From Acidimicrobiales bacterium (lineage in GTDB: Bacteria > Actinomycetota > Acidimicrobiia > Acidimicrobiales > SZUA-35): a stretch of DNA of 64,000 nucleotides. Within the stretch, counting starts at the first letter, position 1. The number at the start of each line of letters is the position of its first letter. Position numbers and translations under genes: made by a program. A model generated the notes under the pieces. It worked only from the letters and a program-made list of their open reading frames with translations, was not told the DNA's origin and made no database searches. Shown here piece by piece: positions 1-64,000 of this stretch. The stretch lies in the NCBI GenBank assembly GCA_020630195.1, contig JAHDBV010000014.1, positions 1-64,000 of the forward strand, written 5' to 3'.

Positions 1-1
1 C

Positions 2-109
2 ACCGACATGACCATGGTCGAGTCGCTCAAACCCCGCTACGACGCCATCCTCGGGGCTCGCAACCCGGCCTTCGACACCTTCGGCGCCCTCGGCGCCGGA
101 GGCGACTGA
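2..109 (+). CDS. C-terminal end of an unidentified protein (partial)
   Basis: Only the last 35 codons lie in the window, in the frame that ends with TGA at 107-109. The visible tail (SLKPRYDAILGARNPAF and following residues) has no motif I can assign, so no function is given. The gene converges on the SDR gene on the opposite strand. Its last codons and stop form the first copy of a 25-bp tandem repeat. Confidence 0.6.
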   Translation, partial: TDMTMVESLKPRYDAILGARNPAFDTFGALGAGGD

Positions 110-161
110 CCGGCTCCGCGCCGGAGGCGACTGACCGGCACCGCGCCGGAGGCGACTGACC
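93..161. repeat. 25-bp tandem repeat spanning a stop codon
   Basis: The sequence GCGCCGGAGGCGACTGACC occurs at 93-111, 118-136 and 143-161, a period of exactly 25 bp. The first copy contains the stop codon of the upstream plus-strand gene. Because 25 is not a multiple of three, later copies are out of frame and simply repeat the GACTGA context past the end of the gene. A second array with the same period and position relative to a stop is at 29421-29480. Confidence 0.85.
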
Positions 162-170
162 AGCGCCCGT

Positions 171-956
171 TCAGTCGCCCCGCTGCGAGGTGAGCACCGC
201 CGCCTTGCGGCGGAACCATCCGGGCGTGTTGCCGAAGAGCACACGCCCGGCCTTGTTGTGCACCCCCGGCACCACGACCGGCGTGCCCTTCGCGGCACCG
301 GCGAGCGCCGCGTCGGCGACCTCGGTCGCCGTCGACCAGAGGGCGTTCGGCACGTCGGAGTAGTCGACCGCGGCGCGGGCGTGGAAGTCGGTGCGGGTGA
401 GGCCCGGCTCGACGGTGGTGATGGTGACACCGTGGGGCGGGAGCTCGGTGGCCAGCGACTCGCCGAGTGAGGTGACGAACGCCTTGGTGGCGGCATAGGT
501 CGCGCCGTCGGGAGCGACCATGTGGGCCGCCACCGACGACACGTTGAGGATCGCTCCCCCACCTCGCGCCACGAACACGCCGGCCGCGGCGTGGGTGAGC
601 TCGAACAACGCCACGACGTTCACGTCGATCACGGCGGCCTCGGCCGACCGATCGATCTCCCAGAACGGACCGACGTGGCCGAACCCGGCGTTGTTCACCA
701 CGAGATCGACCGGGTCGGTCTCGGCTTCGATCCGGGACACCACCGTCGAGCGGCCCTCGGCGGTGCCGAGATCGGCCGCGAGCACCTCGACGAGATCGGG
801 GTGGGCCGACGCGAGGGCCTCGAGGCGGGCGAGGTCGCGCCCCACCGCCACCACGGCGACACCATCGGCGAGGAGGCGATCGGTGATGGCGGCACCGATG
901 CCGGAGGTCGCTCCGGTCACCACCGCACGCCGCCAGGGAGATCCGGTTCCGGTCAT
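171..956 (-). CDS. SDR family NAD(P)-dependent oxidoreductase
   Basis: Classical short-chain dehydrogenase of 261 aa, the usual length. It has the cofactor motif TGATSGIG (residues 14-21), NNAG (88-91), Ser140/141 and the catalytic pair Tyr154-x3-Lys158. The substrate cannot be read from sequence; the C-terminal region with FGNTPGWFRRK resembles generic actinobacterial SDRs. The ATG at 956 has no Shine-Dalgarno sequence but is preceded by CAGGCT and six bases, matching the leaderless promoter pattern seen elsewhere here. It is divergent from the methyltransferase gene at 1016, with 59 bp between the starts. Confidence 0.88.
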   Translation of the reverse strand: MTGTGSPWRRAVVTGATSGIGAAITDRLLADGVAVVAVGRDLARLEALASAHPDLVEVLAADLGTAEGRSTVVSRIEAETDPVDLVVNNAGFGHVGPFWEIDRSAEAAVIDVNVVALFELTHAAAGVFVARGGGAILNVSSVAAHMVAPDGATYAATKAFVTSLGESLATELPPHGVTITTVEPGLTRTDFHARAAVDYSDVPNALWSTATEVADAALAGAAKGTPVVVPGVHNKAGRVLFGNTPGWFRRKAAVLTSQRGD

Positions 957-1015
957 GGTCCGAGCCTGCCAGATGCGGCGTCGGGTCGAGGTGAGGGGCG
1001 GCTAGGTTCGGCGCC

Positions 1016-1711
1016 ATGCCCGCCACCGACGGAGCCCCCACGAAACTCAACCTCGGCTGCGGCTGGGACCACCGAGACGGCTATCTCAACGTCGACTTCC
1101 AGGACGTGCACGAGCCCGACCTCGTGGCCGACGTCCGCGACCTCTCGATGCTCGAGTCGGGTGCCTACACCGAGATCGTGGCCCAGGACGTGCTCGAGCA
1201 TCTCGAGCGCACCGACACCCCGACGGCGCTCACGGAGTGGGCCCGCCTGCTCGAGGTGGGCGGCAAGCTGATCCTCCGGGTCCCCGACGTGATCGGCGTG
1301 GCCCGCCTGCTCTCCGCCATGCCGTATGTCGAGACCCACCAGGTGCTGCTCCAGAACCTGTTCGGCACGCAGGCCTACACCGGCGACTACCACCACGCCG
1401 GCTTCACCGAACTGTCGCTGCGGTGGGCGCTGCACGAGGCCGGCTTCGTCGTGGAGGAACTTGTTCGCGTCGACGACTGGATGATGGACGCCGTCGCCGT
1501 GAAGGTCGACTCGATCGGGGCCTTCGAACCCGGCGACCTGCCCTACCTGTCACTGGCCAACGCCCGCCCGCAGGGCGCCGGCGCCGAACCGACCCCGCTC
1601 GACAAGGTCGCGGCGACCGTGTCGGGTGCGCTCCCCGGTTCGATTCGTGACCGGGCCCGTGCCGCGTGGCATCCGGCCCGCCGCAAGCTCGTGGAGCGCG
1701 GGGTCCTCTGA
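1016..1711 (+). CDS. class I SAM-dependent methyltransferase
   Basis: Protein of 231 aa with a Rossmann-type methyltransferase core. Motif I is LNLGCG (residues 11-16), an acidic motif II region follows, and the post-motif-III signature DVLEHL is at 58-63; this is the type often found in cell-surface polysaccharide or lipid pathways (family knowledge). The acceptor is unknown. A TAGGTT hexamer at 1003-1008 ends seven bases before the ATG and no ribosome binding site is present, so the mRNA is probably leaderless. The gene converges on mfd with only 13 bp between the two stops. Confidence 0.82.
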   Translation: MPATDGAPTKLNLGCGWDHRDGYLNVDFQDVHEPDLVADVRDLSMLESGAYTEIVAQDVLEHLERTDTPTALTEWARLLEVGGKLILRVPDVIGVARLLSAMPYVETHQVLLQNLFGTQAYTGDYHHAGFTELSLRWALHEAGFVVEELVRVDDWMMDAVAVKVDSIGAFEPGDLPYLSLANARPQGAGAEPTPLDKVAATVSGALPGSIRDRARAAWHPARRKLVERGVL

Positions 1712-1717
1712 GCGCTC

Positions 1718-1737
1718 CGGCCGGTCAGCGCCGGCCG
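1718..1737. terminator. weak bidirectional hairpin between convergent genes
   Basis: A 7-bp GC-only inverted repeat (1718-1724 with 1731-1737, loop TCAGCG) lies between the methyltransferase stop and the mfd stop; the mfd stop codon is in the loop. There is no clear U tract on either strand, so efficient intrinsic termination is uncertain. Confidence 0.3.
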
Positions 1738-4700
1738 CTGGAGCTGACCGTGCCCGTCGGCACCGCCGCGGCCGCCGCCTCGTCGGGCGGCGGGAAGATC
1801 GTGCGACAGAACGTGACGAGATCCCCCGCGAGGTCGTTCTTCCGCATCAGCGGCACCTGGACCTGACCGCCGTCGTCGTCGTACTCGCGCGGCTTCCACA
1901 CCCCCGCCTTGAACAGCCGAGTGAACTTCATCTCCTGGCTGGTGCGGAGCTGCACCGGACCCATCTTGGCGATGTACTCGGGCCCACCGAATCCGGACCC
2001 CTTCACGAGCACGACCTCGGTGATCCCGATGCGGCTGCACTCCGCCCGCAGGCGGGCGACCTCGATGAGCTTCTCGGCCGCCGGTGGCACCGGGCCGTAG
2101 CGGTCCTTCCACTCGGCTTCGATGTCGTCGACCTCGGCGTCGGAGGTGACGGCGGCGAGGCGACGGTAGGCCTCGAGCCGGGACGAGCCGGACGGCACGT
2201 AGTCCTCGGGCAGGTGGGCGTCGAAGGGCAGATCGAGCTTCACCTCGACCGGCGGCTTCACCTCCTCACCGTTGAGCTGGGCGACCGCTTCGGTGACCAT
2301 CTGGCAGTAGAGGTCGTAGCCGACGGCGGCGATGTGCCCCGACTGGCCGGTGCCGAGCAGGTTGCCGGCGCCGCGGATCTCGAGGTCACGCATGGCGATC
2401 TGGAACCCGGCACCGAGATCGGTGGTCTCACCGATGGTGCGGAGGCGTTCGTAGGCGTCCTCGGTGAGCACGGCCTCGGGGCGGGTGAACAGGTAGGCGT
2501 AGGCCCGCTGCCCCGACCGGCCGACCCGGCCCCGGAGCTGGTGGAGCTGGCCGAGGCCCATGAGCTCGGCCCGGTCGACGACGAGGGTGTTCACGGTCGG
2601 CATGTCGATGCCGGTCTCGATGATCGTGGTGCAGACGAGCACGTCGTATTCGCCTTCCCAGAAGGCGTAGACGACCTCTTCGAGTGACCCTTCGTCCATC
2701 TGACCGTGCGCGATCGCCACCCGGGCCTCGGGCACCAGATCCCGGATCTCACCGGCGATCTTCTCGATGTCCATCACCCGGTTGTGCACGTAGAAGACCT
2801 GCCCCTCGCGGAGCAGCTCCCGTCGGATCGCCTCGGCGACCGGACGGTCGTCGTATTCGCCGACGTAGGTGAGGATCGGCTGGCGGTCGGCCGGTGGGGT
2901 GTTGAGCACCGACATGTCGCGGATGCCGGTGAGCGACATCTCGAGCGTCCGCGGGATCGGCGTGGCCGACATCGTGATCACGTCGACGCCGGTCGAGAAC
3001 TGTTTGATCGCCTCTTTGTGGCTCACCCCGAACCGCTGCTCCTCGTCGACGACGAGCAGTCCGAGGTCCTGGAACGAGATGTCCGACGACAGGATCCGGT
3101 GGGTGCCGATCAACACGTCGACATCGCCCCGACCGGTCGCTTCGACCACGTCGCGGGCCTGGGCGTTGGTGAGGAATCGGGACAGCACCTCGACCCGCAC
3201 CGGATACGGCGCGAACCGATCGGCGAAGGTCTGATAGTGCTGCTGGGCCAGCAGTGTGGTGGGCACGAGGATCGCCACCTGCTTGCCCGACTGCACGGCC
3301 TTGAACGCGGCCCGCAGCGCCACCTCGGTCTTGCCGAACCCGACGTCGCCGACGATGAGGCGGTCCATGGGCTGCTCGCGCTCCATGTCCTCCTTCACCT
3401 CGACGATGGCCTTGGCCTGGTCGGGGGTGAGCTCGTAGGGGAACGCCCCTTCCATCTCGGTCTGCCACGGGGTGTCGATGGCGTAGGCGTGGCCGGAGGT
3501 GTTGGCCCGCTGCTGGTAGAGGACCACGAGTTCCTGGGCGATCTCCGCGACCGCCGAGGCCACCTTCGACTTGGCCCGGGCGAAGTCGGCGCCGCCGAGT
3601 TTGTGCAGCGTGGGGGCCTCGCCGCCGGTGTAGCGACGGATGAAGTCGATCTGGTCGGAGGGGACGTAGAGCTTGTCGGCGCCCTTGTACTCGAGCATCA
3701 GGTAGTCGCGCTCCGCGCCACCCATACGCCGCTTGACCATGCCGGCGAACTTCCCGACACCGTGCTGGTGATGCACCACGTAGTCGCCGGGCTTGAGATC
3801 GTCGTAGAAGCTCTCGGTCTGGCGTTTGCGGGGCCGGGCCCGGCGATGGGCCCGGCGACGGCCGGTGAGGTCGGCCTCGGTCAGCACCGCCACACCGGCC
3901 TCGGGCAACACGAAGCCCCGGTCGAGCCCCGCGACGAGCAGATGGACGCCGGGCTCGAAGACCTCGGGTTCGCGTTCGTGGATCGTCGGGCTGAGGTCGG
4001 CCTGGCCGAGCAGATCGGCGACACGACCGATCGTGCCTTCACCATCGGCGCAGACGATCACCCGGGCGCCACTCGAACGGAGCTCGCGCAGGCGTTCACC
4101 GAGCGCGTCGCCGGGTGCGTCCCACCCGGACGCGGCCAACACGGCGGTGTCAGGCCCCTCGGGCACCGGGGCGAGTGAGACGACCGGCGCCGTCGTGCGG
4201 GCGAGGAGGCGATCGAACTCGACGTGGAGACGGGGCAGGTCGTCGGTGCCGGCGTCCCAGGTCCCGGCGAGGGTGCGGGCGAGGTCGGCTTCCTCGGCCG
4301 ACAGGTCGGCGGCACGGTCCCGCATGCGACGGGGTTCGACGAGCACGACCTGGGCCTCGGCGTCGAGCAGGTCGGTCAGCACCTCGGGCCCGGTGTGGTC
4401 GGGGTCGAGCAGCCAGGGCAGCCACGACTCCATCCCGTCGAACAACTCGCCCCGGCCGAGCCGTTCCCACTGCTCGCGTCCCCAGGGCTGCGACGCCACG
4501 AGCGCCTCGGCCCGGGCCCGGACCTCGTCGTCGAGCACGACCTCGCGGCAGGGGTGGATCGCCACCTCGGTGAGCGGTGTGGCCGAGCGCTGGTCGGCGA
4601 CGGAGAACTCCGTGAGTCGGTCGACCTCGTCACCCCACAGGTCGATGCGGACCGGCACGTCCATGGTCGAGCCGAACACGTCGACGATCGAGCCACGCAC

Positions 4701-5219
4701 GGCCACCTCGCCGCGGTGCTCGACCTGGGCCTCGCGGCGGTAGCCGTAGCCGACGAGCCGGCCGACGAGATCGTCGACTTCGACCCGGTCGCCGATGCCG
4801 ATCTCGACCGGGTCGAGCTCGTGGGCCGACGGTCCGAGCTTCTGCACGAGAGCCCGGATCGGGGCGACGATGACCTGGGGGCGTCGATCGTCGGTCCCGA
4901 GGCGCCACAGGGTCCGGAGTCGGCGGCCCATCGTCTCGAAGTTGGGCGACACACGTTCGAACGGCAGGGTCTCCCACGCCGGGAACCCGGCCACGGCATC
5001 GGCCCCGAGGAACACGCCGAGATCACGTTGGAGCCGATCGGCCTCGGCGGTCGTCGGCACCGCGACGAGGACGGGACGCCGGGCGGATCCCTGTGCGAGT
5101 CCGGCGATGGCGGCCGCCCGGGCCGGCTCGGCGACGGCCATCACCGTGGCGACGCGGCCGACGACGTCGATCAGTGCGGGGGTCTCGGCGACGAGTCGGG
5201 GGAGGCGGCGAAAGCTCAC
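1725..5219 (-). CDS. mfd: transcription-repair coupling factor Mfd
   Basis: 1164-aa Mfd, full length for the family. Mfd pushes stalled RNA polymerase off DNA and recruits UvrA for strand-specific repair. The N-terminal UvrB-like region is followed by the CarD-like RNA-polymerase interaction domain (about residues 465-540, including GDYVVHHQHGVGKF), then the superfamily 2 translocase with Walker A GDVGFGKTE (about 625) and a DEEQ box (about 723), and a TRCF C-terminal domain. The start is GTG, 9 bp after the stop of the VanZ-like gene, so the two are probably co-transcribed. Placement downstream of pth and prs matches the common actinobacterial order. Confidence 0.97.
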   Translation of the reverse strand: MSFRRLPRLVAETPALIDVVGRVATVMAVAEPARAAAIAGLAQGSARRPVLVAVPTTAEADRLQRDLGVFLGADAVAGFPAWETLPFERVSPNFETMGRRLRTLWRLGTDDRRPQVIVAPIRALVQKLGPSAHELDPVEIGIGDRVEVDDLVGRLVGYGYRREAQVEHRGEVAVRGSIVDVFGSTMDVPVRIDLWGDEVDRLTEFSVADQRSATPLTEVAIHPCREVVLDDEVRARAEALVASQPWGREQWERLGRGELFDGMESWLPWLLDPDHTGPEVLTDLLDAEAQVVLVEPRRMRDRAADLSAEEADLARTLAGTWDAGTDDLPRLHVEFDRLLARTTAPVVSLAPVPEGPDTAVLAASGWDAPGDALGERLRELRSSGARVIVCADGEGTIGRVADLLGQADLSPTIHEREPEVFEPGVHLLVAGLDRGFVLPEAGVAVLTEADLTGRRRAHRRARPRKRQTESFYDDLKPGDYVVHHQHGVGKFAGMVKRRMGGAERDYLMLEYKGADKLYVPSDQIDFIRRYTGGEAPTLHKLGGADFARAKSKVASAVAEIAQELVVLYQQRANTSGHAYAIDTPWQTEMEGAFPYELTPDQAKAIVEVKEDMEREQPMDRLIVGDVGFGKTEVALRAAFKAVQSGKQVAILVPTTLLAQQHYQTFADRFAPYPVRVEVLSRFLTNAQARDVVEATGRGDVDVLIGTHRILSSDISFQDLGLLVVDEEQRFGVSHKEAIKQFSTGVDVITMSATPIPRTLEMSLTGIRDMSVLNTPPADRQPILTYVGEYDDRPVAEAIRRELLREGQVFYVHNRVMDIEKIAGEIRDLVPEARVAIAHGQMDEGSLEEVVYAFWEGEYDVLVCTTIIETGIDMPTVNTLVVDRAELMGLGQLHQLRGRVGRSGQRAYAYLFTRPEAVLTEDAYERLRTIGETTDLGAGFQIAMRDLEIRGAGNLLGTGQSGHIAAVGYDLYCQMVTEAVAQLNGEEVKPPVEVKLDLPFDAHLPEDYVPSGSSRLEAYRRLAAVTSDAEVDDIEAEWKDRYGPVPPAAEKLIEVARLRAECSRIGITEVVLVKGSGFGGPEYIAKMGPVQLRTSQEMKFTRLFKAGVWKPREYDDDGGQVQVPLMRKNDLAGDLVTFCRTIFPPPDEAAAAAVPTGTVSSSGRR

Positions 5220-5228
5220 CCGGTGAGG

Positions 5229-5735
5229 TTAGGAGCCGGCGACCAGTGCACGGCCCGTCGGGCGCCCACGACGCACGATCCGGGCGGCGACGACGAGCAC
5301 CCAGGCGAGCACGACCCCGACGGCGTTCGCCGCGAGATCACGGAACTCGGCGTTGCGGTTGGCCGTGAACACCCCCTGGCCGACCTCGACGAGGCCGGAC
5401 AGCAGGACGAGCCAGACCACGATGCGGCCGTCGTCGCCCCACCGCACCACCGACCGGTGGGCGCCGTTGCCCCCGAAGCCGGTGGTGCGGGCGAGGGCGA
5501 GTGCGACGAGACCGACGGCGCACCACAGGATGGCGTGACCGATGCTGTCGAACGCGAAGGGGATGTCTCCCCGGTCGACCACGTCGATGCCGGTCCAGGT
5601 CTCGACGTCGTTCCCCCGCCTCCGCAGCCGACGGGCCAAGCGGTAGGACCCACCGAGTGCGGAGGACGGGAACGACAGGAACGCGACGGCGGCGGCGAGG
5701 GAGAAGACCGCCAGGATGCGGGTGACGCGTTCCAC
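5229..5735 (-). CDS. VanZ-like membrane protein
   Basis: Predicted 168-aa membrane protein. VanZ-family marks are the FDSIGHAILWCAVG helix, then GLVEVGQGVF and the RDLAANAVGVVLAW helix with conserved Asp and Asn. The biochemical role of VanZ-like proteins outside teicoplanin resistance is not established. An upstream in-frame ATG at 5816 would add 27 non-hydrophobic residues. I prefer GTG at 5735 because TAGGTT ends seven bases before it, the leaderless pattern of this genome. It is followed closely by mfd. Confidence 0.75.
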   Translation of the reverse strand: MERVTRILAVFSLAAAVAFLSFPSSALGGSYRLARRLRRRGNDVETWTGIDVVDRGDIPFAFDSIGHAILWCAVGLVALALARTTGFGGNGAHRSVVRWGDDGRIVVWLVLLSGLVEVGQGVFTANRNAEFRDLAANAVGVVLAWVLVVAARIVRRGRPTGRALVAGS

Positions 5736-5847
5736 GACCGTGAACCTACGACGGCGGAACGCCCCGGTGGCATCGCCCCCGTGACCCCACACCCGATCTG
5801 CACCGGACCCACACATCCGGGCCCCGACATCGCCTCGTTCGCGGGAT

Positions 5848-7041
5848 TCAGACCTGGCGGACGAAGATCCCCGACCGCATCTTCGGCACGAAGTAGGTCG
5901 ACTTCGGCGGCAGGACCCGACCCTTGTCGGCCTCGACCATCATCTGGTTCACCGACACCGGGCGGAGCACGAACCCGAGCCCGCGGGAGTTCGCCACACG
6001 ACGTTCGATCGCATCGATCGGCTCCGTTCCCGGCACCGCCGCGAGGCGGGGATCGGTCGTCGGATCCGCGATGTCGAACAGCGGATCGAGGATCCGGTGC
6101 TGCAGGATCTCCGGGCCGATCTCGTCCGGCCCGGCCGACAGGCCGAGTCGGAACCAGCGGCCGCGATGACACACGGCGAACTCGCCCTGGCGGGCCGGCT
6201 CGAACGGCGCATCGACGGGCTCGATGTCACCGATGCCGGCGAGCCGCTCGATGGCGTCGTCGGGCGACTGGTGCAGCACCCGGTGGAACGCCTCCACCTT
6301 CAACTGATCGTCGGCGAAGACGGCGGCGAGGAGCCGACCGACTCCGGGGCGGTCGGGTTCCGCCGCGGCGTGCCGCGAGGCCGACAGGACCCGATGGTGG
6401 CCGTCGGTGATGTAGACGGTCTTGCGGGACACCCGCTTGACGAGCGTCGCCTGATCGCCGGCGTCGTCGACCGACCACAGCGTGATCCCGAGGCCGTCGT
6501 CGAGCGTGACGTCGAGCATCGGGATGCCCTCCGCGACACGGGCCACGACCTCGGCGATGCGGTGGTCGGTGCGATGGGTCAACACGACCGGGGACGACTC
6601 CGCGCCGACCACACGGCGATGGTCGACGAGCGACTGTGCCCGGTTGACCCAGGTCTGCTCGTGGCCGAGGAGCTGGCCCGTGTCGAACCAGCCGACGGGC
6701 ACGTCGCCGACGATCCCCAGCTGGGCGTGGTCGCCGAGGGCGAGACGCACGACCCACAAGCCGTCGACGGCGGCACGGAACGCACCGGCGCCGAGCAGGC
6801 GGTCGAGGGCCTCGATGTCGAGATCGAGGTGGTTCTGGCCGGGTCGGAGCTCGGCCGGCTCGACGTCGTCGGCACCCCGGATCACCTGCAGGTAGGTGTC
6901 GGGGTTGTCGGCGACGAGCTGGCGACGGTCGGCCAGGCTGAGTGCGTCGTAGGCGGGCGAGATGACGCGGGCGGCCCAGTCGTCGGCGACCAGGCGGGAG
7001 GTGGTCGGAGCGAATCGCTCGGGGGCGTCGGCCCCGGTCAC
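5848..7041 (-). CDS. DUF1015 family protein, coupled to serA
   Basis: 397-aa DUF1015 protein (PF06245-type by motif recognition). It shows the N-terminal ISPAYD motif (27-32), HEQT (127-130) and the signature ITDGHHRVLSASRH around 211-224. The DGHHR stretch resembles the active-site region of ParB/sulfiredoxin-fold proteins, a similarity I infer from the motif alone. Its GTG start overlaps the serA stop by four bases (GTGA, 7038-7041), so translation is coupled to serA, which points to serine metabolism. No enzymatic activity can be assigned from sequence. Confidence 0.85.
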   Translation of the reverse strand: MTGADAPERFAPTTSRLVADDWAARVISPAYDALSLADRRQLVADNPDTYLQVIRGADDVEPAELRPGQNHLDLDIEALDRLLGAGAFRAAVDGLWVVRLALGDHAQLGIVGDVPVGWFDTGQLLGHEQTWVNRAQSLVDHRRVVGAESSPVVLTHRTDHRIAEVVARVAEGIPMLDVTLDDGLGITLWSVDDAGDQATLVKRVSRKTVYITDGHHRVLSASRHAAAEPDRPGVGRLLAAVFADDQLKVEAFHRVLHQSPDDAIERLAGIGDIEPVDAPFEPARQGEFAVCHRGRWFRLGLSAGPDEIGPEILQHRILDPLFDIADPTTDPRLAAVPGTEPIDAIERRVANSRGLGFVLRPVSVNQMMVEADKGRVLPPKSTYFVPKMRSGIFVRQV

Positions 7042-8234
7042 GACACGATCCGTGCGTCGAGCACGTCGTCGACGGCGGCGACCGACTCGAGCACGACGTC
7101 GGTCGGGGCGGGCGAGATGTCGATGTCGGCCACGGCGGCCATACGACCGCCGAGGATCCGGTTCTGCATCGTCTCGACGTTGTGTCCGGCGGCGCGGAGC
7201 TCGCGGAGCACCCCGGCGAGCACACCGACGCGGTTGAGGTGACGGACCCGCAGCGTGGCGGCCGGCTCCGGGTCGGTGTCGAGGTTCACGCAGTCCCGCA
7301 CCTCGCCCTTGCCGAACGCGGCGACGAGATCGACCACACCCCGGGCGACGGCGGTCTGGGCCTGCTCGGTCGAGGCGCCGACGTGGTGGGTGCCGACGAC
7401 CGCGGGATGGGCGGCCACGGCGGAGGTGAACTCACCGGTGCCCGACGACGGCTCGTCGGCGAACACGTCGAGCCCCGCCCGCCGGCCGTTGTCGAGGGCG
7501 GCGAGCAGCGCCGTCTCGTCGACGACGTCGCCCCGGCTCGTGTTGATGAGCATCGCCCCCGGCTTCAGGGCGGCGAGGAACTCGGCGTCGACCAGACCCT
7601 TGGTGTCGGCGTTCGACGGCACGTGCAGCGAGACGATGTCGCTCTGGGCGAGCAGGGCGTCACGGTCGTTCACGAGCTTCACCCCGGCGTGGCGGATGCG
7701 CTGCTCGGCCGCAGCGCTGCGGGGCTTGCGCTCGCCGAGGACGGTCATGCCGAACGCCTTGGCCCGCTCGGCCACGGCGAGGCCGATGTCGCCCAGACCG
7801 ATGAGGCCGAGGGTGCGGCCCGCCAGGCCGTCGGCCTTGGAGTAGGCCTTCTTGTTCCAGACCCCGGCACGCAGGTCGGCGGTGCCGGCGGCGATGTGGC
7901 GATCGAGCGAGAGGATCAAGCCCATCGTCAGCTCGGCGACGGCGAGGGCGTTGCGCCCGGGCACGTTCGAGACGAAGACACCCCGGGCCGACGCGGTGTC
8001 GACGTCGATCGTGTTGGTACCGGCGCCGGCACGGATGATGAACGACAGGCAGGGGGCCGACTCGATGGCGGCGGCATCGACCTTGGTGGAGCGGACCACG
8101 AGGATCTGGGTGTCGCCGAGGACGCCCGGCAGATCCGCCGTGGCGAGATCGGGCTGCATGTCGACGGTGTGCCCCATCGCACGGAGGTCCTCCGCACAGA
8201 ACTCGGGCAGGCGATCGGCGAACAGGATCTTCAT
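7038..8234 (-). CDS. serA: D-3-phosphoglycerate dehydrogenase
   Basis: 398-aa D-2-hydroxyacid dehydrogenase catalysing the first step of serine synthesis from 3-phosphoglycerate. The order is substrate-binding domain, NAD-binding domain with GLIGLGDIGLAVAERAKAFG, the catalytic Arg/Glu/His set in the usual contexts (NTSRGDVVDE, FADEP, GTHHVGAST), and a C-terminal ACT-like domain beginning near RVRHLNRVGVLAGVL. The ATG at 8234 is chosen over upstream in-frame codons because GAGGAG stands six bases before it and homology starts at MKILFADRLPEF. The length without the intervening ASB domain fits the short SerA class. Confidence 0.92.
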   Translation of the reverse strand: MKILFADRLPEFCAEDLRAMGHTVDMQPDLATADLPGVLGDTQILVVRSTKVDAAAIESAPCLSFIIRAGAGTNTIDVDTASARGVFVSNVPGRNALAVAELTMGLILSLDRHIAAGTADLRAGVWNKKAYSKADGLAGRTLGLIGLGDIGLAVAERAKAFGMTVLGERKPRSAAAEQRIRHAGVKLVNDRDALLAQSDIVSLHVPSNADTKGLVDAEFLAALKPGAMLINTSRGDVVDETALLAALDNGRRAGLDVFADEPSSGTGEFTSAVAAHPAVVGTHHVGASTEQAQTAVARGVVDLVAAFGKGEVRDCVNLDTDPEPAATLRVRHLNRVGVLAGVLRELRAAGHNVETMQNRILGGRMAAVADIDISPAPTDVVLESVAAVDDVLDARIVS

Positions 8235-8329
8235 GATGGCTCCTCGTGGTGCCGCCGGAGGGCTCGAAGCGCCCGGAGGGACCGTGATGGGATGGGTGGC
8301 GATCCCGCCGTCGGAACGGCGGATTCCCC

Positions 8330-8358
8330 ACGTTCCCCCAGCGTGTGCCACACGTCAA
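8330..8358 (-). promoter_or_regulatory. candidate promoter of serA-DUF1015
   Basis: On the minus strand TTGACG (8353-8358) and GAACGT (8330-8335) are separated by 17 bp, a good match to housekeeping -35/-10 geometry. It would give an untranslated leader of roughly 90 nt, starting near an 18-nt hairpin (8305-8322). I see no known riboswitch in the rest of the 187-bp gap (8235-8421). Confidence 0.45.
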
Positions 8359-8421
8359 GACAGGTCCCACCCGACGGGAGGGGGCCGTTCGGCCCGGATC
8401 GGTGGCGACGCCGTGCGGCGC

Positions 8422-9147
8422 TCAGCCGGTCTCTTCGACGGCGAGGCGCACGGCCTCCATCTCGTCGATGACCAGTTCGAGGTCGGCCTCGACCGGGGCG
8501 AGCGAGCCGACGTCGGCCGAGGTGACCGACAACTCGATGGCGCGGGTCACCAGCTCGTCGAGGCGGGCGTCGAGGGCGACGAGGCGCGCCCGGGTGTCGG
8601 CGATGGTCTCGTCGAGACGGGAGGCCGAGCCGAGCTGGGCCTGGAGCGCCGTGGCCGCTCGTTCGGTGGTCGAGCCGGGCTCGGGGCGACGGCCCCCGGT
8701 GACCCGATGCAGATCCCGGACGATGGCATCGGTGTCGACCTGCGCCCGGGCCTCGGAGAGGGACTGGCCCGATCTGGCGATCCGGTACGACTCCCGGACG
8801 AACTCGTCGATCCGCTCGTCGAGCCGACGGAGTCGTTCCTTGATGGGTCCGTCGCTCGTGCGCTCGATCGCGTCCTCGAAGCGGCGTTGGGCACCGAGCG
8901 CCTCGTCGACGTAGTGCTGCCACTCCCCCGTCACCTGGCGCCGGTCGATGCGTTCGGCGACCGGCCCGCGGGGCACGGCGGCCGCCACCCGCGCGGCCCA
9001 GGCGGCGGCACCGATCGCACCGGCGGCCACGAACGGCAGGCCCGCGACGATCCCGACGGCGGCGCCGGCACCCGCGAGCACGATGCCCGACGGCGACATG
9101 ATCGCCTCGGCCACCGGCTTGGTGAGCAGTCGGTCCCGCAGACTCAT
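8422..9147 (-). CDS. membrane-anchored coiled-coil protein of unknown function
   Basis: Unrecognised 241-aa protein. A hydrophobic glycine/alanine-rich segment (about 21-58) is followed by a long charged helical region with heptad-like spacing (for example RRLDERIDEFVRESYRIA and LDARLDELVTRAIELS) to the C terminus. The ATG at 9147 lies 34 bp after the stop of the VWA protein gene, suggesting the same transcript and a shared role with the two extracytoplasmic proteins upstream. Upstream in-frame codons only extend into the neighbouring gene and look non-coding. I assign no function. Confidence 0.72.
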   Translation of the reverse strand: MSLRDRLLTKPVAEAIMSPSGIVLAGAGAAVGIVAGLPFVAAGAIGAAAWAARVAAAVPRGPVAERIDRRQVTGEWQHYVDEALGAQRRFEDAIERTSDGPIKERLRRLDERIDEFVRESYRIARSGQSLSEARAQVDTDAIVRDLHRVTGGRRPEPGSTTERAATALQAQLGSASRLDETIADTRARLVALDARLDELVTRAIELSVTSADVGSLAPVEADLELVIDEMEAVRLAVEETG

Positions 9148-9181
9148 CGGGCCGTCATCGGTCGTGGGTGGACGCTCACCA

Positions 9182-11029
9182 TCAGAAGTTCGAGACCACC
9201 TCGGCGAAGACCTTGTCGATCGAGCGGGGGTCGCTGGCGTCGTAGACGGCGGCGGCCGAGGCCTCGGCGATCGCCTCGAGGGTGCCGAGGTCGGCATCGT
9301 TGCCGTAGGCGATGGGGAACACCCGCACCGGCCGGCTGCCGACACCCTCGGACCCGCGGGACAACGTGGCGAGGAGCGTGGAGAGCTGGTCGCCGTCGTC
9401 GCCGGGGTCGTCGTCGTCGTTGACGCCGTCGCTCAGCACCACGACGGCGTTGATCCGGCTCCCGTCGTACCCGGCCACCGCGTCGTCGTAGGCCTGCTGG
9501 ACGGCGCCGTAGAGCGGGGTCCCCGCCTGCGGGAACGTACCGGCCACCCGCTGACGGATCAGCGCCTCGTTCTCCGACATCGGCCCGTCCGGCACGAGCT
9601 CGACGATGCTCGACTCGAACGGCGGGTCGGGATCGGTCGTGAAGGTGACGAGCCGGACCCGGTCCTCGGAGGAGAACTCGTCGAGTGCGTTGAGGACGGC
9701 CTCGACGGCCAGCTCGAGCTTCGTGGCACCGGTCTCGACGTCGGCGAGCTCACCCATCGATCCGGAGACATCGAGCAACAACGTGACCTGGGCCGACTTG
9801 CGCTGCTCCTGCCAGAGATCGAGCAGGCCCGTCATCACCCGGGGTTCGGGCACCTCGAGCAAGGTCGCCGGCTGGTTCGGGTCGACGCCGAACTCGGCGG
9901 AGATCGGGCTCGCGATCGCGACGGCCGGGTTGCCCGGCCGGAACCCGAACTCGAGCACCTTCTGCTGGTTCTCGGCTTCCTGCACGAATTCGATGAACCG
10001 GGCCGCGCCCTCGGCCTGCTCGGGGCTCACCCAGGCCTCGTCGACGACGAACAGCGGGTTGTCCGAATAGAGCGTGCCTTCGGAGGGATAGACGGCGACG
10101 AGCTCGACGCGCGGCGGGCGGAGCTCCTCGCCCGGGTCGAGGCGACCATCGGGGTCACCCCGGTTGTAGTCGATCACCGACTTCTCCTCGACCGCCGCCG
10201 CCGAGGCGTACGCGAGTGCCGCACCCCGCTGGTCGGCGCGGAACCAGTTGTTGAGGAACGTGAGCGTCGTGTCGCCGTAGTGCACCACCGCGGACTCGAC
10301 GCCGGCGCCGAAGGCCCGCACGTCGGGCCGGGCGAGGTCCTCGGTCGACAAGCCGGAGGTCTTGTCCGCGGCGGCGTAGGTCTGGGCGATCAACGCCGAG
10401 AGTCCGGAGGTCGAGAAGTTCGGGTTGGTCTTGCCGAGCCGGAACTCGCCCCACTCCGGATGTCCGAGTGCCGCCCAGCCGTCGTCACTCTCGGCGAGGG
10501 TGAGGATGTCCGACCACCCGATCGCCGCGTCGGGCCAGCCGAGCGCCTCGGCCATCGGGCGGGGCATGGCGATCACGAGCGGTGTGACCATGAAGGGCTG
10601 TCCGGCGCCGACCACGGCGGGCAGGCCGACCTCGGACCGGCGCTGGTTCACCACGGCGCCCCAGGCCGCCGAGGCGGGCGACCAGATCACCGGGCGGGGG
10701 CCCTCGGATGCTTCGTCCCACCCCTCGATGAGGAGCTGGGCGCCGAGGCCCGACGCCTTCGACTGGGGCCGCACGAACACACACGTGCCGTCGACCTCGA
10801 CGCCGGAGGCGTTGAAATCGGCGGCGAGCTCCCGCATCAGTTCGATCTTCTCCGACGACACCGACGTCTCGACGGCGATGCAGGAGCCCGGATCCTCGAT
10901 CCCCCCACCACCGGTCTCCAGGTCGAACGAGCAGGCCGCGGCCACGAGCGCGAGCGCCAGCAACGCGATCCATCGCCCCCGACCCGTGGCACGGGGGTGC
11001 GATCGTGTGAGGTGGCGGGAGACGGTCAT
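9182..11029 (-). CDS. lipoprotein: solute-binding domain fused to VWA domain
   Basis: 615-aa exported lipoprotein. A twin-Arg-poor basic N terminus and hydrophobic stretch end in lipobox VAAAC (Cys33). Residues about 45-400 look like a type-1 extracellular solute-binding protein. A von Willebrand A domain follows with an intact metal-adhesion site: DVSGSMG near 420, the Thr in TPLYGAV, and Asp in VVLSDGVND. This fusion recurs in actinobacteria and its ligand is unknown (family knowledge). ATG at 11029 is preceded by GAGGA. It starts 28 bp after the stop of a second solute-binding-like gene, so the pair probably forms one envelope-associated unit without a visible permease. Confidence 0.85.
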   Translation of the reverse strand: MTVSRHLTRSHPRATGRGRWIALLALALVAAACSFDLETGGGGIEDPGSCIAVETSVSSEKIELMRELAADFNASGVEVDGTCVFVRPQSKASGLGAQLLIEGWDEASEGPRPVIWSPASAAWGAVVNQRRSEVGLPAVVGAGQPFMVTPLVIAMPRPMAEALGWPDAAIGWSDILTLAESDDGWAALGHPEWGEFRLGKTNPNFSTSGLSALIAQTYAAADKTSGLSTEDLARPDVRAFGAGVESAVVHYGDTTLTFLNNWFRADQRGAALAYASAAAVEEKSVIDYNRGDPDGRLDPGEELRPPRVELVAVYPSEGTLYSDNPLFVVDEAWVSPEQAEGAARFIEFVQEAENQQKVLEFGFRPGNPAVAIASPISAEFGVDPNQPATLLEVPEPRVMTGLLDLWQEQRKSAQVTLLLDVSGSMGELADVETGATKLELAVEAVLNALDEFSSEDRVRLVTFTTDPDPPFESSIVELVPDGPMSENEALIRQRVAGTFPQAGTPLYGAVQQAYDDAVAGYDGSRINAVVVLSDGVNDDDDPGDDGDQLSTLLATLSRGSEGVGSRPVRVFPIAYGNDADLGTLEAIAEASAAAVYDASDPRSIDKVFAEVVSNF

Positions 11030-11057
11030 GGGGTTCCTCGGATGGTCGTGCGCGATC

Positions 11058-11927
11058 TCAGTTTCGCCGCCGCAGCGCTTCGAGCACACCGGCGGTCGGC
11101 CTCGGATCGTCAACGTCGGTGGGCGACGTCCAGTTCCTGGACCGCAACTCGTCGCCGAGGTCGTCGGCCTCGCTCGAGCGGATCCGTGCCGTGCCGACCT
11201 CGACGGCGACGATCTCGAGCACGCGGCTCGTGTCGGCGGGCGTGACGGCGGCGGCGTCGCTGCGGCCGAGGTCGAGCCAGCTCGCCTCGGTCACGGCCAC
11301 GACCGTGTAGGCACCGGCGCCGTTGAACAGCGCGCCGAGGGGGTCGAGCGCACCGACGGCCCGCACACGACGGTCGAGATCGCTCTCGAAGCGGGCGTAG
11401 TCGGCACCGAGGTCGTTGGAGGCGAACGCCGGTGAGCCGAACCAGCCGGCGGCGAGCTGGCCCCGCACGTGCAGACCCACGGTGGTGTCGACGTCCTGGA
11501 TGCCGAGTGTCGCTCCGTCGGCACCGTCGGCGAGGCAGGCCCAGGTCAGGACATCGCCACAGGCGGTGTCGGCGCCCCGCACGGCGACCAGCACGAGTGG
11601 GCTGGCCGCGATCGGGTCCGACACCGAGACATCCGCGGTGCGTTGGCGCGCCGCGGCGAGATTCTCGGCCCACACCCGTTCGGTGATCCACCGGACCGAG
11701 GTGGTGCCGCTCGCGAGTCGGTCGAGGGTGTCGCCCGGGTCCTCGAGGCGGACCTCGGCACCGAACACCGCCCGGCAGGCGTCCGCGATGGCGCGGTCGC
11801 ACACGAGCTCGGTGCCATCGTCGGGGAGCTCCACCACCGGATCGCCGTCGAGGGTCCGTCGGATCACGATCGCTCCGACGACGAGGGCCACCGCGGCGAT
11901 CAGCGCCAGCAGTCGCCGCAGTGCCAC
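11058..11927 (-). CDS. membrane-anchored substrate-binding-like protein
   Basis: 289-aa protein with one N-terminal transmembrane segment (residues about 4-22, LRRLLALIAAVALVVGAIV) and an extracytoplasmic region resembling a solute-binding domain (VCDRAIADACRAVFGAEV, RLASGTTSVRWITERVWAENL). It is not a lipoprotein. The GTG at 11927 begins four bases after the pth stop, indicating translational coupling with pth. It is followed by the VWA lipoprotein. It may be a partial paralogue of that protein's N-terminal domain; confirming this needs alignment. Confidence 0.68.
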   Translation of the reverse strand: MALRRLLALIAAVALVVGAIVIRRTLDGDPVVELPDDGTELVCDRAIADACRAVFGAEVRLEDPGDTLDRLASGTTSVRWITERVWAENLAAARQRTADVSVSDPIAASPLVLVAVRGADTACGDVLTWACLADGADGATLGIQDVDTTVGLHVRGQLAAGWFGSPAFASNDLGADYARFESDLDRRVRAVGALDPLGALFNGAGAYTVVAVTEASWLDLGRSDAAAVTPADTSRVLEIVAVEVGTARIRSSEADDLGDELRSRNWTSPTDVDDPRPTAGVLEALRRRN

Positions 11928-11931
11928 GGGG

Positions 11932-12564
11932 TCAGTCTCCCACGGGCCGCCGGTTGACGACCGCCATGGTGGCGTCGACGCCGTCGGTGAGGAGCTGCTC
12001 GACCGCATCGACACAGCGACCGAGGGCGTCGTCGAGCTCGAGGCGCTCGGCCTTGCCGGGCCGGCGCAACACGAAGTCGCGACCCGCCTGGGACGCAGGC
12101 GGACGACCGATCCCGATGCGCAGCCGCACGTAGTCGGTCGTGCCGAGGTGCTGGGTGATCGACCGGAGGCCGTTGTGGCCGGCGAGGCCGCCACCCTGCT
12201 TCAGTTTCAACCGCCCGACGGGCAGGTCGAGCTCGTCGTGCACCACGACGAGCTGGACACCCTCGTCGATGCCGTGCCGGCGGCACAGGGCCCGCACGGA
12301 CTCACCCGAGGCGTTCATGTAGGTGGTCGGGAACGCCGCCACCACTCGGTGGGCGCCGATCCGGAGCTCGCCGACGAGGGCCCGCTCCTTCGACTTCGTC
12401 AGGCGCTCGCCGTGGCGAGCCGCGAGCAGCGCCACCATGTCGGCGCCGACGTTGTGGCGCGTGCCCTCGAACTCGGTGCCGGGATTACCGAGCCCGACCA
12501 CCAGCAGATCCGCTGGTGTGCCCTTGCGGGCGGGTTCGTTGGCCTTCCGGTTGAGCCAGGGCAT
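11932..12564 (-). CDS. pth: peptidyl-tRNA hydrolase
   Basis: 210-aa Pth, which recycles peptidyl-tRNA dropped from ribosomes. Conserved features are GNPG (26-29), the catalytic His37 in RHNVG, Asn84 in TTYMN, Asp110 in VVHDELD and Asn131 in GHNGL. The N terminus has about 17 extra basic residues before the conserved strand LLVVGLGNPG. It sits 24 bp downstream of rplY, the usual rplY-pth pairing. Confidence 0.96.
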   Translation of the reverse strand: MPWLNRKANEPARKGTPADLLVVGLGNPGTEFEGTRHNVGADMVALLAARHGERLTKSKERALVGELRIGAHRVVAAFPTTYMNASGESVRALCRRHGIDEGVQLVVVHDELDLPVGRLKLKQGGGLAGHNGLRSITQHLGTTDYVRLRIGIGRPPASQAGRDFVLRRPGKAERLELDDALGRCVDAVEQLLTDGVDATMAVVNRRPVGD

Positions 12565-12588
12565 CGGAGCCGTTCAGCGTGGAGGGCG

Positions 12589-13230
12589 TCAGCCCTCGTC
12601 GCCACCCTCGGCGGGAGCGGCCTCGCCGTCGCCACCTTCGGCGAGAGCGTCTTCCATGGCACCCTGACGGGACGCACGGGTCGCCACCGGGGCGGCCACG
12701 GTGGTGGTCGGCTTGCGGCGGGTCACGGCGCCATCGGGCAGCACCAGGTCTCGCACGGCGATCCGGCTGTCGAGCGTGAGCGCCGAGACGTCGGCCTCGA
12801 TGGCGAGCGGGATGGCGGTCGGCAGCACGACGAGGGGGATCTCGAAGAGCTTCTGCTCGACGAGGGCGCCGGCTTCGGCGACCTCCCTGGCGTGGCCGGT
12901 GAGGCGGATCGGCACCTTCACCTTGATCGGCTCGTCGTCGGCGACCCGCAGGAAGTCGACGTGGGTGGCGGTCCGCTTGATCGGGTCGCGCTGGACGTCC
13001 TTGACGATGACCTTCTCGGTCGTGCCGTCGATGTCCAGGTGGAAGATCGTGTTCAGGCCGGTGTCGACCTTGAGGGCGTCCCGCAGCTCGACGTGGGGCA
13101 CGGTGACGGCGATCGGATCGGCATCACGGCCGTAGACGACGCCGGGAAGCTGACCCTCGGCACGGAGGCGGCGGCTCGGACCGGAGCCCAGCTCACGACC
13201 GGTGGTGGCCTTGACGGTGATCTGCGACAT
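12589..13230 (-). CDS. rplY: 50S ribosomal protein bL25, Ctc/TL5 type
   Basis: 213-aa bL25 of the long Ctc form. The N-terminal 5S-rRNA-binding domain (TVKATTGRELGSGPSRRLRA, PGVVYGRD) is followed by the TL5 beta-domain and an acidic, Ala/Gly-rich tail (residues about 190-213). It binds 5S rRNA in the large subunit. The ATG at 13230 has only a weak upstream purine run. A TAGCCT hexamer at 13306-13311 gives a leader of about 70 nt. Confidence 0.95.
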   Translation of the reverse strand: MSQITVKATTGRELGSGPSRRLRAEGQLPGVVYGRDADPIAVTVPHVELRDALKVDTGLNTIFHLDIDGTTEKVIVKDVQRDPIKRTATHVDFLRVADDEPIKVKVPIRLTGHAREVAEAGALVEQKLFEIPLVVLPTAIPLAIEADVSALTLDSRIAVRDLVLPDGAVTRRKPTTTVAAPVATRASRQGAMEDALAEGGDGEAAPAEGGDEG

Positions 13231-13305
13231 TGGGGGACCTCGAACGGAACAGGTGGTGGCGGCTGGCGTGCATCCGCGCCGGGCGCGGGCCGCATCGACC
13301 CGCTG

Positions 13306-13311
13306 AGGCTA
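13306..13311 (-). promoter_or_regulatory. candidate -10 element for rplY-pth
   Basis: TAGCCT on the minus strand lies in the 116-bp gap between prs and rplY and is the best -10 match there; it sits inside a short dyad (CGCT...AGCG). I do not see a convincing -35. It would place an rplY-pth promoter separate from prs. Confidence 0.35.
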
Positions 13312-13346
13312 GCGGGAAGTGCGCCGATGCCACGCGGCCGACGAGC

Positions 13347-14330
13347 TCAGTTCTGGTTCTTGCCGTCGAAGATCTCCGACACCGAGGAGTCCTCGAAGAC
13401 CGCACGGATGGCATCACCGATCAGGGGCGCCACCGAGAGGCGCTCGAAGATGGGCAGTTCCTTCTCCGGCGGCAGCGGCAGCGTGTCGGTCACGACGACC
13501 GACTGGAGCGGCGAACCGGCGAGGCGTTCGATGGCCGGGCCGGAGAACACCCCGTGGGTCGTGGCGGCGTGGACCTCACTGGCGCCCCGCTCGACGAGCA
13601 GCTCGGCGGCCGAGACGATCGTGCCGGCGGTGTCGATCATGTCGTCGATGAGCACACAGCAGCGACCGTCGACCTCACCGACGATGTCCTTGGCCTCGAC
13701 GGCGTTCTTCACGCCCTTCAGGCGCCGCTTGTGCACGATCGCGAGATCGGCGTGCAGCATCTGGGCGTAGCGCTCGGCCACCTTCACCCGGCCGGCGTCC
13801 GGCGAGACGACCACGAGGTCGGAGCCGTGCCGGGCGGCGAGGTGATCGACGAGCACCGGCATGGCGGTGAGGTGATCGACCGGGCCGTCGAAGAAGCCCT
13901 GGATCTGGCCCGAGTGCAGATCGACCGAGACGATCCGATCGGTGCCGGCGGCGCGGAACAGATCGGCCACGAGCCGGGCCGTGATCGGTTCACGACCCTC
14001 GCTCTTCCGGTCCTGGCGGGCGTAGGGGTAGAAGGGCATCACGGCGGTGATGCGCTTGGCCGAGGCCCGCTTCGCGGCGTCGACCATGATCAGGTGTTCC
14101 ATCAGCGAGTCGTTGACGGATCGACCGGCGAACGCACCGTGGCTCTGCACGATGAACACGTCGGACCCACGGACCGATTCGGCGAAGCGGCAGTGGTCCT
14201 CGCCATTGGCGAACTGGGCCAGATGCGCCTCGGTGATCTCGATCCCGAGGTTCGTCGCCACGGCCCGGGCGAGCCCGGCGTTGTGGCGTCCTGCGAACAG
14301 GTGCAGCGTCTTCTTGGTCAGAACTTCCAT
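13347..14330 (-). CDS. prs: ribose-phosphate diphosphokinase
   Basis: 327-aa PRPP synthetase, which makes 5-phosphoribosyl diphosphate for nucleotides, histidine and tryptophan. Visible motifs are the ATP-binding flexible loop region RQDRKSEGREPI, the ribose-5-phosphate loop LIDDMIDTAGT, and DLHSGQIQGFFDGPVDHL. The ATG at 14330 follows GGGGAG at suitable spacing; more upstream in-frame codons have no family homology. It lies 25 bp after the GlmU-like gene, matching the classical glmU-prs operon order. Confidence 0.96.
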   Translation of the reverse strand: MEVLTKKTLHLFAGRHNAGLARAVATNLGIEITEAHLAQFANGEDHCRFAESVRGSDVFIVQSHGAFAGRSVNDSLMEHLIMVDAAKRASAKRITAVMPFYPYARQDRKSEGREPITARLVADLFRAAGTDRIVSVDLHSGQIQGFFDGPVDHLTAMPVLVDHLAARHGSDLVVVSPDAGRVKVAERYAQMLHADLAIVHKRRLKGVKNAVEAKDIVGEVDGRCCVLIDDMIDTAGTIVSAAELLVERGASEVHAATTHGVFSGPAIERLAGSPLQSVVVTDTLPLPPEKELPIFERLSVAPLIGDAIRAVFEDSSVSEIFDGKNQN

Positions 14331-14355
14331 CGGTCTCCCCGCCTCTGGAAATCGG

Positions 14356-15477
14356 TCATGACGTGGCCGTCGCATCCGCCGGCCCGCCGGCAGCATAGAA
14401 GGGCCCGGTGACGGCACCGGCGGACACTTCCGCGCCGGCGTCGAGCACGGCGAACGGACCGACCCGGGCACCGTCGCCGACGACGGCGTCGCGCGCCATC
14501 GCCTTCTCCACCACGGCGTCCCGGCCGACCCTCGTCCCCACGAGTCGGGTGTCGGGGCCGATCTCGGAGCCGTCGCCGACCTCGCAGTCGCCCTGCAGCA
14601 TCGTGCCGGGGAACAGGGTCACGTCGGTACCGAGGCGCACGGTGGCGTCGATGTAGGTGCGGCTCGGGTCGAGCATCGTGACGCCACGATCGAGCCAGTG
14701 TTCGTTGGTGCGACGACGGAGCTCGGCCTCGGCGTCGGCCAACTGGCGACGGCTGTCGACGGGTCGGAGATCGGCACGGGGATCGGCCTGCTCCGACGGG
14801 TGGGTCGCGATGGGGTGACCGGCTTCGGCCAGGACCTCCACCACGTCGATCAGGCGGTGCTCACCGCCGAACCGTGGTGCGGCCCGGCGGAGTGCGGCGG
14901 CGAACAGCCCGCGCTGCACCACCATCACACCGAGTGAGATCTCCCCGATGAGGCGTTCCTCGCCGAGGGCATCGGCGTCGACGACGACACTGGCCACACG
15001 GCCGCGCCGGTCGCGGGTGATCCGGGGCCAGCCGTCGGCGGCGGCCACCTCGGCGGTGAGCAAGGTGGCGGTGGCGGCGGAATCGACGTGGGTCGTCACG
15101 AGATCCCGGAGCACGTCGGGCTGCACGAGCGGCACGTCGGCGGGGATCACGATCACGTGGTCCTCGTCGCCACCGATGCCGTGATCGTCGAGCGTCGCGA
15201 GCCCGACGAGCGTCGCATGACCCATGCCGCGGCCGCCGATCTGCTCGGCGAATCGCAACGGCATCGTCGCGGCGTCGGCGGCGACCCGTTCCCGCAGGCG
15301 ATCGACGTCGCGTCCGGCCACGACCGCGGCCTCGGTGGCGCCCGCGCCGCCGAGGGCATCGAGGATGTAGGCGACCATCGGACGTCCGCAGAGCAGGTGC
15401 AGTGGCTTGGGTCGACTGGAGCGCAGCGGTGCGCCCGAGGAGGTGGCCACCACGACCGAGACGACTCGAGGATCCAT
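14356..15477 (-). CDS. GlmU-like nucleotidyltransferase, degenerate and C-terminally short
   Basis: 373-aa protein in the position where glmU normally precedes prs. The N-terminal domain aligns with GlmU uridyltransferase: Lys24 in RPKPLH, GMGHA (85-89), Asp114 in IPADVPL. Two hallmark elements are altered: the glycine-rich LAAGxGTRM loop reads VVATSSGAPL, and the metal-binding Asn-Asn before RxQLA is Asp241-Ser242. The left-handed beta-helix begins near 275 but stops at about 360, before the acetyl-transfer residues of normal GlmU (about 450-490 aa). I infer reduced or changed activity; a true GlmU may lie elsewhere. The start ATG follows TAGACA and eight bases. Confidence 0.8.
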   Translation of the reverse strand: MDPRVVSVVVATSSGAPLRSSRPKPLHLLCGRPMVAYILDALGGAGATEAAVVAGRDVDRLRERVAADAATMPLRFAEQIGGRGMGHATLVGLATLDDHGIGGDEDHVIVIPADVPLVQPDVLRDLVTTHVDSAATATLLTAEVAAADGWPRITRDRRGRVASVVVDADALGEERLIGEISLGVMVVQRGLFAAALRRAAPRFGGEHRLIDVVEVLAEAGHPIATHPSEQADPRADLRPVDSRRQLADAEAELRRRTNEHWLDRGVTMLDPSRTYIDATVRLGTDVTLFPGTMLQGDCEVGDGSEIGPDTRLVGTRVGRDAVVEKAMARDAVVGDGARVGPFAVLDAGAEVSAGAVTGPFYAAGGPADATATS

Positions 15478-15573
15478 CGCCCCCGTGTCTAGCCCGTGTG
15501 GCGCTCGACGCGCCGATCGGTTCCGGGCCGGCGGCGAGGTCGAGGGCGCCACCGACACATCGGGCCGAGGGTC

Positions 15574-15613
15574 AAAACGCACCGATGCCGGAGGCGGGGG
15601 CCTCCGGCATCGG
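15574..15613 (-). terminator. intrinsic terminator after tRNA-Gln
   Basis: Perfect 13-bp inverted repeat (15582-15594 with 15601-15613, 6-nt loop). On the minus strand it is followed by GCGTTTTGA, giving a short U tract at about 15574-15577. It is about 70 bp past the tRNA 3' end and before the GlmU-like gene. Confidence 0.7.
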
Positions 15614-15685
15614 CATGTTGAGGGGGAGACCACTCCATCGGCCCGTCTCGGGGGCCCGTGAGTGGTCGACCGCGACTTTTTCGAG

Positions 15686-15761
15686 TGGCTCGCCCGGGAG
15701 GACTCGAACCTCCAACGGCCGGATTCAAAGTCCGGTGTTCTGCCAATTGAACTACGGGCGA
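15686..15761 (-). tRNA. tRNA-Gln (anticodon TTG), CCA encoded
   Basis: Cloverleaf read by eye on the minus strand. The 7-bp acceptor stem is TCGCCCG/CGGGCGA (15755-15761 with 15690-15696), with D arm GTTCAATTGGCAGAAC, anticodon stem CCGGA/TCCGG around loop CTTTGAA (anticodon TTG), and T arm GGAGG/CCTCC around TTCGAGT. The discriminator G is followed by an encoded CCA (15686-15688). It reads CAA/CAG codons. Confidence 0.96.
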
Positions 15762-15886
15762 CCGCCGGCGGACCGGCGTCCACAATCTAGGAGCCGTGAC
15801 CACCGGTTCGGGAACGGAAATCCACGGATCGACGACCGGGCGGTCCGGTGGTGCGGGCACGGGTCGCCGGTAGGGTTCTCGGCCTT

Positions 15887-15985
15887 ATGGGATCGCTCAT
15901 CAAGAAGCGTCGGAAGCGCATGCGGAAGAAGAAGCACCGCAAGCTGCTGAAGCGGACTCGCGTCCAGCGTCGCAACAAGAAGTAA
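15887..15985 (+). CDS. small ribosomal protein bS22 (AURKAIP1/COX24 type)
   Basis: 32-aa, extremely basic protein (MGSLIKKRRKRMRKKKHR and following residues). It matches the tiny small-subunit protein known from mycobacteria as bS22, which is related to the mitochondrial AURKAIP1/COX24 domain. It is too short for most gene finders. The TAGGGT hexamer at 15871-15876 ends ten bases before the ATG and there is no Shine-Dalgarno sequence. A strong convergent hairpin follows at 16031-16064. The family is characteristic of Actinomycetota. Confidence 0.93.
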   Translation: MGSLIKKRRKRMRKKKHRKLLKRTRVQRRNKK

Positions 15986-16030
15986 CAACCGAACTCTTCT
16001 GACGGCCGACGTCCGCGTCGACCCGTTCGT

Positions 16031-16064
16031 GAATCACCCGTGGTCGTTCCGACACGGGTGATTC
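16031..16064. terminator. bidirectional hairpin between bS22 and ispE
   Basis: Perfect 12-bp inverted repeat GAATCACCCGTG / CACGGGTGATTC with a 10-nt loop, between the convergent bS22 gene and ispE. The plus-strand side continues with GTCGTTCTC, only a weak U tract. Confidence 0.65.
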
Positions 16065-16098
16065 GTCGTTCTCGGGCGCCGGAGCGGACGCCCGCCGA

Positions 16099-16833
16099 TC
16101 ACTCGGCGGGCCCGGCCCAGCCGGCCGGCACCGTCCGGGCGACGATGCGGCCGGGACCCGGCACGTCGGCCTCGACGAACCACGTCGACCCCGATCCGGC
16201 GAGAATCGGCCGCATACCGGCGGCGTCGCCGAGTTCGTCTCGGACCCTCGCGAGTTCGGGGGCGACGCGCAGCGCGGCCGGCTCGAGATCGTTCCGACCG
16301 TTCGGATCCTCGGGATACCCCATCTCGTCCCACGTCCGGTAGACGAGCGGCGTCGGGCACGCGATCGGCGGCGTCACGAGGGTCACGACCCGGGGCTCGA
16401 ACGGCAGCGGTTCGACGACCTCACCGATCCCCGACACCCGCGCCCGTCCACCCACGGCGCAGAAGGCGACATCGGCACCGATGCGGGCGGCCGCCCCGAG
16501 GTCGTCGAAGCCGGCCCAACGCAGCACGGCGCCGGCATCGGACGATCCACCACCGAGCCCGGCCTGCGACGGCACGTGCTTGTGGAGTGTGATCCCCGCC
16601 GTCCGGCCGGCGAGGACGAGTGCCTTGTTCACGAGATTCGATGGGCCGGTGGGGATGTCGGCACCACCACCGACGACGGTCAGGCCATCGCCGTCGGGGT
16701 CGATCTCGAGCCGGTCGGCGAGGTCGAGTGTGACCATCTCGGCGTCGATCAGGTGGTAGCCGTCGTCCCGCACACCCGTCACCCGCAACGTCAGGGTGAG
16801 TTTGGCCGGGGCCCAGATCGTCTCAGTCGCCAC
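16099..16833 (-). CDS. ispE: 4-diphosphocytidyl-2-C-methyl-D-erythritol kinase
   Basis: 244-aa GHMP kinase of the non-mevalonate isoprenoid pathway. It has Lys11 in PAKLTLTL (family PAKLNL, so the Asn is Thr here), RDDGYH, the ATP loop GLGGGSSDAG (92-101) and Asp121 in GADVAF. It is shorter than the usual 280-300 aa, mainly in the C-terminal lobe, but the terminal GSGST motif is present. The GTG start lies inside the last codons of rsmA (11-bp overlap), the classical rsmA-ispE arrangement. Upstream in-frame codons belong to rsmA sequence space and are unlikely to be used. Confidence 0.9.
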   Translation of the reverse strand: MATETIWAPAKLTLTLRVTGVRDDGYHLIDAEMVTLDLADRLEIDPDGDGLTVVGGGADIPTGPSNLVNKALVLAGRTAGITLHKHVPSQAGLGGGSSDAGAVLRWAGFDDLGAAARIGADVAFCAVGGRARVSGIGEVVEPLPFEPRVVTLVTPPIACPTPLVYRTWDEMGYPEDPNGRNDLEPAALRVAPELARVRDELGDAAGMRPILAGSGSTWFVEADVPGPGRIVARTVPAGWAGPAE

Positions 16834-17677
16834 GCTCGGAACGGTACTGCCGGGCCAGTCGGTCCCAGCCGGCCAGATCGACGGCCTCGGCCCGGGCGGT
16901 GGGTTCGACACCGGCGGCGGTGATGGCATCGCTGTCGAGCAGCCCGGCGAGGCTCCGACGGAGCATCTTGCGACGCTGGCCGAAGCCGGCCCGGGCGAGT
17001 TCGAGCACGTCGTCCGGATCGGACTCGATCACCGGTTCTTCGTGACGCACGATCTCGACGAGAACCGACTCGACCTTCGGTGGCGGCAGGAAGACCTGGG
17101 GAGGCACCCGAGCGACCACCTTCGCCGTGCCGTGTACCGCGGTGACGACCGACGGGATGCCTGCGGCGCGCTCCCCCGGTGCAGCCGCCAGGCGTTCGCC
17201 GACCTCCGCCTGGACCATCACCAGGAAGCGGGTGATCCGCGGTTCGTCGGTGAGCACGCCGAGCAGGAGCGGGGTTCCGACGTTGTAGGGCAGGTTCGCC
17301 ACCATCGTCCACGGCCGCTCGTCGAGCACGCTCGACCAGTCGAGTTCGAGGGCGTCGGCCTGCACGATCGTGGCGTCGTGGTCGGCGAGCACCTCGGCGA
17401 GGGCGGGCAACAGGTACTGATCGCGCTCGACGGCGACGAGTTCGACCCCGGCCCGGCACAGACCGAGGCTGAGCGAACCGAGGCCGGGCCCGACCTCCAC
17501 CACCGGATCGCCGGGGCCGACGCCGGCGAGGCGGACGATGCGTTCGATCTGCGACGGCTCGCAGAGGAAGTTCTGGCCCAGCGCGCGACTCGGTTCGAGA
17601 CCGTGGGTGTCGAGCAACGCCCGCACGCGGGCACGGGTGAGCAGCCCGGAACCGGTGCCGGGCTCGTGATCGGTCAC
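16823..17677 (-). CDS. rsmA: 16S rRNA dimethyladenosine transferase
   Basis: 284-aa KsgA/RsmA, which dimethylates A1518 and A1519 of 16S rRNA. The family motifs are GQNFL (34-38), EVGPGLG (61-67), VERD (84-87), ADAL (107-110) and the catalytic NLPY (128-131). The GTG start at 17677 is seven bases after the stop of the Rpf-like gene, and its end overlaps ispE. The gene order TatD, Rpf, rsmA, ispE is the conserved actinobacterial one. Confidence 0.96.
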   Translation of the reverse strand: MTDHEPGTGSGLLTRARVRALLDTHGLEPSRALGQNFLCEPSQIERIVRLAGVGPGDPVVEVGPGLGSLSLGLCRAGVELVAVERDQYLLPALAEVLADHDATIVQADALELDWSSVLDERPWTMVANLPYNVGTPLLLGVLTDEPRITRFLVMVQAEVGERLAAAPGERAAGIPSVVTAVHGTAKVVARVPPQVFLPPPKVESVLVEIVRHEEPVIESDPDDVLELARAGFGQRRKMLRRSLAGLLDSDAITAAGVEPTARAEAVDLAGWDRLARQYRSERGD

Positions 17678-17684
17678 GCTCGGC

Positions 17685-18629
17685 TCAGGGCAGCGGCGGC
17701 AGGTGCCGACCGCAGATGGGCCACGGTTGCGGACCGCGCTCTTCCCAGAGCCACAGCGCCATCTGGTCCTGGTCGGCGGGCGCCGCCTGGCTGGGGGCCA
17801 CTCCGACGAGATCGTCGCGACCGTGACGGGCGGCGAGGTCGTCCCAGGTCGGGCGCCAGAACTGGTAGGCCCCGTGATAGCGGCCCGACGGATCGATCAC
17901 GTCGTAGCGGTTGGTCGACTCGCACTGGCGGAGGGCCCACCACTGTTCCTCGGTGGGTCCGGTGGCGGCCGCGGTCGTCGTCGTGGTCTCGGGCGCCGCC
18001 GTGGTCTCGGTTCCGTCGCCGCCGGGAGCCGTCGTCTCCGGCGCGGCGGTCGTCTCGGGGGCGGCCGTGGTCTCCGGGGCCGCGGTGGTCGCAGGGGCGG
18101 CCGTGGTGGTCGGCGCGGCGGTCGTCTCGGGTGCCGCCGTCGTCTCGGGTGCGGCCGTGGTCACCGGCGCCGCGGTCGTCTCGGCGGCGGTGCTCGTCTG
18201 AGGCGCCGCGGTCGTCGAACTCGTGGCCGGGGCGTTCACCTGGGTGGTGTCGGTCGGCTCGATCGTGATGGTCACGGTCGATGCGGGCGCATCCGTGGTG
18301 TCGACGAGGGCGTCGAGCTCGGCGGAACTCCGAGCGCCGGGTTCGAGCAGCTCGCCGATGTCGTCGGTCTGGAGCAGCTCGGCGTCGCTCTCGACCTCGG
18401 TGACCGGCGCGGCCTCGACACTCGTCGCCACCTCGCGGGCCACGGCGTCGCCGCCCTCGGGCGACGCGACGACCACGTCGCCGCCGCCACCACCGCCGAG
18501 CAGCAGCGCCGGCACGGCGGCCACGCTGACGGCCGCGCAGATGAGAAGCCCTCGACGGTTCGCAGGTGCGGGCCGCAGCCCGCGCGCACCGGGATCGGAG
18601 CCGAAGCCCACGCCCTCCAGGTCACTCAT
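17685..18629 (-). CDS. resuscitation-promoting-factor-like transglycosylase
   Basis: 314-aa envelope protein. A transmembrane or signal segment (about 28-45) is followed by a 90-residue low-complexity linker of ETTAAP-type repeats (about 138-222). The C-terminal Rpf/lysozyme-like domain has catalytic Glu237 in RQCESTNRYDV and the conserved YHGAYQFWRPTWDDL stretch. Rpf enzymes cleave peptidoglycan and stimulate regrowth. The linker would project the domain through the wall. TACGGT (18638-18643) ends eight bases before the ATG, indicating its own leaderless promoter inside the TatD-rsmA run. Confidence 0.88.
   Translation of the reverse strand: MSDLEGVGFGSDPGARGLRPAPANRRGLLICAAVSVAAVPALLLGGGGGGDVVVASPEGGDAVAREVATSVEAAPVTEVESDAELLQTDDIGELLEPGARSSAELDALVDTTDAPASTVTITIEPTDTTQVNAPATSSTTAAPQTSTAAETTAAPVTTAAPETTAAPETTAAPTTTAAPATTAAPETTAAPETTAAPETTAPGGDGTETTAAPETTTTTAAATGPTEEQWWALRQCESTNRYDVIDPSGRYHGAYQFWRPTWDDLAARHGRDDLVGVAPSQAAPADQDQMALWLWEERGPQPWPICGRHLPPLP
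17968..18215 (-). repeat. coding 18-bp repeats of the Rpf linker
   Basis: Imperfect tandem 18-bp units of GCCGCCGTCGTCTCGGGT type encode ETTAAP hexapeptides in the Rpf-like protein. Copy number is likely to vary between strains, and the tract is prone to assembly error. Confidence 0.75.
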
Positions 18630-18688
18630 CAGGGGGAACCGTATGATCCTCCGTCACGAAACCGCAACATCCGAGCGTGGTCGCGGAC

Positions 18689-19447
18689 TCACACTCCGTA
18701 GAAGCGATGTGCGTTCTCCCAGGTCACGGCGGCCACGGATTCGACAGAAATCCCACGCAGCGTTGCCAGAAATTCTCCGATCAGCGGCACATTCGCCGGT
18801 CGGTTGGCTTTCCCCCGGTGCGGGACGGGGGCGAGGTAGGGCGTGTCGGTCTCGATCATCAGCCGGTCGAGCGGAACCAGCTCGGCCGCCTCACGCAGCT
18901 CGGTGGCCGAGTTGAACGTGACGATGCCCGACAGCGAGATCCAGGCCCCCCGCTCGAGCGCGGCCTCGGCGTCGGCCGGACCACCGGTGAAGCAGTGGAA
19001 GACCGTGTGCTCGGGCATGCCACAGCTGTCGAGCACGTCGAAGGTGTCGTCGAAGGCCGAGCGGGAGTGGATCACGAGCGGCAGATCCCGCTCCAGCGCC
19101 AGACCGATCTGCGCCTCGAACACCGTTCGTTGCACGTCTCGTGGCGAATGGTCGTAGTGGTAGTCGAGGCCACACTCCCCCACCGCCATCACGGCCGGGT
19201 GGTCGAGCAGGTCGACGAGGCCGTCGAGCCCGTCCTTCGCATCATGGGGATGCACGCCGGCGGTCGCCCACACGCCGTCGAGATCGACGGCGCACTCGGC
19301 GGCCCGACGGGAATCGTCGACGGTGCACCCGACCGTGACCATCGCGTGCACCCCGGACGCCCGGGCCGCGTCGACCACGGCGGCGGCCGGGTCGTCGAGG
19401 CCGTGGATGTGGCAGTGGTTGTCGAACCAGCGGAGCTCGCTCATCAT
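18689..19447 (-). CDS. TatD family metal-dependent hydrolase
   Basis: 252-aa TatD-type DNase of the amidohydrolase superfamily. Metal ligands are His11 and His13 in DNHCHIH, Glu in VGECGLDYHY, His in LVIHSR, His in FHCFTG and Asp in METDTPYLAP (family mapping). The two adjacent ATG codons at 19447 and 19444 are both possible; the first lies four bases after the metG stop, so the genes are co-translated. It is probably involved in DNA repair or quality control, the usual assignment. Confidence 0.93.
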   Translation of the reverse strand: MMSELRWFDNHCHIHGLDDPAAAVVDAARASGVHAMVTVGCTVDDSRRAAECAVDLDGVWATAGVHPHDAKDGLDGLVDLLDHPAVMAVGECGLDYHYDHSPRDVQRTVFEAQIGLALERDLPLVIHSRSAFDDTFDVLDSCGMPEHTVFHCFTGGPADAEAALERGAWISLSGIVTFNSATELREAAELVPLDRLMIETDTPYLAPVPHRGKANRPANVPLIGEFLATLRGISVESVAAVTWENAHRFYGV

Positions 19448-19451
19448 CGAC

Positions 19452-20975
19452 TCACTCGTCCTCGGCGACGGCGTCGAGCCTCGGGAACAGCGGCTTGCCC
19501 TTCGAGACGGTGCCCCCACCCGGGTACCCACCCCAGGCCGCGGCCTCGGGCAGGCGCTGGTCGGCGGGCGAGCCCTCGAGACCGATGCGCTCCCAGATCA
19601 CCGGGGTCGTGGTGGTGAGTGCGGGTGAGGCGAGCACGGCGGCGAGCCGGAGGACTTCCAGGGCGTCGCCGAGCACGGCCGCCACCTCGGGGGTGCCGGC
19701 CTCCATCTTCCACGGCTCGTGCTGTTCGAGGTAGGCGTTCGTCTCACGGATCAGGCGCCACGTGGCCTCGAGGGCGACCGACGGCTGGAACGCGTCCCAG
19801 GCGGCGGCCGCGTCGGCGTAGCTCTGCGCCGCCACCGCGGCGAGTGGGCTGTCGGGCTGCGGGGCGGGCCCGATCCCGTCACACTTCTTCGCCACGACGG
19901 TGGTGACGCGGTTGAGCAGGTTGCCGAGGTTGTTGGCGAGATCGCTGTTGTACCGGCCGACCATCGAGGCGTGACTCACGTCGGAGTCGCTGCCGAAGGG
20001 CACGTCACGCAGGAGGTAGTAGCGGGTGCCGTCGAGCCCGAGATCCTCGACCAGCTGGGCCGGGGTGATCTGGGTGAGGCCGGTCTTCGACATCTTCTTG
20101 CCCTTGAGGAGCAGGAAGCCGTGCACGTGGACCGAGGCGGGCGGTTCCTCACCGGCGGCCATCAGCATCGCCGGCCAGTAGACGCAGTGGAAGCGGAGGA
20201 TGTCCTTGCCGATGACGTGATGGGCGTGGGGCCACCACTCGGCGAAACGCTCGTCGTCGACGCCGTAGCCCATGGCCGTGGCGTAGTTGATGAGGGCGTC
20301 GTACCAGACGTAGAAGACGTGGCCCTCGTCCCAGGGCACCGGCACGCCCCAATCGAGTGAGGAACGGGTGATCGACACGTCGTCGAGGCCCTGCTTCACG
20401 ATGCCGAGGGCCTCGTTGCGCTTGCCGTCGGGCACGACGTTGCCATCGGCCGTGAGCCACTCGGTCAGGCGCTCTTCGAAGGCGGACAGCTTGAAGAAGT
20501 AGTTGTCCTCCTCGAGCCACTCGGCGGGGCGTTCGTGGATCGGACACCGGTTGCCTTCGAGCAGGTCGTCCTCGACGTAGTACGCCTCACACCCGACGCA
20601 GTACCAGCCGGCGTAGGTGCCCTTCTCGATGTAGCCGTTCTCCTTGGCCTTCGCGAGCAGGGCCTGGGTGGCGGCGTGGTGACGGGGCTCGGTGGTGCGG
20701 ATGAACTCGTCGTTCGTGATGTCGAGCAGATCCCACGCCTCGACGAAGCGGGCCGAGGTGGTGTCGGCCTGCTCGAGCGGCGTGACGCCGTTCTCCTCGG
20801 CCGAGCGCGCGACCTTCAGTCCGTGCTCGTCGGTGCCGGTGAGGAAGAAGGTGTCGTCACCGAGGAGGCGGTGCCAGCGGGCGATCGCGTCGGCCGTGAC
20901 GGTGGTGTACGAGTGCCCGAGGTGGGGCGCGTCGTTCACGTAGTAGATCGGTGTCGTGATGTAGAAGCGTCCCAC
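19452..20975 (-). CDS. metG: methionyl-tRNA synthetase
   Basis: 507-aa class I synthetase charging tRNA-Met. The HIGH motif is HLGH (18-21) and the KMSKS motif reads KMSKT near 293. The zinc-knuckle insertion contains WYCVGCEAYY and CPIH, so the fourth ligand position is His rather than Cys. No C-terminal dimerisation/tRNA-binding domain is present, as in many actinobacterial MetG proteins. The start is GTG, and TAGCCT ends six bases upstream (20982-20987), fitting a leaderless mRNA heading the metG-TatD unit. Confidence 0.96.
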   Translation of the reverse strand: MGRFYITTPIYYVNDAPHLGHSYTTVTADAIARWHRLLGDDTFFLTGTDEHGLKVARSAEENGVTPLEQADTTSARFVEAWDLLDITNDEFIRTTEPRHHAATQALLAKAKENGYIEKGTYAGWYCVGCEAYYVEDDLLEGNRCPIHERPAEWLEEDNYFFKLSAFEERLTEWLTADGNVVPDGKRNEALGIVKQGLDDVSITRSSLDWGVPVPWDEGHVFYVWYDALINYATAMGYGVDDERFAEWWPHAHHVIGKDILRFHCVYWPAMLMAAGEEPPASVHVHGFLLLKGKKMSKTGLTQITPAQLVEDLGLDGTRYYLLRDVPFGSDSDVSHASMVGRYNSDLANNLGNLLNRVTTVVAKKCDGIGPAPQPDSPLAAVAAQSYADAAAAWDAFQPSVALEATWRLIRETNAYLEQHEPWKMEAGTPEVAAVLGDALEVLRLAAVLASPALTTTTPVIWERIGLEGSPADQRLPEAAAWGGYPGGGTVSKGKPLFPRLDAVAEDE

Positions 20976-21048
20976 GGGTTCAGGCTACCGAGGCGGCCCG
21001 ACGCACCTCGTCCGATTCCGGGCTCGGCGGATCGCTACGGTTCGCCGC

Positions 21049-21600
21049 ATGCCGACCTTCGAGGATCGTCCGAACACCGCCCTGCTGGTGATCGACGTGC
21101 AGAACGACGTCGTGGCCGCCGCGCACGAGCGCGACTCGGTGGTGGCCAACATCGCCTCCCTCGTCGAGCGGGCCAGGGTCTCGGGCACCCCCGTGGTGTG
21201 GATCCAACACGACGACGACGAGTTGCCGCACGGCACGACCGGCTGGGAGCTGGTGCCCGAACTCGTGCCGACCGACGACGAGGCGGTGGTCGGCAAACAG
21301 CACCGCGATGCGTTCGAGGCCACGACCCTCGAGGCCGTCCTGGCCGACGCCGGTGTCGGGTCGTTGGTCGTCACGGGCGCGCAGACCGACTTCTGCGTGC
21401 GATGGACCCTGCACGGGGCGCTGACCCGGGGCTACGACACCGTGCTCGTCTCGGATGCGCACACGACGGACGATCTCTCGGCCTACGGCTTGCCGACGGC
21501 GGCCGACATCATCCGCCACACCAACCTCTTCTGGAGTGCCGGCCTCGCGCCCGACCGCACGAGCGGCACCGCGACGGCGGCCGAGGTGACCTTCGCCTGA
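21049..21600 (+). CDS. isochorismatase-family cysteine hydrolase
   Basis: 183-aa isochorismatase-fold hydrolase with a complete catalytic triad: Asp16 in VIDVQND, Lys83 in VVGKQH and Cys116 in GAQTDFCV. The family covers nicotinamidases, isochorismatases and carbamoyl hydrolases, and the substrate cannot be told here. TACGGT (21036-21041) is seven bases upstream of the ATG without a ribosome binding site. It is divergent from metG (73 bp apart) and converges on rmuC. Confidence 0.88.
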   Translation: MPTFEDRPNTALLVIDVQNDVVAAAHERDSVVANIASLVERARVSGTPVVWIQHDDDELPHGTTGWELVPELVPTDDEAVVGKQHRDAFEATTLEAVLADAGVGSLVVTGAQTDFCVRWTLHGALTRGYDTVLVSDAHTTDDLSAYGLPTAADIIRHTNLFWSAGLAPDRTSGTATAAEVTFA

Positions 21601-21615
21601 TCGGGCGACGGTCGC

Positions 21616-22803
21616 TCAGACGACCTCGCGCAGTGCCGGACGGGCCGGGCCGGGCTCGTTCAGCTCAGCCGGTTCACGATCCCGGATCGCCTCGAGGCGA
21701 TCGAGCGACTTCTCGAACTGGCGGGTGCGGGTGCCGTCGACCTCCTCGTAGGCCCGCTGGGCGGTGGTGAGCGCACGGCCGACCTTCGCGACCTCGCCCT
21801 GGTAACGGACCCACTGGTCACGGAGCCCCGCGAGGGCGGCGAGGATCTCGTCGGAGCGGCGCTCCACCCGGAAGTTGTCGACGGCCTGGCGGATGACGGC
21901 GAGCACGGCGAACAGCGTGGTCGGGGAACACAGCACGACCTTGCGACCGAGCGCCACGTCGATGAGCTCGGGGTCGTGCTCGTGCACGAAGGCGAAGACG
22001 GCTTCGTTCGGGATGAACAACAGCACCTGGTCGACCGTGCGGGTGGGGTCGATGTAGTTGCGGTCGGCGAGCTCCTTCACCCGGGCCCGCACGTCGCGCT
22101 TGAAGCCCTTGGCGTGGGCCTCCCGGTCGGCGCCCTCGCTCTGGAGCCACCGGAGGTAGTTGTCGAGCGGGAACTTGACGTCCATGTGGACCTCCCGCCC
22201 GTGTGGAAGGGGGAAGGTGAAGTCGGGGATGCCGCCACCCTCGACACCCTTCTGCTTCACGTAGCTCACACCCTCGACGAACCCGGCGGCCCGGAGCACG
22301 TCCTCGGCGAGGCGTTCACCCCACTGCCCACGGGTCTTCTGCGAGGCGAGCGCCTCGGTGAGGGTCTGCGTGGTCGACTGGAGATGCCGGGTGACGGCCA
22401 CGGCCTGCTCGAGCCCGGTGGCGAGGCGGCCATGCTGTTCGGCCCGTTCCGACTGGAGCGAGGTGACGAGATCGGCGACACGCTTCAGCTCGGCACGCAC
22501 CTCCTGGGTGTCACGCGTGACGGTCTCGCGTTCGCGCTCGATCACCATCTTCCCGGCGTGGAGCTGGTCGCCGAGCTTCGACGAGGCCATCGACACGACG
22601 GTGTCGACCGTGTGGTGCACCTGGGCGGCCTGCTCAGCCCGGACGGCGGCCACGGCGTGTTCGATCGCGGCGGCCCGATCGGCCTCGGCCTCGACACGGA
22701 GCCCGTCGGTGAGACGACGGACGGCGGCGAGGGCGATGACGCACACCATGCCCACGACGAGCACGGCGATGACGACGACGGACAGCAGGACGGCGGGTTC
22801 CAT
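21616..22803 (-). CDS. rmuC: DNA recombination protein RmuC
   Basis: 395-aa RmuC. An N-terminal transmembrane helix (about 3-28) is followed by a coiled coil and the conserved nuclease-like core (KTRGQWGERLAEDVLRAAGF, IPDFTFPLPHGREVHMDVKFPLDNY, FIPNEAVFAF). It limits recombination at inverted repeats in E. coli (family knowledge). ATG at 22803 is preceded by TAGGTT and seven bases, so I prefer it to the in-frame TTG three codons upstream. Confidence 0.93.
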   Translation of the reverse strand: MEPAVLLSVVVIAVLVVGMVCVIALAAVRRLTDGLRVEAEADRAAAIEHAVAAVRAEQAAQVHHTVDTVVSMASSKLGDQLHAGKMVIERERETVTRDTQEVRAELKRVADLVTSLQSERAEQHGRLATGLEQAVAVTRHLQSTTQTLTEALASQKTRGQWGERLAEDVLRAAGFVEGVSYVKQKGVEGGGIPDFTFPLPHGREVHMDVKFPLDNYLRWLQSEGADREAHAKGFKRDVRARVKELADRNYIDPTRTVDQVLLFIPNEAVFAFVHEHDPELIDVALGRKVVLCSPTTLFAVLAVIRQAVDNFRVERRSDEILAALAGLRDQWVRYQGEVAKVGRALTTAQRAYEEVDGTRTRQFEKSLDRLEAIRDREPAELNEPGPARPALREVV

Positions 22804-22864
22804 ACCCCGCAACCTAAATCGGCGGTGTGACAGCGAACGCGGATGGCGGTCGCTCCCCCACCAA

Positions 22865-22922
22865 AAGTGCCCGAAAAAGTGATCGACCCCGGGTTCCGGG
22901 CGATGCCGGAACCCGGGGTCGA
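22865..22922 (-). terminator. strong intrinsic terminator of the 50-aa ORF
   Basis: Perfect 17-bp inverted repeat (22883-22899 with 22906-22922, 6-nt loop). On the minus strand it is followed by CACTTTTTCGG, a five-U tract. It lies directly downstream of the small ORF 22946-23098 and upstream of the rmuC promoter. Confidence 0.85.
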
Positions 22923-22945
22923 CCGGGGAGAACGGAGGGTGTGGG

Positions 22946-23098
22946 TCAAAGCGAGGCGCGGGCGTCGAGACGGGCCCGATCCAGCTGCATCACGGCGGTC
23001 ATGCGCTCGCCGAGCGGGGCGTCGGCGGCACGGAGATCTTCACGATGGTTCCACGCGGCCAGGAGGTGTTCGAAGCGGGTCTGCTGCGTTGCGGTCAT
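22946..23098 (-). CDS. hypothetical 50-aa protein
   Basis: ORF beginning MTATQQTRFEHLLAAWNHRE, with GC-rich third codon positions like its neighbours. I do not recognise the family, and no membrane segment or Cys motif is present. The segment EHLLAAWNHREDLR is predicted to be an amphipathic helix. Support for a real gene comes from the intrinsic terminator placed 24 bp after its stop and from CACGAT ending six bases before the ATG. No other gene explains that terminator. It could be a regulator or a conserved hypothetical; no function is assigned. Confidence 0.55.
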   Translation of the reverse strand: MTATQQTRFEHLLAAWNHREDLRAADAPLGERMTAVMQLDRARLDARASL

Positions 23099-23162
23099 GC
23101 CCCCATCGTGAGTCGAATCCCTCGGGAGGTGTCACCGATCTCACGCCGATACCGACGGGTCT

Positions 23163-23179
23163 ACAGTGGGAACCACTGT
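23163..23179. promoter_or_regulatory. palindrome over AsnC/Lrp promoter and start
   Basis: Perfect inverted repeat ACAGTGG-GAA-CCACTGT. It covers the last five bases of the TACAGT -10-like hexamer (23162-23167) and the first two bases of the GTG start at 23178. The position suits a self-repression operator for the AsnC/Lrp protein it precedes. Confidence 0.6.
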
Positions 23180-23621
23180 GATCGACGACATCGACCGCCG
23201 AATCATCCGCGTCCTCGAACGAGAGGCCCGGATCACCAATGCCGCCCTGGGTGCACGGGTGGGCCTGTCGCCCAACGCGACCGGCGTCCGGGTGCAGCGC
23301 CTCGTCGACCGCGGCGTCATCACCGGCTTCGGCGCGCACCTCGACATGGGTACGCTCGGCCGGCCGATGGAGGCCATCATCGACTGCTGGCTCCGCCAGC
23401 CCGACGAGCGGGATCCGATCGCCGATCTCGTCGCCGATGACGACCGTGTCGTCGAGGCGATCCACATCACCGGCAACGTCGACTTCCGCCTTCGCGTGTT
23501 CGTCGAGTCGGCCGAGGATCTCAACGATCTCCTCACCGCACTGCGGACCTCGGCCGGCGTCAGCCAGACCGACACCCACCTCGTGTTGCAGCGACTGTCG
23601 ACTCAGGCCGCGCCGAGCTGA
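23178..23621 (+). CDS. Lrp/AsnC family transcriptional regulator
   Basis: 147-aa regulator. The N-terminal winged helix-turn-helix (residues about 3-50, DDIDRRIIRVLEREARITNAAL, SPNATGVRVQRL) is followed by a RAM-like effector/oligomerisation domain (about 60-140). It normally responds to amino acids (family knowledge). I choose GTG at 23178; a GTG four codons earlier (23166) would lie inside the TACAGT hexamer. Its 3' end overlaps the convergent PLP decarboxylase gene by 19 bp, so antisense interference between the two is possible. Confidence 0.88.
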   Translation: MIDDIDRRIIRVLEREARITNAALGARVGLSPNATGVRVQRLVDRGVITGFGAHLDMGTLGRPMEAIIDCWLRQPDERDPIADLVADDDRVVEAIHITGNVDFRLRVFVESAEDLNDLLTALRTSAGVSQTDTHLVLQRLSTQAAPS

Positions 23622-24931
23622 GCCCACACCTCGAGCGCGGCGACGACCGACACATCGATGTCGTCCGCCGTGGTCGCCCAACCCGACACGCTGAACCGCA
23701 TCGCCCGACGCCCCTGCCAGGTCGTGGCGCCCGCCCACATCCGACCGTCGGCCTGGATCGCCGCCACGACCGCATCGGTCGTCTCGTCGTCGCCGAAGGA
23801 CACGAGCACCTGATTGAGCGCCACGGGAGCGAGCACCTCGGCGCCACCGGCACCGAAACCCTCGGCGGCGCGGCCGGCGAGATCACAACAGCGGTCGACG
23901 AGATCGGCCACACCCGTACGACCGAGCGAGGCCAGCGCCGCCCACACCTCGATCCCCCGCGCCCGCTGCGACATCTGCGGGCCGAGGTGCATCAGGGCCC
24001 GGTCGCCCTCGCCGCCGGTGAGGTAGGCGGCGTCGGTCGAGAACGAGCGACGGAGATCCGCCTCGTCACGCACGGCACAGATCCCGGCGTCGTAGGGCGT
24101 GTTCAGCCACTTGTGGGCATCCGATGCCCAGGAGTCGGCGTCGGCCATGCCCGCCACCAGGTGCCGCCGGCGAGGTGACGCCGCGGCCCACGCACCGAAC
24201 GCGCCGTCGATGTGCACCCACGCACCGGCGGCGCGGAGCTCGGCGACGAGTGGCGCCATGGGGTCGATCGCCCCGGTGTTCACGTTGCCGGCCTGGAGGA
24301 TCACGATCGTGGGCCCGTCGACCACCGGCAGCGCGTCGACCCGCAGGGCGCCCGTCGCGTCGGTCGGGATCCGCACGACGCGGTCTCGGCCGAGACCGAT
24401 CGCCCCGATGGCCTTGTCGACCGAGGCGTGGGCCTCACCCGAGGTCACCACCGTCACCGGCGGCGCGCCGATCAGCCCCTCGGCCACCACGTCGTGGCCG
24501 ACCCGGGCGAGCACGGCATCACGTGCGGCCGTCAGTGCCGTCGTGTTGGCCACCGACGCACCGGCGCAGAAGGTCACCGAGGCCGAGTCGGGCAGGCCGA
24601 GCAGCTCGCCGACCCAGCGGGCGGCGACCGTGTCGAGGATCGAGGCGATCGGCGACATGGCGGGCAGGGCGATGTTCTGGTCCCACTCCCCCGCCACCCG
24701 GGCGGCGGCGGCCGCCGCCGGCAGCGTGCCGCCGGTGACGAACCCGAAGTAGCGCCCACCGGTGGAATGGACGGTGGCGGGCCCACCGATCTCGACGAGC
24801 CGGGCGGTCACGTCCTCGACGGGTTCGCCGACGTCGGCGAGCGGTCGATCGAAGGCGACCCGGGCGGCGGCCACCGCCGCGGCATCGGGGCCGACCCTGC
24901 GGACGGCGGACTCGGACGGTGAGGTGGTCAC
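23603..24931 (-). CDS. PLP-dependent amino acid decarboxylase (group II type)
   Basis: 442-aa fold-type I PLP enzyme of the aromatic amino acid/glutamate decarboxylase group. Evidence is Lys274 in SDAHKWLN (Schiff base), Asp242 in VHIDGAFG and His168 in SGEAHAS (ring stacking). The substrate is probably an aromatic or related amino acid but is not determined. The GTG start lies 10 bp after the stop of a LysR gene transcribed in the same direction, so the two form an operon. It converges on and overlaps the AsnC gene. A cysteine sulfinate or tyrosine decarboxylase role cannot be excluded. Confidence 0.85.
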   Translation of the reverse strand: MTTSPSESAVRRVGPDAAAVAAARVAFDRPLADVGEPVEDVTARLVEIGGPATVHSTGGRYFGFVTGGTLPAAAAAARVAGEWDQNIALPAMSPIASILDTVAARWVGELLGLPDSASVTFCAGASVANTTALTAARDAVLARVGHDVVAEGLIGAPPVTVVTSGEAHASVDKAIGAIGLGRDRVVRIPTDATGALRVDALPVVDGPTIVILQAGNVNTGAIDPMAPLVAELRAAGAWVHIDGAFGAWAAASPRRRHLVAGMADADSWASDAHKWLNTPYDAGICAVRDEADLRRSFSTDAAYLTGGEGDRALMHLGPQMSQRARGIEVWAALASLGRTGVADLVDRCCDLAGRAAEGFGAGGAEVLAPVALNQVLVSFGDDETTDAVVAAIQADGRMWAGATTWQGRRAMRFSVSGWATTADDIDVSVVAALEVWAQLGAA

Positions 24932-24941
24932 GACACGAGCC

Positions 24942-25877
24942 TCACACGTCGACGCCCGGTGTGCGGGGCACGTCGGACGAACGACGCACGGCGTCGGCGA
25001 CGAGCCCCATCCACTCCTCGACACTCGGATGCGTGGGGCGGCCGGCCGGCACGTACCGGTGGATCGCGACGACATCGTCGAGACGGACCCCCGGGACCGT
25101 GACGAGGCGACCGGTCGAGAGACGCGAACCGATCGAACGTTCCCATCCGAGGGCGACTCCGGCCCCCGCTTCGGCGGCGTCGAGCGCCACCTGGTACGAG
25201 GTGAACGACTGCGCGGGACGCCAGTCGTCCGCAGGCGGGTGGCCGAGGTGGGTCAGCACCGCTCGCCAGTCGACCCAACCCGGGTCGTCGTCATCCACGT
25301 CCAGCAGGGCGACATCGCCGAAGTCGGGTGGTGAACCGATCCGGTCGAGCAACGCCGGTGAGCACACGGGCACGACCGCCTCGCTCGCGACGAAGTCGAC
25401 ATCGAAGCGCCGCGACTCCGGTGGGCCGTATTGGAGGGCCACGTCGAACGGGTCGAGACACCGTTCGATGGGCTCACACGAGGACAGCAGGCGGATCGAG
25501 AGCCCAGGATGGCGCTGCTGCAACGTGGCCAACGCGGGCGCGACGAGCTCGGCCGCGAACGACAGGCTCGACAGGACCGTGAAGGTGCCGCCGGCCGCTG
25601 GTCGGCGGATGGCATCGGCCGCCGCACCCAGCTCGCCGAGGGCCGAGCGGACCGAGTCGGCGAAGCGATCGCCGGCGTCGGTGGCCGCCACGTCGTGTCG
25701 ACGTCGTTCGAACAACACCGACCCGAGATCGGCCTCGAGCTCCCGGACCCGACGGCTGACCGTCGCCTGCGACACCCCGAGCTCCGCGGCGGCATGGGTG
25801 AAGCTCCCGAGCCGATGTGCCGCCTCGAACGCGACGAGAGAGGCCAGCGGGGGCAGGGAACGGTCGAGATCAGACAT
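24942..25877 (-). CDS. LysR family transcriptional regulator
   Basis: 311-aa LysR regulator. The N-terminal HTH (about 9-68, LVAFEAAHRLGSFTHAAAEL, VSQATVSRRVRELEADLG) and the two-lobed effector domain are both complete. The sequence is of the GcvA-like subgroup. It shares a 102-bp intergenic region with the divergent DMT exporter gene and precedes the PLP decarboxylase, so both are plausible targets. ATG at 25877 is chosen because family homology starts at LPPLASLVAFEAA. Confidence 0.9.
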   Translation of the reverse strand: MSDLDRSLPPLASLVAFEAAHRLGSFTHAAAELGVSQATVSRRVRELEADLGSVLFERRRHDVAATDAGDRFADSVRSALGELGAAADAIRRPAAGGTFTVLSSLSFAAELVAPALATLQQRHPGLSIRLLSSCEPIERCLDPFDVALQYGPPESRRFDVDFVASEAVVPVCSPALLDRIGSPPDFGDVALLDVDDDDPGWVDWRAVLTHLGHPPADDWRPAQSFTSYQVALDAAEAGAGVALGWERSIGSRLSTGRLVTVPGVRLDDVVAIHRYVPAGRPTHPSVEEWMGLVADAVRRSSDVPRTPGVDV

Positions 25878-25979
25878 ACGGATTCCGGATGGCTCGGGCG
25901 TGAGATCGCAGTCCTCGAGGGGTGCGGCCACACATAGGTTCGCACAAAGCGATGAGCTGCGGTTCGAGGAGGAACGACG

Positions 25980-26876
25980 GTGGACGATCCGGGTGCTGCC
26001 GACACCGACACATCGAGATGGCTCGGGCCGGCACTGGTGCTGACCTCGGCCGTGCTGTTCAGCCTCTCGGGCGTGTTGACCAAGGCCATCGAGGCCGACA
26101 CCTGGTCGATCCTCACCTGGCGGGGCCTCGTCGGCGCGGTGGGTATCGCCACGTACGTCCTCGTTCGCCCACCCTCGACCGGCACGCCCACGACTCCACG
26201 CCTCGGCCGCCTCCGGCTCGGCCCGACCGGATGGGCCATCGCGACCGTCGGCGCCGTGGGATCGATCACGTTCATCGGTGCGTTCAAGAACACCCTCGTG
26301 GCCAACGTGTCGGTGGTCTACGCCACCATCCCGTTCGTCGCCGCCGCTCTCGAACGCCTCGTGCTCGGCACGGCGATCCGGCGGCGTACCTTCGGCGCCG
26401 CGACGGCCTCACTCGTCGGCGTCGTCGTGATCGTCGCCGGGAGTCTGGGAACGCCGAATCTCCGGGGCGACGCACTCGCGGTGGCGATGGTGGTGCTCAA
26501 CGCCGCCTACATGGTGTTGATCAGAGCGAATCCGGGCACCGACACGGTGCTGGCCGGAGCCGCCGGTGGGCTCCAACTGTTCGCCGTGGGGTGGTTCGCC
26601 ACCGATCCGCTCGACCTCGACCGAGACGATGCGCTGCTCATCATCGCGTTCGGTCTGGTCTTCGCCGCGGCCACGGTGTTCTGGATCGAGGGGACCCGGC
26701 TGGTCACCGCCGCGGAGTCGGGCCTGTTCGGGTCGGCCGAGACGCCGGTGGCCATCGGGCTCGCCTGGCTGCTGCTCGCCGAGATCCCGCCCCGGGCGAG
26801 CGTGATCGGTGCGGCGATCGTCGCCGCCGCGGTCGCGTTGCATCTCCGGGCCGATCTGCGTGCCGCCGAACCGTGA
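25980..26876 (+). CDS. EamA/DMT family transporter
   Basis: 298-aa inner-membrane protein with about ten transmembrane helices and two EamA repeats (first beginning VLTSAVLFSLSGVLTKAIEA, second after MVVLNAAYMVLIRA). DMT proteins usually export amino acids or related metabolites. The GTG start is preceded by GAGGAGG seven bases away, one of the few good Shine-Dalgarno sequences here, and TAGGTT (25935-25940) may be its -10. Divergence from the LysR gene suggests LysR control. Confidence 0.88.
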   Translation: MDDPGAADTDTSRWLGPALVLTSAVLFSLSGVLTKAIEADTWSILTWRGLVGAVGIATYVLVRPPSTGTPTTPRLGRLRLGPTGWAIATVGAVGSITFIGAFKNTLVANVSVVYATIPFVAAALERLVLGTAIRRRTFGAATASLVGVVVIVAGSLGTPNLRGDALAVAMVVLNAAYMVLIRANPGTDTVLAGAAGGLQLFAVGWFATDPLDLDRDDALLIIAFGLVFAAATVFWIEGTRLVTAAESGLFGSAETPVAIGLAWLLLAEIPPRASVIGAAIVAAAVALHLRADLRAAEP

Positions 26877-26922
26877 GGGCCCGGGTCAGCCCGCGCGCTG
26901 CGGGGAGTGGGATCATCACGGG

Positions 26923-27693
26923 GTGACCGATCATCCCCTCGTCGTCGGCGGCCGACCACCTCACCGGGTTCGGCGTGAGGTGATGCACATGCGCTGGGAC
27001 GACCTCACGTTCCTCCACTGGCCCCACGATCCCGACGAGATCGCCCGGCTGCTGCCCGACGGCCTCACCCCGCACACCTTCGACGGGGCCTGCTGGGTGG
27101 GACTGATCCCGTTCGACATGACCGTGGCGCTGCCCGGCGGCATCCCGATCCCGTGGCAGGGGCGCTTCGCCGAGACGAACGTGCGGACCTACGTCGTCGG
27201 CCCCAACGGGGAACCGGGCGTGTGGTTCTGCTCACTCGAGGCGTCGAAGCTGCTCCCCACCGCCACGGCTCGGGCCACCTACGGCCTGCCGTACTTCTGG
27301 GCCGACATGTCGATCGCCCGGGCCGGCGCCGCCACCCCCGACGGGTACGAGCCCGGCGCCCGGCGGACCTACACGTCCCGTCGCCGCTGGCCGGGGCCGG
27401 TCGGCGCGTCGACGACCATCTCCGCGACGATCGGCGATCCGATCCCGCCCGAGGAGATCACCCCGCTCGAGCATCACCTCACGGCACGTTGGCGCCTGTT
27501 CTCCGTGTGGCGGGGCCGGTTGGTCGAGGCCCGCATCGAGCACGAGCCGTGGCCGCTGCACCGGGCGACCCTCGACCATCTCGACGACGACCTGGTGGCC
27601 GCCGCCGGCATCGTGCCCTCGAGTGACGCCCCGCTGGTGCACTACACCCCCGGGACCTCCATCCGGATCGGCCGGCCCGAGCTCCTCTCCTGA
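26923..27693 (+). CDS. DUF2071 (YqjF-like) protein
   Basis: 256-aa protein of the DUF2071/YqjF family, recognised from MRWDDLTFLHWPHDPDEIAR, the GACWVGLIPFDM segment, NVRTYVVGPNGEPGVWFCSL and LPYFWADM. The fold is related to acetoacetate decarboxylase (family knowledge); activity is unknown. The GTG at 26923 follows GATCAT by six bases. It starts 46 bp after the DMT exporter but appears to have its own leaderless promoter. Confidence 0.85.
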   Translation: MTDHPLVVGGRPPHRVRREVMHMRWDDLTFLHWPHDPDEIARLLPDGLTPHTFDGACWVGLIPFDMTVALPGGIPIPWQGRFAETNVRTYVVGPNGEPGVWFCSLEASKLLPTATARATYGLPYFWADMSIARAGAATPDGYEPGARRTYTSRRRWPGPVGASTTISATIGDPIPPEEITPLEHHLTARWRLFSVWRGRLVEARIEHEPWPLHRATLDHLDDDLVAAAGIVPSSDAPLVHYTPGTSIRIGRPELLS

Positions 27694-27729
27694 GCCACGG
27701 GTCGACCGTCCGGCCAGCCCGGCGGATGC

Positions 27730-28455
27730 TCAGCCGAGGGTCACCCGACTGATCAGACCGTCGTCGACCTCGAAGTTGAGCCGGTCGGGTCGGTAGTCCT
27801 CGGTGACGGCGAAGAACTCGCCGTCCTCACGGGTGACCCGCCAGTCGATGATGTTCATCTCGGCGATCTCCTGGGCCTCGCCGACCGTCAGGCCGACGAA
27901 GTCGGCCGTGGTGAGGTCGGGGGTGACGGCGATCGGGGCGTCGTCGCCGGGGCCCGGATCGGACCAGTCGACGACACGATCGCCGAGCGGCTGGGACAGC
28001 GGCACGGTCACGTAGAGGGGGAACTCCCCGGCCAGACACGACCGGGCGGCGGCGTCGTCCGTGAGACCGACGACGAGCTCGACGACGACGGAGGTGTCGG
28101 TCTCGACGAGCAGGGTCGCGGCCGCCGCGGTGCAGTTCGGGTCGCCCCCGACGAAGTGCACCCGCACGGCGCTCGGATCGTCGGGATCGGGCCGGACATC
28201 GGTCGGGTTGGTGATCACACCACTCAACGGGTTCGGGGTGTTCGGGATCTCCATGTCGTCTCCCACGGGTGCGTCGGGGTCGATGAGGTCGGGTTCGGGC
28301 GCCGCGTCGAGGTCGCCGGTGTCCGGTTCGGGCGCCGCGTCACCGTCGGATACGGCCGCGCCGTCGTCGGTACCAGCGGTGACGGGCGTCGTCTCCTCAC
28401 CGCAGGCGGCCAGGAGGAGGAGCAGGGACAGGAGCAACACGAGGGGGCGTCTCAT
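27730..28455 (-). CDS. lipoprotein with peptidase-inhibitor-I78-like domain
   Basis: 241-aa exported lipoprotein with lipobox LAAC (Cys18) and an acidic Asp/Pro/Ala-rich linker (about 20-80). The C-terminal 60 residues read VGLTVGEAQEIAEM, then TEDYRPDRLNFEVDDG and a final Gly. This matches my recollection of the I78 peptidase inhibitor family, where the DYRxxRLN stretch and terminal Gly are conserved. The middle domain (about 90-180) is unrecognised. It is transcribed away from a zinc-metallopeptidase-like gene 75 bp away. Inhibition of a protease is an inference. Confidence 0.7.
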   Translation of the reverse strand: MRRPLVLLLSLLLLLAACGEETTPVTAGTDDGAAVSDGDAAPEPDTGDLDAAPEPDLIDPDAPVGDDMEIPNTPNPLSGVITNPTDVRPDPDDPSAVRVHFVGGDPNCTAAAATLLVETDTSVVVELVVGLTDDAAARSCLAGEFPLYVTVPLSQPLGDRVVDWSDPGPGDDAPIAVTPDLTTADFVGLTVGEAQEIAEMNIIDWRVTREDGEFFAVTEDYRPDRLNFEVDDGLISRVTLG

Positions 28456-28530
28456 GCTGTCTCGGACGATGCCCGGCCACCCTCCGGTTCCCGATCGGCC
28501 GGAATTTCTTCCGCCGCTACCGTCCGCACC

Positions 28531-29394
28531 ATGAAGCGCGTCGTCGCCGCCCTCTTCGTGATCGCCCTCCTCGCCGTCGTGGCCGTGGCCGCCCTGTTCC
28601 TGCTCGGCGGGGGCGACGACCTCGACGAGGCCGGCTCGTCCTTCGCCGGCGAGGGCGATTGCACCCCGGCCGCCGTGGGCGACGACGGTGGTCCCGTCGT
28701 GGCGATCTACACGGTCGACAACGGCAACCTCGGCGAGGTCTGCTTCGGCAACACCGATCAGGTCACCGAAGACGCCTGGGACGAGCTGGCCCAGTTCGTG
28801 CCGCCGGAGGAACTCAGCACGCTGTCGCTGTTCGCGAGCTACGAGTCCGAGGACGGATCACTCGCCTTCGCCGGGCCGATGGACGACGCCCACACCGAGT
28901 TCGTCATCGCCGTCGACCGCAAGACGGCGGCCGAGGACCCGGCGGAGCTGAAGCTCACGATGGCCCACGAGTACGCCCACGTCCTCACGCAGGTGAACGC
29001 CCAGTTCGACCCGACCGCCGACCCGGAGGATTGCGAGACCTTCTGGAACGGCACCGGCTGCTTCCTCGAGGGGTCGTTCATCGCCGACTACGTCGACGCC
29101 TTCTGGTCGGACGCCGCACTCGACTCCCTGCCGGCCGATGGCAGCGCCGACGAGGACGGTGGCGAGGAGCGCTGCCTGGTCGACCCGGGCTTCCTCGGTG
29201 CGTACTCGGCCAGCCACCCCGAGGAGGACTTCGCCGAGGTCTTCTCCGCCTACGTGTTCGGTGTCGAGGTGCCCGCCGGTGTGGAGCCGAAGACGGACTT
29301 CATGGACGCCCGCTTCGAGCTCCAGGGCTACCGGGACCGGGCGCTCGCCTCGAGCGACGAGACCCCGCCGAACAACTTCGATCTCTGCGGCTGA
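28531..29394 (+). CDS. putative secreted or anchored zinc metallopeptidase
   Basis: 287-aa protein with one N-terminal hydrophobic segment (about 4-26) and an extracytoplasmic part containing HEYAH (146-150) and Glu236 in EEDFAEVFSAYV, which together fit an HExxH...E gluzincin-like site. Six Cys residues (about 44, 71, 168, 177, 215 and near the end) suggest disulfides. I do not recognise a named family. TACCGT (28518-28523) ends seven bases before the ATG. Confidence 0.7.
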   Translation: MKRVVAALFVIALLAVVAVAALFLLGGGDDLDEAGSSFAGEGDCTPAAVGDDGGPVVAIYTVDNGNLGEVCFGNTDQVTEDAWDELAQFVPPEELSTLSLFASYESEDGSLAFAGPMDDAHTEFVIAVDRKTAAEDPAELKLTMAHEYAHVLTQVNAQFDPTADPEDCETFWNGTGCFLEGSFIADYVDAFWSDAALDSLPADGSADEDGGEERCLVDPGFLGAYSASHPEEDFAEVFSAYVFGVEVPAGVEPKTDFMDARFELQGYRDRALASSDETPPNNFDLCG

Positions 29395-29420
29395 CCCGCT
29401 CGGTCGCCCGCGGCTCGAGG

Positions 29421-29480
29421 CCGCTCAGTCGTCCGCGGCCGCAGGCCGCTCAGTCGTCCGCGGCCGCAGGCCGCTCAGTC
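29421..29480. repeat. 25-bp tandem repeat spanning a stop codon
   Basis: CCGCTCAGTC recurs at 29421, 29446 and 29471 (period 25), with a GTCCGCGGCCGCAGG interior. The last copy holds the stop codon of the minus-strand gene ending at 29475, so the unit again contains GACTGA as read on the coding strand. The array fills the 80-bp gap between two convergent genes. Confidence 0.85.
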
Positions 29481-29903
29481 ATAGAGCGGACGGATACCGG
29501 TGAGGGCGTCGGTGTCGGCCGCCTGGTAGTCGACGAGCAGGGCCGCACTCTCGGTGTTGCCGGCGGTGCGGACCACGTCGATCACGATCGTGCAGCCACT
29601 TCGGCAGTCGTCGATCATCGACAACCCGTCGACGGCCTCGGTGTCGCCGTCGCGGAGGGCGAGCAGATCGTCGGGGGTGACGGTCACCGCGATCCGCCCC
29701 GACGTGGGCGGCAGGTCGAGCGTGACCGTCGAGCCCTCCACGAGGTTGCGGCGCTCCAGTGGCACCACCACCGACGCCGACTCGACGTCGCTGTCGAGGA
29801 TGCGCCCCATCTGGATCCCGATGACGGCGAACACCAGCAGGACGACGACGCCGAGCACCACGAAGCCCGACGGCATCCGGGAGCCACCGATCCGGTTCGT
29901 CAT
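29475..29903 (-). CDS. small membrane-anchored protein of unknown function
   Basis: 142-aa protein with a single transmembrane helix (about 13-33, GFVVLGVVVLLVFAVIGIQM) and an extracytoplasmic beta-rich domain carrying Cys100 and Cys104 (DDCRSGC). Not recognised. Its ATG overlaps the stop of the molybdopterin oxidoreductase by four bases (ATGA, 29900-29903), so it is translationally coupled and may be an accessory of that enzyme (inference). Confidence 0.72.
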   Translation of the reverse strand: MTNRIGGSRMPSGFVVLGVVVLLVFAVIGIQMGRILDSDVESASVVVPLERRNLVEGSTVTLDLPPTSGRIAVTVTPDDLLALRDGDTEAVDGLSMIDDCRSGCTIVIDVVRTAGNTESAALLVDYQAADTDALTGIRPLYD

Positions 29904-31963
29904 GCCTTCACGATCCGGACGCGGTTGTCGTGGTAGCGGGGACCGTTCCCGACATCGGCATCGGCCTCGGCGACCGTCACGTTCGGGCCGGCTGCACCGG
30001 GCAGGGCGGCGTCCCACCAGCCCTTCGACGTGAAGGCGACACCGGGTCGCTGGTGTTCGTCGAGCTGCACCACGGTGGGCCAGCGGCCTCGTTCGTTCTC
30101 CACGACCACATCGTCGCCGTCGGTGAGGCCGAGCGACGAACCCTGCTCGGCGTTCACGATGACCACCGGCGTGCCGGTGCGGCCGGCGACCCGCTCGGTG
30201 CCGACGAACACCGAGTTCACGTGGTCGGGTGAACCGACCGCCACGAGCACGAACGGATGGTCGTCGTCGATCGGCTCGGCCGGGTCGGACCAGGTCGGCA
30301 CCCGTCCGAGCCCCATCTCGACCGCCGAGTCGGCGGCGAACTGGAACCGACCCGACGGTGTCGGGAACCCGTCGGCGAAGGGGCGGTGGGGTTCGGTGCC
30401 GGGGATCCGGACGAAGCCCCGCTCCCGGAAGGTCTCGACGGTGATCCCGGCGTCGCGCCAGCGTGGTCGGCCGAGGGCCGCGGCGGCGAGCTCGTGGTCG
30501 GACGCCATGACCTCCGGGCGGTCGAGCCCGAGCCGGGGGGCGAGTGCCCGGATGATGTCGGTGTGGCTCCGGCACTCCCCCGGTGGCTCGACGGCCGGCT
30601 CGTTCCAGTTGAGATAGAGGTGGGCGAACGACTCCTGGAGCTCGGTCTGCTCGTGCTGCATCGTGGAGGGCAGGACGATGTCGGCATACGCGGTGGTCGG
30701 TGTCGGATAGAGCTCGACGGCGACGGTGAACAGGTCGTCACGCGACAGCGCCCGCCGGACGCCATCGGCGTCGGGGTTCGACACCACGGGGTTCGCGGCC
30801 TGGATCCACAGCGCCTGCACCGGTGGATCGTCGGTCTCGGTGAGATGCCGCACGAGATGGGTCATGGCGAGCTTGCGGGCCGGTGCCGGTCGCAGATCCG
30901 GCCGGGTGAGGGCGAACTCGTCGATGTCGTAGGCCGGCGAGGTGGAGTAGACGAGACCACCGCCACGGTGGCGGTAGGCGCCGAGGGCGGCCACGAGACA
31001 CGACACGGCACGGGCCGTCTCCCCTCCGTGGGCGGTGCGCTGCATGCCCTGGCCGAGCTTCACCGCCGGCACCCGGGCGGCGGCGAGCAGCTCGACGAAC
31101 CCCTCGATCTCCGCGATGTCCAGACCCGTGACGGCGGCGGTTCGCTCGAGGGTCCACGAGCCGAGCGTCGCGGCGAGCTCGCCCCAGCCGACGGAGTGAT
31201 CGGCGATCCAGGCCCGATCGAGGGCGTCGCGCCGGTCGAGTGCGGCGAGCACACCGAGCGCCAGGGCGAGATCCGTGCCGGGCCGCGGCGCGACGTGCAC
31301 ATCGGCCCACCCGGCCGTTCTGGTGTGGCACGGGTCGATCACGACGACGGTGGCACCACGCTCCCGGGCGGCATCGACGAACGGTCGCCAGTGGATGTCG
31401 GTGACGAGCGGGTTGGCCCCCCAGATCACGACGAGATCGGCGAGGGCCACGTCCTCGGGGTCGAGCCCGTCGGCCCGACCCTGGCTGTGCGACAGGCCCA
31501 CGTGACCGGTCACCGAGCAGATCGTGACCCGATGGCCCGACGCCCCGAACGCGTGCCAGAGCCGGCGCCCCGAGGTCGGTCCGTTGATCCAACCGACGTT
31601 GCCGGTGCCGGTGAACGGCCACACGGCTTCGGCGCCGAACCCGTCTCGGATCGCGAGGAACCGCTCGGCGATCTCGTCGAGCGCTTCGTCCCACGAGATC
31701 GGGGCGAACTCCCCCGAGCCCTTCGGCCCGGTCCGCCGCAGCGGCTGCATGAGGCGGGACGGGTCGGTGGCATAGGTCAGCCAGGGGTTGACCTTCGGGC
31801 ACAGCCCACCGTTGGTGAACGGATGCTCCGGATTGCCGCGCAGGCGCACGGCCCGGCCCTCGTCGTCGAGGGTCACGACCCACGAACAGGCGTCGGGACA
31901 GTCGAGCGGGCAGCAGCCGACGACGGTGCGACGGCCTCGCGAGTCGGTCCCGATCACACTCAT
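29900..31963 (-). CDS. molybdopterin-dependent oxidoreductase (DMSO reductase family)
   Basis: 687-aa bis-MGD enzyme. The N terminus has an iron-sulfur motif CPLDCPDAC (18-26) with the last Cys at 55 in GGLCPK, followed by the molybdopterin domain (VVIWGANPLVTD, VKLGQGMQRTAHGGETARAV) and the C-terminal molydopterin-binding domain (about 560-680). There is no twin-arginine leader, so it is probably cytoplasmic. It resembles the unassigned actinobacterial oxidoreductases annotated as formate-dehydrogenase-like. I checked for an in-frame TGA and found none. Its ATG overlaps the S4 gene stop by four bases. Confidence 0.88.
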   Translation of the reverse strand: MSVIGTDSRGRRTVVGCCPLDCPDACSWVVTLDDEGRAVRLRGNPEHPFTNGGLCPKVNPWLTYATDPSRLMQPLRRTGPKGSGEFAPISWDEALDEIAERFLAIRDGFGAEAVWPFTGTGNVGWINGPTSGRRLWHAFGASGHRVTICSVTGHVGLSHSQGRADGLDPEDVALADLVVIWGANPLVTDIHWRPFVDAARERGATVVVIDPCHTRTAGWADVHVAPRPGTDLALALGVLAALDRRDALDRAWIADHSVGWGELAATLGSWTLERTAAVTGLDIAEIEGFVELLAAARVPAVKLGQGMQRTAHGGETARAVSCLVAALGAYRHRGGGLVYSTSPAYDIDEFALTRPDLRPAPARKLAMTHLVRHLTETDDPPVQALWIQAANPVVSNPDADGVRRALSRDDLFTVAVELYPTPTTAYADIVLPSTMQHEQTELQESFAHLYLNWNEPAVEPPGECRSHTDIIRALAPRLGLDRPEVMASDHELAAAALGRPRWRDAGITVETFRERGFVRIPGTEPHRPFADGFPTPSGRFQFAADSAVEMGLGRVPTWSDPAEPIDDDHPFVLVAVGSPDHVNSVFVGTERVAGRTGTPVVIVNAEQGSSLGLTDGDDVVVENERGRWPTVVQLDEHQRPGVAFTSKGWWDAALPGAAGPNVTVAEADADVGNGPRYHDNRVRIVKA

Positions 31964-32322
31964 CGCCGGCCCTTCAGCCGCTCGATCTCACGTCGGTCGC
32001 GCTTCGTCGGTCGGCCGGTGCCGCGGTCGCGGACGTCGGCTGCGGCGAGCGGCTCGGGCGGTGGTGGACTGTGGTCCACCAGACACTCGGCGGCGACGGC
32101 CGCACCGACCCGTTTGCGGATCACCTTCACGACCTCGACCTCGACCACTCGAGGTCCCCGCCGGGTCGAGATCCGCATCCCGGGCACGACCTTCGTCGCC
32201 GGTTTCGCGATCTCCCCGTCGATCCGAACCCGGCCGGCCACACAGGCCTCCTTGGCCGCCGATCGGGTCGGGAAGACCCGGACCGACCACAACCAGACGT
32301 CGACGCGGGCCGAGTCGGTCAT
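31960..32322 (-). CDS. S4-domain RNA-binding protein (Hsp15-like)
   Basis: 120-aa protein with an N-terminal S4 fold (RVDVWLWSVRVFPTRSAAKE, GRVRIDGEIAKPATKV, PGMRISTRRG) and a basic C-terminal tail (KRDRREIERLKGRR). It is similar to HslR/Hsp15, which rescues stalled 50S subunits carrying nascent chains in E. coli (family knowledge). Start and stop overlap rsmI and the molybdoenzyme gene by four bases each. Confidence 0.88.
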   Translation of the reverse strand: MTDSARVDVWLWSVRVFPTRSAAKEACVAGRVRIDGEIAKPATKVVPGMRISTRRGPRVVEVEVVKVIRKRVGAAVAAECLVDHSPPPPEPLAAADVRDRGTGRPTKRDRREIERLKGRR

Positions 32323-33152
32323 GAGCCGGTGGCCAATCGGTAGACACGCTTGCGGGGCAGCCCGGTCTCGGCGGCGACGTGGTCGATCGCATCGCGACGA
32401 CTGACCCCGGTGGCGAGCTCGGCCTCGAGGCGTTCGACGATCTCGTCGTCGTCCAGCTCGACCTCGGGTGCGGGCTCGGCACCATCGAGCACCACCACGA
32501 ACTCGCCGCGGGGCGGCTCGTCGGCCAGGTGGGCTCCGGCCTCGGCCAGCGTGCCCCGCCACCACGACTCGTAGAGCTTCGTGATCTCACGGGCGAAGGT
32601 GACCCGCCTCGTCCCACCACACACGCCGGCGAGATCCGCCACGGTGCGCTCGAGCCGATGGGGCGCCTCGTAGAGCACGACCGTCCGCTCCTCGGCCGCC
32701 ACCGAGGCGAGCCGTTCGGTGCGTTCCTTGCCCTTGCGGGGCAGGAACCCCTCGAAACACCAGCGGCGGGACGCGAACCCCGACCCGGCGAGCGCCGACA
32801 CCGCCGCCGTGGGGCCCGGCACGACCTCGATCGCCAACCCCGCAGCGGCGACCGCCGCAACGAGCAGCTGACCCGGGTCGGACACGGCCGGCATGCCCGC
32901 GTCCGACACGAGCACCACCGTCGAACCCCCGGCCACCAGACCGACGATCCGGTCCGCCTCGGCGTGTTCGGTGTGTTCGTTCACCACCCGCAGATCCCGC
33001 CGACCGATGCCCATCGCCTGGAGCAACCGCCCCGTGCGGCGGGTGTCCTCGCAACAGATCAGATCGGCCTCGGTGAGCGCGGCCCGGCCACGGGGACTCA
33101 GGTCGTCGAGATTGCCGATCGGCGTGCCGACGACGACGAGACGACCGGTCAT
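32319..33152 (-). CDS. rsmI: 16S rRNA (cytidine1402-2'-O)-methyltransferase
   Basis: 277-aa RsmI of the tetrapyrrole methylase fold, which uses SAM to methylate C1402 in the ribosomal decoding centre. It has VVVGTPIGNLDDLSPR (6-21), CCEDTRRTG and VSDAGMPAVSDPG. It is full length with the C-terminal RsmI-type HTH-like extension (GVSRRDAIDHVAAETGLPRK). ATG overlaps the DUF192 stop (33149-33152). Confidence 0.95.
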   Translation of the reverse strand: MTGRLVVVGTPIGNLDDLSPRGRAALTEADLICCEDTRRTGRLLQAMGIGRRDLRVVNEHTEHAEADRIVGLVAGGSTVVLVSDAGMPAVSDPGQLLVAAVAAAGLAIEVVPGPTAAVSALAGSGFASRRWCFEGFLPRKGKERTERLASVAAEERTVVLYEAPHRLERTVADLAGVCGGTRRVTFAREITKLYESWWRGTLAEAGAHLADEPPRGEFVVVLDGAEPAPEVELDDDEIVERLEAELATGVSRRDAIDHVAAETGLPRKRVYRLATGS

Positions 33153-33478
33153 TCCCGGATCCCCAACTCGTCACCGATGTGCAGCTCCCACGAGCCGAAC
33201 GTGCCGGCCTCGGCCTCCAGCACGGCTCGGGCACCCCACACCGGCAGCGTGATCCGGTTGCGCTTCAGCCGCATCGTGCGGATGACGACGAGGTCGGCGT
33301 CGAGAAACGCGAGGTCGAGGTCGAACCGCATCCCGAAGGTGTGCACCGACCGCGTGCGGTCGAGCAGCATCGCCCCGTCGAGACCGTCCCGACCGAGCAG
33401 GCCGCGGCCTTTGGCCTTCATGCCGTCCGGCACCTCGAGTGAGGCGAGCACCCGGTCGTCGCGGATCAGCCAGGCCAC
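33149..33478 (-). CDS. DUF192 family protein
   Basis: 109-aa DUF192 protein (RGLLGRDGLDGAMLLDRTRSVHTFGMRFDLD and LPVWGARAVLEAEAG stretches fit the family). Function is unknown; many members are periplasmic, but this one has no signal peptide. The GTG at 33478 follows GAGCCT by six bases, so it heads the five-gene coupled operon that includes rsmI and the molybdoenzyme. A longer upstream extension would run into ychF and is not homologous. Confidence 0.82.
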   Translation of the reverse strand: MAWLIRDDRVLASLEVPDGMKAKGRGLLGRDGLDGAMLLDRTRSVHTFGMRFDLDLAFLDADLVVIRTMRLKRNRITLPVWGARAVLEAEAGTFGSWELHIGDELGIRE

Positions 33479-33513
33479 GGAGTCAGGCTCCCCGCATCCG
33501 CCCCGGGCCGGGA

Positions 33514-34590
33514 TCAGACATTGAAACGGATCTCCAGGACGTCGCCGTCCTGCACGATGTAGTCCTTGCCCTCGGTCCGGAGGGTGCCCACGTCGCGGGC
33601 CTTGGCCATCGAACCGGCTTCGAGGAGCTCGTCCCAACGGATCACGTCGGCCCGGATGAACCCACGCTGGAGATCGGTGTGGATCCGACCGGCGCACTCC
33701 GGTGCCGAGGAGCCCTCACGGAAGGTCCAGGCCCGGCTCTCCTTCTCACCCGTGGTGAGGAAGGTGCGCAGGCCGAGCGCGTGGTAGGCGGCCGAGATGA
33801 ACCGGGGCAACGCCCCTTCGCCGAGCCCGAGCGCGTCGAGCATCTCGTGGCGGTCCTCCGGGTCGAGCTGGGCCGCCTCGGCCTCGAGCTGGACACACAC
33901 GCCGAACACATCCGCGAGCTCACCGAGGGAGGCCTGGACGGGGGCGGTCACCTCGTCGACCCGTTCGATCTGCTCCTCGTCGATGTTCACGATCGCGAGC
34001 ACGGGCTTGTTGGTGAGCAGGAACCACGGCTTGAGGGCGAGCTTGAGATCCTCGGAGAGATCGGCTCGATAGAGCGGCGTGCCGGCCTCGAGGTGGACGA
34101 GCGCGGCCTCGGCGGCCGCGACGTCGTCGGCGAGGGAACGATCCGCCCGGGCGGCCTTGCGCTTCTTGTCGATCTGTCGCTCGATGGTGTCGAGGTCGGC
34201 GAGGGTCAGCTCGATCTCGACGGTCTCGAGGTGCTCGATCGGGTTGGTCGGACCGGGCACGTCGGGGTCGGCGAAGGCCCGCAGCACGAACACGATCGCG
34301 TCGCTCTCCCGGATGCCCGACAGGAACTTGTTGCCGAGACCCTCACCCTTCGACGCACCGGCCACGAGACCACCGATGTCGTTGAACTGCACCGAGGCCG
34401 GCACGACGTTCTTCGACTGCGACATCTCGGCGAGCTTGTCGAGGCGCTCGTCGAACACCTTGGCCACACCGACGTTGGGGTCGGTGGTGGCGAAGGCGTA
34501 GGGCGCGGCGAGGGCGCCACCACCGGTCAGTGCGTTGTAGAGCGAGGACTTGCCGGCATTGGGCAGCCCGACGAATCCGAACTTCTCCAT
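33514..34590 (-). CDS. ychF: redox-regulated ATPase YchF
   Basis: 358-aa Obg-family P-loop protein with G1 GLPNAGKSS (8-16), G3 NDIGGLVAGAS, and the non-canonical NxxE (NIDE) in place of NKxD that makes YchF prefer ATP. A coiled coil and the C-terminal TGS domain (about 280-358, TGEKESRAWTF, AGRIHTDLQRGFIRADV, QDGDVLEIRFN) follow. The ATG at 34590 is preceded by TAGGCT (34600-34605) and nine bases. A 37-bp repeat array starts 14 bp upstream of that hexamer. Confidence 0.95.
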   Translation of the reverse strand: MEKFGFVGLPNAGKSSLYNALTGGGALAAPYAFATTDPNVGVAKVFDERLDKLAEMSQSKNVVPASVQFNDIGGLVAGASKGEGLGNKFLSGIRESDAIVFVLRAFADPDVPGPTNPIEHLETVEIELTLADLDTIERQIDKKRKAARADRSLADDVAAAEAALVHLEAGTPLYRADLSEDLKLALKPWFLLTNKPVLAIVNIDEEQIERVDEVTAPVQASLGELADVFGVCVQLEAEAAQLDPEDRHEMLDALGLGEGALPRFISAAYHALGLRTFLTTGEKESRAWTFREGSSAPECAGRIHTDLQRGFIRADVIRWDELLEAGSMAKARDVGTLRTEGKDYIVQDGDVLEIRFNV

Positions 34591-34618
34591 ATGGCGCCGA
34601 GCCTACGGCTCGGACCCA

Positions 34619-34729
34619 CCCGACAGGTGCGCCACACCCCCACGGCCCGCACCCGCCCGACAGGTGCGCCACACCCGAACGACCCGGACCCACCCGACAG
34701 GTGCGCCACACCCGCGCCGCCCAATCACT
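34619..34729. repeat. three 37-bp direct repeats upstream of ychF
   Basis: The core CCGACAGGTGCGCCACACCC occurs at 34620, 34657 and 34694, exactly 37 bp apart. The remaining 16-17 bp of each unit are only loosely conserved. Each core holds an imperfect dyad (GGTG...CACC). The array lies in the -35/upstream region of the ychF promoter and reaches the stop of the SDR reading frame at 34729. Confidence 0.85.
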
Positions 34730-35530
34730 CAGATGCCGTACGGCACCCCACCACCCACCGGGATCACCGCACCGTTCACATAGGCCGCACCCGGTCCGGC
34801 AAGGAACATCACCATCTCGGCCACCTCCGCCGGCGTGCCCGCCCGTCGCGCCGGCACGGCCGCGTACCGATCGGCCCGGATCTCCTCGACGTCCCGGCCC
34901 GCCTCCCGGGCGAGCCGTTCGTTGGCCGCCCGATGCATGTCGGTGTCGATGAACCCGGGGCAGACCAGATTCGATCGCACACCCAGCGGCCCGAACTCGA
35001 CGGCGACGGTCTTCGCCAGCCCCACGAGCCCGTGCTTCATCGCCGTGTAGGCACCGAAGCCGGGCTCCGCTCCGAGACTCGCGGTCGAACCGATCGTCAC
35101 GATCGAACCACCGCCGCCCTCGATCATCAGCGGAAGCACCCGCCGGATCAGCCCGGCCGGGGCCAGGAGGTTCACCGCCGCACTCGTGGCCCACATCTCG
35201 TCGTCGGTCTCGAGCAACGGCGCCGAACCGACGAGCGTCGCCGCGTTGTTGACCAGGACATCCAGGCGGCCGGTGACGGCCCGGGCCCGATCGACGAGTC
35301 GGTCCCGCCCGTCGTTGCTGACGAGATCGGCGGCCACCCCGTGCACCCGTCCGGCGGTATCGAGCGCGGCCACCGTCTCGGCCACCCGTGGCTCGTCCAC
35401 GTCGGACACGATCACGTCGGCCCCGAGGGCGAGCGCTCGCTCGGCACACGCCCGGCCGATGCCCCGGGGGACGCCCCGCGCCCGTGACGAGCACGGTCCG
35501 TCCGTCGAGCGTCGTGTCGGCGATCATCAT
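34729..35530 (-). pseudogene. SDR oxidoreductase with a frameshift in its cofactor loop
   Basis: The start (ATG 35530, MMIADTTLDGRTVLVTGAGR) and the rest (ADVIVSDVDEP onward, NNAA, YTAMK, C-terminal NGAVIPVGGGVPYGI) encode one SDR of about 266 aa, but in two different frames. The switch occurs in the run of four C and five G at 35462-35470, inside the region that should encode TGxxxGIG. Removing one base restores the GIG motif. Either an assembly or sequencing error in a homopolymer or a true inactivating frameshift explains it. The downstream frame alone (GTG 35415) would lack the cofactor loop. Confidence 0.7.
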
Positions 35531-35566
35531 CGGACCCTACGCACGGGGCCGGGGCGACCGTGATGG

Positions 35567-37201
35567 TCAGTCGCTGCGATGCCGTTCGCTGATCGAGGCG
35601 AGCCAGGTGGCCAGTTCGGCCCGCTGGTTCGACCGCCCGACGACCCGACCCATCGCGGCGACGTCGGTCAGGCGTCGAAGCGGTTCGGCCTGTTCCTCCC
35701 GGTCGACACCGGTCACGACGACGTCGAGGTCGTCGCCCAGGCGATCACGGAGGGTCGAGGGATCTCCGTTGACGAGGGCTCGGCTGCGGACCACGACGAC
35801 CGGATCGGCGAGTTCGTGCAACAGCTCGGGCGACAGCGACGTCCCGGAGGCCGCGGCCACGCCGAGCCGCATCCCGGGGGCGAGCGCCGCGGCCGTGGTG
35901 GCCGCGAGGGCTCGCTGACGCCGCACATCACGCTCGGGCACCACGAGCACGAGGCGCTGGACACGCCCGGCGGCGAGCAGCATCGACAGGTCGGCTCGGA
36001 CGCCGGGGGCGACGAGCTGTTCGATGGTGAGCGGGAGATACAGGGCGAGCTCGGCGGCACGGGCGCCGGCCTCACCGGCCTCGAGGTCGATGCGTTCGGC
36101 CATCACCCGGGCGACACGTTCACCGAGCACGGGATGACGGCTCAGCTCGAAGAGCTCCGAGCCGCTCAGCCCCACACCGGGTCGGACGCCGATGGTGGCT
36201 TCCGCTCCGAGGAGGCGTCCGGCGGCCAGATCGGCCACGGGGTGGTAGTCGAGATGCAGCCGATCGGTCGACAGCGCGTGATCGAAGCGCATGGCCAGGA
36301 ACTCGAAGCGATCGTCCGGGTCGGCGGGCGCCTCGTCGTGGCGGTGCAGACGGTTGCGGCCACGGGCTCGTGCGATCTCCCGCGCGGCCTCGGCGGCCTC
36401 GAGCACGGCGTGACCCCGCAGGCCGGGGCCGGAGGTGGCGACGCCGATCGAGGCGGTCACCGCCGCCGACCCATCGGCGACGGCGACGGTGGCGATCTGC
36501 TCGCGGAGCCGTTCGGCCTCGGCCACCGGACCTTCGACCGGGTGGACGCCGATGCACACCACCACGAACCGTTCGTCGGGGAGTCGGTAGACGAGATCGT
36601 CGGCGCGGACCTCGGCCCGGATCCGCCGTTGGACCGCGCCGAGCAGGCGTTCGGCTTCCAACGACCCGACGAGCTCGCGGACGAGATCGAAGCGGTCGAT
36701 CCGACAGTCGATCACACCGATCGCATCACCTTCGGCGTCGTTCGAGACCATCACACCGGGGCTGCCGAGTCGGGCCTCGAGCCCATCGAGCACCGAGACG
36801 ACCTCGAGACGGTCGGTCACCGACAACGACGACCAGGGCTCGTCGCGCACGGTCACGGCCACCTGCTCGGTGCCGTCGGCTCGTACGTACCCGGTGAGCG
36901 AGAGTCCGACGAGCTGTTCGGTGCCGTCGGGGCGCCGCATCGAGCGGGCCCGCAACATGGTCTCCCCGGGTGGCGGAAGGTGCATCTCCGAGCGCGATGT
37001 CGACGGACCGGTGTGACGCGACAACGTCGGGGCGTCACCGAATCGTGCCCGCCAGGCATCCGACACCCAGCGCATGGCGCCGGTGTTGCGGTCGACCAGG
37101 GCCACTTCGATGTCGCCGGCGCCGATCGCAGCCGCGAGGCCGTGCAGATCGGCATCGCGATCGACGGCGGTACGGGGGAGCTCGACTCCAGGCGCGGACA
37201 T
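35567..37201 (-). CDS. PAS-GGDEF-EAL-like protein with degenerate catalytic motifs
   Basis: 544-aa cytoplasmic protein with a PAS-like N terminus (about 30-130), a GGDEF-fold domain (about 150-285) whose GGDEF signature reads LPDERF, and an EAL-fold domain (about 300-540) in which EAL is GAEATI and the metal-binding residues are not recognisable. It is unlikely to make or cleave cyclic-di-GMP, and more likely senses it or acts by protein contact (inference). An intact EAL protein is encoded at 45460. Confidence 0.8.
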   Translation of the reverse strand: MSAPGVELPRTAVDRDADLHGLAAAIGAGDIEVALVDRNTGAMRWVSDAWRARFGDAPTLSRHTGPSTSRSEMHLPPPGETMLRARSMRRPDGTEQLVGLSLTGYVRADGTEQVAVTVRDEPWSSLSVTDRLEVVSVLDGLEARLGSPGVMVSNDAEGDAIGVIDCRIDRFDLVRELVGSLEAERLLGAVQRRIRAEVRADDLVYRLPDERFVVVCIGVHPVEGPVAEAERLREQIATVAVADGSAAVTASIGVATSGPGLRGHAVLEAAEAAREIARARGRNRLHRHDEAPADPDDRFEFLAMRFDHALSTDRLHLDYHPVADLAAGRLLGAEATIGVRPGVGLSGSELFELSRHPVLGERVARVMAERIDLEAGEAGARAAELALYLPLTIEQLVAPGVRADLSMLLAAGRVQRLVLVVPERDVRRQRALAATTAAALAPGMRLGVAAASGTSLSPELLHELADPVVVVRSRALVNGDPSTLRDRLGDDLDVVVTGVDREEQAEPLRRLTDVAAMGRVVGRSNQRAELATWLASISERHRSD

Positions 37202-37311
37202 GCGGCTCCCATCGGCATCGTGGCTCGCCCGGTGAGGTCCACGGGAGGAACCACCCCGATGTGACCTCCGACGAGGTGGTCCCGGGGCCCTTCGCCGCTA
37301 CCTTGGAGCCC

Positions 37312-37398
37312 ATGTCCAAGCGTCGACGCAAGAAGCGGCTCCTCGCTCGCCGGAAGAAGGCGAACCACGGTCGCAAGCCGACCGTCGGCCGCAACTGA
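37312..37398 (+). CDS. large ribosomal protein bL37
   Basis: 28-aa basic peptide beginning MSKRRRKKRLLARRKKANHG. The KANHG(K/R)(R/K)P stretch matches the tiny bL37 protein seen in mycobacterial 50S subunits, as I recall its sequence. TACCTT (37299-37304) ends seven bases before the ATG. It is far below the usual ORF length cut-off. It is followed by a DUF393 gene after 11 bp. Confidence 0.85.
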   Translation: MSKRRRKKRLLARRKKANHGRKPTVGRN

Positions 37399-37409
37399 AC
37401 CGAGCCAGC

Positions 37410-37805
37410 GTGGTTCCGGCCACCCGAAATGCCCTGATCTACGACGCCGACTGTGGGTTCTGCACCACGTCCGCCTCGTGGATTTCGGCGCGTCTGGCCT
37501 CGGGGTCGACGATCCTGCCGTCTCACGATCTCGATCTCGACGCCCACGGCCTGACCCTCGACGACGTCATGACGGCGGCGTACTGGATCGATGACTCCGG
37601 CACGGCCCATCGGGGGTCGGTCGGGATCGCGCTCGCGCTCCGGAACAGCTCGGCGCCGTGGTCGTGGGCCGGTGCGGTGATGGCGGTGCCGCCGGTGTCG
37701 TGGTTGGCCGCCGCCGTCTACCCGATCGTGGCGAAGAACCGCCATCGACTCCCCGGTGCGACCGCCGCCTGTGCGATCGACACCGACGGACCCGACGAGG
37801 CCTGA
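37410..37805 (+). CDS. DCC-family thiol-disulfide oxidoreductase-like (DUF393)
   Basis: 131-aa DUF393 protein with the family motif YDADCGFC (residues 11-18) and a hydrophobic C-terminal half (about 82-108). The paired Cys of the DxDCxxC motif suggests redox chemistry, but the biological role of the family is not established. The GTG start lies 11 bp after bL37, so the two may share the leaderless bL37 promoter. Confidence 0.82.
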   Translation: MVPATRNALIYDADCGFCTTSASWISARLASGSTILPSHDLDLDAHGLTLDDVMTAAYWIDDSGTAHRGSVGIALALRNSSAPWSWAGAVMAVPPVSWLAAAVYPIVAKNRHRLPGATAACAIDTDGPDEA

Positions 37806-37819
37806 TCGCCGACGGGCAC

Positions 37820-39499
37820 TCAGCCCGACATCAGCCCGGCCAGTGCCGCGGCGACACGATCGAGTCGCTCGTCGGCTCGCTCCCGGGCCGCGGCGAGGTC
37901 GTCCGCATCGACCACGGGTTCCACGGCCTCGAGGTAGGCCTTCAGTTTGGGTTCGGTGCCGCTCGGGCGGACCACCGCACGGACCGTGCCCGACTCGTCC
38001 CCAACTCGCAGCACGAGCCCCGCGGTCGGCGGGAGCGGTCCCGGCGCCTCGAGGTCGATCACCTCGAGCACGGCCAGGCCGCCGAGGTCGTCGGGGGGTG
38101 CGGCCACGAGCCCGGCGAGGGTCGATGCCCGCCGAGCGAGGCCGCCGTCACCGTCGAACCGGATGGTGACGGGACGGGTGCGATGCCAGCCGTGGGCGAG
38201 GGCGAGATCGTCGAGCCGATCGAGCAGGTCACGCCCGGCCGCCCGCTCCGCCGCGGCGACGGCGAGCAGCAGCAGCGCCGCCGAGATCCCGTCCTTGTCC
38301 CGCACCCGATCGCCCACGCAGTACCCCAGCGCCTCCTCGTAGCCGAAGAGGAACCGGTGGTCGGCCCGATCGACGATCGGCCGGGCGATCCACTTGAAGC
38401 CGGTGAGGGTTCGCACCGAGTCGACCCCGGCTGCGGCGGCGATCCGGTCGATCAGGCTCGACGACACGAGCGACGAGGAGACCAGCGCCGGCCCGTCGGC
38501 GGCGTCGTGTCGGCCGATGGCGGCGTCGGCCAGGAGCGCGCCGACCTCGTCACCGGTGAGTTGGCGCCAACCGCCCGCTCGATCGGGCACGGCGGCGGCG
38601 ACGCGGTCGGCGTCGGGGTCGTTGGCGATGACGACGTCGGCGTCGTGGTGGGCGGCCATCGCGACGGCGAGGTCGAGCGCGCCGGCTTCCTCGGGGTTGG
38701 GGAACGCCACGGTCGGGAAGTCGGGGTCGGGTTCCCACTGCTCGGCCACCCGGAGCGGCGGGTCGAACCCGGCCCGCACCATGGCCGCGGCCAGGTGGGC
38801 GCCACCGACCCCGTGCATGGCCGTCGCGACGACGCGGAGCTCCCGGGGGCCGGGGCCCACGACCGCGGTGCAGGCGTCGAGATGTGCGTCGGCCGCGTCG
38901 TCACCCACGGGTTCGATCGATCCGCCGCCGGGACCCTCGACGGGCCGCTCCCCCGCCGCCACCCGGTCGATGGCGGCGGCGATCTCGGCGTCGGCGGGAC
39001 TCGACAGCTGGATCCCGTCGGCCAGATAGAGCTTGTAGCCGTTGTCGGCGGGCGGGTTGTGGCTCGCCGTGATCACCACGGCGGCGTCGGCCGAGCGCCG
39101 GAGCAGTTCGTGTGCGGCGATCGGCGTCGCCCGGGGACCGGTGAGCAGCAGGACCTCGGCACCGTGTGAGGCCGCCACCTCGGCCACGTCGGTGGCGAAG
39201 GTCTCACTGCGGTGCCGGGCGTCATGGGCGACGACGAGCCGGGGCGAGGAGGCACCCGCCCGGAGCCACTCGAGCAGCCCGGCCGTCGTCTCACGCACGA
39301 CGATCCGGTTCATCCCGGTCGGGCCCGGGGCCATCGGGGCCCGGAGGCCGGCCGTCCCGAACGCGATCCGCCCGTCGAACCATCGACGAAGGGATGCCTC
39401 GTCGCCGTCGGCGACGGCCGCGCGCACGAGTGCCGCCGTGTCGGGATCGGGATCACGATCGGCCCAGGCGAGTGCGGCGGCGACGAGTTCGGGGCTCAC
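37820..39499 (-). CDS. phosphoglucomutase/phosphomannomutase family protein
   Basis: 559-aa alpha-D-phosphohexomutase. The phosphoserine loop is VITASHNPP (Ser146), the metal loop NDPDADR (about 300), the sugar loop GYEEALGY and the phosphate-binding loop RPSGTEPKLK. The length with an N-terminal extension (FGTAGLRAPMAPGPTGMN) fits the PGM2-like group, which includes phosphopentomutase-type activity. The GTG at 39499 follows GAGACT and seven bases. It is divergent from the Qng1-like gene with 38 bp between starts. Confidence 0.92.
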   Translation of the reverse strand: MSPELVAAALAWADRDPDPDTAALVRAAVADGDEASLRRWFDGRIAFGTAGLRAPMAPGPTGMNRIVVRETTAGLLEWLRAGASSPRLVVAHDARHRSETFATDVAEVAASHGAEVLLLTGPRATPIAAHELLRRSADAAVVITASHNPPADNGYKLYLADGIQLSSPADAEIAAAIDRVAAGERPVEGPGGGSIEPVGDDAADAHLDACTAVVGPGPRELRVVATAMHGVGGAHLAAAMVRAGFDPPLRVAEQWEPDPDFPTVAFPNPEEAGALDLAVAMAAHHDADVVIANDPDADRVAAAVPDRAGGWRQLTGDEVGALLADAAIGRHDAADGPALVSSSLVSSSLIDRIAAAAGVDSVRTLTGFKWIARPIVDRADHRFLFGYEEALGYCVGDRVRDKDGISAALLLLAVAAAERAAGRDLLDRLDDLALAHGWHRTRPVTIRFDGDGGLARRASTLAGLVAAPPDDLGGLAVLEVIDLEAPGPLPPTAGLVLRVGDESGTVRAVVRPSGTEPKLKAYLEAVEPVVDADDLAAARERADERLDRVAAALAGLMSG

Positions 39500-39537
39500 C
39501 CGGGGCAGTCTCGCAGCCGAGGCCGTAGCTTCGCGAC

Positions 39538-40500
39538 GTGCTCGACGACGACCACACCCGATCGCTGCCCGACCGGGTCCGGGCCGACTGCCGACGGGTG
39601 ATGGCCACACCGACCCACGTGGCGTTCGACGAGGCGGGCCTCGACCGCCTGGCCGACCGGCTCCTGGTCATGCCGGAGCCCGACGATCCGCCCGAACGTC
39701 TGACGGGTGAGCCGGGAGCGGACGACGCCACGCTCACGCTCGTCCTCGCGTTGGCATCGATCAACTTCGGCTCGGGGTACCACGACGTCGTCCGCAAACG
39801 CCCCGGCCTGTCCGGCGCTCGCACGATGGCGGCGAACCTGCGTGACTACGTCTCGTGGACGGGACCGCTGACCGCCGGCCGCCTCGGGTCGATGACGACC
39901 GTCGACACCTCCCAGATCTTCGGCCAGGACCTGGACGGCGGAGCACTGGAGGAGCTGATGAGCCACTTCGCGATCGCACTGGTCGATCTCGGCCGGTTCC
40001 TCGACGACCAGGGCGGATCGGCCCGGGCGTGGCTCGGCGGGATCGAGCCCGACGCGGCAGCCGTGGCCGACTCGCTCACCGGGATGCCCTACTTCCGCGA
40101 CGTCGAGCAGCTCGACGGCCGTGCGGTGGCGTTCCACAAACGGGCTCAACTCGCCGCCGCCGATCTCGCCCGGGCCGGCGTCGCCCTCACCGGGCTCGAC
40201 CGGCTCACCGCGTTCGCCGACAACCTCGTCCCCCACGTGCTGCGGGTCTCGGGCGCACTCACCCTCGACCCGCTCCTCGCGGCCGACATCGACGCCGGCA
40301 GGCTGCTCGAGCCCGGTGGTCGGGCGGAGATCGAACTCCGCGCCGCGGCCGTGGTCGGCACCGACGCACTCGTCGATCGGCTCGCCCGCCTCGGCCGACG
40401 GCTGCCCGACATGACGGTCGACGCGATGTTGTGGACCGACGGCCAGCGCCCCGAGGTCAAGGCCGTTCCCCGGCCCCGGGCCCGCAGCGTGTTCTACTGA
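39538..40500 (+). CDS. queuosine salvage protein (Qng1/DUF2419 family)
   Basis: 320-aa protein recognised as DUF2419, the family of queuosine 5'-phosphate N-glycosylases that release queuine for salvage (family knowledge). Matching stretches are LASINFGSGYHDVV, AFHKRAQLAAADLARAG, FADNLVPHVLRVSGAL and the EIELRAAAVVGTDALVD-DAMLWTDG block. The GTG start follows TAGCTT (39526-39531) and six bases. It is four bases from the YihY gene, so they are co-transcribed. In an actinobacterium without obvious de novo genes nearby, it would support scavenging. Confidence 0.8.
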   Translation: MLDDDHTRSLPDRVRADCRRVMATPTHVAFDEAGLDRLADRLLVMPEPDDPPERLTGEPGADDATLTLVLALASINFGSGYHDVVRKRPGLSGARTMAANLRDYVSWTGPLTAGRLGSMTTVDTSQIFGQDLDGGALEELMSHFAIALVDLGRFLDDQGGSARAWLGGIEPDAAAVADSLTGMPYFRDVEQLDGRAVAFHKRAQLAAADLARAGVALTGLDRLTAFADNLVPHVLRVSGALTLDPLLAADIDAGRLLEPGGRAEIELRAAAVVGTDALVDRLARLGRRLPDMTVDAMLWTDGQRPEVKAVPRPRARSVFY

Positions 40501-40504
40501 CGCG

Positions 40505-41380
40505 ATGGGGCGAGTCGTCGAGATCGGCCGGTGGTGTTGGCGCCTCCTGCTCGACCTGATCGAACAGTGGCGACGTGATCAGCTCGGCGACATCGCGGCC
40601 GCCATCACGTTCTGGATGCTGCTGACGATCCCCGCGCTGGCGCTCGCCCTCGTGTCATCGCTCGGACCGGTCGAATCCGTCCTCGGCGCCGACGTCGTCG
40701 CCGACCTGCGCGAGCAGGTCGAGGCCTTCATCGCCGACACCTTCGCCGACTCGAGCGTGTTCGACTCCACCATCGACTCGCTGTTCAACCGCACCCGCAG
40801 TGGCACGCTCACCCTCGGCTTCCTCGTCGCACTCGCCACCCTCAACCGGGGTTTCGGGGCCATCATCCGGGGGCTCGACCGCGTGTATCAGATCGAGCGG
40901 GGTCGGCCGTGGTGGTACGCCCGGATCGTCGCGGTCGGCCTCGGGCTCGGCACGGTGGTGGTCGTGGCCGGCGCCGCCACGGTGATCGCGGTCGCGCCGG
41001 AGATCCTCGGCCGTGGGCTCACGACCACGATCGTCGGCGGGCTCACCCTCATCCTGTGGGCGGCCACGCTGTTCCATCTCGGACCCAACCACTTCACGCC
41101 GTGGCGATACGACCTGCCGGGTGCGGTGATCACCGGGCTCGGCTGGCTCCTCGCCACCCGGGTGTTCGCGCTCTACGTCCAGGTCTGGCCCGGCAACGGC
41201 GACCAGCTCCGCACGACGGTCGGCGCCGTGCTGCTCGCGCTCACGCTGCTCTACGTGCTGAGTGTCGTCCTGCTCGTCGGTGCCGAGATCAACGACATCC
41301 TCGCCCGGCGGGCGGGGGTGGCCGAGGAGATGGAGCACATCGTCGAGCGGACCCGACGACGATTCGGGCGGCGCCGCTGA
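40505..41380 (+). CDS. YihY/BrkB family inner-membrane protein
   Basis: 291-aa membrane protein of the YihY/BrkB family with about six transmembrane helices (first ITFWMLLTIPALALALVSSL) and family stretches NRGFGAIIRGLDRVYQIE and PWRYDLPGAVITGLGWLLATR. Function is unknown, and the older RNase BN label is wrong for this family. A basic C-terminal tail follows the last helix. Confidence 0.9.
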   Translation: MGRVVEIGRWCWRLLLDLIEQWRRDQLGDIAAAITFWMLLTIPALALALVSSLGPVESVLGADVVADLREQVEAFIADTFADSSVFDSTIDSLFNRTRSGTLTLGFLVALATLNRGFGAIIRGLDRVYQIERGRPWWYARIVAVGLGLGTVVVVAGAATVIAVAPEILGRGLTTTIVGGLTLILWAATLFHLGPNHFTPWRYDLPGAVITGLGWLLATRVFALYVQVWPGNGDQLRTTVGAVLLALTLLYVLSVVLLVGAEINDILARRAGVAEEMEHIVERTRRRFGRRR

Positions 41381-41438
41381 GGCGACCCCGTCCGGCGGCG
41401 GCTTGTCTCGGTGTCGGCCCGACGACCATGCTCGGACG

Positions 41439-42193
<755 letters not shown>

Positions 42194-42197
<4 letters not shown>

Positions 42198-42835
42198 GCG
42201 GCGCCGCCCTCGTCGGGCTCCTCCTCACCGACACCGCCGACGCCTGGCGGGCCGCCGGCTTCGACGTCGACGACGACGGTGGGGTGACCATCGGACCGCT
42301 GCATCTCGAGACCGGCCACGACGCCACCGCGATCGTGCTCGCCGGTGTCGGCGACGGCGAGGTCGACGGCATCCGGATCCGCGAACCCGCCGGCGCGCCC
42401 ACCGGCGCGTCGACGACCCATCCGAACGGCGTCCACGGTGTCGACCACGTGGTGATCACCACGCCGTCGATCGAACGGACCGTGGCCGCGTTCGCCGACG
42501 TCGGCTGGACCGAACGTCGCCGCCGGGTGGTGCCCGGCACCGACCCGCGTCGTGTGCAGGTGTTCTTCTGGGCGGGTGAGGTGATCATCGAACTCGTCGG
42601 CACCGAACCCGCGGCGGCCGATGCCGACGCGGCCGACCCGGCCGTGGTGTGGGGACTGGCACTCGTGGCCGACGACCTCGACGCCACCCACACCCGTCTC
42701 GGCGAGCGGGCCTCGGAGCCACGAGACGCCGTCCAACCCGGACGCCGCATCCTCGCGTTGCGTCACCGGGACCTCGGACTGGGCCTGCCCGTGGCCGTGA
42801 TGACGCCACACGTGAAGACGGCGGAAGGTCCGTGA
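42194..42835 (+). CDS. VOC/glyoxalase-like protein
   Basis: 213-aa protein with a vicinal-oxygen-chelate core from about residue 80 (HGVDHVVITTPSIERTVAAF, VQVFFWAGEVIIELVGTE). The metal ligands His and Glu are present in these stretches. The N-terminal 75 residues form a separate, poorly conserved half. It is translationally coupled to the SDR. Activity unknown. Confidence 0.8.
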
Positions 42836-42875
42836 GCGCCGTCGTCCGCCCGGCGGCATCCGCCATGATGGTCCG

Positions 42876-43478
42876 ATGCTCGACCACGTCCTGACCGACG
42901 CCATCGGGGCGCTGCGCGACGCCCTCGAAGGCGCCTTCCTCGAGCGCCAGGCGTTCGAGGAGCGCTTCCAGGCCGACGTGCTCCTCGGCGACGTCACGTG
43001 GGAGACGAGCTACGCGGTCCCCGGCGAGGGGCTACCCGCTCGGGTCCAGGCCGACATCAGCCTCGGCTGGCCCACGTGGTCCCAGACCGCCTACCGCACC
43101 TGGTACCTGGAGGAGTCCTTCACCGACGCCCCCCGGATCGAGGTCGAGGTGGTCTTCCGGGTCCAGCGCCTCACCGCGCTCCCGGATCCGATGGTGATCG
43201 TCGCCGCGCTGCCCGACGAGGAGCCGTCGATCGGCACCGAGTCGGTGGAGCGCATCGGCCCCACACTCGAGACGGTGTTCGGTCCGCTGCTCGACGTCGA
43301 GTCGCACGCGGTGGAGATCAGCTACCAGACGAGCGTCGAGCTCGACGAGGCCACGCTCGAGGACGGCTCCGCGCTCGACTCGCGATTCGGCGCCATCGGC
43401 GGATGGGTCACGTCCACCCTCGTCCGCCTCGGCGATCTCCCCCTCACCTTCCACCCGGCCGACGACGACCGGGGCTGA
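42876..43478 (+). CDS. conserved hypothetical protein
   Basis: 200-aa soluble acidic protein with no motif I recognise. It is Trp/Tyr-rich in the middle (WPTWSQTAYRTWYLEESF) with alternating strand-like stretches. There is no signal peptide or membrane helix. Its ATG follows CATGAT and six bases. Codon use is like its neighbours. It lies between VOC and crotonase genes in the same direction, which does not define a role. Confidence 0.78.
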   Translation: MLDHVLTDAIGALRDALEGAFLERQAFEERFQADVLLGDVTWETSYAVPGEGLPARVQADISLGWPTWSQTAYRTWYLEESFTDAPRIEVEVVFRVQRLTALPDPMVIVAALPDEEPSIGTESVERIGPTLETVFGPLLDVESHAVEISYQTSVELDEATLEDGSALDSRFGAIGGWVTSTLVRLGDLPLTFHPADDDRG

Positions 43479-43495
43479 CCCCACCAGGAGCCACC

Positions 43496-44287
43496 ATGTC
43501 CGACGACACCACGACCGACGAGGTGGTCCTGGTCGAGCGGGACGGCGCCGTCGCCGTCGTCACGATGCACCGTCCGGCTGCGCGCAACGCCCTCAACGGG
43601 GCGCTCCGGACCGCGCTTCCCGAGGTGTTGGCCTCGCTCGACGCCGACCCCGGAGTGGCGGCGATCGTGCTGACGGGCAGCGACCCGGCATTCTGCGCCG
43701 GCCTGGATCTCAAGGAGCTCGGTCGGGGCGACCACCGCATCTCCGGTGGCACCGGCGTGGCCCGGCGCCCCTGGCCCGACCTCGCCACGCCGATGATCGG
43801 CGCGGTGAACGGGCCGGCGATCACGGGGGGATTCGAGCTCGCGCTCAACTGCGACTTCCTGATCGCCTCGGAGCGGGCGTCGTTCGCGGACACCCATGCC
43901 CGTGTCGGGGTCATGCCCGGGTGGGGGCTCACCGTCCTGCTGCCCCAGGCCATCGGGGTCCGTCGGGCCCGGGAGATGAGCCTCACCGGCAACTTCATGG
44001 GGGCCGAGGAGGCCCTGCGGTTCGGCCTGGTGAATCGGGTCGTCGCCCACGACGAGTTGCTCGACGTCACGGTGGGCCTCGGCCACGACATCGCCGGCAA
44101 CGACGCCCGCGGGGTGGCACAGATGCTCGCCACCTATGCCGAGACCTCCGCGACGACGGTCGCCGACGCGTGGACCGTCGAAGCCCGCAACGCCGCGGCC
44201 TGGGCCGCCGGAGGCATCGACCCCGACGGGATCGAGGCCCGACGCCTCGCCATCCGGGATCGCGGTCGCTCCCAGATCGGCGACTGA
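43496..44287 (+). CDS. enoyl-CoA hydratase/isomerase family protein
   Basis: 263-aa crotonase-fold protein with oxyanion-hole segments AFCAGLDLKELG and NGPAITGGFELALNCDFLI. The first catalytic Glu region is replaced by the GGFEL context and the second reads GWGLTV, so hydratase chemistry is uncertain and isomerase or hydrolase activity is possible. An AGGAG is seven bases upstream of the ATG. Confidence 0.88.
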   Translation: MSDDTTTDEVVLVERDGAVAVVTMHRPAARNALNGALRTALPEVLASLDADPGVAAIVLTGSDPAFCAGLDLKELGRGDHRISGGTGVARRPWPDLATPMIGAVNGPAITGGFELALNCDFLIASERASFADTHARVGVMPGWGLTVLLPQAIGVRRAREMSLTGNFMGAEEALRFGLVNRVVAHDELLDVTVGLGHDIAGNDARGVAQMLATYAETSATTVADAWTVEARNAAAWAAGGIDPDGIEARRLAIRDRGRSQIGD

Positions 44288-44310
44288 GCCGACCCGGGGC
44301 ACCGGCGGGC

Positions 44311-45126
44311 TCAGCCGTCGCCGCGGGCCCGTCGGAGTGTGTCGAGCGCCGTGGCGCCGATGGCGGGGTCGAACGCGGCCCGGGGTGCGAACGTCGTCGC
44401 CTCGAGCCAGCCCGCCGCGTCGGCCTCGGTGATGTCGTAGCGGGCGGCCAACTCCTCGGCGACGCCGGGACGGTCGTGGAGGGCGACGGCCTCGGCCACG
44501 ATCGCGTCGACGACTCGTCCCACCTCGGCCGTCCGCCCGAGGAGGACCTCGTCGCGCACGGCGAAGACGAACGACGGCCACGGGGTCGTCTGGACCCCGA
44601 CCCGCCGGAACTCGCCGGATTCGACGTGGCGTTGGGTCATGAAGCGGTCCCAGAGGAAGAGCTCGGCCCGCCCCTCGCCCATGGCCTCCCGGGCCCCGTC
44701 GAGCCCGCCGGTGACGACGAACCGCTCGTCGGTGACGGTGTGCCCGAGGCGTTCGGCGAGCACGAAGGCCATCAGATGGGAACCGCTGCCGAAGCGGGAG
44801 ATCGCGATCCTCGTGTCACCGAGCTCGGCCTCGCTCGTGATCGACGAGTGCGCGGGCACGAACACACCCCACTGCAGCGGTGAGTCGACGTAGACCCCGA
44901 TGATGGTGGCGGCGAGCCCGTTCGCGATCGCGTCGACGGTGCCTTCGGTGAGGATGCTGACGAGGTCGAGTGAGCCGTCGGCGAGCCCCGCGAGCATCGC
45001 CCCCGTCCCACCGGGCTGATCGGTCCAGCGCAGGTCGAGATCGGCGAGCGACTCGTGCTGCATGGCGAGATGCCACGGCAGGTTGAAGTGCTCGGGCACA
45101 CCTCCGAGATGCAGTGGTGCGCTCAC
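44311..45126 (-). CDS. solute-binding-type protein without signal peptide
   Basis: 271-aa periplasmic-binding-protein fold (NMT1/THI5-like: LWDRFMTQRHVESGEFRR, FVFAVRDEVL, EELAARYDITEADAAGWL). It starts directly at the first strand, with no signal peptide or lipobox, so it is probably cytoplasmic. No permease or ATPase gene is adjacent. The GTG overlaps the DUF1737 stop by four bases (45123-45126). Confidence 0.78.
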   Translation of the reverse strand: MSAPLHLGGVPEHFNLPWHLAMQHESLADLDLRWTDQPGGTGAMLAGLADGSLDLVSILTEGTVDAIANGLAATIIGVYVDSPLQWGVFVPAHSSITSEAELGDTRIAISRFGSGSHLMAFVLAERLGHTVTDERFVVTGGLDGAREAMGEGRAELFLWDRFMTQRHVESGEFRRVGVQTTPWPSFVFAVRDEVLLGRTAEVGRVVDAIVAEAVALHDRPGVAEELAARYDITEADAAGWLEATTFAPRAAFDPAIGATALDTLRRARGDG

Positions 45127-45314
45127 GATCGACCCCGATCGACCAGGGCCTGGGCGACGGTCGCCCGACCGTCCGGCCCGACGGCGACGGACGGTGACCC
45201 GTACAGCTCGTAGCCGTCGGCCAACGCCGCCGAGACCCGAGCGCAGAACGCCGCGTCATCCGGGCCGGTCAGCAGCCGGTAGGCGAGGCGGGGCGGATCG
45301 GTGGCGTCGCTCAT
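45123..45314 (-). CDS. DUF1737 protein
   Basis: 63-aa protein of the DUF1737 family (YRLLTGPDDAAFCARVSAAL and GYELYGSPSVAV with a closing QALVDR). Function unknown. The ATG follows TACGCT and seven bases. Translationally coupled to the solute-binding-type gene. It is too short for many gene callers. Confidence 0.82.
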   Translation of the reverse strand: MSDATDPPRLAYRLLTGPDDAAFCARVSAALADGYELYGSPSVAVGPDGRATVAQALVDRGRS

Positions 45315-45459
45315 GGCGGCCAGCGTAGGAGCCCGATCGAGGGTGGACCCGCCGTCCGATCCCCCATCCGGGGGTCGGTTCACCCACTCGACGAGGGGAC
45401 TCCCGGTGGGCGGTCTCACCGGGGAGGCGTCCGCGATGGTGGAGCTAGCCTCGGGAACC

Positions 45460-46500
45460 ATGCGGACGGGCGTGGGCGCCACCGTGCCGACGGCCGACCC
45501 CGGATTGGTGTTGGTCGGATCGGCCGATGCGGTCGCGGTCGACCGCGCCCTCGGCCCCGACCTCGGTGTCGTCGTCGTCGACCGCCGCCCCGGCGTCACC
45601 TGGCTCGAGGTGCCCGACGCCCGCATGACGCTCGAACGTCTCGTCGATCGCATCGACGTGGCCGGCTCGGGCGACCTCCCCGTCGCCGTGACCCGTTCCG
45701 GCGCCACGCTCGACGAGGTCGTGACCGCCGCCATGGGCGCACTGCCGTTGCGGGTCTGGGCCGACCGCCTCGCCGACGCCGATCTGGCGGCCAAGGCGCT
45801 CGACTACCGGATCCACTACCAACCGATCGTGCGCCTCGACGACGGTGAGGTGATCGGCCACGAAGCCCTGCTCCGTGCGACGTCGGGCGGCGAGATCATC
45901 GCGGCCGACGAACTGATCGAGCGGGCCACCGCCGGTGGGTGGCTGGCCGAGCTCGATCTGCTGAGCCGCCAGCTGGCCATCCAGGGCCTCGGCCCGTGGC
46001 TCGGCGACGATCTCGTCTTCCTGAACCTGCTCGCCCCCGACGGCGTGGTCGCCCTCGACGCGATGCAACAGACCATCGACGCCGCCCGCGCACGCGGGAT
46101 CGACGGCGATCAGCTCGTGTTCGAATCGAACGAGCGCAACCACTTCCACGACCTGGCCGCGGCGGCCGAGGACCTCGCCACGCTGCGTCGGCACGGGGTC
46201 CGCCTCGCCATCGACGACGCCGGCGACGGCTTCAACGGGCTGTCGGCGATCGCCATGCTCGCCCCCGACGTGTTGAAGCTCGCACCCGCCCTCACCCGCT
46301 CGATCGACCGGCCCGAAGCCGCCGCGGTCGTCTCGACCGTCGTGTCGCTCGCGTCCCGCAGTGGCGTGTGGGTGGTGGCGGAGAACATCGAGACCGAGGC
46401 CCAGGCCGACGCCATGCGGGCGCTCGGCGTCGACTGGGCGCAGGGTCGGTTGTTCGGCCCGCCCGTGGCCCGGGCCACCGGCGATCTCATCGTCCGTTGA
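45460..46500 (+). CDS. EAL-domain cyclic-di-GMP phosphodiesterase
   Basis: 346-aa protein whose EAL domain (about 115-346) keeps the residues needed for catalysis: HEALLR, Asn in FLNLLAPDG, Glu in VFESNE, the DD pair in AIDDAGDGFNGLS, Lys in LKLAP, Glu in AENIET and Gln in AQGRLF. I predict cleavage of cyclic-di-GMP. The N-terminal 110 residues are a short unassigned sensory region. TAGCCT (45446-45451) ends eight bases before the ATG. Confidence 0.85.
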   Translation: MRTGVGATVPTADPGLVLVGSADAVAVDRALGPDLGVVVVDRRPGVTWLEVPDARMTLERLVDRIDVAGSGDLPVAVTRSGATLDEVVTAAMGALPLRVWADRLADADLAAKALDYRIHYQPIVRLDDGEVIGHEALLRATSGGEIIAADELIERATAGGWLAELDLLSRQLAIQGLGPWLGDDLVFLNLLAPDGVVALDAMQQTIDAARARGIDGDQLVFESNERNHFHDLAAAAEDLATLRRHGVRLAIDDAGDGFNGLSAIAMLAPDVLKLAPALTRSIDRPEAAAVVSTVVSLASRSGVWVVAENIETEAQADAMRALGVDWAQGRLFGPPVARATGDLIVR

Positions 46501-46531
46501 CGACGCACCGGCCGGATGGGCCGGAGCGCCC

Positions 46532-47518
46532 TCAGCGGAGGCCGGCGAGTTCGGCCAGATTCCGTTCGGGTCGGGGCCCCAGGTGCTCGATCACCTCGGC
46601 CGCGGCGACTGATCCGAGTCGCCCGCATTCGGCCAGCGGCAGTTCCTGCGAGAGCCCGTAGAGCACACCGGCGGCGTACTGATCGCCGGCGCCGGTCGTG
46701 TCGACCGGCGCACCGAACTCCTCGGCCACGATCTCGATCGTCTCGTCGGGGGTGACGACGAGCGACCCCTCCTTGCCGAGCGTGATGAAGGTCATCGCCA
46801 GGCGCTCACGCACCCATTCGATGCCGGTGGCGAGATCGTCGCTCTCCACGAGACGGGCCAACTCGGCGCGGTTCGCGAACAGCAGATCGAGCGGACCCTC
46901 ACACAGCTCGACGAAGTCGGCGTGGTGGCGGTCGATGCAGAACGAATCGGACGCGGTCATGGCGCAGGTGCCGCCGTTGGTCTTGACGAGGTCCATGGCG
47001 GTGCGCATCGCCTGCTTCGCCGACTCGACGTCCCACAGGTAGCCCTCGCAGAAGAGGATCTTGGCCTTCGCCATCAGCTCGGGGTCGATGTCGGCGGGCT
47101 CGAGCAGCGAGGAGATCCCGAGGAAGGTGTTCATGGTCCGGGCGGCGTCGGGCGTCACCAGGATCAGGGAGCGCGCCGTGGCGGGCCCGTCGGTGGCGGC
47201 GGGCACGTCGAAGGCGACGCCGCCGGCGCGGGTGTCGTGGCCGAAGACCTGGCCGAGCTGGTCGTCACGGACCTTGCCGACGTACGCGGGCCGTCCACCG
47301 AACGAGGCGATCCCCGCCATGGTGTTGGCGGCGCTGCCTCCGGAGGCCTCGATGCCGGGCCCCATCAGTGCGTAGAGCGAGGTGGCCCGCTCCTCGTCGA
47401 TGAGGGTCATCGAGTGCTTCTCGATGCCCTGCTCGACCAGGAACTCGTCACTGGCCTTCGAGATGACGTCGACGATCGCATTGCCGATCCCGACCACGTC
47501 GTAGCTTGCTTCGCTCAC
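46532..47518 (-). CDS. PfkB-family carbohydrate/adenosine kinase
   Basis: 328-aa ribokinase-fold enzyme with GNAIVDVI near the N terminus, the GGSAANTMAGIA signature and the ATP/anion-hole motif DTTGAGDQYAAGVLYGL. It resembles actinobacterial adenosine kinases. The GTG at 47518 has GGAGG 10 bases upstream. The same frame stays open much further upstream on this strand, but that extension is antisense to the M1 aminopeptidase and is not coding. Confidence 0.88.
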   Translation of the reverse strand: MSEASYDVVGIGNAIVDVISKASDEFLVEQGIEKHSMTLIDEERATSLYALMGPGIEASGGSAANTMAGIASFGGRPAYVGKVRDDQLGQVFGHDTRAGGVAFDVPAATDGPATARSLILVTPDAARTMNTFLGISSLLEPADIDPELMAKAKILFCEGYLWDVESAKQAMRTAMDLVKTNGGTCAMTASDSFCIDRHHADFVELCEGPLDLLFANRAELARLVESDDLATGIEWVRERLAMTFITLGKEGSLVVTPDETIEIVAEEFGAPVDTTGAGDQYAAGVLYGLSQELPLAECGRLGSVAAAEVIEHLGPRPERNLAELAGLR

Positions 47519-47653
47519 GGAACTCCGCCTCCCGGCAGGCCTCGATCGTTCCCCGGTGGGTCGATCGATCCGGCCCGACACCGTAGCAACGGTACGATCC
47601 GGCCGGTCCGGAGCGCCCGGGCAAGATCTCCCGACCCACCCCTCGGAGGCATC

Positions 47654-50236
47654 GTGGCCAGCGACAACCCGTACCGGCTCCCCACCACGCTCGAACCGGC
47701 CGCCTACCGGCTCTCGCTGGCGCCCTGGGCGGTCGACGGGGGGTTCACCGGCACCGTCGAGATCGACCTGACCGCCACCGAGGCGGTCGAGGAGATCACC
47801 TGCAACAACGACGGGCTCACGATCGACGCCGTGTCGGTCCGATCCGATGGTGCCGAGACCGAGATCGACGTCGCCTCGGTGTCGATCGACGCCGAACGCG
47901 AGCGCATGACCGTGCCCGCCCCCCTCGCCGCGGGAGACCACACTCTCGTCGTGTCGTTCACCGGTGTGTTCAACGACCAGCTCGTCGGCTTCTACGAGTC
48001 GGTCTTCACCGACCCCGACGGGGCCGAGCAGCGGCTCGCCACCACGCAGTTCGAGGCGACCCACGCCCGCAAGTGCTTCCCGTGCTGGGACGAGCCGGCG
48101 TTCAAGGCCACCTTCGAGATCTCCATCACGGCACCGGCCGGCATGGTCGCCGTGTCGAACGCCGCCGAGACCGGCCGCACGGCCGGCGACGACGGCGCCA
48201 CCGTGTTCTCCTTCGCCCCGACGATGGTGATGAGCACCTATCTCGTGGCCTTCGTCATCGGTGATCTCGAGATCACCGACCCGGTCGACGTCGACGGGGT
48301 GCCGCTGCGGATCGTGCACGTGCCCGGCAAGGGCCACCTCACCGACTTCGCGCTCGAGGCCGGGGCGTTCGCCCTGCGCTATTTCGCCGACTACTTCGCC
48401 ATCCCCTACCCCGGCGACAAGGTCGACATGATCGCCATCCCCGACTTCGCGTTCGGGGCCATGGAGAACCTCGGCTGCATCACCTTCCGTGAGGTGCTGC
48501 TGCTGATCGACCCGAACACCGCGACCCAGCCCGAACTCCAGCGGGCGGCCGACGTGATCAACCACGAGCTCGCCCACATGTGGTTCGGCGACCTCGTGAC
48601 GATGGAGTGGTGGAACGGGCTCTGGTTGAACGAGGCGTTCGCCACGTTCATGGAGATGCGCTGCACCGACGCCTTCCGGCCCGACTGGCAGCGCTGGGTC
48701 GACTTCGGCCTCAGCCGCACCGCCGCATTCGACACCGACTCGCTCGGCAACACCCGGCCGATCGAGTTCGAGGTGGTCTCCCCCGAAGACGCCGAGGGCA
48801 TGTTCGACATCCTCACCTACGAGAAGGGTGCGGCGGTCGTCCGCATGCTCGAGCAGCACCTCGGAGAGGATCGGTTCCGTGAAGGCATTCGCCGCTACAT
48901 GCGGGACAACGCCTACGGCAACGCCGAGACCACCGACCTCTGGGACGCGATCGAAGCCGAGACCGGCGACCCCGTCCGTCGCATCATGGACACCTGGATC
49001 TTCCAGGGCGGCGTGCCGCTCGTCTCGGCCGCCGTCGACGGGTCGACCCTGACCCTCACCCAGGAACGCCTCGCCTACGAAGGCGGCGACGTCACCGACG
49101 ACATGCTCGACGCCGCCGTGTGGGCCATCCCGCTCGCTGTCCGGGTCGCCACCTCCGACGGTGCCGTCACCACGCATCGCCTCGTCGTCGAGGACGAGCC
49201 GGCGGTGATCACCACCGACGCCCCGATCGACTGGGCCGTCGTCAACGCCGAGGGGTCGAGCTTCGTGCGGGCCGCCTACGGCGCGGATCAGCTCGACCGC
49301 CTCGCCGAGGTCGCCGTCGATCGTCTGAGCCCGGTGGAGCGCTACGCCCTCGTCGACGATGCCTGGGCCTCGGTCCTCGCCGGATCGACGAGCGCCGCCG
49401 CGTTCTCCAACCTGCTCGAGGCATCGGTGTCGGAGTCGGACCGCTCGGTCTGGCAGCGCATCATCGGCGGGTTCCGCAGCCTCGACCGCCTCGTCGCCGG
49501 CAACGAGCCGGCCGAGCAGGCGCTCGCCGGCATCGTCCGGGACGCCATCCGCCCGATGCTCACCGACCTCGGACCGGTGCCGGCCGACGACGAGGACGAC
49601 CGCACGGGTCAGCTCCGTGGCGACCTGTTCCGGGCGATGGGCACCCTCGGTGACGATCCGGACGTGATCGAGTCGGCCAAGCAGCTCGTCGCCGAGGGAC
49701 GCCGGAACCCCGCCGAGGTCGACGCCGCCGTGATGGCCGCCGCCGTCGGTGTCGTCGCGGCCCAGGGTGACGAGGTCGATTTCGTCGACCTGCTCAGCGC
49801 CTGGCGCACGGCCTCGACGCCCCAGGACGAGATCCGCTTCCTGTACGCACTGGCCGAGTTCGACGACGAGACGCTGCTCGCCCGGGTCCGCCAGCTCGTG
49901 CTCGACGGTGAGGTCCGGACCCAGAACGGGCCGTTCGTGGTGCGGGCGCTGCTGTCCAACCCGGCCGGTGCCGAAGCGACGTGGGCGTTCGTGCAGCAGC
50001 ACTGGGACGACCTGCTCTCGATGTTTCCCTCGTCGGGCATCGTGCGCATGCTCGACGGCCTGTCGACGCTCGCCACCGCGGAGGCCGCGGCCGAGGCGCA
50101 GACGTTCTTCGATGCCCACCCGGTGCCCCAGGGCGCCAAGACCCTCGCCCAGATCCTCGAGCGTCAGCGGGTGGCCGTCGCCACCCGGGCCCGTGAACAC
50201 GACCGGTTCGCCGGTGTGATCGCGCCGCCGACCTGA
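47654..50236 (+). CDS. pepN: M1 family aminopeptidase N
   Basis: 860-aa zinc aminopeptidase with the substrate motif GAMENLG (about 269-275), zinc site HELAHMW (from about 304) with Glu in NEAFATFME, and a C-terminal ERAP1-like helical domain. It removes N-terminal residues from peptides in the cytoplasm (no signal peptide). The GTG start is preceded by CGGAGG. It is divergent from the kinase gene with 135 bp between. Confidence 0.95.
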   Translation: MASDNPYRLPTTLEPAAYRLSLAPWAVDGGFTGTVEIDLTATEAVEEITCNNDGLTIDAVSVRSDGAETEIDVASVSIDAERERMTVPAPLAAGDHTLVVSFTGVFNDQLVGFYESVFTDPDGAEQRLATTQFEATHARKCFPCWDEPAFKATFEISITAPAGMVAVSNAAETGRTAGDDGATVFSFAPTMVMSTYLVAFVIGDLEITDPVDVDGVPLRIVHVPGKGHLTDFALEAGAFALRYFADYFAIPYPGDKVDMIAIPDFAFGAMENLGCITFREVLLLIDPNTATQPELQRAADVINHELAHMWFGDLVTMEWWNGLWLNEAFATFMEMRCTDAFRPDWQRWVDFGLSRTAAFDTDSLGNTRPIEFEVVSPEDAEGMFDILTYEKGAAVVRMLEQHLGEDRFREGIRRYMRDNAYGNAETTDLWDAIEAETGDPVRRIMDTWIFQGGVPLVSAAVDGSTLTLTQERLAYEGGDVTDDMLDAAVWAIPLAVRVATSDGAVTTHRLVVEDEPAVITTDAPIDWAVVNAEGSSFVRAAYGADQLDRLAEVAVDRLSPVERYALVDDAWASVLAGSTSAAAFSNLLEASVSESDRSVWQRIIGGFRSLDRLVAGNEPAEQALAGIVRDAIRPMLTDLGPVPADDEDDRTGQLRGDLFRAMGTLGDDPDVIESAKQLVAEGRRNPAEVDAAVMAAAVGVVAAQGDEVDFVDLLSAWRTASTPQDEIRFLYALAEFDDETLLARVRQLVLDGEVRTQNGPFVVRALLSNPAGAEATWAFVQQHWDDLLSMFPSSGIVRMLDGLSTLATAEAAAEAQTFFDAHPVPQGAKTLAQILERQRVAVATRAREHDRFAGVIAPPT

Positions 50237-50255
50237 TCACCACTCGCTGCTGATC

Positions 50256-51434
50256 GTGCCCGACCTCCGTCGACTCGGCCCGTCACTGCTCGGCCCCACA
50301 CCGCTCGAGGTGTGGTCGGTCGCGCCCGGCCGCGCCCAGATCATGTGGGGCGCGCTCCCCACCGGGCCGGTGAGGGTCGACGACCGGATGGGGCTGGTCG
50401 ATCCGGTCGTGCTCGATCATCCGGGCGGACCGGGTGGTGTGGTCGTCGAGTGGGATCGCGACGAGATGCCCGACCATCTCCGGCTCCGACATCCCGGGCT
50501 CGGCACCGACATCGAACTCGAGATCGGCACCTCCGCGGCGGCCGTCGGTGCCCGTCGATCGACGGACGAACCGATCCATCGCATCGCCACCATCTCCGAT
50601 CTGCATCTCGGCGCCGGCCGGTTCGGCCTCACCGACGTGATGACCGAGACCGGCCATCGTCGCACCGCCCATCCGACCCGCTGTGCCGACGCGGCCGTCG
50701 AGGAGGCACTCGCCTGGGGTGCCGATCTCGTCGTGATCAAGGGCGACGCGGCCCACCACCGCGGTGTGGCGTTCTACGACGAACTCGGACGCTTCGTCGA
50801 CCGCCATGCCGGCGTCGACATGGTGCTCGTGGCGGGCAACCACGACGTCGACCACAAGGGTGACGGCACCGAACGCCCCGACACCGTCGGCGAACGGGAG
50901 CTGCGCTACCACGACGTCCACCACGTCGACCTGCCCGGTGTCCGTCTCGTCGTCGGTGACACCGCCGTCCCGGCCCAGAGCCCCGGCACGTTGGCCGAGG
51001 TCGGCGACGAGCTGATCGAGCGGGCCGCCGACGGTGACGGGCGGGTGATCGTGATGCTCCATCACCATCTCGACCGCTTCCGCCTGCCGCTCTCCTGGCC
51101 GCCCGGCATCCCGGGCACCGAGGCCAACCCGTGGCTCGATCGGCTCGACGCCGCCGCACCCGGCGCCGTCGTCACCAGTGGGCACTGCCACCGGAACCGG
51201 ACCCGGACCCACGGGTCGGTGCGGGTGTCGGAAGTCGGCTCCACCAAGGACTTCCCCGGGGTGTGGGCCGGCTACGAGATCCACGACGACGGCATCCGCC
51301 AGTTCGTGCAGCGCATCCACCGTGCCGACACGATCGGGTGGCACGAGCGGGGCCGGATGGCCGCCGGGGGCGTGTGGGGATGGTTCGCTCCCGGCGACCT
51401 CGACGACCGCTGCTGGTTCCACGAGTGGGCGTGA
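50256..51434 (+). CDS. metallophosphoesterase
   Basis: 392-aa protein with a calcineurin-like phosphoesterase core (about 108-330) containing all five metal motifs: SDLHLG, KGDAAHH, GNHD, LHHHLD and GHCHRN. The N-terminal 105 residues look like a fibronectin/PhoD-like lead domain (VWSVAPGRAQIMWGAL). Likely substrates are phosphoesters such as phospholipids or nucleotides; not determinable. It starts 19 bp after pepN and may be co-transcribed. Confidence 0.85.
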   Translation: MPDLRRLGPSLLGPTPLEVWSVAPGRAQIMWGALPTGPVRVDDRMGLVDPVVLDHPGGPGGVVVEWDRDEMPDHLRLRHPGLGTDIELEIGTSAAAVGARRSTDEPIHRIATISDLHLGAGRFGLTDVMTETGHRRTAHPTRCADAAVEEALAWGADLVVIKGDAAHHRGVAFYDELGRFVDRHAGVDMVLVAGNHDVDHKGDGTERPDTVGERELRYHDVHHVDLPGVRLVVGDTAVPAQSPGTLAEVGDELIERAADGDGRVIVMLHHHLDRFRLPLSWPPGIPGTEANPWLDRLDAAAPGAVVTSGHCHRNRTRTHGSVRVSEVGSTKDFPGVWAGYEIHDDGIRQFVQRIHRADTIGWHERGRMAAGGVWGWFAPGDLDDRCWFHEWA

Positions 51435-51478
51435 GCGGCTGAGGCCGACCCGCCGACCCGACGCCGACCCACCGTCGC

Positions 51479-52975
51479 TCAGACGCCGCAGGCGTGGAAA
51501 CCGTTGGTCGGCAGAAACGCACCCGAGGGCAGGCTGATCGACACCGAACCGTTGAAGCGCTCCGAGTCGAACTCGGTCGGTGCGGCATCGCCCGCGATGA
51601 TCTCGAGTTCGACCCCGCCACCGGCGTAGGTCGACACCACACCGAACGGCAGGGCGACGGGATCGCCGGTCGGATCGAGTCGGACGGGTGCACCGTCGAG
51701 CACGACCACGGCGGCCTCGCCGTTGACGAACACGATGACCCGGTCGTCGGCGGCGTCGGTGTACCAGCACCCCTCCTCGGCGACGCCGAGCGCCGCGAAG
51801 TCGACCGTCTGGACGTCGTCGAGACCGTTGCCGGCGGCGGTGAGCGACTCGGAGCCGGCACGGCCGGCCGTCTCGAAGCCGTCGGGGAGATCGCCACAGT
51901 CGATCGGGGCGAAGACACCGGCCGGCACGACCTCCGCGGGACGCAGGCTGCCGTCGTCGGCCACGATCCACCGCTCGAAGAACGGCTCCATCTCGAAGCC
52001 GTCGAGCTCGGTCACGGTCACGACGATGTCGAGATCCGAGACGAAGCGACCGACACCGGCACGGCTGCTCTCGCCGTCGCTGGTGGCCCGACGGACCTCG
52101 ACGGTGCCGTCATCGGCGACGACGATCCGGGCGCTCCCGGCGAAGGGCGCCTCGGTCGCTGCGAAACAGTGACTGCCGACGGCGAGTGCCGGGGCCACGG
52201 GCGGCGCCTCGGGGGCCGCCGCCGCGACCTCCGCCGCTCCGGCGAACGTGTCGCCGGGCAACGTCCCGCAGTCGACACCCGGAAGGACGAGGTCCTCGGC
52301 CAGACGCAGCTCGTCGACCGAGTCGAACCAGAGCTCGGCCCGCCCGAAGAAGTCCGACCAGTCGCTCCGGTTGCGGATGAGGAGTGCACCGTCGAGTTCG
52401 ATCTCGGCGAGACGCTCCCCGGTGAAGACCTGCAGCGCATCCCGCGGTTCCTCGAGCTCGACACCGGGCTCGCTGAAGCTGACGGTCGCGCTGACCGCAC
52501 CGGCGTCGGTCTCCCGGATCCGGACACTGACGCTCGCGGGACCGAGGTCGGAGTCGTCGTCGACGAGGCCGTAGCACCGCTCGATGTCGAAGGCCTCGGC
52601 GACCTCGATCGGCACCGTGGTGTCGGGGGCCGAGGTCGTGCCGCCCTCGATCGTCGTCGTGGTCCGGCCGGTGTCGTCGACGGTCGTCGTCGACGGGTCA
52701 TCGGCGGCGGTCGTGACGTCGTCGCCGCCGCGGAGGGCGACGGCACCGGCGCCGGCCACCACGGCGGCACCCGCGGCGAGGGCGAGGGCACGGGTCCGCA
52801 GGGGCGGGCGGTTGTTGGTCTCGTTCGTGTTCATGGTGGTGAGACGGGTCGACCCGGTGTCCGTATCCGCATCCTCGAGACGGTCGGTCAGTTCTGCCCA
52901 GAAGCCGGTCGGGGTCGCCGGCACGTCGTCGAGCAGGCGGTCGCGGAGTTCGTCGGGACGGTCGTTGCGGTTCAT
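51479..52975 (-). CDS. putative anti-sigma factor with three-module ectodomain
   Basis: 498-aa single-pass membrane protein. The cytoplasmic N terminus is 60 aa (DRPDELRDRLLDDVPATPTGFW), the transmembrane helix about 62-82, and a Thr-rich linker follows. The ectodomain contains six Cys spaced as three pairs (134-236, 270-360, 403-496) that delimit three similar modules; the first two each close with DCGxLP. Overlap of its ATG with the ECF sigma stop (ATGA, 52972-52975) makes an anti-sigma role likely. There is no ZAS zinc motif in the N terminus. Confidence 0.75.
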   Translation of the reverse strand: MNRNDRPDELRDRLLDDVPATPTGFWAELTDRLEDADTDTGSTRLTTMNTNETNNRPPLRTRALALAAGAAVVAGAGAVALRGGDDVTTAADDPSTTTVDDTGRTTTTIEGGTTSAPDTTVPIEVAEAFDIERCYGLVDDDSDLGPASVSVRIRETDAGAVSATVSFSEPGVELEEPRDALQVFTGERLAEIELDGALLIRNRSDWSDFFGRAELWFDSVDELRLAEDLVLPGVDCGTLPGDTFAGAAEVAAAAPEAPPVAPALAVGSHCFAATEAPFAGSARIVVADDGTVEVRRATSDGESSRAGVGRFVSDLDIVVTVTELDGFEMEPFFERWIVADDGSLRPAEVVPAGVFAPIDCGDLPDGFETAGRAGSESLTAAGNGLDDVQTVDFAALGVAEEGCWYTDAADDRVIVFVNGEAAVVVLDGAPVRLDPTGDPVALPFGVVSTYAGGGVELEIIAGDAAPTEFDSERFNGSVSISLPSGAFLPTNGFHACGV

Positions 52976-53502
52976 GCGTGCTCCCATCGTGCGATGCGCT
53001 TGCGGGCCCGGCTCGCCTTGGAGGCGAGGGTGCCGCGCCGCATCCCGGTGATCTCGGCCGCTTCGTCGAAGCTGTAGCCGAGTCCGGCGGTCAACATCAG
53101 GGCGACCCGTTGGTCGCGGTCGAGCTGGTTCATCACCTCGGCGAACTCGATGCCGGCGATGGCCGGCCCGGCCACCCCGGTGGGGGCCGCCACGTCACGG
53201 ACGCTGTCGAGGTCGGCGTGACGCCTCCGACCCTCGTAGCGCACGTGGTCGATCGCCGTGCGGTAACAGATCGAGTGCAACCAGGTGGTCATCGCCGAGC
53301 GCCCGTCGAACGAATCGAGCGAGCGGAACGCCTTCTCGTAGGCGGCCTGCATCACGTCGTCGAGGGCGTGCGGATCCCGCACGACGCTCCACGCCACCGA
53401 ACGCAGGGCGCGATCGTGGACCTTGACGAGCTCGACGAAGGCCGTCACGTCGGGTCGGGGCGGCGGCGAAGCCGTGGAGTCTGGGGTGGTCACCGGGGTC
53501 AC
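52972..53502 (-). CDS. ECF RNA polymerase sigma factor
   Basis: 176-aa ECF sigma factor with region 2 (about 22-90, VHDRALRSVAWSVVRDPHALDD, WLHSICYRTAIDHVR) and region 4 (about 120-170, LDRDQRVALMLTAGLGYSFDEAAEITGMRRGTLASKASRARKR). GTG start at 53502, or a second GTG three codons later. Coupled to the putative anti-sigma gene downstream. The regulon is unknown. Confidence 0.92.
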   Translation of the reverse strand: MTPVTTPDSTASPPPRPDVTAFVELVKVHDRALRSVAWSVVRDPHALDDVMQAAYEKAFRSLDSFDGRSAMTTWLHSICYRTAIDHVRYEGRRRHADLDSVRDVAAPTGVAGPAIAGIEFAEVMNQLDRDQRVALMLTAGLGYSFDEAAEITGMRRGTLASKASRARKRIARWEHA

Positions 53503-53550
53503 ATGGGGTTCGACGGCCGAGCACGCGGGCCGTATCCCACTCGCTGCGGA

Positions 53551-54945
53551 TCATCCCCCGGCGGCGACCCCGAGACGTCGGATGCCCTCGACCAGGATCG
53601 GCTCCGGTCGGTCGAAACACAGACGGAGATGGGTTCCGTATCCATCGGCAACGGAGGCGGATCGTCCACCGGCCACCACGACACCCGTGCGACGGGCCCG
53701 GGTCATCACGGCGTCGGCATTCGCATCACCCACGTCGATCCACAACGAGAGGCCACCGGCCGGACTGATCCAACGCCAGGCCGGGCAGTGCTCGCGGAGC
53801 AGTTCCTCGGCCCGATCCCGACGCTCGCGGAGATGGGCTCGACGGGTGATCCGGAGGTCGGCGTGGTTGGCGAGGATCTCCCGGGCGACGACCTGGGCCG
53901 GCACGGAGGTGCCGAGATCGAACGGCAGTCGGGCCCGCACGAGTCGGTCGACGAGGGCCTCGGGGCCACGGAGCCACCCGACCCGCACCCCGCCCCAGGC
54001 GAGCTTCGACACCGAGCCGACGGACAGCACGGTCGCCCGGGTGCACCGGGCAGCCAGCGGCGCGGGCGCCGAGCCGTCGTGGGCGACGTCGTGGAGGACG
54101 AGGTCCTCGACGACGGTGAGCTCCGCCCGGTCGCAGATCTCGGCGAGCCAACGCAGGGTCGTGTCGTCGGTGATCGATCCGGTCGGGGCGTGCACGGTCG
54201 GTTGGAGGAACGCGAGCCGGGGACGGTGCTCGAGGATCAGATCCCGGAGTACCGCGAGATCGATGACCCCGTCACGTCGGGGCACGGGCAGGCACGTGAG
54301 GCCGAGCGCGGCGGCGAGGTCGACGAACCCGGGATAGGTGGGGTCGTCGACGAGCACCGTCTCGCCCCGCCGGGCCAGGGCCCGGAACGCGAGTGCGATG
54401 GCATCGTGCGCACCCGTGGTGACGAGCACCTGCGACCGCTCGGTGGGCATGGCCACCTCGGTCCAGTGGGCCGCGATCGTGTCCCGCAGCGATGGGATCC
54501 CCGCCGGGGCGTACCCCGTCGCGGGTGAGGCGGCGAGCAGGTCGTCGAGATCGACGGTGAGTGGCGGCAGACCCCGAGCGTCACCGGGCACCGCACCGGC
54601 GAGGTCGATTCCGGCGAAGTCGCCGAGGATCCCGGGCAGCACCGTGGCGGCCTCCTCGGCCCGGGTGAGTGGGGGCGGCCCCACCACACGGGTGCCACTC
54701 CCCTGCCGTGAGGCGAGGAGTTGATCGTCCTTGAGTTGGGCCAGCGCGGCGGTGAGCGTCGAACGGCTGACGGCGAGCGCGGGTGCGAGCGTCCGCTCGG
54801 GCGGCAACAGGGCACCGTCGGCGAGGATCCCCGCGTCGATCGCGTGACGGAACGCATCGGCGAGGCGGCGGTGCACCGAGCCCGGACCGATCGACCAGTT
54901 CCCGAGCGCCGAGGCGACGGCGGTGGTGGTGACCCGTTCCTGCAT
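53551..54945 (-). CDS. MocR/PdxR-type GntR regulator with aminotransferase domain
   Basis: 464-aa fusion of a GntR winged helix (about 17-85, GPGSVHRRLADAFRHAIDAG, LPPERTLAPALAVSRSTL) and an aminotransferase-like domain with PLP Lys314 in SVSKLAWGG and Asp281. Such proteins usually sense PLP or an amino compound. The start ATG follows CAGGCT and six bases. A perfect 9-bp inverted repeat covers the -10 and start region. Confidence 0.9.
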   Translation of the reverse strand: MQERVTTTAVASALGNWSIGPGSVHRRLADAFRHAIDAGILADGALLPPERTLAPALAVSRSTLTAALAQLKDDQLLASRQGSGTRVVGPPPLTRAEEAATVLPGILGDFAGIDLAGAVPGDARGLPPLTVDLDDLLAASPATGYAPAGIPSLRDTIAAHWTEVAMPTERSQVLVTTGAHDAIALAFRALARRGETVLVDDPTYPGFVDLAAALGLTCLPVPRRDGVIDLAVLRDLILEHRPRLAFLQPTVHAPTGSITDDTTLRWLAEICDRAELTVVEDLVLHDVAHDGSAPAPLAARCTRATVLSVGSVSKLAWGGVRVGWLRGPEALVDRLVRARLPFDLGTSVPAQVVAREILANHADLRITRRAHLRERRDRAEELLREHCPAWRWISPAGGLSLWIDVGDANADAVMTRARRTGVVVAGGRSASVADGYGTHLRLCFDRPEPILVEGIRRLGVAAGG

Positions 54946-54946
54946 G

Positions 54947-54975
54947 ACGCGAGCCTGACATCGATTGGCTCGCGT
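54947..54975. promoter_or_regulatory. inverted repeat at MocR promoter
   Basis: ACGCGAGCC-N11-GGCTCGCGT, perfect 9-bp arms. The left arm starts two bases before the MocR gene start codon and overlaps its -10-like CAGGCT. The position fits an autoregulatory operator. Confidence 0.6.
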
Positions 54976-55032
54976 GTCCCAGTCCAATTCGACCCGGGCG
55001 GTCACGACGACAACCGTCGCCGACCGCAGGCC

Positions 55033-55410
55033 TCACCGCACGACGGGTGCGGGCCCCTCCTCGTCGGGCTGCTCCTCGAGCGGGCACACCTCGTAGATCC
55101 AGGCCTCGGCGAGCTCGACACCGTGGCGTCGTGGCGCCACCGCTCGGCGTCGGTACCCGGTCCCCTCGAACCAGTCGAGGTCGTCCCAGCTCTCGGGCAG
55201 CCGGTCGCTCTCGAGCAGCCAGGCGGCGACGGGCGGGCCCTCGGGGTCGAGCGCGATCGCCGGATAGCCGGCGGCGAAACCCCAGCCCGACGGGACGAGA
55301 TGACCGTGGATCACCACCTCGGTCCAGGTGCCGCCGAGATGCTCGAGCTCGTGGGCGTTCTCCCGCCCCGGAGCGAGGGTCCCGTAGACGACGAGGCGAT
55401 GGTCGATCAT
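55033..55410 (-). CDS. gamma-glutamylcyclotransferase-fold protein
   Basis: 125-aa GGCT/AIG2-like protein with the family start VVYGTLAPG and the acidic segment WFEGTGYRRRAV. It may act on gamma-glutamyl amines or be a domain of unknown substrate. ATG overlaps the HAD stop by four bases (55407-55410). Confidence 0.85.
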   Translation of the reverse strand: MIDHRLVVYGTLAPGRENAHELEHLGGTWTEVVIHGHLVPSGWGFAAGYPAIALDPEGPPVAAWLLESDRLPESWDDLDWFEGTGYRRRAVAPRRHGVELAEAWIYEVCPLEEQPDEEGPAPVVR

Positions 55411-56003
55411 GCCAACACACCGTGGGAGACGAGCGCCGAGCGTGCGGCGACGGGGCCGACGACACGCTCGGCGGCGAGCCCGGCCGAACGGGCGCCGTCG
55501 ACGTTGAGCTGGTTGTCATCGAGGAACAGCACCCGATCGGCGGGGACCCCGAGGCGGCGGACCACCTCGTCGAAGATCTCCCGATGCGGCTTCGCCAGTC
55601 CGAGCTCGAACGAGGGGAAGTGGCGATCGAATCCCGCCCCGATTCCCCACGGTTCGAACTGGGCCTCCCAGTGGATCGGGTTCGTGTTCGACAACGTGGC
55701 GGTCAGCACCGGCACCTCGGCCACGAGCTCGAGGGCACCCGGATAGAGCGCGGAGGGCCACGCCGCGAACTCGGCGAGCGCTTCGTTGGGCGTGAGTCCG
55801 AGATCGAACTCGGCGATGAACGCATCGAGGAACTCCTCGGTGGAGCTCGCACCCCGTTCGAAGTCGTGCCCCGCCCCGAGGTCGAGCCACCGGGGCCAGA
55901 ACGTCTCGGGGGTGAAGCCGTGTCGCTCCAGGAACGCGTCGAGCCCTCCCAGCTCGACGATCACCCCGCCGAGATCGAACAACACCACCTCGATGTCGCT
56001 CAC
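55407..56003 (-). CDS. HAD family hydrolase
   Basis: 198-aa HAD phosphatase with motif I DLGGVI (about 10-15), motif II LSNTN, motif III Lys in AKPHREIFDEV and motif IV FLDDNQLNVDGA. A small cap of subclass I lies between motifs I and II. GTG overlaps the MmcQ stop by four bases. Confidence 0.9.
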   Translation of the reverse strand: MSDIEVVLFDLGGVIVELGGLDAFLERHGFTPETFWPRWLDLGAGHDFERGASSTEEFLDAFIAEFDLGLTPNEALAEFAAWPSALYPGALELVAEVPVLTATLSNTNPIHWEAQFEPWGIGAGFDRHFPSFELGLAKPHREIFDEVVRRLGVPADRVLFLDDNQLNVDGARSAGLAAERVVGPVAARSALVSHGVLA

Positions 56004-56398
56004 GACGGGGCCTGCTCCTCGTCGAAGCGGCGCACGAGCGTGGTCGGCGCCACGATCCGGAACGCATCGGCAACGACCTCGAACACCTCGTCCCAGTCGA
56101 CGACGCCCACGTCGAGGCGCATGCCGATCCATCCCCGGTGTCCCACGTAGGGCGGACGGAAGAACCGCTCGGGGTCGGCCTCGATGACCTCGGCCTGCAC
56201 CCCGTCGGGCGCGGCGCACCACAACGCGATGCCGTGGTCGCCGTGGTGGTGGTCCCACACGTGCACGAGCACCTTCTTGTCTCGCACGAAGAACGTCGGG
56301 GTGTGGTGGCTCAGGCGCTCGTTCACCTCGGGGAAGCGGGCACAGAGCGCCCGCATCTCGTCGAGGACCGCGGCGAACCCGGGTGAGGAATCGGCCAT
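56000..56398 (-). CDS. MmcQ/YjbR family protein
   Basis: 132-aa MmcQ/YjbR-fold protein (FPEVNERLSHHTPTFFVRDK, FRPPYVGHRGWIGMRLD). It heads a three-gene coupled operon with the HAD and GGCT genes. The ATG follows CACACT by six bases. Family function unknown; a CyaY-like fold is expected. Confidence 0.85.
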   Translation of the reverse strand: MADSSPGFAAVLDEMRALCARFPEVNERLSHHTPTFFVRDKKVLVHVWDHHHGDHGIALWCAAPDGVQAEVIEADPERFFRPPYVGHRGWIGMRLDVGVVDWDEVFEVVADAFRIVAPTTLVRRFDEEQAPS

Positions 56399-56432
56399 GG
56401 CCGCAGTGTGGCACGCCGCATGGGCGGCGAGG

Positions 56433-56849
56433 TCAGGACCCGGCGGCGGGAGCGGCGACGTCGGAGTAGGTCTTGATGTAGGCGATCACATCGAGGACCT
56501 GATCGTCGCTCAGGTTGTTCGCGGTCATCCGGACGCCGTAGCCGGCGACCACCTCGGCCTGCGGATCCCGGATGGACCGGACGAGGTAGTCGTCATCGGC
56601 GACGACGACCGTCCCGTCGACGAGCTGGCGCTCCGCGCCCACGAGACCGAGCCACGGGGGCCCGAAGCCACCCTGGCCATCGGCGCCGTGGCACGACGCA
56701 CAGCCGGCCGACCGGGCGATCTGCTTGCCACGCACCTCCTGGGGCGAGAGCCCACCGGTGTCGGTCGCGGTTCCGCCACCACAGGCCGCCAAGGCGAGCG
56801 ATGCGACGAGGGCGGCCGGGAGCGCGAGAGAACGGCGCGACGAGATCAC
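56433..56849 (-). CDS. c-type cytochrome lipoprotein
   Basis: 138-aa exported lipoprotein cytochrome with lipobox SLALAAC, heme motif CASCH and an axial Met in VRMTANNLSDDQV. Monoheme class I. I choose GTG at 56849 over a TTG at 56888 because CAGACT stands seven bases before it and it gives a standard signal peptide. Confidence 0.88.
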   Translation of the reverse strand: MISSRRSLALPAALVASLALAACGGGTATDTGGLSPQEVRGKQIARSAGCASCHGADGQGGFGPPWLGLVGAERQLVDGTVVVADDDYLVRSIRDPQAEVVAGYGVRMTANNLSDDQVLDVIAYIKTYSDVAAPAAGS

Positions 56850-56894
56850 GCCGAGCAGTCTGGTCCGGACCGGGGAAAATCGACGCAAGGGTGC

Positions 56895-57455
56895 TCAGAG
56901 CGCGGCGAGCATCGGGGCGACACATGACGCCGTGTCGCCACACACCCGCCGCCCGGTCATCCACCGTTCGAGTTCGGCACGGGGCACGCGATCGACCTCG
57001 ACGACCTCACCGTCGTTGCAGACCGGCACCGCATCGGTGCGCACGACGAACGCCCGCCCGACGAGCGAGCCGTGGTCGTCGGTGAAGTCGACCTCACCGA
57101 GCGGCTCGAGTTCGCCATCCTCGACATGGAGGCCGGCTTCCTCCGCGAGCTCCCGCCGGGCCGACTCGCGCCACGTCTCGCCGACGTCGCACACCCCACC
57201 GAACGCGAGGTCCCACCAACCCGGGGCCACGTCCTTCCACTCGGCCCGCCGGTGCACCCACACCTCGTCGTCGGGGGTGAGCACCACGACATAGGTGCAG
57301 CGGTGGCGGAGCCGACCGGCCCGCATCTCGGCACGGGTCACCACCCGGACGACCTCGCCGTCGGCGTCGACCTCCTCCACCAGCTCGGCGGCCCGGGCCT
57401 CGGCCAGCGCGGCGGTGTCGAGGTGGTCGGTCGGTGTCTGGGCGGGGTCGTGCAC
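56895..57455 (-). CDS. NUDIX hydrolase
   Basis: 186-aa NUDIX protein with the Nudix box GGVCDVGETWRESARREL followed by AEEAGL, metal-binding Glu residues intact. The N-terminal 45 residues precede the core. The GTG start and the start of the divergent FAD oxidase gene are only 20 bp apart. Confidence 0.9.
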   Translation of the reverse strand: MHDPAQTPTDHLDTAALAEARAAELVEEVDADGEVVRVVTRAEMRAGRLRHRCTYVVVLTPDDEVWVHRRAEWKDVAPGWWDLAFGGVCDVGETWRESARRELAEEAGLHVEDGELEPLGEVDFTDDHGSLVGRAFVVRTDAVPVCNDGEVVEVDRVPRAELERWMTGRRVCGDTASCVAPMLAAL

Positions 57456-57475
57456 AGCTGCAAGACTGCCAGCCC
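57456..57475. promoter_or_regulatory. overlapping divergent leaderless promoters
   Basis: AAGACT (57462-57467) reads towards the plus-strand ATG at 57476 and CAGTCT (57468-57463) towards the minus-strand GTG at 57455. The two hexamers share five base pairs, with 8 and 7 bases to the respective start codons. Confidence 0.5.
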
Positions 57476-58789
57476 ATGACCGGCATCGACGCCATCTCCA
57501 CCGCCCGGAAGACCTGGAAGAACTGGGCCGGCAACCAGTGGGCGGTGCCGGAGAACTGGGTCCGCCCCACCAACGAGGACGAACTCGTCGACGCGGTGCG
57601 CCTCGGGAACGCCACGGGCCGGGTCGTCAAGATCGTCGGCGGCGGCCACAGCTTCACCGACATCGCCTGCACGAACGGCGTGTTGATCAGCCTCGACGAC
57701 TACACCGAGATCGTGGCGGTGAACGGCCACGACGTGACGGTGCAGGCCGGCGTCCGCATCGGGGCCCTGTCGAGCGCACTCGAAGCCCACGGGCTCGCAC
57801 TGCCGAACCTGGGTGACATCGACGTCCAGTCGATCGCCGGGGCGATCTCGACCGGCACCCACGGCACCGGACTCGGATTCAACTGCATCTCGGCGGCCGT
57901 GGTCGGGCTGCGTCTCGTGCTCGCCGACGGCTCGGTCTTGGCCTGCTCGGAGACCGAACGCCCCGAGGTGCTGCACCAGGCCCGGGTCGGCCTCGGCGCC
58001 CTCGGCCTCATCAGCGAGGTCACGGTGCGGTGCGAACCGCACTTCAACCTCCACGCGGTGGAGAAGGCCACCTCGGTGCAGAAGCTGATGGGTCGCCTCG
58101 ACGGGCTGATCCGGGACAACGAGCACTTCGAGTTCTACTGGCTGCCATACACCGAGGCCGTGCTCACGAAGTCGAACAACCGCACCGACGCCGCGCCCAC
58201 GGGCGGCGAGGGCAAGCGCCGGCTCGAGCAGGAGCTGCTCGAGAACATCGGGTTCGGTGCGGTCAACATGCTCGGCCGCAAGGCACCGTCGCTGATCCCG
58301 AAGCTCGCCACGGCGTTGCCGGGCTCCGGCGTCACCGAGTACGTGACCCGTTCACACGACGTCTTCACGAGCCCCCGCCGGGTCCGGTTCCTCGAATCCG
58401 AATACGCCGTCCCCCTCGACGCGTTCGGTGAGGTCTTCGACCGCCTGCGTGCGCTGGTCGACACGTTGCCGGCTCCGGTCAGCTTTCCGGTGGAGTGCCG
58501 CTTCCTCGGTGGAGACGACATCCCACTGTCGATGGCGTCGGGCCGGGACTCCGCGTTCATCGCCATCCACACCGCGGTGGGCATGCCACACGAGGCCTAC
58601 ATGGCCTCGTTCGAGCAGATCGTCGACGACGTCGGCGGCCGCCCCCACTGGGGCAAGCTCCACCGCAAGACCGAGACCGAACTCGTCGACCTGTACCCGG
58701 GCTTCGACGACTTCCGGGATCTGCGCGACGAGCTCGACCCCGACCGTCGCTGGCAGAACCCCTACCTCGCCCGCGTCCTCGGCGACTGA
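57476..58789 (+). CDS. FAD-linked oxidase of the aldonolactone oxidase type
   Basis: 437-aa oxidase with an N-terminal FAD_binding_4 domain (His58 in GGGHSFTD, the position of covalent FAD in several relatives) and a C-terminal ALO domain ending in HWGKLH. It resembles L-gulono-/D-arabinono-1,4-lactone oxidases and xylitol oxidases. No signal peptide. Confidence 0.9.
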   Translation: MTGIDAISTARKTWKNWAGNQWAVPENWVRPTNEDELVDAVRLGNATGRVVKIVGGGHSFTDIACTNGVLISLDDYTEIVAVNGHDVTVQAGVRIGALSSALEAHGLALPNLGDIDVQSIAGAISTGTHGTGLGFNCISAAVVGLRLVLADGSVLACSETERPEVLHQARVGLGALGLISEVTVRCEPHFNLHAVEKATSVQKLMGRLDGLIRDNEHFEFYWLPYTEAVLTKSNNRTDAAPTGGEGKRRLEQELLENIGFGAVNMLGRKAPSLIPKLATALPGSGVTEYVTRSHDVFTSPRRVRFLESEYAVPLDAFGEVFDRLRALVDTLPAPVSFPVECRFLGGDDIPLSMASGRDSAFIAIHTAVGMPHEAYMASFEQIVDDVGGRPHWGKLHRKTETELVDLYPGFDDFRDLRDELDPDRRWQNPYLARVLGD

Positions 58790-58875
58790 CGTTCGACCGG
58801 CATCGCCCGCCGAGCCGCCGGCTGCTCCTCGACGAGGCGGCCGATGAGCGGTACGCCGGTTCGACGCCCGCCCGG

Positions 58876-60117
58876 TCAGGCCAGTGCGTCGCGGATCTCG
58901 TCGGCCGACGCAGCGGAGGTGAGGAACTGCCGTCCCTTGATCGCGTGGCGGGGACGATTGACCGCGAGCAGGCCACAGGGTGCCCCGCCCTCGTCGAGGT
59001 AGAGCTGCGCGAACCTGCCCTCGGCCGGATCGCCGTGGATGATCTCGCGACCGCGCCCGGCGATGCCGGCGAACTGGATCTTCCAGTCGTACTGGTCCGA
59101 CCAGAACCACGGCACCGGATCGAACGGATCGATCGGCTCCCCGGCGAGGTCGGCCAGGATCCGACGCCCGGCGTAGCCACCCTGGTCGACACCGTTGTCC
59201 CACTGCTCCACCCGCATCGGGCGGCCGTAGCGGGGGTGGTCCCAGTTGGCCACGTCGCCCGCGACGACCACACCGGGCGCGGCGAGGCAGGTGGCGTCGG
59301 CTCGCACGCCGTTGTCGATCTCCAATCCGGATCCACCGAGCCACTCGGTGTTCGGGATCGCGCCGATGCCGACCACGACCGTGCGGGCTTCGACGGTCGA
59401 GCCGTCGGCGAGCCGGACGCCACGGACGTGTTGGTGGTCGCCGTGGTCGTCGATCTCGAACCCGTCGACACCGACCCCGAGGCGCACCTCGACACCTTCG
59501 ACTCGATGTCGCTCGGCGATCATCATGCCGGCCTCCGCGTCGAGCACGCGGGTGAGCGGCGCCTCGGCCGCTTCGATCATCGTGACGTCGTGCCCGGCCG
59601 ACCGGAACGTCGCCGCCACCTCGCCACCGATGAATCCCGCACCGATCACGGCGATCGGGCCGCCTCGGTCGGCCACCGCCGCACGGAGCCGGTCGGCGTC
59701 GGCCTTCGACCGCACGACGTGCACGTCGCTCAGACCGTCGGTGTCGGGAAGACGACGGGCGCGAGCGCCCGTCGCGATGACGAGGCCGTCGAAGCCGACC
59801 TCGTCGGGACCGTCGTCCATCGACAGGGTCCGCACGGTGCGGGCCTCGAGATCGAGCCCGACCGCGTCGGTCCCGAGACGCCATTCGACCCCGAGGGCGT
59901 CGGGATCCTTCGAGGGCCGCAGGAGCAGCTTCTCGGCGTCCCAGTCACCACCGAGATACTGCTTCGACAGTGGCGGCCGGTCGTAGGGGTGGTCGGCCTC
60001 GTCCCCGATGAGGACGATCTCGGCATCGGCACCGCTGCGCCGGATGGCCTGGGCGGCGTGCACCCCGGCCAGGGACGCGCCGACGATGACGATCCGCGGC
60101 GCCCCGTTGTCGGACAC
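58876..60117 (-). CDS. ferredoxin reductase-like FAD/NAD(P) oxidoreductase
   Basis: 413-aa flavoprotein with two dinucleotide folds (VIVGASLAGVHAAQAIRRSG; VIGAGFIGGEVAAT) and a C-terminal reductase domain. It resembles the NADH-dependent reductases that feed ferredoxins of cytochrome P450 or Rieske oxygenases. GTG start two bases after the ferredoxin stop. Confidence 0.92.
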   Translation of the reverse strand: MSDNGAPRIVIVGASLAGVHAAQAIRRSGADAEIVLIGDEADHPYDRPPLSKQYLGGDWDAEKLLLRPSKDPDALGVEWRLGTDAVGLDLEARTVRTLSMDDGPDEVGFDGLVIATGARARRLPDTDGLSDVHVVRSKADADRLRAAVADRGGPIAVIGAGFIGGEVAATFRSAGHDVTMIEAAEAPLTRVLDAEAGMMIAERHRVEGVEVRLGVGVDGFEIDDHGDHQHVRGVRLADGSTVEARTVVVGIGAIPNTEWLGGSGLEIDNGVRADATCLAAPGVVVAGDVANWDHPRYGRPMRVEQWDNGVDQGGYAGRRILADLAGEPIDPFDPVPWFWSDQYDWKIQFAGIAGRGREIIHGDPAEGRFAQLYLDEGGAPCGLLAVNRPRHAIKGRQFLTSAASADEIRDALA

Positions 60118-60119
60118 GG

Positions 60120-60311
60120 TCAGCCCTCGAGCGTGATGGCCTGCTTGGGGCACCGATCGGCGGCGTCACGCACCTTGTCGTGCAGACCCTCCGCCGGGTT
60201 CTCGTCGAGGACGTACAGGAAGTCGTCGTCCCGCACCTCGAACACCTCGGGGGCGATCTCCATGCACACGGCGTTGGATTCACACAGATCGAAATCGACG
60301 ACGACCTTCAT
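60120..60311 (-). CDS. 3Fe-4S-type ferredoxin
   Basis: 63-aa ferredoxin with three Cys, C10-x5-C16 and C54P, the pattern of a [3Fe-4S] ferredoxin in which the middle Cys is missing. GAGGAG is six bases before the ATG. It forms a two-gene unit with the reductase; no P450 or oxygenase gene is in the window. Confidence 0.92.
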   Translation of the reverse strand: MKVVVDFDLCESNAVCMEIAPEVFEVRDDDFLYVLDENPAEGLHDKVRDAADRCPKQAITLEG

Positions 60312-60323
60312 GGTCAGCTCCTC

Positions 60324-60353
60324 ACATCGGGGGTTCGAACGCAGGCCCGATGT
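60324..60353. promoter_or_regulatory. inverted repeat upstream of ferredoxin operon
   Basis: ACATCGGG-N14-CCCGATGT lies immediately upstream of the ferredoxin ribosome binding site, in the 122-bp gap before the SDR gene. Perfect 8-bp arms suit a TetR-like operator or a leader hairpin. The rest of the gap shows no other signal I can support. Confidence 0.45.
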
Positions 60354-60433
60354 TGCCATGAGCATGCCGCACTCCGCTGCCGACTCCCGAATCGCCGACG
60401 TCGGGACACCCCACCCGCGATGACCGACCGATG

Positions 60434-61189
60434 TCAGTAGCGGGTGTAGCCGCCGTCGATCACGATCTCGTCGCCGGTGTGCCAGGGGTTGGACGGGTCG
60501 CAGAGCCACGCACCGGCGGCGGCGAAGTCGGCCGGCACACCCCAGCGGCGTACGGGGGTCCGCTTCGTCGTCGCGTCGAGGAACTTGTCGTACTGGCGGG
60601 CACCTTCGGTCATCTCGGTCTCGACCCACCCGGGGATGATCGAGTTGGCCCGGATGCCGTAGCGGGCGAACTCGACGGCCAACCCACGCATCATCGCGAG
60701 CATGCCCGCCTTGGAGTGGGCGTAGGGCTGCGCCCCGGGTGCCCCGTGGATCGCGGAGGTGGACGACGTGCCGACGAGCGCACCACCCTCACCCCGTTCG
60801 ACCATGTGGCGGGCGGCCGCCCGCAGCGTCAGGAACGCGCCATCGGTGTTGATCGCCTGGACCCGGCGCCACGTCTCGAGGGTCTGTTCGAGGAAGGGGG
60901 CGCCCCCGGACACACCGGCGTTGGCCACCGCCGCGTCGACCTTGCCGAGCTCGTCGAGGATCGCGGCGAAACTCGTCTCCACCTGCTCCTCGTCCGACAC
61001 GTCGACCCGTTGGGCCATCACCCGATGGCCATGGGCCCGGAGCCGTTCGGACGCGGCCGCCAGCTTCGTGTCGTTCGTCCCCCAGATCGCCACATCGGCA
61101 CCGGCCGCTGCACAGCCCTCGGCGATGCCGAGGCCGATGCCGCCGTTGCCACCCGTCACGAGCACCACACGTCCACTGAGATCGGTCAT
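60434..61189 (-). CDS. SDR family oxidoreductase
   Basis: 251-aa classical SDR: TGGNGGIG, NAGVS, Ser in GTSSTSAI, Tyr-x3-Lys in YAHSKAGML, and the closing IVIDGGYTRY. FabG/gluconate dehydrogenase-like. The ATG follows CAGCAT by six bases. Confidence 0.9.
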   Translation of the reverse strand: MTDLSGRVVLVTGGNGGIGLGIAEGCAAAGADVAIWGTNDTKLAAASERLRAHGHRVMAQRVDVSDEEQVETSFAAILDELGKVDAAVANAGVSGGAPFLEQTLETWRRVQAINTDGAFLTLRAAARHMVERGEGGALVGTSSTSAIHGAPGAQPYAHSKAGMLAMMRGLAVEFARYGIRANSIIPGWVETEMTEGARQYDKFLDATTKRTPVRRWGVPADFAAAGAWLCDPSNPWHTGDEIVIDGGYTRY

Positions 61190-61270
61190 GGCCCGATGCT
61201 GGTGCGCGACACCGGCGGGCGCCAACCGGCGCCCGCCGGTGACGGGGGTGTTGGGAGATCGAGGGGTGGG

Positions 61271-61933
61271 TCAGAGCTCGGCGCGGGCGAGCTCCACCAC
61301 CTCGTCGGCGTCGAAGAAACCGGACCAGCCGGCGATCGGGTTGCCGTTGCGATCGACGAGGATCGCCGTGGGCTGGCCCCGGACGCCGTAGTAGGCCCAG
61401 GTCTCGAAGCTCTCGTCCCAGATCATCGGGAACGAGGCGACACCGGTCCGATCGACGAAGCCCTGGGCCTGGCCGAAGTCGTCCTGAGCCCCCATGCCGA
61501 CGACGGTGACCACATCTGCGTTGTCTCGAGCGAACTGCTCGACCTCGGGCGCTTCGGCCCGACAGGTGGGTCAATGCGGGGCGAAGAACCAGAGGAGCAC
61601 GGCCTTGTCGCCACCGGCGAGGGCCTCTCCGAGGTTCACCTCGGCGCCGTTGTAGATGTCGAGGACGTCCACGTCGGGGAAGAGGTGTGGCTCGGGTGCG
61701 GCGCCCTCGGTCGTGGTCGAGTCGGCCTCGGTGGTGCCGGCGGCGGCCTCGGTCGACTCGGTGGAGGTGGCGTCGGCCTCGGTGGTCTCGGCGGCGGCGG
61801 TGGTGGCGGTCGTTCCGAGCGTCGCGCCGGTGGCGGCGCGCTCCTCGGGGTCGACGCCACCGCCACATGCGGCGAGCGCGAGGCTCGAGGCCAGCAGGAG
61901 CGCGGCGGTGCGCGCAGGCGTGCGGGGGTGCAT
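61271..61933 (-). CDS. secreted thiol oxidoreductase (MPT53/DsbE-like), probable selenoprotein
   Basis: 220 codons including an in-frame TGA at codon 121 (61571-61573). The protein is a lipoprotein (lipobox LALAAC, Cys23) with a Thr/Ala/Glu-rich linker (about 38-80) and a thioredoxin-fold domain. The active-site region reads LLWFFAPH-TGA-PTCRAEAPEV, where mycobacterial MPT53/DsbE/DsbF have APWCPxC. The frame stays open through the rest of the fold (VGMGAQDDFGQAQGFVD, WAYYGVRGQPTAILVD with the cis-Pro) to the stop at 61271. A hairpin directly 3' of TGA is SECIS-like. Reading TGA as selenocysteine gives a UxxC enzyme. An in-frame TTG at 61945 is an alternative start. A disabled CxxC gene is the competing explanation. 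Confidence 0.82.
61542..61567 (-). promoter_or_regulatory. SECIS-like hairpin following in-frame TGA
   Basis: On the mRNA, three bases after UGA, the sequence folds as ACCU-(GU bulge)-CGGGC-loop CGAAGC-GCCCG-AGGU: a 4-bp lower stem, a 5' bulge containing U, a 5-bp upper stem and a 6-nt apical loop with G second. Bulged U and loop G are recognised features of bacterial SECIS elements. The loop starts 15 nt after UGA, near the short end of the usual distance as I recall it. Confidence 0.65.
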
Positions 61934-62019
61934 GACCTCACTCAACCGGTGAGGTCGGGGCCCGATTCCGCGGACGGCCGAAGATTTCTCCGACGTTCAG
62001 CTCCCGCTCGGGGGAACGG

Positions 62020-63189
62020 TCAGGGCAGGTACGGCACCGGGTCGATCGCCGTGCCGTTCGACCGGATCTCGAAGTGCAGGTGCGGTCCGGTGGAGTTGCC
62101 CGTGGAGCCGACGTAGCCGATGACGTCGCCCCGGTTCACCCGGTCGCCGGCGGACACACCGAGCTGCGACTGGTGGGCGTAGAGCGTGGTGATCCCGCTG
62201 CCGTGGTCGATCACGACGGTGTTGCCGTAGCCGTTCTGCCAGCCCGACGAGATCACGGTGCCGCCCTTCGCCGCGGCGATCGGCGTCCCGGTGCTCGCAC
62301 CCTGGTCGATGCCCTTGTGGAGGCGACGGGTGCCGAAGATCGGGTGGACCCGGTAGCCGAAGCCCGAGCTGATCGGTGCGTTGATCGGCCACTGGAACCC
62401 GGAGACCGATGCTTCACCCGGCTGCGGGGCGGCGCCGCCGGGCCGCGGTGCGGGCGTGGCGAGCCGGTTGATGAGTTCGGTCAGCTCCGCGTCCTCGGCG
62501 TCGAGCTCGGCGACGAGGCCTTCCCACTCCGACACGCGGGCGGCCATCTCGGCGCGAAGTTCGGCCTGGAGTGTCTGGATCTCGGCCAGCTCGGCGACGG
62601 CGACGGCCCGCTCGGCCTCGAGCGCCTGGGCATCGGCCGCCGCAGCGGCCGCTTCGGCCCGCAACGCCTCGGCGTCGCCCCGCAACACCCGGATCTCCTC
62701 GAGCACGGCGACGGCGTTGCCGCCGACGCTCTCGAGCAGCGCCTGCTGGCGAAGCGAGGCCGAGAAGTCGCCATCGAGCAACGGAGACGAGCCCTGATCG
62801 CTCGAGGTGACGAAGCCCCGGATGGCGAGATCGGCGAGGCGGGTCTCGAGGATGTCGGCATCGGCGTCGAGCTCGGCGATCGCGACCTCGGCGTCGAGCT
62901 GCCGGGCGGCGGCTTCGTCGATCCCCCGCTGGATCGACGCCATCTCCTCTTCCTGCGCCGTCACGGCGACGGTGATGGCGTTGAGTGCGGAGAGGACCTC
63001 GGCGTCCTCGGCCCGAGCCGCGTCGAGTTCGGCGGCGGCGTCGGCCCGTTCGGCCCGGATCCGTTCGCGCTCGGCGCGTGCTTCGGATTCCGACGACTGG
63101 GCGCCGGCGGCGAAGGGCCCGACGACGAGGAGTCCGAGCAGCACGGACCAGAGTGCGGCCCCGAGGCCGACACGAAGCAGTCGATGCAT
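62020..63189 (-). CDS. M23 family metallopeptidase with coiled coil
   Basis: 389-aa exported protein: signal peptide (about 1-30, ending FAAGAQS), long EnvC-like coiled coil (about 32-240), Pro/Ala linker and LytM/M23 domain with HKGIDQG and HLHFE zinc motifs. It probably cleaves or regulates cleavage of peptidoglycan cross-links during division. GGAGG is seven bases before the ATG. Confidence 0.93.
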   Translation of the reverse strand: MHRLLRVGLGAALWSVLLGLLVVGPFAAGAQSSESEARAERERIRAERADAAAELDAARAEDAEVLSALNAITVAVTAQEEEMASIQRGIDEAAARQLDAEVAIAELDADADILETRLADLAIRGFVTSSDQGSSPLLDGDFSASLRQQALLESVGGNAVAVLEEIRVLRGDAEALRAEAAAAAADAQALEAERAVAVAELAEIQTLQAELRAEMAARVSEWEGLVAELDAEDAELTELINRLATPAPRPGGAAPQPGEASVSGFQWPINAPISSGFGYRVHPIFGTRRLHKGIDQGASTGTPIAAAKGGTVISSGWQNGYGNTVVIDHGSGITTLYAHQSQLGVSAGDRVNRGDVIGYVGSTGNSTGPHLHFEIRSNGTAIDPVPYLP

Positions 63190-63321
63190 CGCCTGCCCTC
63201 CAGTCCGATCGGGTGCGCCAGCACGGGCGAATGCAGCGCGTCACGGTAACCGCACGAGCGGGTGTCCGAAAGGGCGGGTCCACCCGTCACACTCGGCGGG
63301 GCGATCCCGCCGGACGACCGC

Positions 63322-63327
63322 TAGGTT
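63322..63327 (+). promoter_or_regulatory. -10 element of the phosphoribosyltransferase gene
   Basis: TAGGTT followed, 32 bases later, by the ATG at 63360, with GGAGGA in between at suitable distance: a leadered promoter, unlike most in this window. Confidence 0.5.
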
Positions 63328-63359
63328 CGCCGAGGCGGAGCGTCCAGGAGGAGCCGGAG

Positions 63360-63860
63360 ATGAGTGACGAACGCGAGATCATGGACTGGGAGCTCTACGG
63401 GTCGTCGATCCGTGAGCTCGCCCAGACGATCGCCGACGACGGGTTCGAGCCCGACATCATCCTCGCCATCGCCCGAGGTGGCCTCTTCGCCGCCGGTTCG
63501 CTCGGCTACGCCCTCGGCGTGAAGAACCTCTACGTGATGAACCTCGAGTTCTACACCGGCGTCGATGAACGTCTCGACGTGCCGGTGATGCTGCCGCCCT
63601 ACCTCGACAAGTTCGATCTCACCGACGCGAAGATCCTCGTCGCCGACGACGTCGCCGACACCGGCCACACCCTGAAGGCCGTCCACGAGTTCTGCGAAGA
63701 GGTGGTGGCCGAATCCCGCACGGCCGTCCTCTACGAGAAGTCGCACTCCCTCGTGAAGTGCGACTACGTGTGGAAGCGCACCGACCAGTGGATCAACTTC
63801 CCCTGGTCGAGCGAAGGCCCCGTCGTCCAGAACCCCGATGGGATCGTGCTCGACGCCTGA
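63360..63860 (+). CDS. phosphoribosyltransferase family protein
   Basis: 166-aa type I PRTase with the PRPP loop ILVADDVADTGHTLKA and the PPi loop region AIARGGLFAAG. It resembles xanthine/hypoxanthine-guanine PRTases of purine salvage. Base specificity is not determined. Good Shine-Dalgarno GGAGGA. Confidence 0.9.
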   Translation: MSDEREIMDWELYGSSIRELAQTIADDGFEPDIILAIARGGLFAAGSLGYALGVKNLYVMNLEFYTGVDERLDVPVMLPPYLDKFDLTDAKILVADDVADTGHTLKAVHEFCEEVVAESRTAVLYEKSHSLVKCDYVWKRTDQWINFPWSSEGPVVQNPDGIVLDA

Positions 63861-63913
63861 GCATCGGTCCCCATCGACAGCGTCCCGCCCCGCTGCCTAC
63901 TCTCGAGAACCTC

Positions 63914-64000
63914 ATGACCACCCGCCTCCTCGTCGTGACCGCGATCCTCGTCGCGGTCGTGCTCGCCGCCCTGGGCACCATCACGGTCGATTCGACCGTG
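63914..64000 (+). CDS. N-terminal part of an exported or membrane protein (partial)
   Basis: The first 29 codons of a gene that leaves the window: MTTRLLVVTAILVAVVLAAL and onward, a signal peptide or transmembrane helix. TACTCT ends ten bases before the ATG. Nothing can be said about function. Confidence 0.55.
   Translation, partial: MTTRLLVVTAILVAVVLAALGTITVDSTV

What the first reader, a model, noticed from the sequence alone, without database searches (positions are those of the whole stretch)
61271..61933. Probable selenoprotein: MPT53/DsbE-like secreted redoxin with a TGA in the active site
The thioredoxin active site reads APH-TGA-PTC exactly where homologues have the first Cys of CxxC, and the reading frame continues open for 100 codons with clear fold-specific motifs (VVGMG, GQPTAI). 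This is the pattern of Sec replacing Cys, not random decay. The protein carries a lipobox, so it would be an extracytoplasmic selenium-dependent thiol oxidoreductase. Standard annotation would split it into a truncated lipoprotein and a fragment.
Basis: partly seen in the sequence, partly recalled or inferred. Interest (0 to 1): 0.92.

Follow-up and report, generated by a model that had tools for sequence, protein, structure and literature searches.

The report
Selenocysteine-containing envelope thioredoxin-like lipoprotein
An actinobacterium from an uncultured group reads a UGA 'stop' codon as the rare amino acid selenocysteine in the active site of an exported thioredoxin-like protein; the case is very strong, but selenoproteins of this general kind have been predicted before.

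Summary
In detail: on the minus strand, codon 121 of an MPT53/DsbF-like lipoprotein gene (61271-61933) is TGA, exactly at the first Cys of CxxC, and the frame stays open for 99 codons. The selenoprotein reading is about as secure as sequence alone allows. The genome (an Acidimicrobiales MAG) encodes selA, selB and a selD that itself has Sec; its tRNA-Sec is cut by a contig end, with 54 nt left that are identical to the congener's gene. The congener orthologue (81%) keeps the TGA. Of 80 relatives in named genomes, 76 have TGA and 4 have Cys at that position. In the order, 72 of 73 genomes with the TGA form have selA, against 1 of 8 with the Cys form. A hairpin 34 nt after the UGA (loop AGUUC) meets the published bacterial SECIS constraints, is more stable than synonymous shuffles and co-varies. 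The AlphaFold model (pLDDT 95) matches M. tuberculosis DsbF and MPT53. It is a new member of a known kind (Trx-fold UxxC selenoproteins; a 'redoxin family UxxC' entry is already listed in reviews). Less expected: a paralogous subfamily with a double-Sec UxxU site, and no DsbD/CcdA or VKOR detected in the two genomes of the genus.

The parts
61271..61933 (-). Selenoprotein CDS (220 aa read with TGA=Sec; ATG 61933, alternative TTG 61945; stop TGA 61273-61271)
   Evidence: Pfam Redoxin 1.3e-11 and AhpC-TSA 3.8e-11; AlphaFold model pLDDT 95
61868..61933 (-). Signal peptide of a lipoprotein (MHPRTPARTAALLLASSLALAA)
   Evidence: read from sequence; an N-terminal hydrophobic stretch ending in ...AC is also present in most homologues
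61865..61876 (-). Lipobox LAAC (lipidated Cys at 61867-61865)
   Evidence: sequence
61571..61573 (-). In-frame UGA read as selenocysteine (codon 121)
61562..61573 (-). Redox motif Sec-Pro-Thr-Cys (UxxC) at the N-terminus of a thioredoxin helix
   Evidence: helix H47-62 begins at the active site
61545..61562 (-). Hairpin 1 (TCGGGC-CGAAGC-GCCCGA), accessory stem of the Sec-insertion region; loop starts 14 nt after UGA
   Evidence: mean z -1.8 to -2.1 against synonymous shuffles in U homologues, about 0 elsewhere in the gene and in most Cys homologues
61526..61542 (-). Hairpin 2, the likely bacterial SECIS (TCGAGC-AGTTC-GCTCGA); loop starts 34 nt after UGA, -8.0 kcal/mol
   Evidence: meets the published bSECIS constraints (tested); mean z -2.7, loop AGTTY in 75 of 76 and C-G/T-A covariation
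61367..61378 (-). cis-Pro loop GQPT opposite the active site
   Evidence: alignment and model
62020..63189 (-). Upstream neighbour, M23 peptidase with coiled coil (syntenic in close relatives)
60434..61225 (-). Downstream neighbour, short-chain dehydrogenase (syntenic in close relatives)
60120..60311 (-). Downstream single-cluster ferredoxin (syntenic)
58876..60153 (-). Downstream ferredoxin/NAD(P)H reductase-type flavoprotein (syntenic)

Best explanation
This is a selenoprotein gene. SelB delivers Sec-tRNA-Sec to the UGA at codon 121, directed by an RNA hairpin in the coding sequence just downstream (hairpin 2, loop AGUUC, 34 nt after the UGA; hairpin 1 helps position it). The product is exported, lipidated and anchored on the outer face of the membrane. 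There its thioredoxin-fold domain carries a Sec-x-x-Cys pair that cycles between a selenolate/thiol form and a selenenylsulfide, making it a thiol-disulfide (or peroxide-linked) oxidoreductase of the DsbE/MPT53/ResA type. Shown by sequence evidence: the frame, the Sec position and its conservation, the machinery, the fold. Well supported: the SECIS. Inferred: export and lipidation, the redox chemistry, and whether it works as an oxidase, a reductase or a peroxidase; its electron partner is unknown.
For: selA (392 bits) and selB (250 bits, above the curated cut-off) are adjacent. selD (354 bits) has its own in-frame TGA in the 'GAG-TGA-ACKL' site. tRNA-Sec: 54 nt at the very start of contig C64 are identical to the 5' half of the congener's tRNA-Sec, including the UCA anticodon, and the downstream gene is syntenic; 29 of 39 genomes of the family have a full tRNA-Sec at 64-71 bits, and ARAGORN calls SeC in all ten loci checked. 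Orthologue in the congener: 81% identity, same single TGA. In the order, nearly all homologue matches carry exactly one TGA. The 30 orthologue loci read were all UxxC with no other in-frame stop. In 80 named relatives, 76 U and 4 C. TGA form with selA 72 of 73, Cys form with selA 1 of 8, Fisher p = 1.8e-8. Hairpins against synonymous shuffles, covariation, published bSECIS constraints met. Fold: model pLDDT 95, best PDB matches M. tuberculosis DsbF 3ios and MPT53 1lu4.
Against: No protein or 75Se evidence. The tRNA-Sec gene in this MAG is incomplete (contig edge; genome about 82% complete). No curated Rfam SECIS family matches, which is usual for bacterial SECIS elements. The published bSECIS constraints alone are weakly specific: 45% of synonymous shuffles also pass. 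The phylogenetically independent test of hairpin covariation has only 5 pairs (4.3 agree on average, 0 disagree; p 0.06-0.5). One genome with the TGA form (G203, 83% complete) had no selA hit, and one Cys-form genome has selA.
Confidence: 0.95

Rival explanations
1. A decaying gene or a sequencing/assembly error: the TGA is a nonsense mutation of the usual TGC/TGT Cys codon.
For: TGA is one base from TGC/TGT, and the gene comes from a draft MAG.
Against: The same TGA stands at the same codon in an 81%-identical congener and in 76 of 80 relatives, with no other stops or frameshifts and strongly conserved flanks.
Confidence: 0.01
2. TGA is reassigned genome-wide (to Trp, Gly or Cys) and is simply a sense codon here.
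For: None specific to this genome.
Against: The gene itself and its three neighbours on the same strand end in TGA; normal selA/selB/selD/selC are present; the TGA aligns only with the redox Cys.
Confidence: 0.01
3. The UGA acts mainly as a selenium-responsive switch: without Se, a truncated lipoprotein (Ser/Thr-rich tail without a Trx domain) is the functional product.
For: The N-terminal product would still be a secreted lipoprotein; UGA termination always competes with Sec insertion in bacteria (general knowledge).
Against: Conservation is concentrated after the linker and through the Trx domain on both sides of the UGA; the N-terminal tail is low-complexity and varies in length; Cys homologues encode the full-length protein.
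Confidence: 0.03

Closest known systems
Mycobacterium tuberculosis DsbF (PDB 3ios) and MPT53/DsbE (PDB 1lu4)
   Same: Best sequence matches in the PDB (E 1.5e-16 and 2.6e-12) and best structural matches (TM 0.77 and 0.72); exported Trx-fold oxidoreductases with CxxC at the same place.
   Different: Sec replaces the first Cys; APH rather than APW precedes it; the organism also has Sec-bearing paralogues.
'Redoxin family protein' UxxC selenoprotein (review PMC13188914 Table 1, PF08534, HEU0032618.1; PMC9312934, MBA3499694.1; credited there to the 2008 GOS and 2016 comparative-genomics surveys)
   Same: Same top Pfam family (PF08534) and the same UxxC motif.
   Different: I could not compare those accessions letter by letter, so identity of family is likely but not shown; in the passages searched neither review mentions Actinobacteria or gives a SECIS structure for this family.
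Rcas_1661 family thioredoxin-like (seleno)lipoprotein (NCBIfam NF041057; the review lists this accession as 'DsbG-like protein')
   Same: A (seleno)lipoprotein with a Trx-like fold and UxxC.
   Different: This protein scores 16.6 bits against a cut-off of 190: not a member.
Prx-like UxxC/UxxU selenoproteins (GOS Prx-like 2; Prx-like thiol:disulfide oxidoreductase) and SelL
   Same: Relevant to the UxxU paralogue: two Sec in one redox motif.
   Different: The GOS Prx-like 2 proteins are distant Prx homologues (PMC2398784); the paralogue found here is an MPT53-like lipoprotein with a changed cis-Pro loop. The window protein scores 18.4 bits against a cut-off of 120 for NCBIfam SelL_rel_redox.

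Membership tests
Bacterial selenoprotein (Sec encoded by UGA) | In-frame UGA at a position where homologues have a redox Cys | tested here: met
Bacterial selenoprotein (Sec encoded by UGA) | Host encodes SelA, SelB, SelD and tRNA-Sec | tested here: met
   tRNA-Sec partial at a contig end, full in the congener
Bacterial selenoprotein (Sec encoded by UGA) | bSECIS hairpin: loop 3-9 nt with G in its first two positions, stem 4-16 bp, 16-37 nt after the UGA, MFE <= -7.5 | tested here: met
   AGTTC loop, 6 bp, spacing 34, -8.0 kcal/mol (constraints from PMC13188914)
Bacterial selenoprotein (Sec encoded by UGA) | Selenium physically present in the protein | not testable with these tools
   needs 75Se labelling or mass spectrometry
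DsbE/MPT53/ResA-type extracytoplasmic thiol-disulfide oxidoreductase | Thioredoxin fold with the active site at the start of the first Trx helix and a cis-Pro loop opposite | tested here: met
DsbE/MPT53/ResA-type extracytoplasmic thiol-disulfide oxidoreductase | CxxC active site | tested here: inconclusive
   UxxC in place of CxxC; TGA-less homologues keep CxxC
DsbE/MPT53/ResA-type extracytoplasmic thiol-disulfide oxidoreductase | Exported, membrane-anchored or secreted | tested here: met
   signal peptide and lipobox read in the sequence; no localisation experiment
DsbE/MPT53/ResA-type extracytoplasmic thiol-disulfide oxidoreductase | Membrane redox partner (DsbD/CcdA or VKOR) in the genome; usual for the type, not part of the protein itself | tested here: not met
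   no PF02683 and no PF07884 match in either genome of the genus, one of them 96% complete; DsbB and other routes were not tested. This lowers 'works in the standard Dsb pathway', not the fold assignment
NCBIfam NF041057 Rcas_1661 (seleno)lipoprotein | Score above the curated cut-off of 190 bits | tested here: not met
   16.6 bits

The most novel reading that the evidence does not exclude
Acidimicrobiales run an envelope thiol-redox system built largely on selenium: several lipoprotein redoxins per genome with UxxC sites, plus a conserved UxxU (double-Sec, possible diselenide) paralogue with an altered cis-Pro loop, operating without the usual DsbD/CcdA or VKOR membrane partners. That would imply a different electron route, or direct peroxide chemistry.
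Probability: 0.25. Interest if true: 0.65.

Novelty: new member of a known kind. Interest (0 to 1): 0.45.

Why it matters
It adds a clade-wide set of envelope selenoproteins, including double-Sec forms, in a little-studied actinobacterial order. No curated NCBIfam model covers it above cut-off, so standard annotation is likely to truncate it. A cultured strain (Ilumatobacter nonamiensis) makes selenium incorporation and the role of Sec in extracytoplasmic thiol chemistry directly testable. It is also a well-conserved case for studying bacterial SECIS structure, with a covarying hairpin inside a coding sequence.

Tried and rejected
(1) tRNA-Sec by Rfam RF01852 in the own genome: best hits are tRNA-Ser (tga, cga, gga), tRNA-Leu and tRNA-Gly, not Sec; resolved with the congener's selC as a DNA query. 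(2) No tRNA-Sec near selAB or selD. (3) Rfam SECIS families: no match in the gene. (4) Scanning the whole window for other UxxC/CxxU-type in-frame TGAs: very many chance patterns and nothing else convincing. (5) Hairpin 1 as the SECIS: considered first, but its loop starts 14 nt after the UGA and its register varies; hairpin 2 fits the published constraints better. (6) Ferredoxin and flavoprotein neighbours as redox partners: the synteny is limited to about 20 of 80 relatives, so I do not claim a functional link.

Full report
What is there. The gene lies on the minus strand, ATG 61933 to TGA 61271 (alternative TTG start 61945). Read with TGA as U it is a 220-aa protein: a lipoprotein signal peptide ending in LALAAC, a Ser/Thr/Ala/Glu-rich linker, and a thioredoxin-fold domain with WFFAPH-U-PTC-RAEAPEVEQ. 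The in-frame TGA is codon 121 and 99 sense codons follow it. Pfam gives Redoxin and AhpC-TSA. No NCBIfam model is met at its cut-off, so an automatic pipeline would have no such model to rescue the gene. An AlphaFold model of the domain has mean pLDDT 95. Its best PDB matches, by sequence and by structure, are M. tuberculosis DsbF (3ios) and MPT53 (1lu4), followed in the structural search by ResA.

The machinery. The genome is a 4.9-Mb MAG of Acidimicrobiales in 200 contigs, about 82% complete (relatives named). It has adjacent selA and selB and a selD that carries its own in-frame TGA in the active site, GAG-TGA-ACKL. The Rfam tRNA-Sec search found only tRNA-Ser and other tRNAs. The congener's tRNA-Sec, used as a DNA query, located the missing gene: contig C64 begins inside it. 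Its 54 remaining bases are identical to the 5' half of the congener's tRNA-Sec, anticodon included, and the next gene is the same. So all four parts are there, one cut by the assembly. In the family, 29 of 39 genomes have a full tRNA-Sec.

The U/C test. The congener's orthologue is 81% identical with one TGA at the same place. Over 298 genomes of the order, 81 have a homologue, nearly always with exactly one TGA. The 30 orthologue loci read in detail are all UxxC with no other in-frame stop. Among 80 relatives from named genomes, 76 have U and 4 have C; the four come from Microthrixaceae, Solirubrobacterales, Sporichthya and an unplaced actinomycete bin. The presence of selA tracks the codon: 72 of 73 genomes with the TGA form have selA, only 1 of 8 with the TGA-less form does (Fisher p = 1.8e-8). 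These counts are not corrected for relatedness. Where I read the TGA-less loci (L073-L076) they have Cys at that codon.

The Sec-insertion signal. Two hairpins follow the UGA. Tested against shuffles that keep the protein, the stretches coding for them are more stable than expected in the TGA genes, while stretches before and after are not (mean z -2.1 and -1.5 against about 0; -1.8 and -2.7). Most Cys homologues show neither. Hairpin 2 (window 61526-61542, TCGAGC-AGTTC-GCTCGA) keeps one register in the family, with loop AGTTC in 49, AGTTT in 26 and AGTTA in 1 of 76. Its second pair is C-G in 41 and T-A in 23 of 69 distinct sequences, where the change swaps Arg for Gln in the protein and a silent base in a Val codon. 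The tree needs at least six such switches; in the strict independent-pairs test all informative pairs agree, but there are only five. Hairpin 2 meets all constraints published for bacterial SECIS (loop with G then U, 6-bp stem, 34 nt from the UGA, -8.0 kcal/mol; PMC13188914). 76 of 77 TGA genes have a hairpin satisfying the loop, stem and spacing rules, against 45% of shuffles. The genome's own selD also has a hairpin of this type (spacing 32). I therefore take hairpin 2 as the SECIS and hairpin 1 as an accessory stem; this assignment is inference.

How it probably works. SelB bound to the hairpin delivers Sec-tRNA to codon 121. The protein is exported, lipidated and exposed on the outer face of the membrane, where Sec121 attacks disulfides (or peroxides) and Cys124 resolves the intermediate. 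Direction and partner are open. Neither the DsbD/CcdA transmembrane family nor VKOR gives a match in the two genomes of the genus, although both searches ring in control genomes. DsbB was not tested. The downstream short-chain dehydrogenase, ferredoxin and flavoprotein reductase are syntenic in close relatives only.

What is known. Trx-fold UxxC proteins are among the commonest bacterial selenoproteins. Inventories already list a 'redoxin family protein' with UxxC (PMC13188914, PMC9312934) and several Trx-like and Prx-like UxxC families from ocean metagenomes (PMC2398784). I found no paper in the held library on selenoproteins of Acidimicrobiia. I therefore call it a new member of a known kind.

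Most unexpected side finding. The same genome has three paralogues with in-frame TGA: a tandem pair on C78 (APW-U-PTC and APT-U-TTC) and one on C15 with two TGAs, APW-U-PH-U. The UxxU form is conserved: 16 copies in 15 genomes of the order, all UxxU, with QRTY or a close variant where relatives have QPxF at the cis-Pro loop. UxxU motifs are known in Prx-like selenoproteins, but this MPT53-like form with a changed cis-Pro loop deserves its own study.

Noticed in passing
L023/L181 (own genome G000:C15:20386-20946, minus), L182-L195: A paralogous lipoprotein redoxin with a double-Sec UxxU active site (WFWAPW-U-PH/PF-U-R), 16 copies in 15 Acidimicrobiales genomes, with the cis-Pro loop reading QRTY instead of QPxF.
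   Followed up: partly
L025 and L028 (G000:C78:40566-41431, minus): A tandem pair of further TGA-containing redoxins (APW-U-PTC and APT-U-TTC), also tandem in the congener (L024, L027).
   Followed up: partly
L093:1-54 (start of G000 contig C64): The assembly breaks inside the tRNA-Sec gene; in some relatives the gene also lies within a few hundred bases of a contig end (G007, G029, G032), which might reflect an integrated element or strain variation at selC.
   Followed up: no
own genome G000 and congener G001: No match to DsbD/CcdA (PF02683) or VKOR (PF07884) in either genome despite several extracytoplasmic redoxins: the electron partner of the envelope thiol system is unknown.
   Followed up: partly
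L018, about 1405-2433, minus (G000:C185): selD is itself a selenoprotein gene (TGA in GAG-U-ACKL), with a SECIS-like hairpin 32 nt after the UGA.
   Followed up: yes
window 58876-61225, minus strand: Short-chain dehydrogenase, single-cluster ferredoxin and flavoprotein reductase directly downstream of the redoxin, same strand, syntenic in many relatives of the family.
   Followed up: partly

Follow-up and report, generated by a model that had tools for sequence, protein, structure and literature searches.

A putative selenocysteine codon in a thioredoxin-like lipoprotein gene of an Acidimicrobiales bacterium and a candidate two-hairpin SECIS downstream of it

Analysis of a 64,000-nucleotide stretch of an Acidimicrobiales genome (assembly GCA_020630195.1, contig JAHDBV010000014.1, positions 1 to 64,000; termed the window) indicated that an in-frame UGA in a minus-strand redox gene is almost certainly read as selenocysteine (Sec), with a short hairpin, H2, as the core of its SECIS. 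Another hairpin, H1, lies between the UGA and H2. We lean modestly towards a reading in which a large clade of the Acidimicrobiales uses a tandem two-hairpin SECIS, where a variable H1 would compact a spacer of 32 to 34 nt or pace the ribosome and H2, with its invariant xGU loop, would bind SelB. This layout would occur in the redoxin genes and in the unrelated selD and be missing where the spacer is 26 nt, and in the redoxin the core would impose a fixed EQFA peptide.

The UGA-containing gene, its product and its relatives

The features of the gene and of its two hairpins are listed in the table. Pfam searches of the gene product detected Redoxin (PF08534, 4.4e-12) and AhpC-TSA (PF00578, 1.1e-11), and in an NCBIfam search no model scored above its own cut-off. 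An AlphaFold model of the thioredoxin-like domain protein had a pLDDT of 96.5, and in it the first long helix (residues 41 to 56) opens at the redox motif, directly after U40. The closest structure in the PDB was M. tuberculosis DsbF (3ios; TM 0.81, 34% identity, E of 6.0e-14), and M. tuberculosis DsbE/MPT53 (1lu4) and Bacillus ResA (1st9) were further structural matches, with which the sequence search concurred. The fold is common to these proteins and the window protein, and the Pfam matches, the model and the structure comparison together identified it as a ResA/TlpA/DsbE-like thioredoxin fold. The attacking position is a Cys in the DsbF, DsbE/MPT53 and ResA family, whereas Sec is predicted there in the window protein. 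The product is very probably a secreted, membrane-anchored thioredoxin lipoprotein of the ResA/TlpA/DsbE-like kind, with UGA as a Sec codon.

Features of the redox gene and its downstream hairpins (window positions)
Feature	Position	Strand	Remarks
Predicted Sec redox gene	61271..61933	minus	ResA/TlpA/DsbE-like thioredoxin domain, preceded by a signal peptide with lipobox (LALAAC) and a T/E-rich linker
Likely start codon, ATG	61933-61931	minus	Alternative TTG at 61945, upstream, also open
In-frame UGA, residue 121 counted from the ATG, first of U-P-T-C	61573-61571	minus	In Cys relatives, the first Cys of CxxC occupies this site
Resolving Cys codon (UGU) of UxxC	61562..61564	minus	Invariant in the alignment
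H1, ACC-UG-UCGGGC-[CGAAGC]-GCCCGA-GGU	61542..61567	minus	Starts 3 nt after the UGA at 61573-61571
H2, UCGAGC-AGUUC-GCUCGA	61526..61542	minus	6 bp, 5-nt loop with GU; encodes (V)EQFAR
Apical loop of H2, AGUUC	61532..61536	minus	G and U invariant in 118/118 UGA relatives of type A
Terminal UGA, the normal stop of the gene	61271..61273	minus	No SECIS-like H2 after it

The gene was flanked on the minus strand by genes for a short-chain dehydrogenase, a ferredoxin and a pyridine nucleotide-disulphide reductase (58876-61225) and, on its other side, by an M23 peptidase gene (62020-63189). A strong G+C-rich hairpin just past the terminal UGA (~61236-61213, -24.4 kcal/mol) is perhaps a terminator. The sole RNA gene found within the window was a tRNA-Gln(ttg) at 15686-15761.

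Proteins of this kind are already known, because Redoxin (PF08534) with UxxC and Prx-like thiol:disulfide oxidoreductase (PF00578) with UxxC/UxxU are both entered in the catalogue in Table 1 of PMC13188914. The window protein belongs to the same Pfam families and has the same UxxC, and its double-Sec paralogues match UxxU; the likeness is one of family and motif. In the open-access literature searched, coverage of which was partial, no paper was found that placed Redoxin or Prx-like selenoproteins in the Acidimicrobiales, and none on selenoproteins of Acidimicrobiia, Acidimicrobiales or Ilumatobacter.

A relative of the window protein was present in all 39 genomes of its family, mostly with one TGA. 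The same in-frame TGA recurred at the same site across relatives from many genomes, with the downstream frame intact, and the site aligned with it in relatives was a Cys. Named relatives came from two Acidimicrobiales MAGs and one uncultured Ilumatobacter. The family set comprised 104 TGA loci, including one (L053) from a separate search; L051 and L052 were excluded as duplicates of L022 and L026, and at least two further TGA rows among the matches listed (G008:C244 and G038:C140) were not included. These loci split into type A, in which EQFA follows the redox motif (53 loci, counting L032, which has a GGUUC loop and was moved by hand from type B), and type B, paralogues with PAVAEV (51 loci). 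Among the type-B loci, 13 had U-x-x-U; they come from 12 genomes and include one locus of the window's own genome. The family Cys set consisted of 26 of the 27 no-TGA rows retrieved from the matches listed, L133 being left out as it is without CxxC. Outside the family, the sample took in all 14 of the no-TGA relatives listed and 65 of the ~113 TGA relatives listed, these 65 coming from 18 other families. Pooling gave 118 UGA genes (53 + 65) and 40 Cys genes (26 + 14); counts over these sets are of related, not independent, sequences, and comparisons between them ignore kinship.

Conservation of H2 and the Sec-decoding machinery

H1 and H2 share one base, 61542, which is the last of H1 and the first of H2. 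The UGA-to-loop spacing of H2 was 34 nt, and the 17-nt hairpin alone had a folding energy of -8.0 kcal/mol. Among the 53 type-A sequences, 96.9% of 318 cells were paired, compared with 89.2% after shuffling (0/500 shuffles as high). Two-sided changes were present at four of the six pairs, with a covariation reached in 0/500 shuffles, and slid registers were only 25 to 43% paired. Relative to synonymous recodings, H2 was significantly stable (p<=0.05) in 47 of the 53 family UGA genes and, over the pooled sets, in 107/118 UGA genes versus 1/40 Cys genes; in 11 of the 118 UGA relatives, stability by itself was not significant in this test. The 65 out-of-sample UGA relatives retained all six pairs in 56 cases and five in the other 9, and an xGU loop was present in every one. 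Zero to three pairs were formed at this position in the 14 Cys orthologues outside the family, and H2 was judged absent from the pooled 40 Cys genes.

The bSECIS model specifies 16 to 37 nt between UGA and loop, an upper stem of 4 to 16 bp and an MFE of <= -7.5 kcal/mol (PMC13188914, Fig. 2A legend), and it places a G at loop position 1 or 2, in most cases with G or U after it (PMC13188914). H2 agreed with this consensus in its 5-nt loop, in its 6-bp stem, which showed compensation, in the GU at loop positions 2-3 (xGU), and in spacing and energy.

Codon usage over H2 was also biased. The Ala codon was GCT in 107 of the 118 UGA genes; in the background, GCT made up 316 of 2413 Ala codons. The third base of the Val codon preceding EQFA varied with the Arg or Gln codon that follows: GTC with CG- was seen 62 times, GTT with CA- 25 times and GTC with CA- once. 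In one relative (L034), an E-to-A change occurred together with A-to-V and H2 pairing was retained. EQFA was lost in Cys orthologues. Because of the pairing of H2, the synonymous bias and this loss, the conservation of EQFA appears to be imposed by RNA structure, which would make it a clean case of such a structure fixing an amino acid sequence. The original prediction that sequence and structure are both constrained here was borne out; it had named TCRAEAPEV as the constrained peptide, and the peptide apparently imposed by the RNA is EQFA, which follows it.

Components of a Sec-decoding pathway were found in the genome assembly, which is 82% complete and in 200 contigs. On one contig, selB (250 bits over the cut-off, with a match spanning only model positions 2-338 of 581) adjoined selA (392 bits). 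The selD gene (354 bits; G000:C185:34867-35790, L020 / L018) contained one in-frame UGA, in HGAGUACKL. With this UGA, a Sec-pathway enzyme would itself be a selenoprotein, made by the pathway to which it belongs. The tRNA-Sec gene, selC (L271, G000:C64:1-54), was present as its first 54 nt, truncated where contig C64 ends. This fragment, located by a DNA search with a gene from the same genus, contained TCA and was 100% identical to that gene, which ARAGORN called as tRNA-SeC(tca). A search of the genome with the Rfam tRNA-Sec model gave no match over the cut-off; of 11 sub-cut-off matches, the 8 made into loci proved to be tRNAs for Ser, Gly, Leu, Cys or Arg. Hence selA, selB, selD and selC were all found, the last as a contig-end fragment.

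A selA match was present in 36 of the family's 39 genomes (34 over the cut-off) and, by reading of the listing, a tRNA-Sec match of >=63 bits in 29. In genus g7 (three genomes), selA was matched in 0/3 and tRNA-Sec reached 63 bits in none, and the relatives of the redox gene among the matches listed were without TGA. Some genomes with a TGA gene were without a strong tRNA-Sec match, for example G015, which is 95% complete; assembly gaps, the sole explanation offered, may account for this.

From these sequence features we infer the following scheme. When the ribosome approaches the UGA, SelB loaded with GTP and Sec-tRNA-Sec would bind H2, whose 5-nt loop would display the invariant GU, and SelB would bring Sec to the A site. 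Sec, as the attacking residue of U-P-T-C, would then form a selenenylsulfide couple with the resolving Cys. H1 would probably shorten the 34-nt spacing between UGA and H2 and/or slow the ribosome.

The first hairpin and its dependence on spacer length

The original prediction was of a SECIS-like hairpin, H1, immediately after the UGA, with SelB recognition hallmarks; its stem was expected to be conserved in TGA-bearing orthologues. The hairpin was present as described (61567-61542) and folded alone at -12.2 kcal/mol; taken singly, it was not clearly above chance. The 56-nt fold containing H1 had a z of -1.42 relative to dinucleotide shuffles, and the stability of H1 in the window gene was not unusual among 600 synonymous recodings (p=0.16; 0.164 with own-genome codon usage). 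The placing of a SECIS within the coding sequence just downstream of the UGA proved sound, with the core assigned to the next hairpin, 61542-61526, rather than to H1. The H1 loop starts 14 nt after the UGA, outside the 16 to 37 nt of the bSECIS model, and the base after its position-2 G is an A where the model mostly has G or U. Nor was the stem conserved in this register, as 55.1% of cells at its nine pairs were standard in the 53 UGA relatives compared with 53.7% after shuffling (87/500 as high), and no covariation signal was detected in these sequences.

A different picture emerged when the register was left free. A hairpin between UGA and H2 was more stable than synonymous recodings (p<=0.05) in 48/118 UGA genes versus 4/40 Cys genes (Fisher 3.5e-4, ignoring kinship). 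By set, these were 15/53 UGA genes in the family and 33/65 in the order, and 2/26 and 2/14 Cys genes; another run of the test, in which the pooled codon usage differed slightly, yielded 17/53 UGA and 1/26 Cys genes in the family. The register was widely variable, with centre sums from 30 to 46.

Type B and selD genes differ from each other in spacer length. In type B, a GGUC loop lay 26 nt after the UGA in 51/51 loci, above a stem that was 80.4% paired with covariation reached in 0/500 shuffles and that gave a weaker result in the energy test (12/51). A free-register first hairpin more stable than synonymous recoding was detected in 0/51 of these loci. As an independent case, the selD sample consisted of 30 of the 31 TGA selD genes in the family (G034:C83 was left out). 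Its H2 had an xGU loop in 30/30, 32 nt after the UGA, with 99.4% of cells paired. The first hairpin of selD was 81.7% paired in a fixed register (0/500 shuffles as high), its covariation score was reached by 1/500 shuffles, and it passed the synonymous test in 12/30. A first hairpin was thus seen at spacers of 32 to 34 nt and not at 26 nt. Because of the moderate enrichment of stability in UGA genes and the same two-hairpin layout in selD, H1 is probably an accessory, register-variable first hairpin and not a SelB-type core.

Alternative readings and selenoprotein genes of the genome

An alternative of some standing, which we hold to be possible and somewhat doubtful, is that H2 alone is the SECIS and that the extra stability upstream of it, in the H1 stretch, stems from the G+C-rich peptide R-A-E-A-P and serves no function. 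The lack of fixed-register covariation in the 53 sequences, the unremarkable stability of H1 in the window gene and its wide range of registers are all consistent with this. The synonymous null, however, holds the peptide fixed, and yet UGA and Cys genes differed in free register, in a comparison that ignores kinship; furthermore, the first hairpin of selD covaries in a fixed register, and the type B paralogues with 26-nt spacing were without such stability. That H1 itself is the SelB-binding SECIS is very unlikely. It is stable, follows the UGA directly and has a G at loop position 2, but its spacing, the A after that G and its lack of conservation in register argue against this, as do the UGA paralogues without H1 and the location of the invariant xGU loop in H2.

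Readings without Sec fared worse. Annotation with table 11 would end the gene at 61571, as expected if the UGA were a genuine stop or had arisen by sequencing error or as a lesion in a pseudogene, leaving a truncated lipoprotein; this is extremely improbable given the same-site in-frame TGA in many genomes, the intact frame beyond it, the conserved H2 and the presence of selA, selB, selC and selD. Acidimicrobiales Sec oxidoreductase genes would be annotated as truncated. Genome-wide reassignment of UGA, for example to Trp or Gly, would explain the open frame and nothing else, and we regard it as scarcely credible: the redox gene itself ends in UGA, the aligned residue in relatives is Cys, and reading TGA as sense yields an absurd 5824-aa frame running through other genes. 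The gene ends seen here suggest that UGA is a stop in most genes of this genome.

Compared with the bSECIS consensus, the arrangement with H1 as an accessory has an extra, register-variable hairpin between the UGA and the core, a layout absent from the prokaryotic SECIS section of PMC13188914. A tandem-hairpin layout would be new, no report of one having been found in the literature searched. If true, it would permit a direct test of UGA-to-SelB-site spacing beyond the single-hairpin model and better SECIS search programs.

Covariance models R1 and R2 were searched against the genome. R1 matched the window gene at its H2 (3.1e-17). Further matches were to a U-x-x-U gene on contig C15 (2.7e-18), two genes on C78 (1.3e-12 and 1.8e-10) and one on C43 (R2, 3.1e-6; WFWAEWUAVC). 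Apart from the C43 gene, all of these sequences, that of the window gene included, had been used to train the models, so that their matches are built in. Weaker matches (R1 E >=0.03, R2 E >=0.005) were chance-like when their frames were read. Two other UGA-plus-H2 pattern matches in the window, both on the minus strand, were rejected: the UGA at 56002 resembles an ordinary gene end, and the frame at 32983 is broken by further stops.

At least six Sec genes, including selD, were counted in this incomplete genome. Genomes with six or more selenoprotein genes have been termed selenoprotein-rich and are mostly of Deltaproteobacteria, Clostridia and Synergistetes (PMC5029168). The predicted genes, among them that for a U-x-x-U double-Sec protein, enlarge the set of membrane-anchored Sec oxidoreductases in the Acidimicrobiales. 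The double-Sec gene (L109, G000:C15:20386-20721) and 12 other loci are TlpA-like paralogues with two in-frame TGA codons in U-P-[H/F/V]-U, and both active-site residues of these proteins would be Sec. The two genes on C78 (L118 and L090, G000:C78:40566-41431) are adjacent type-B Sec redoxin genes arranged in tandem.
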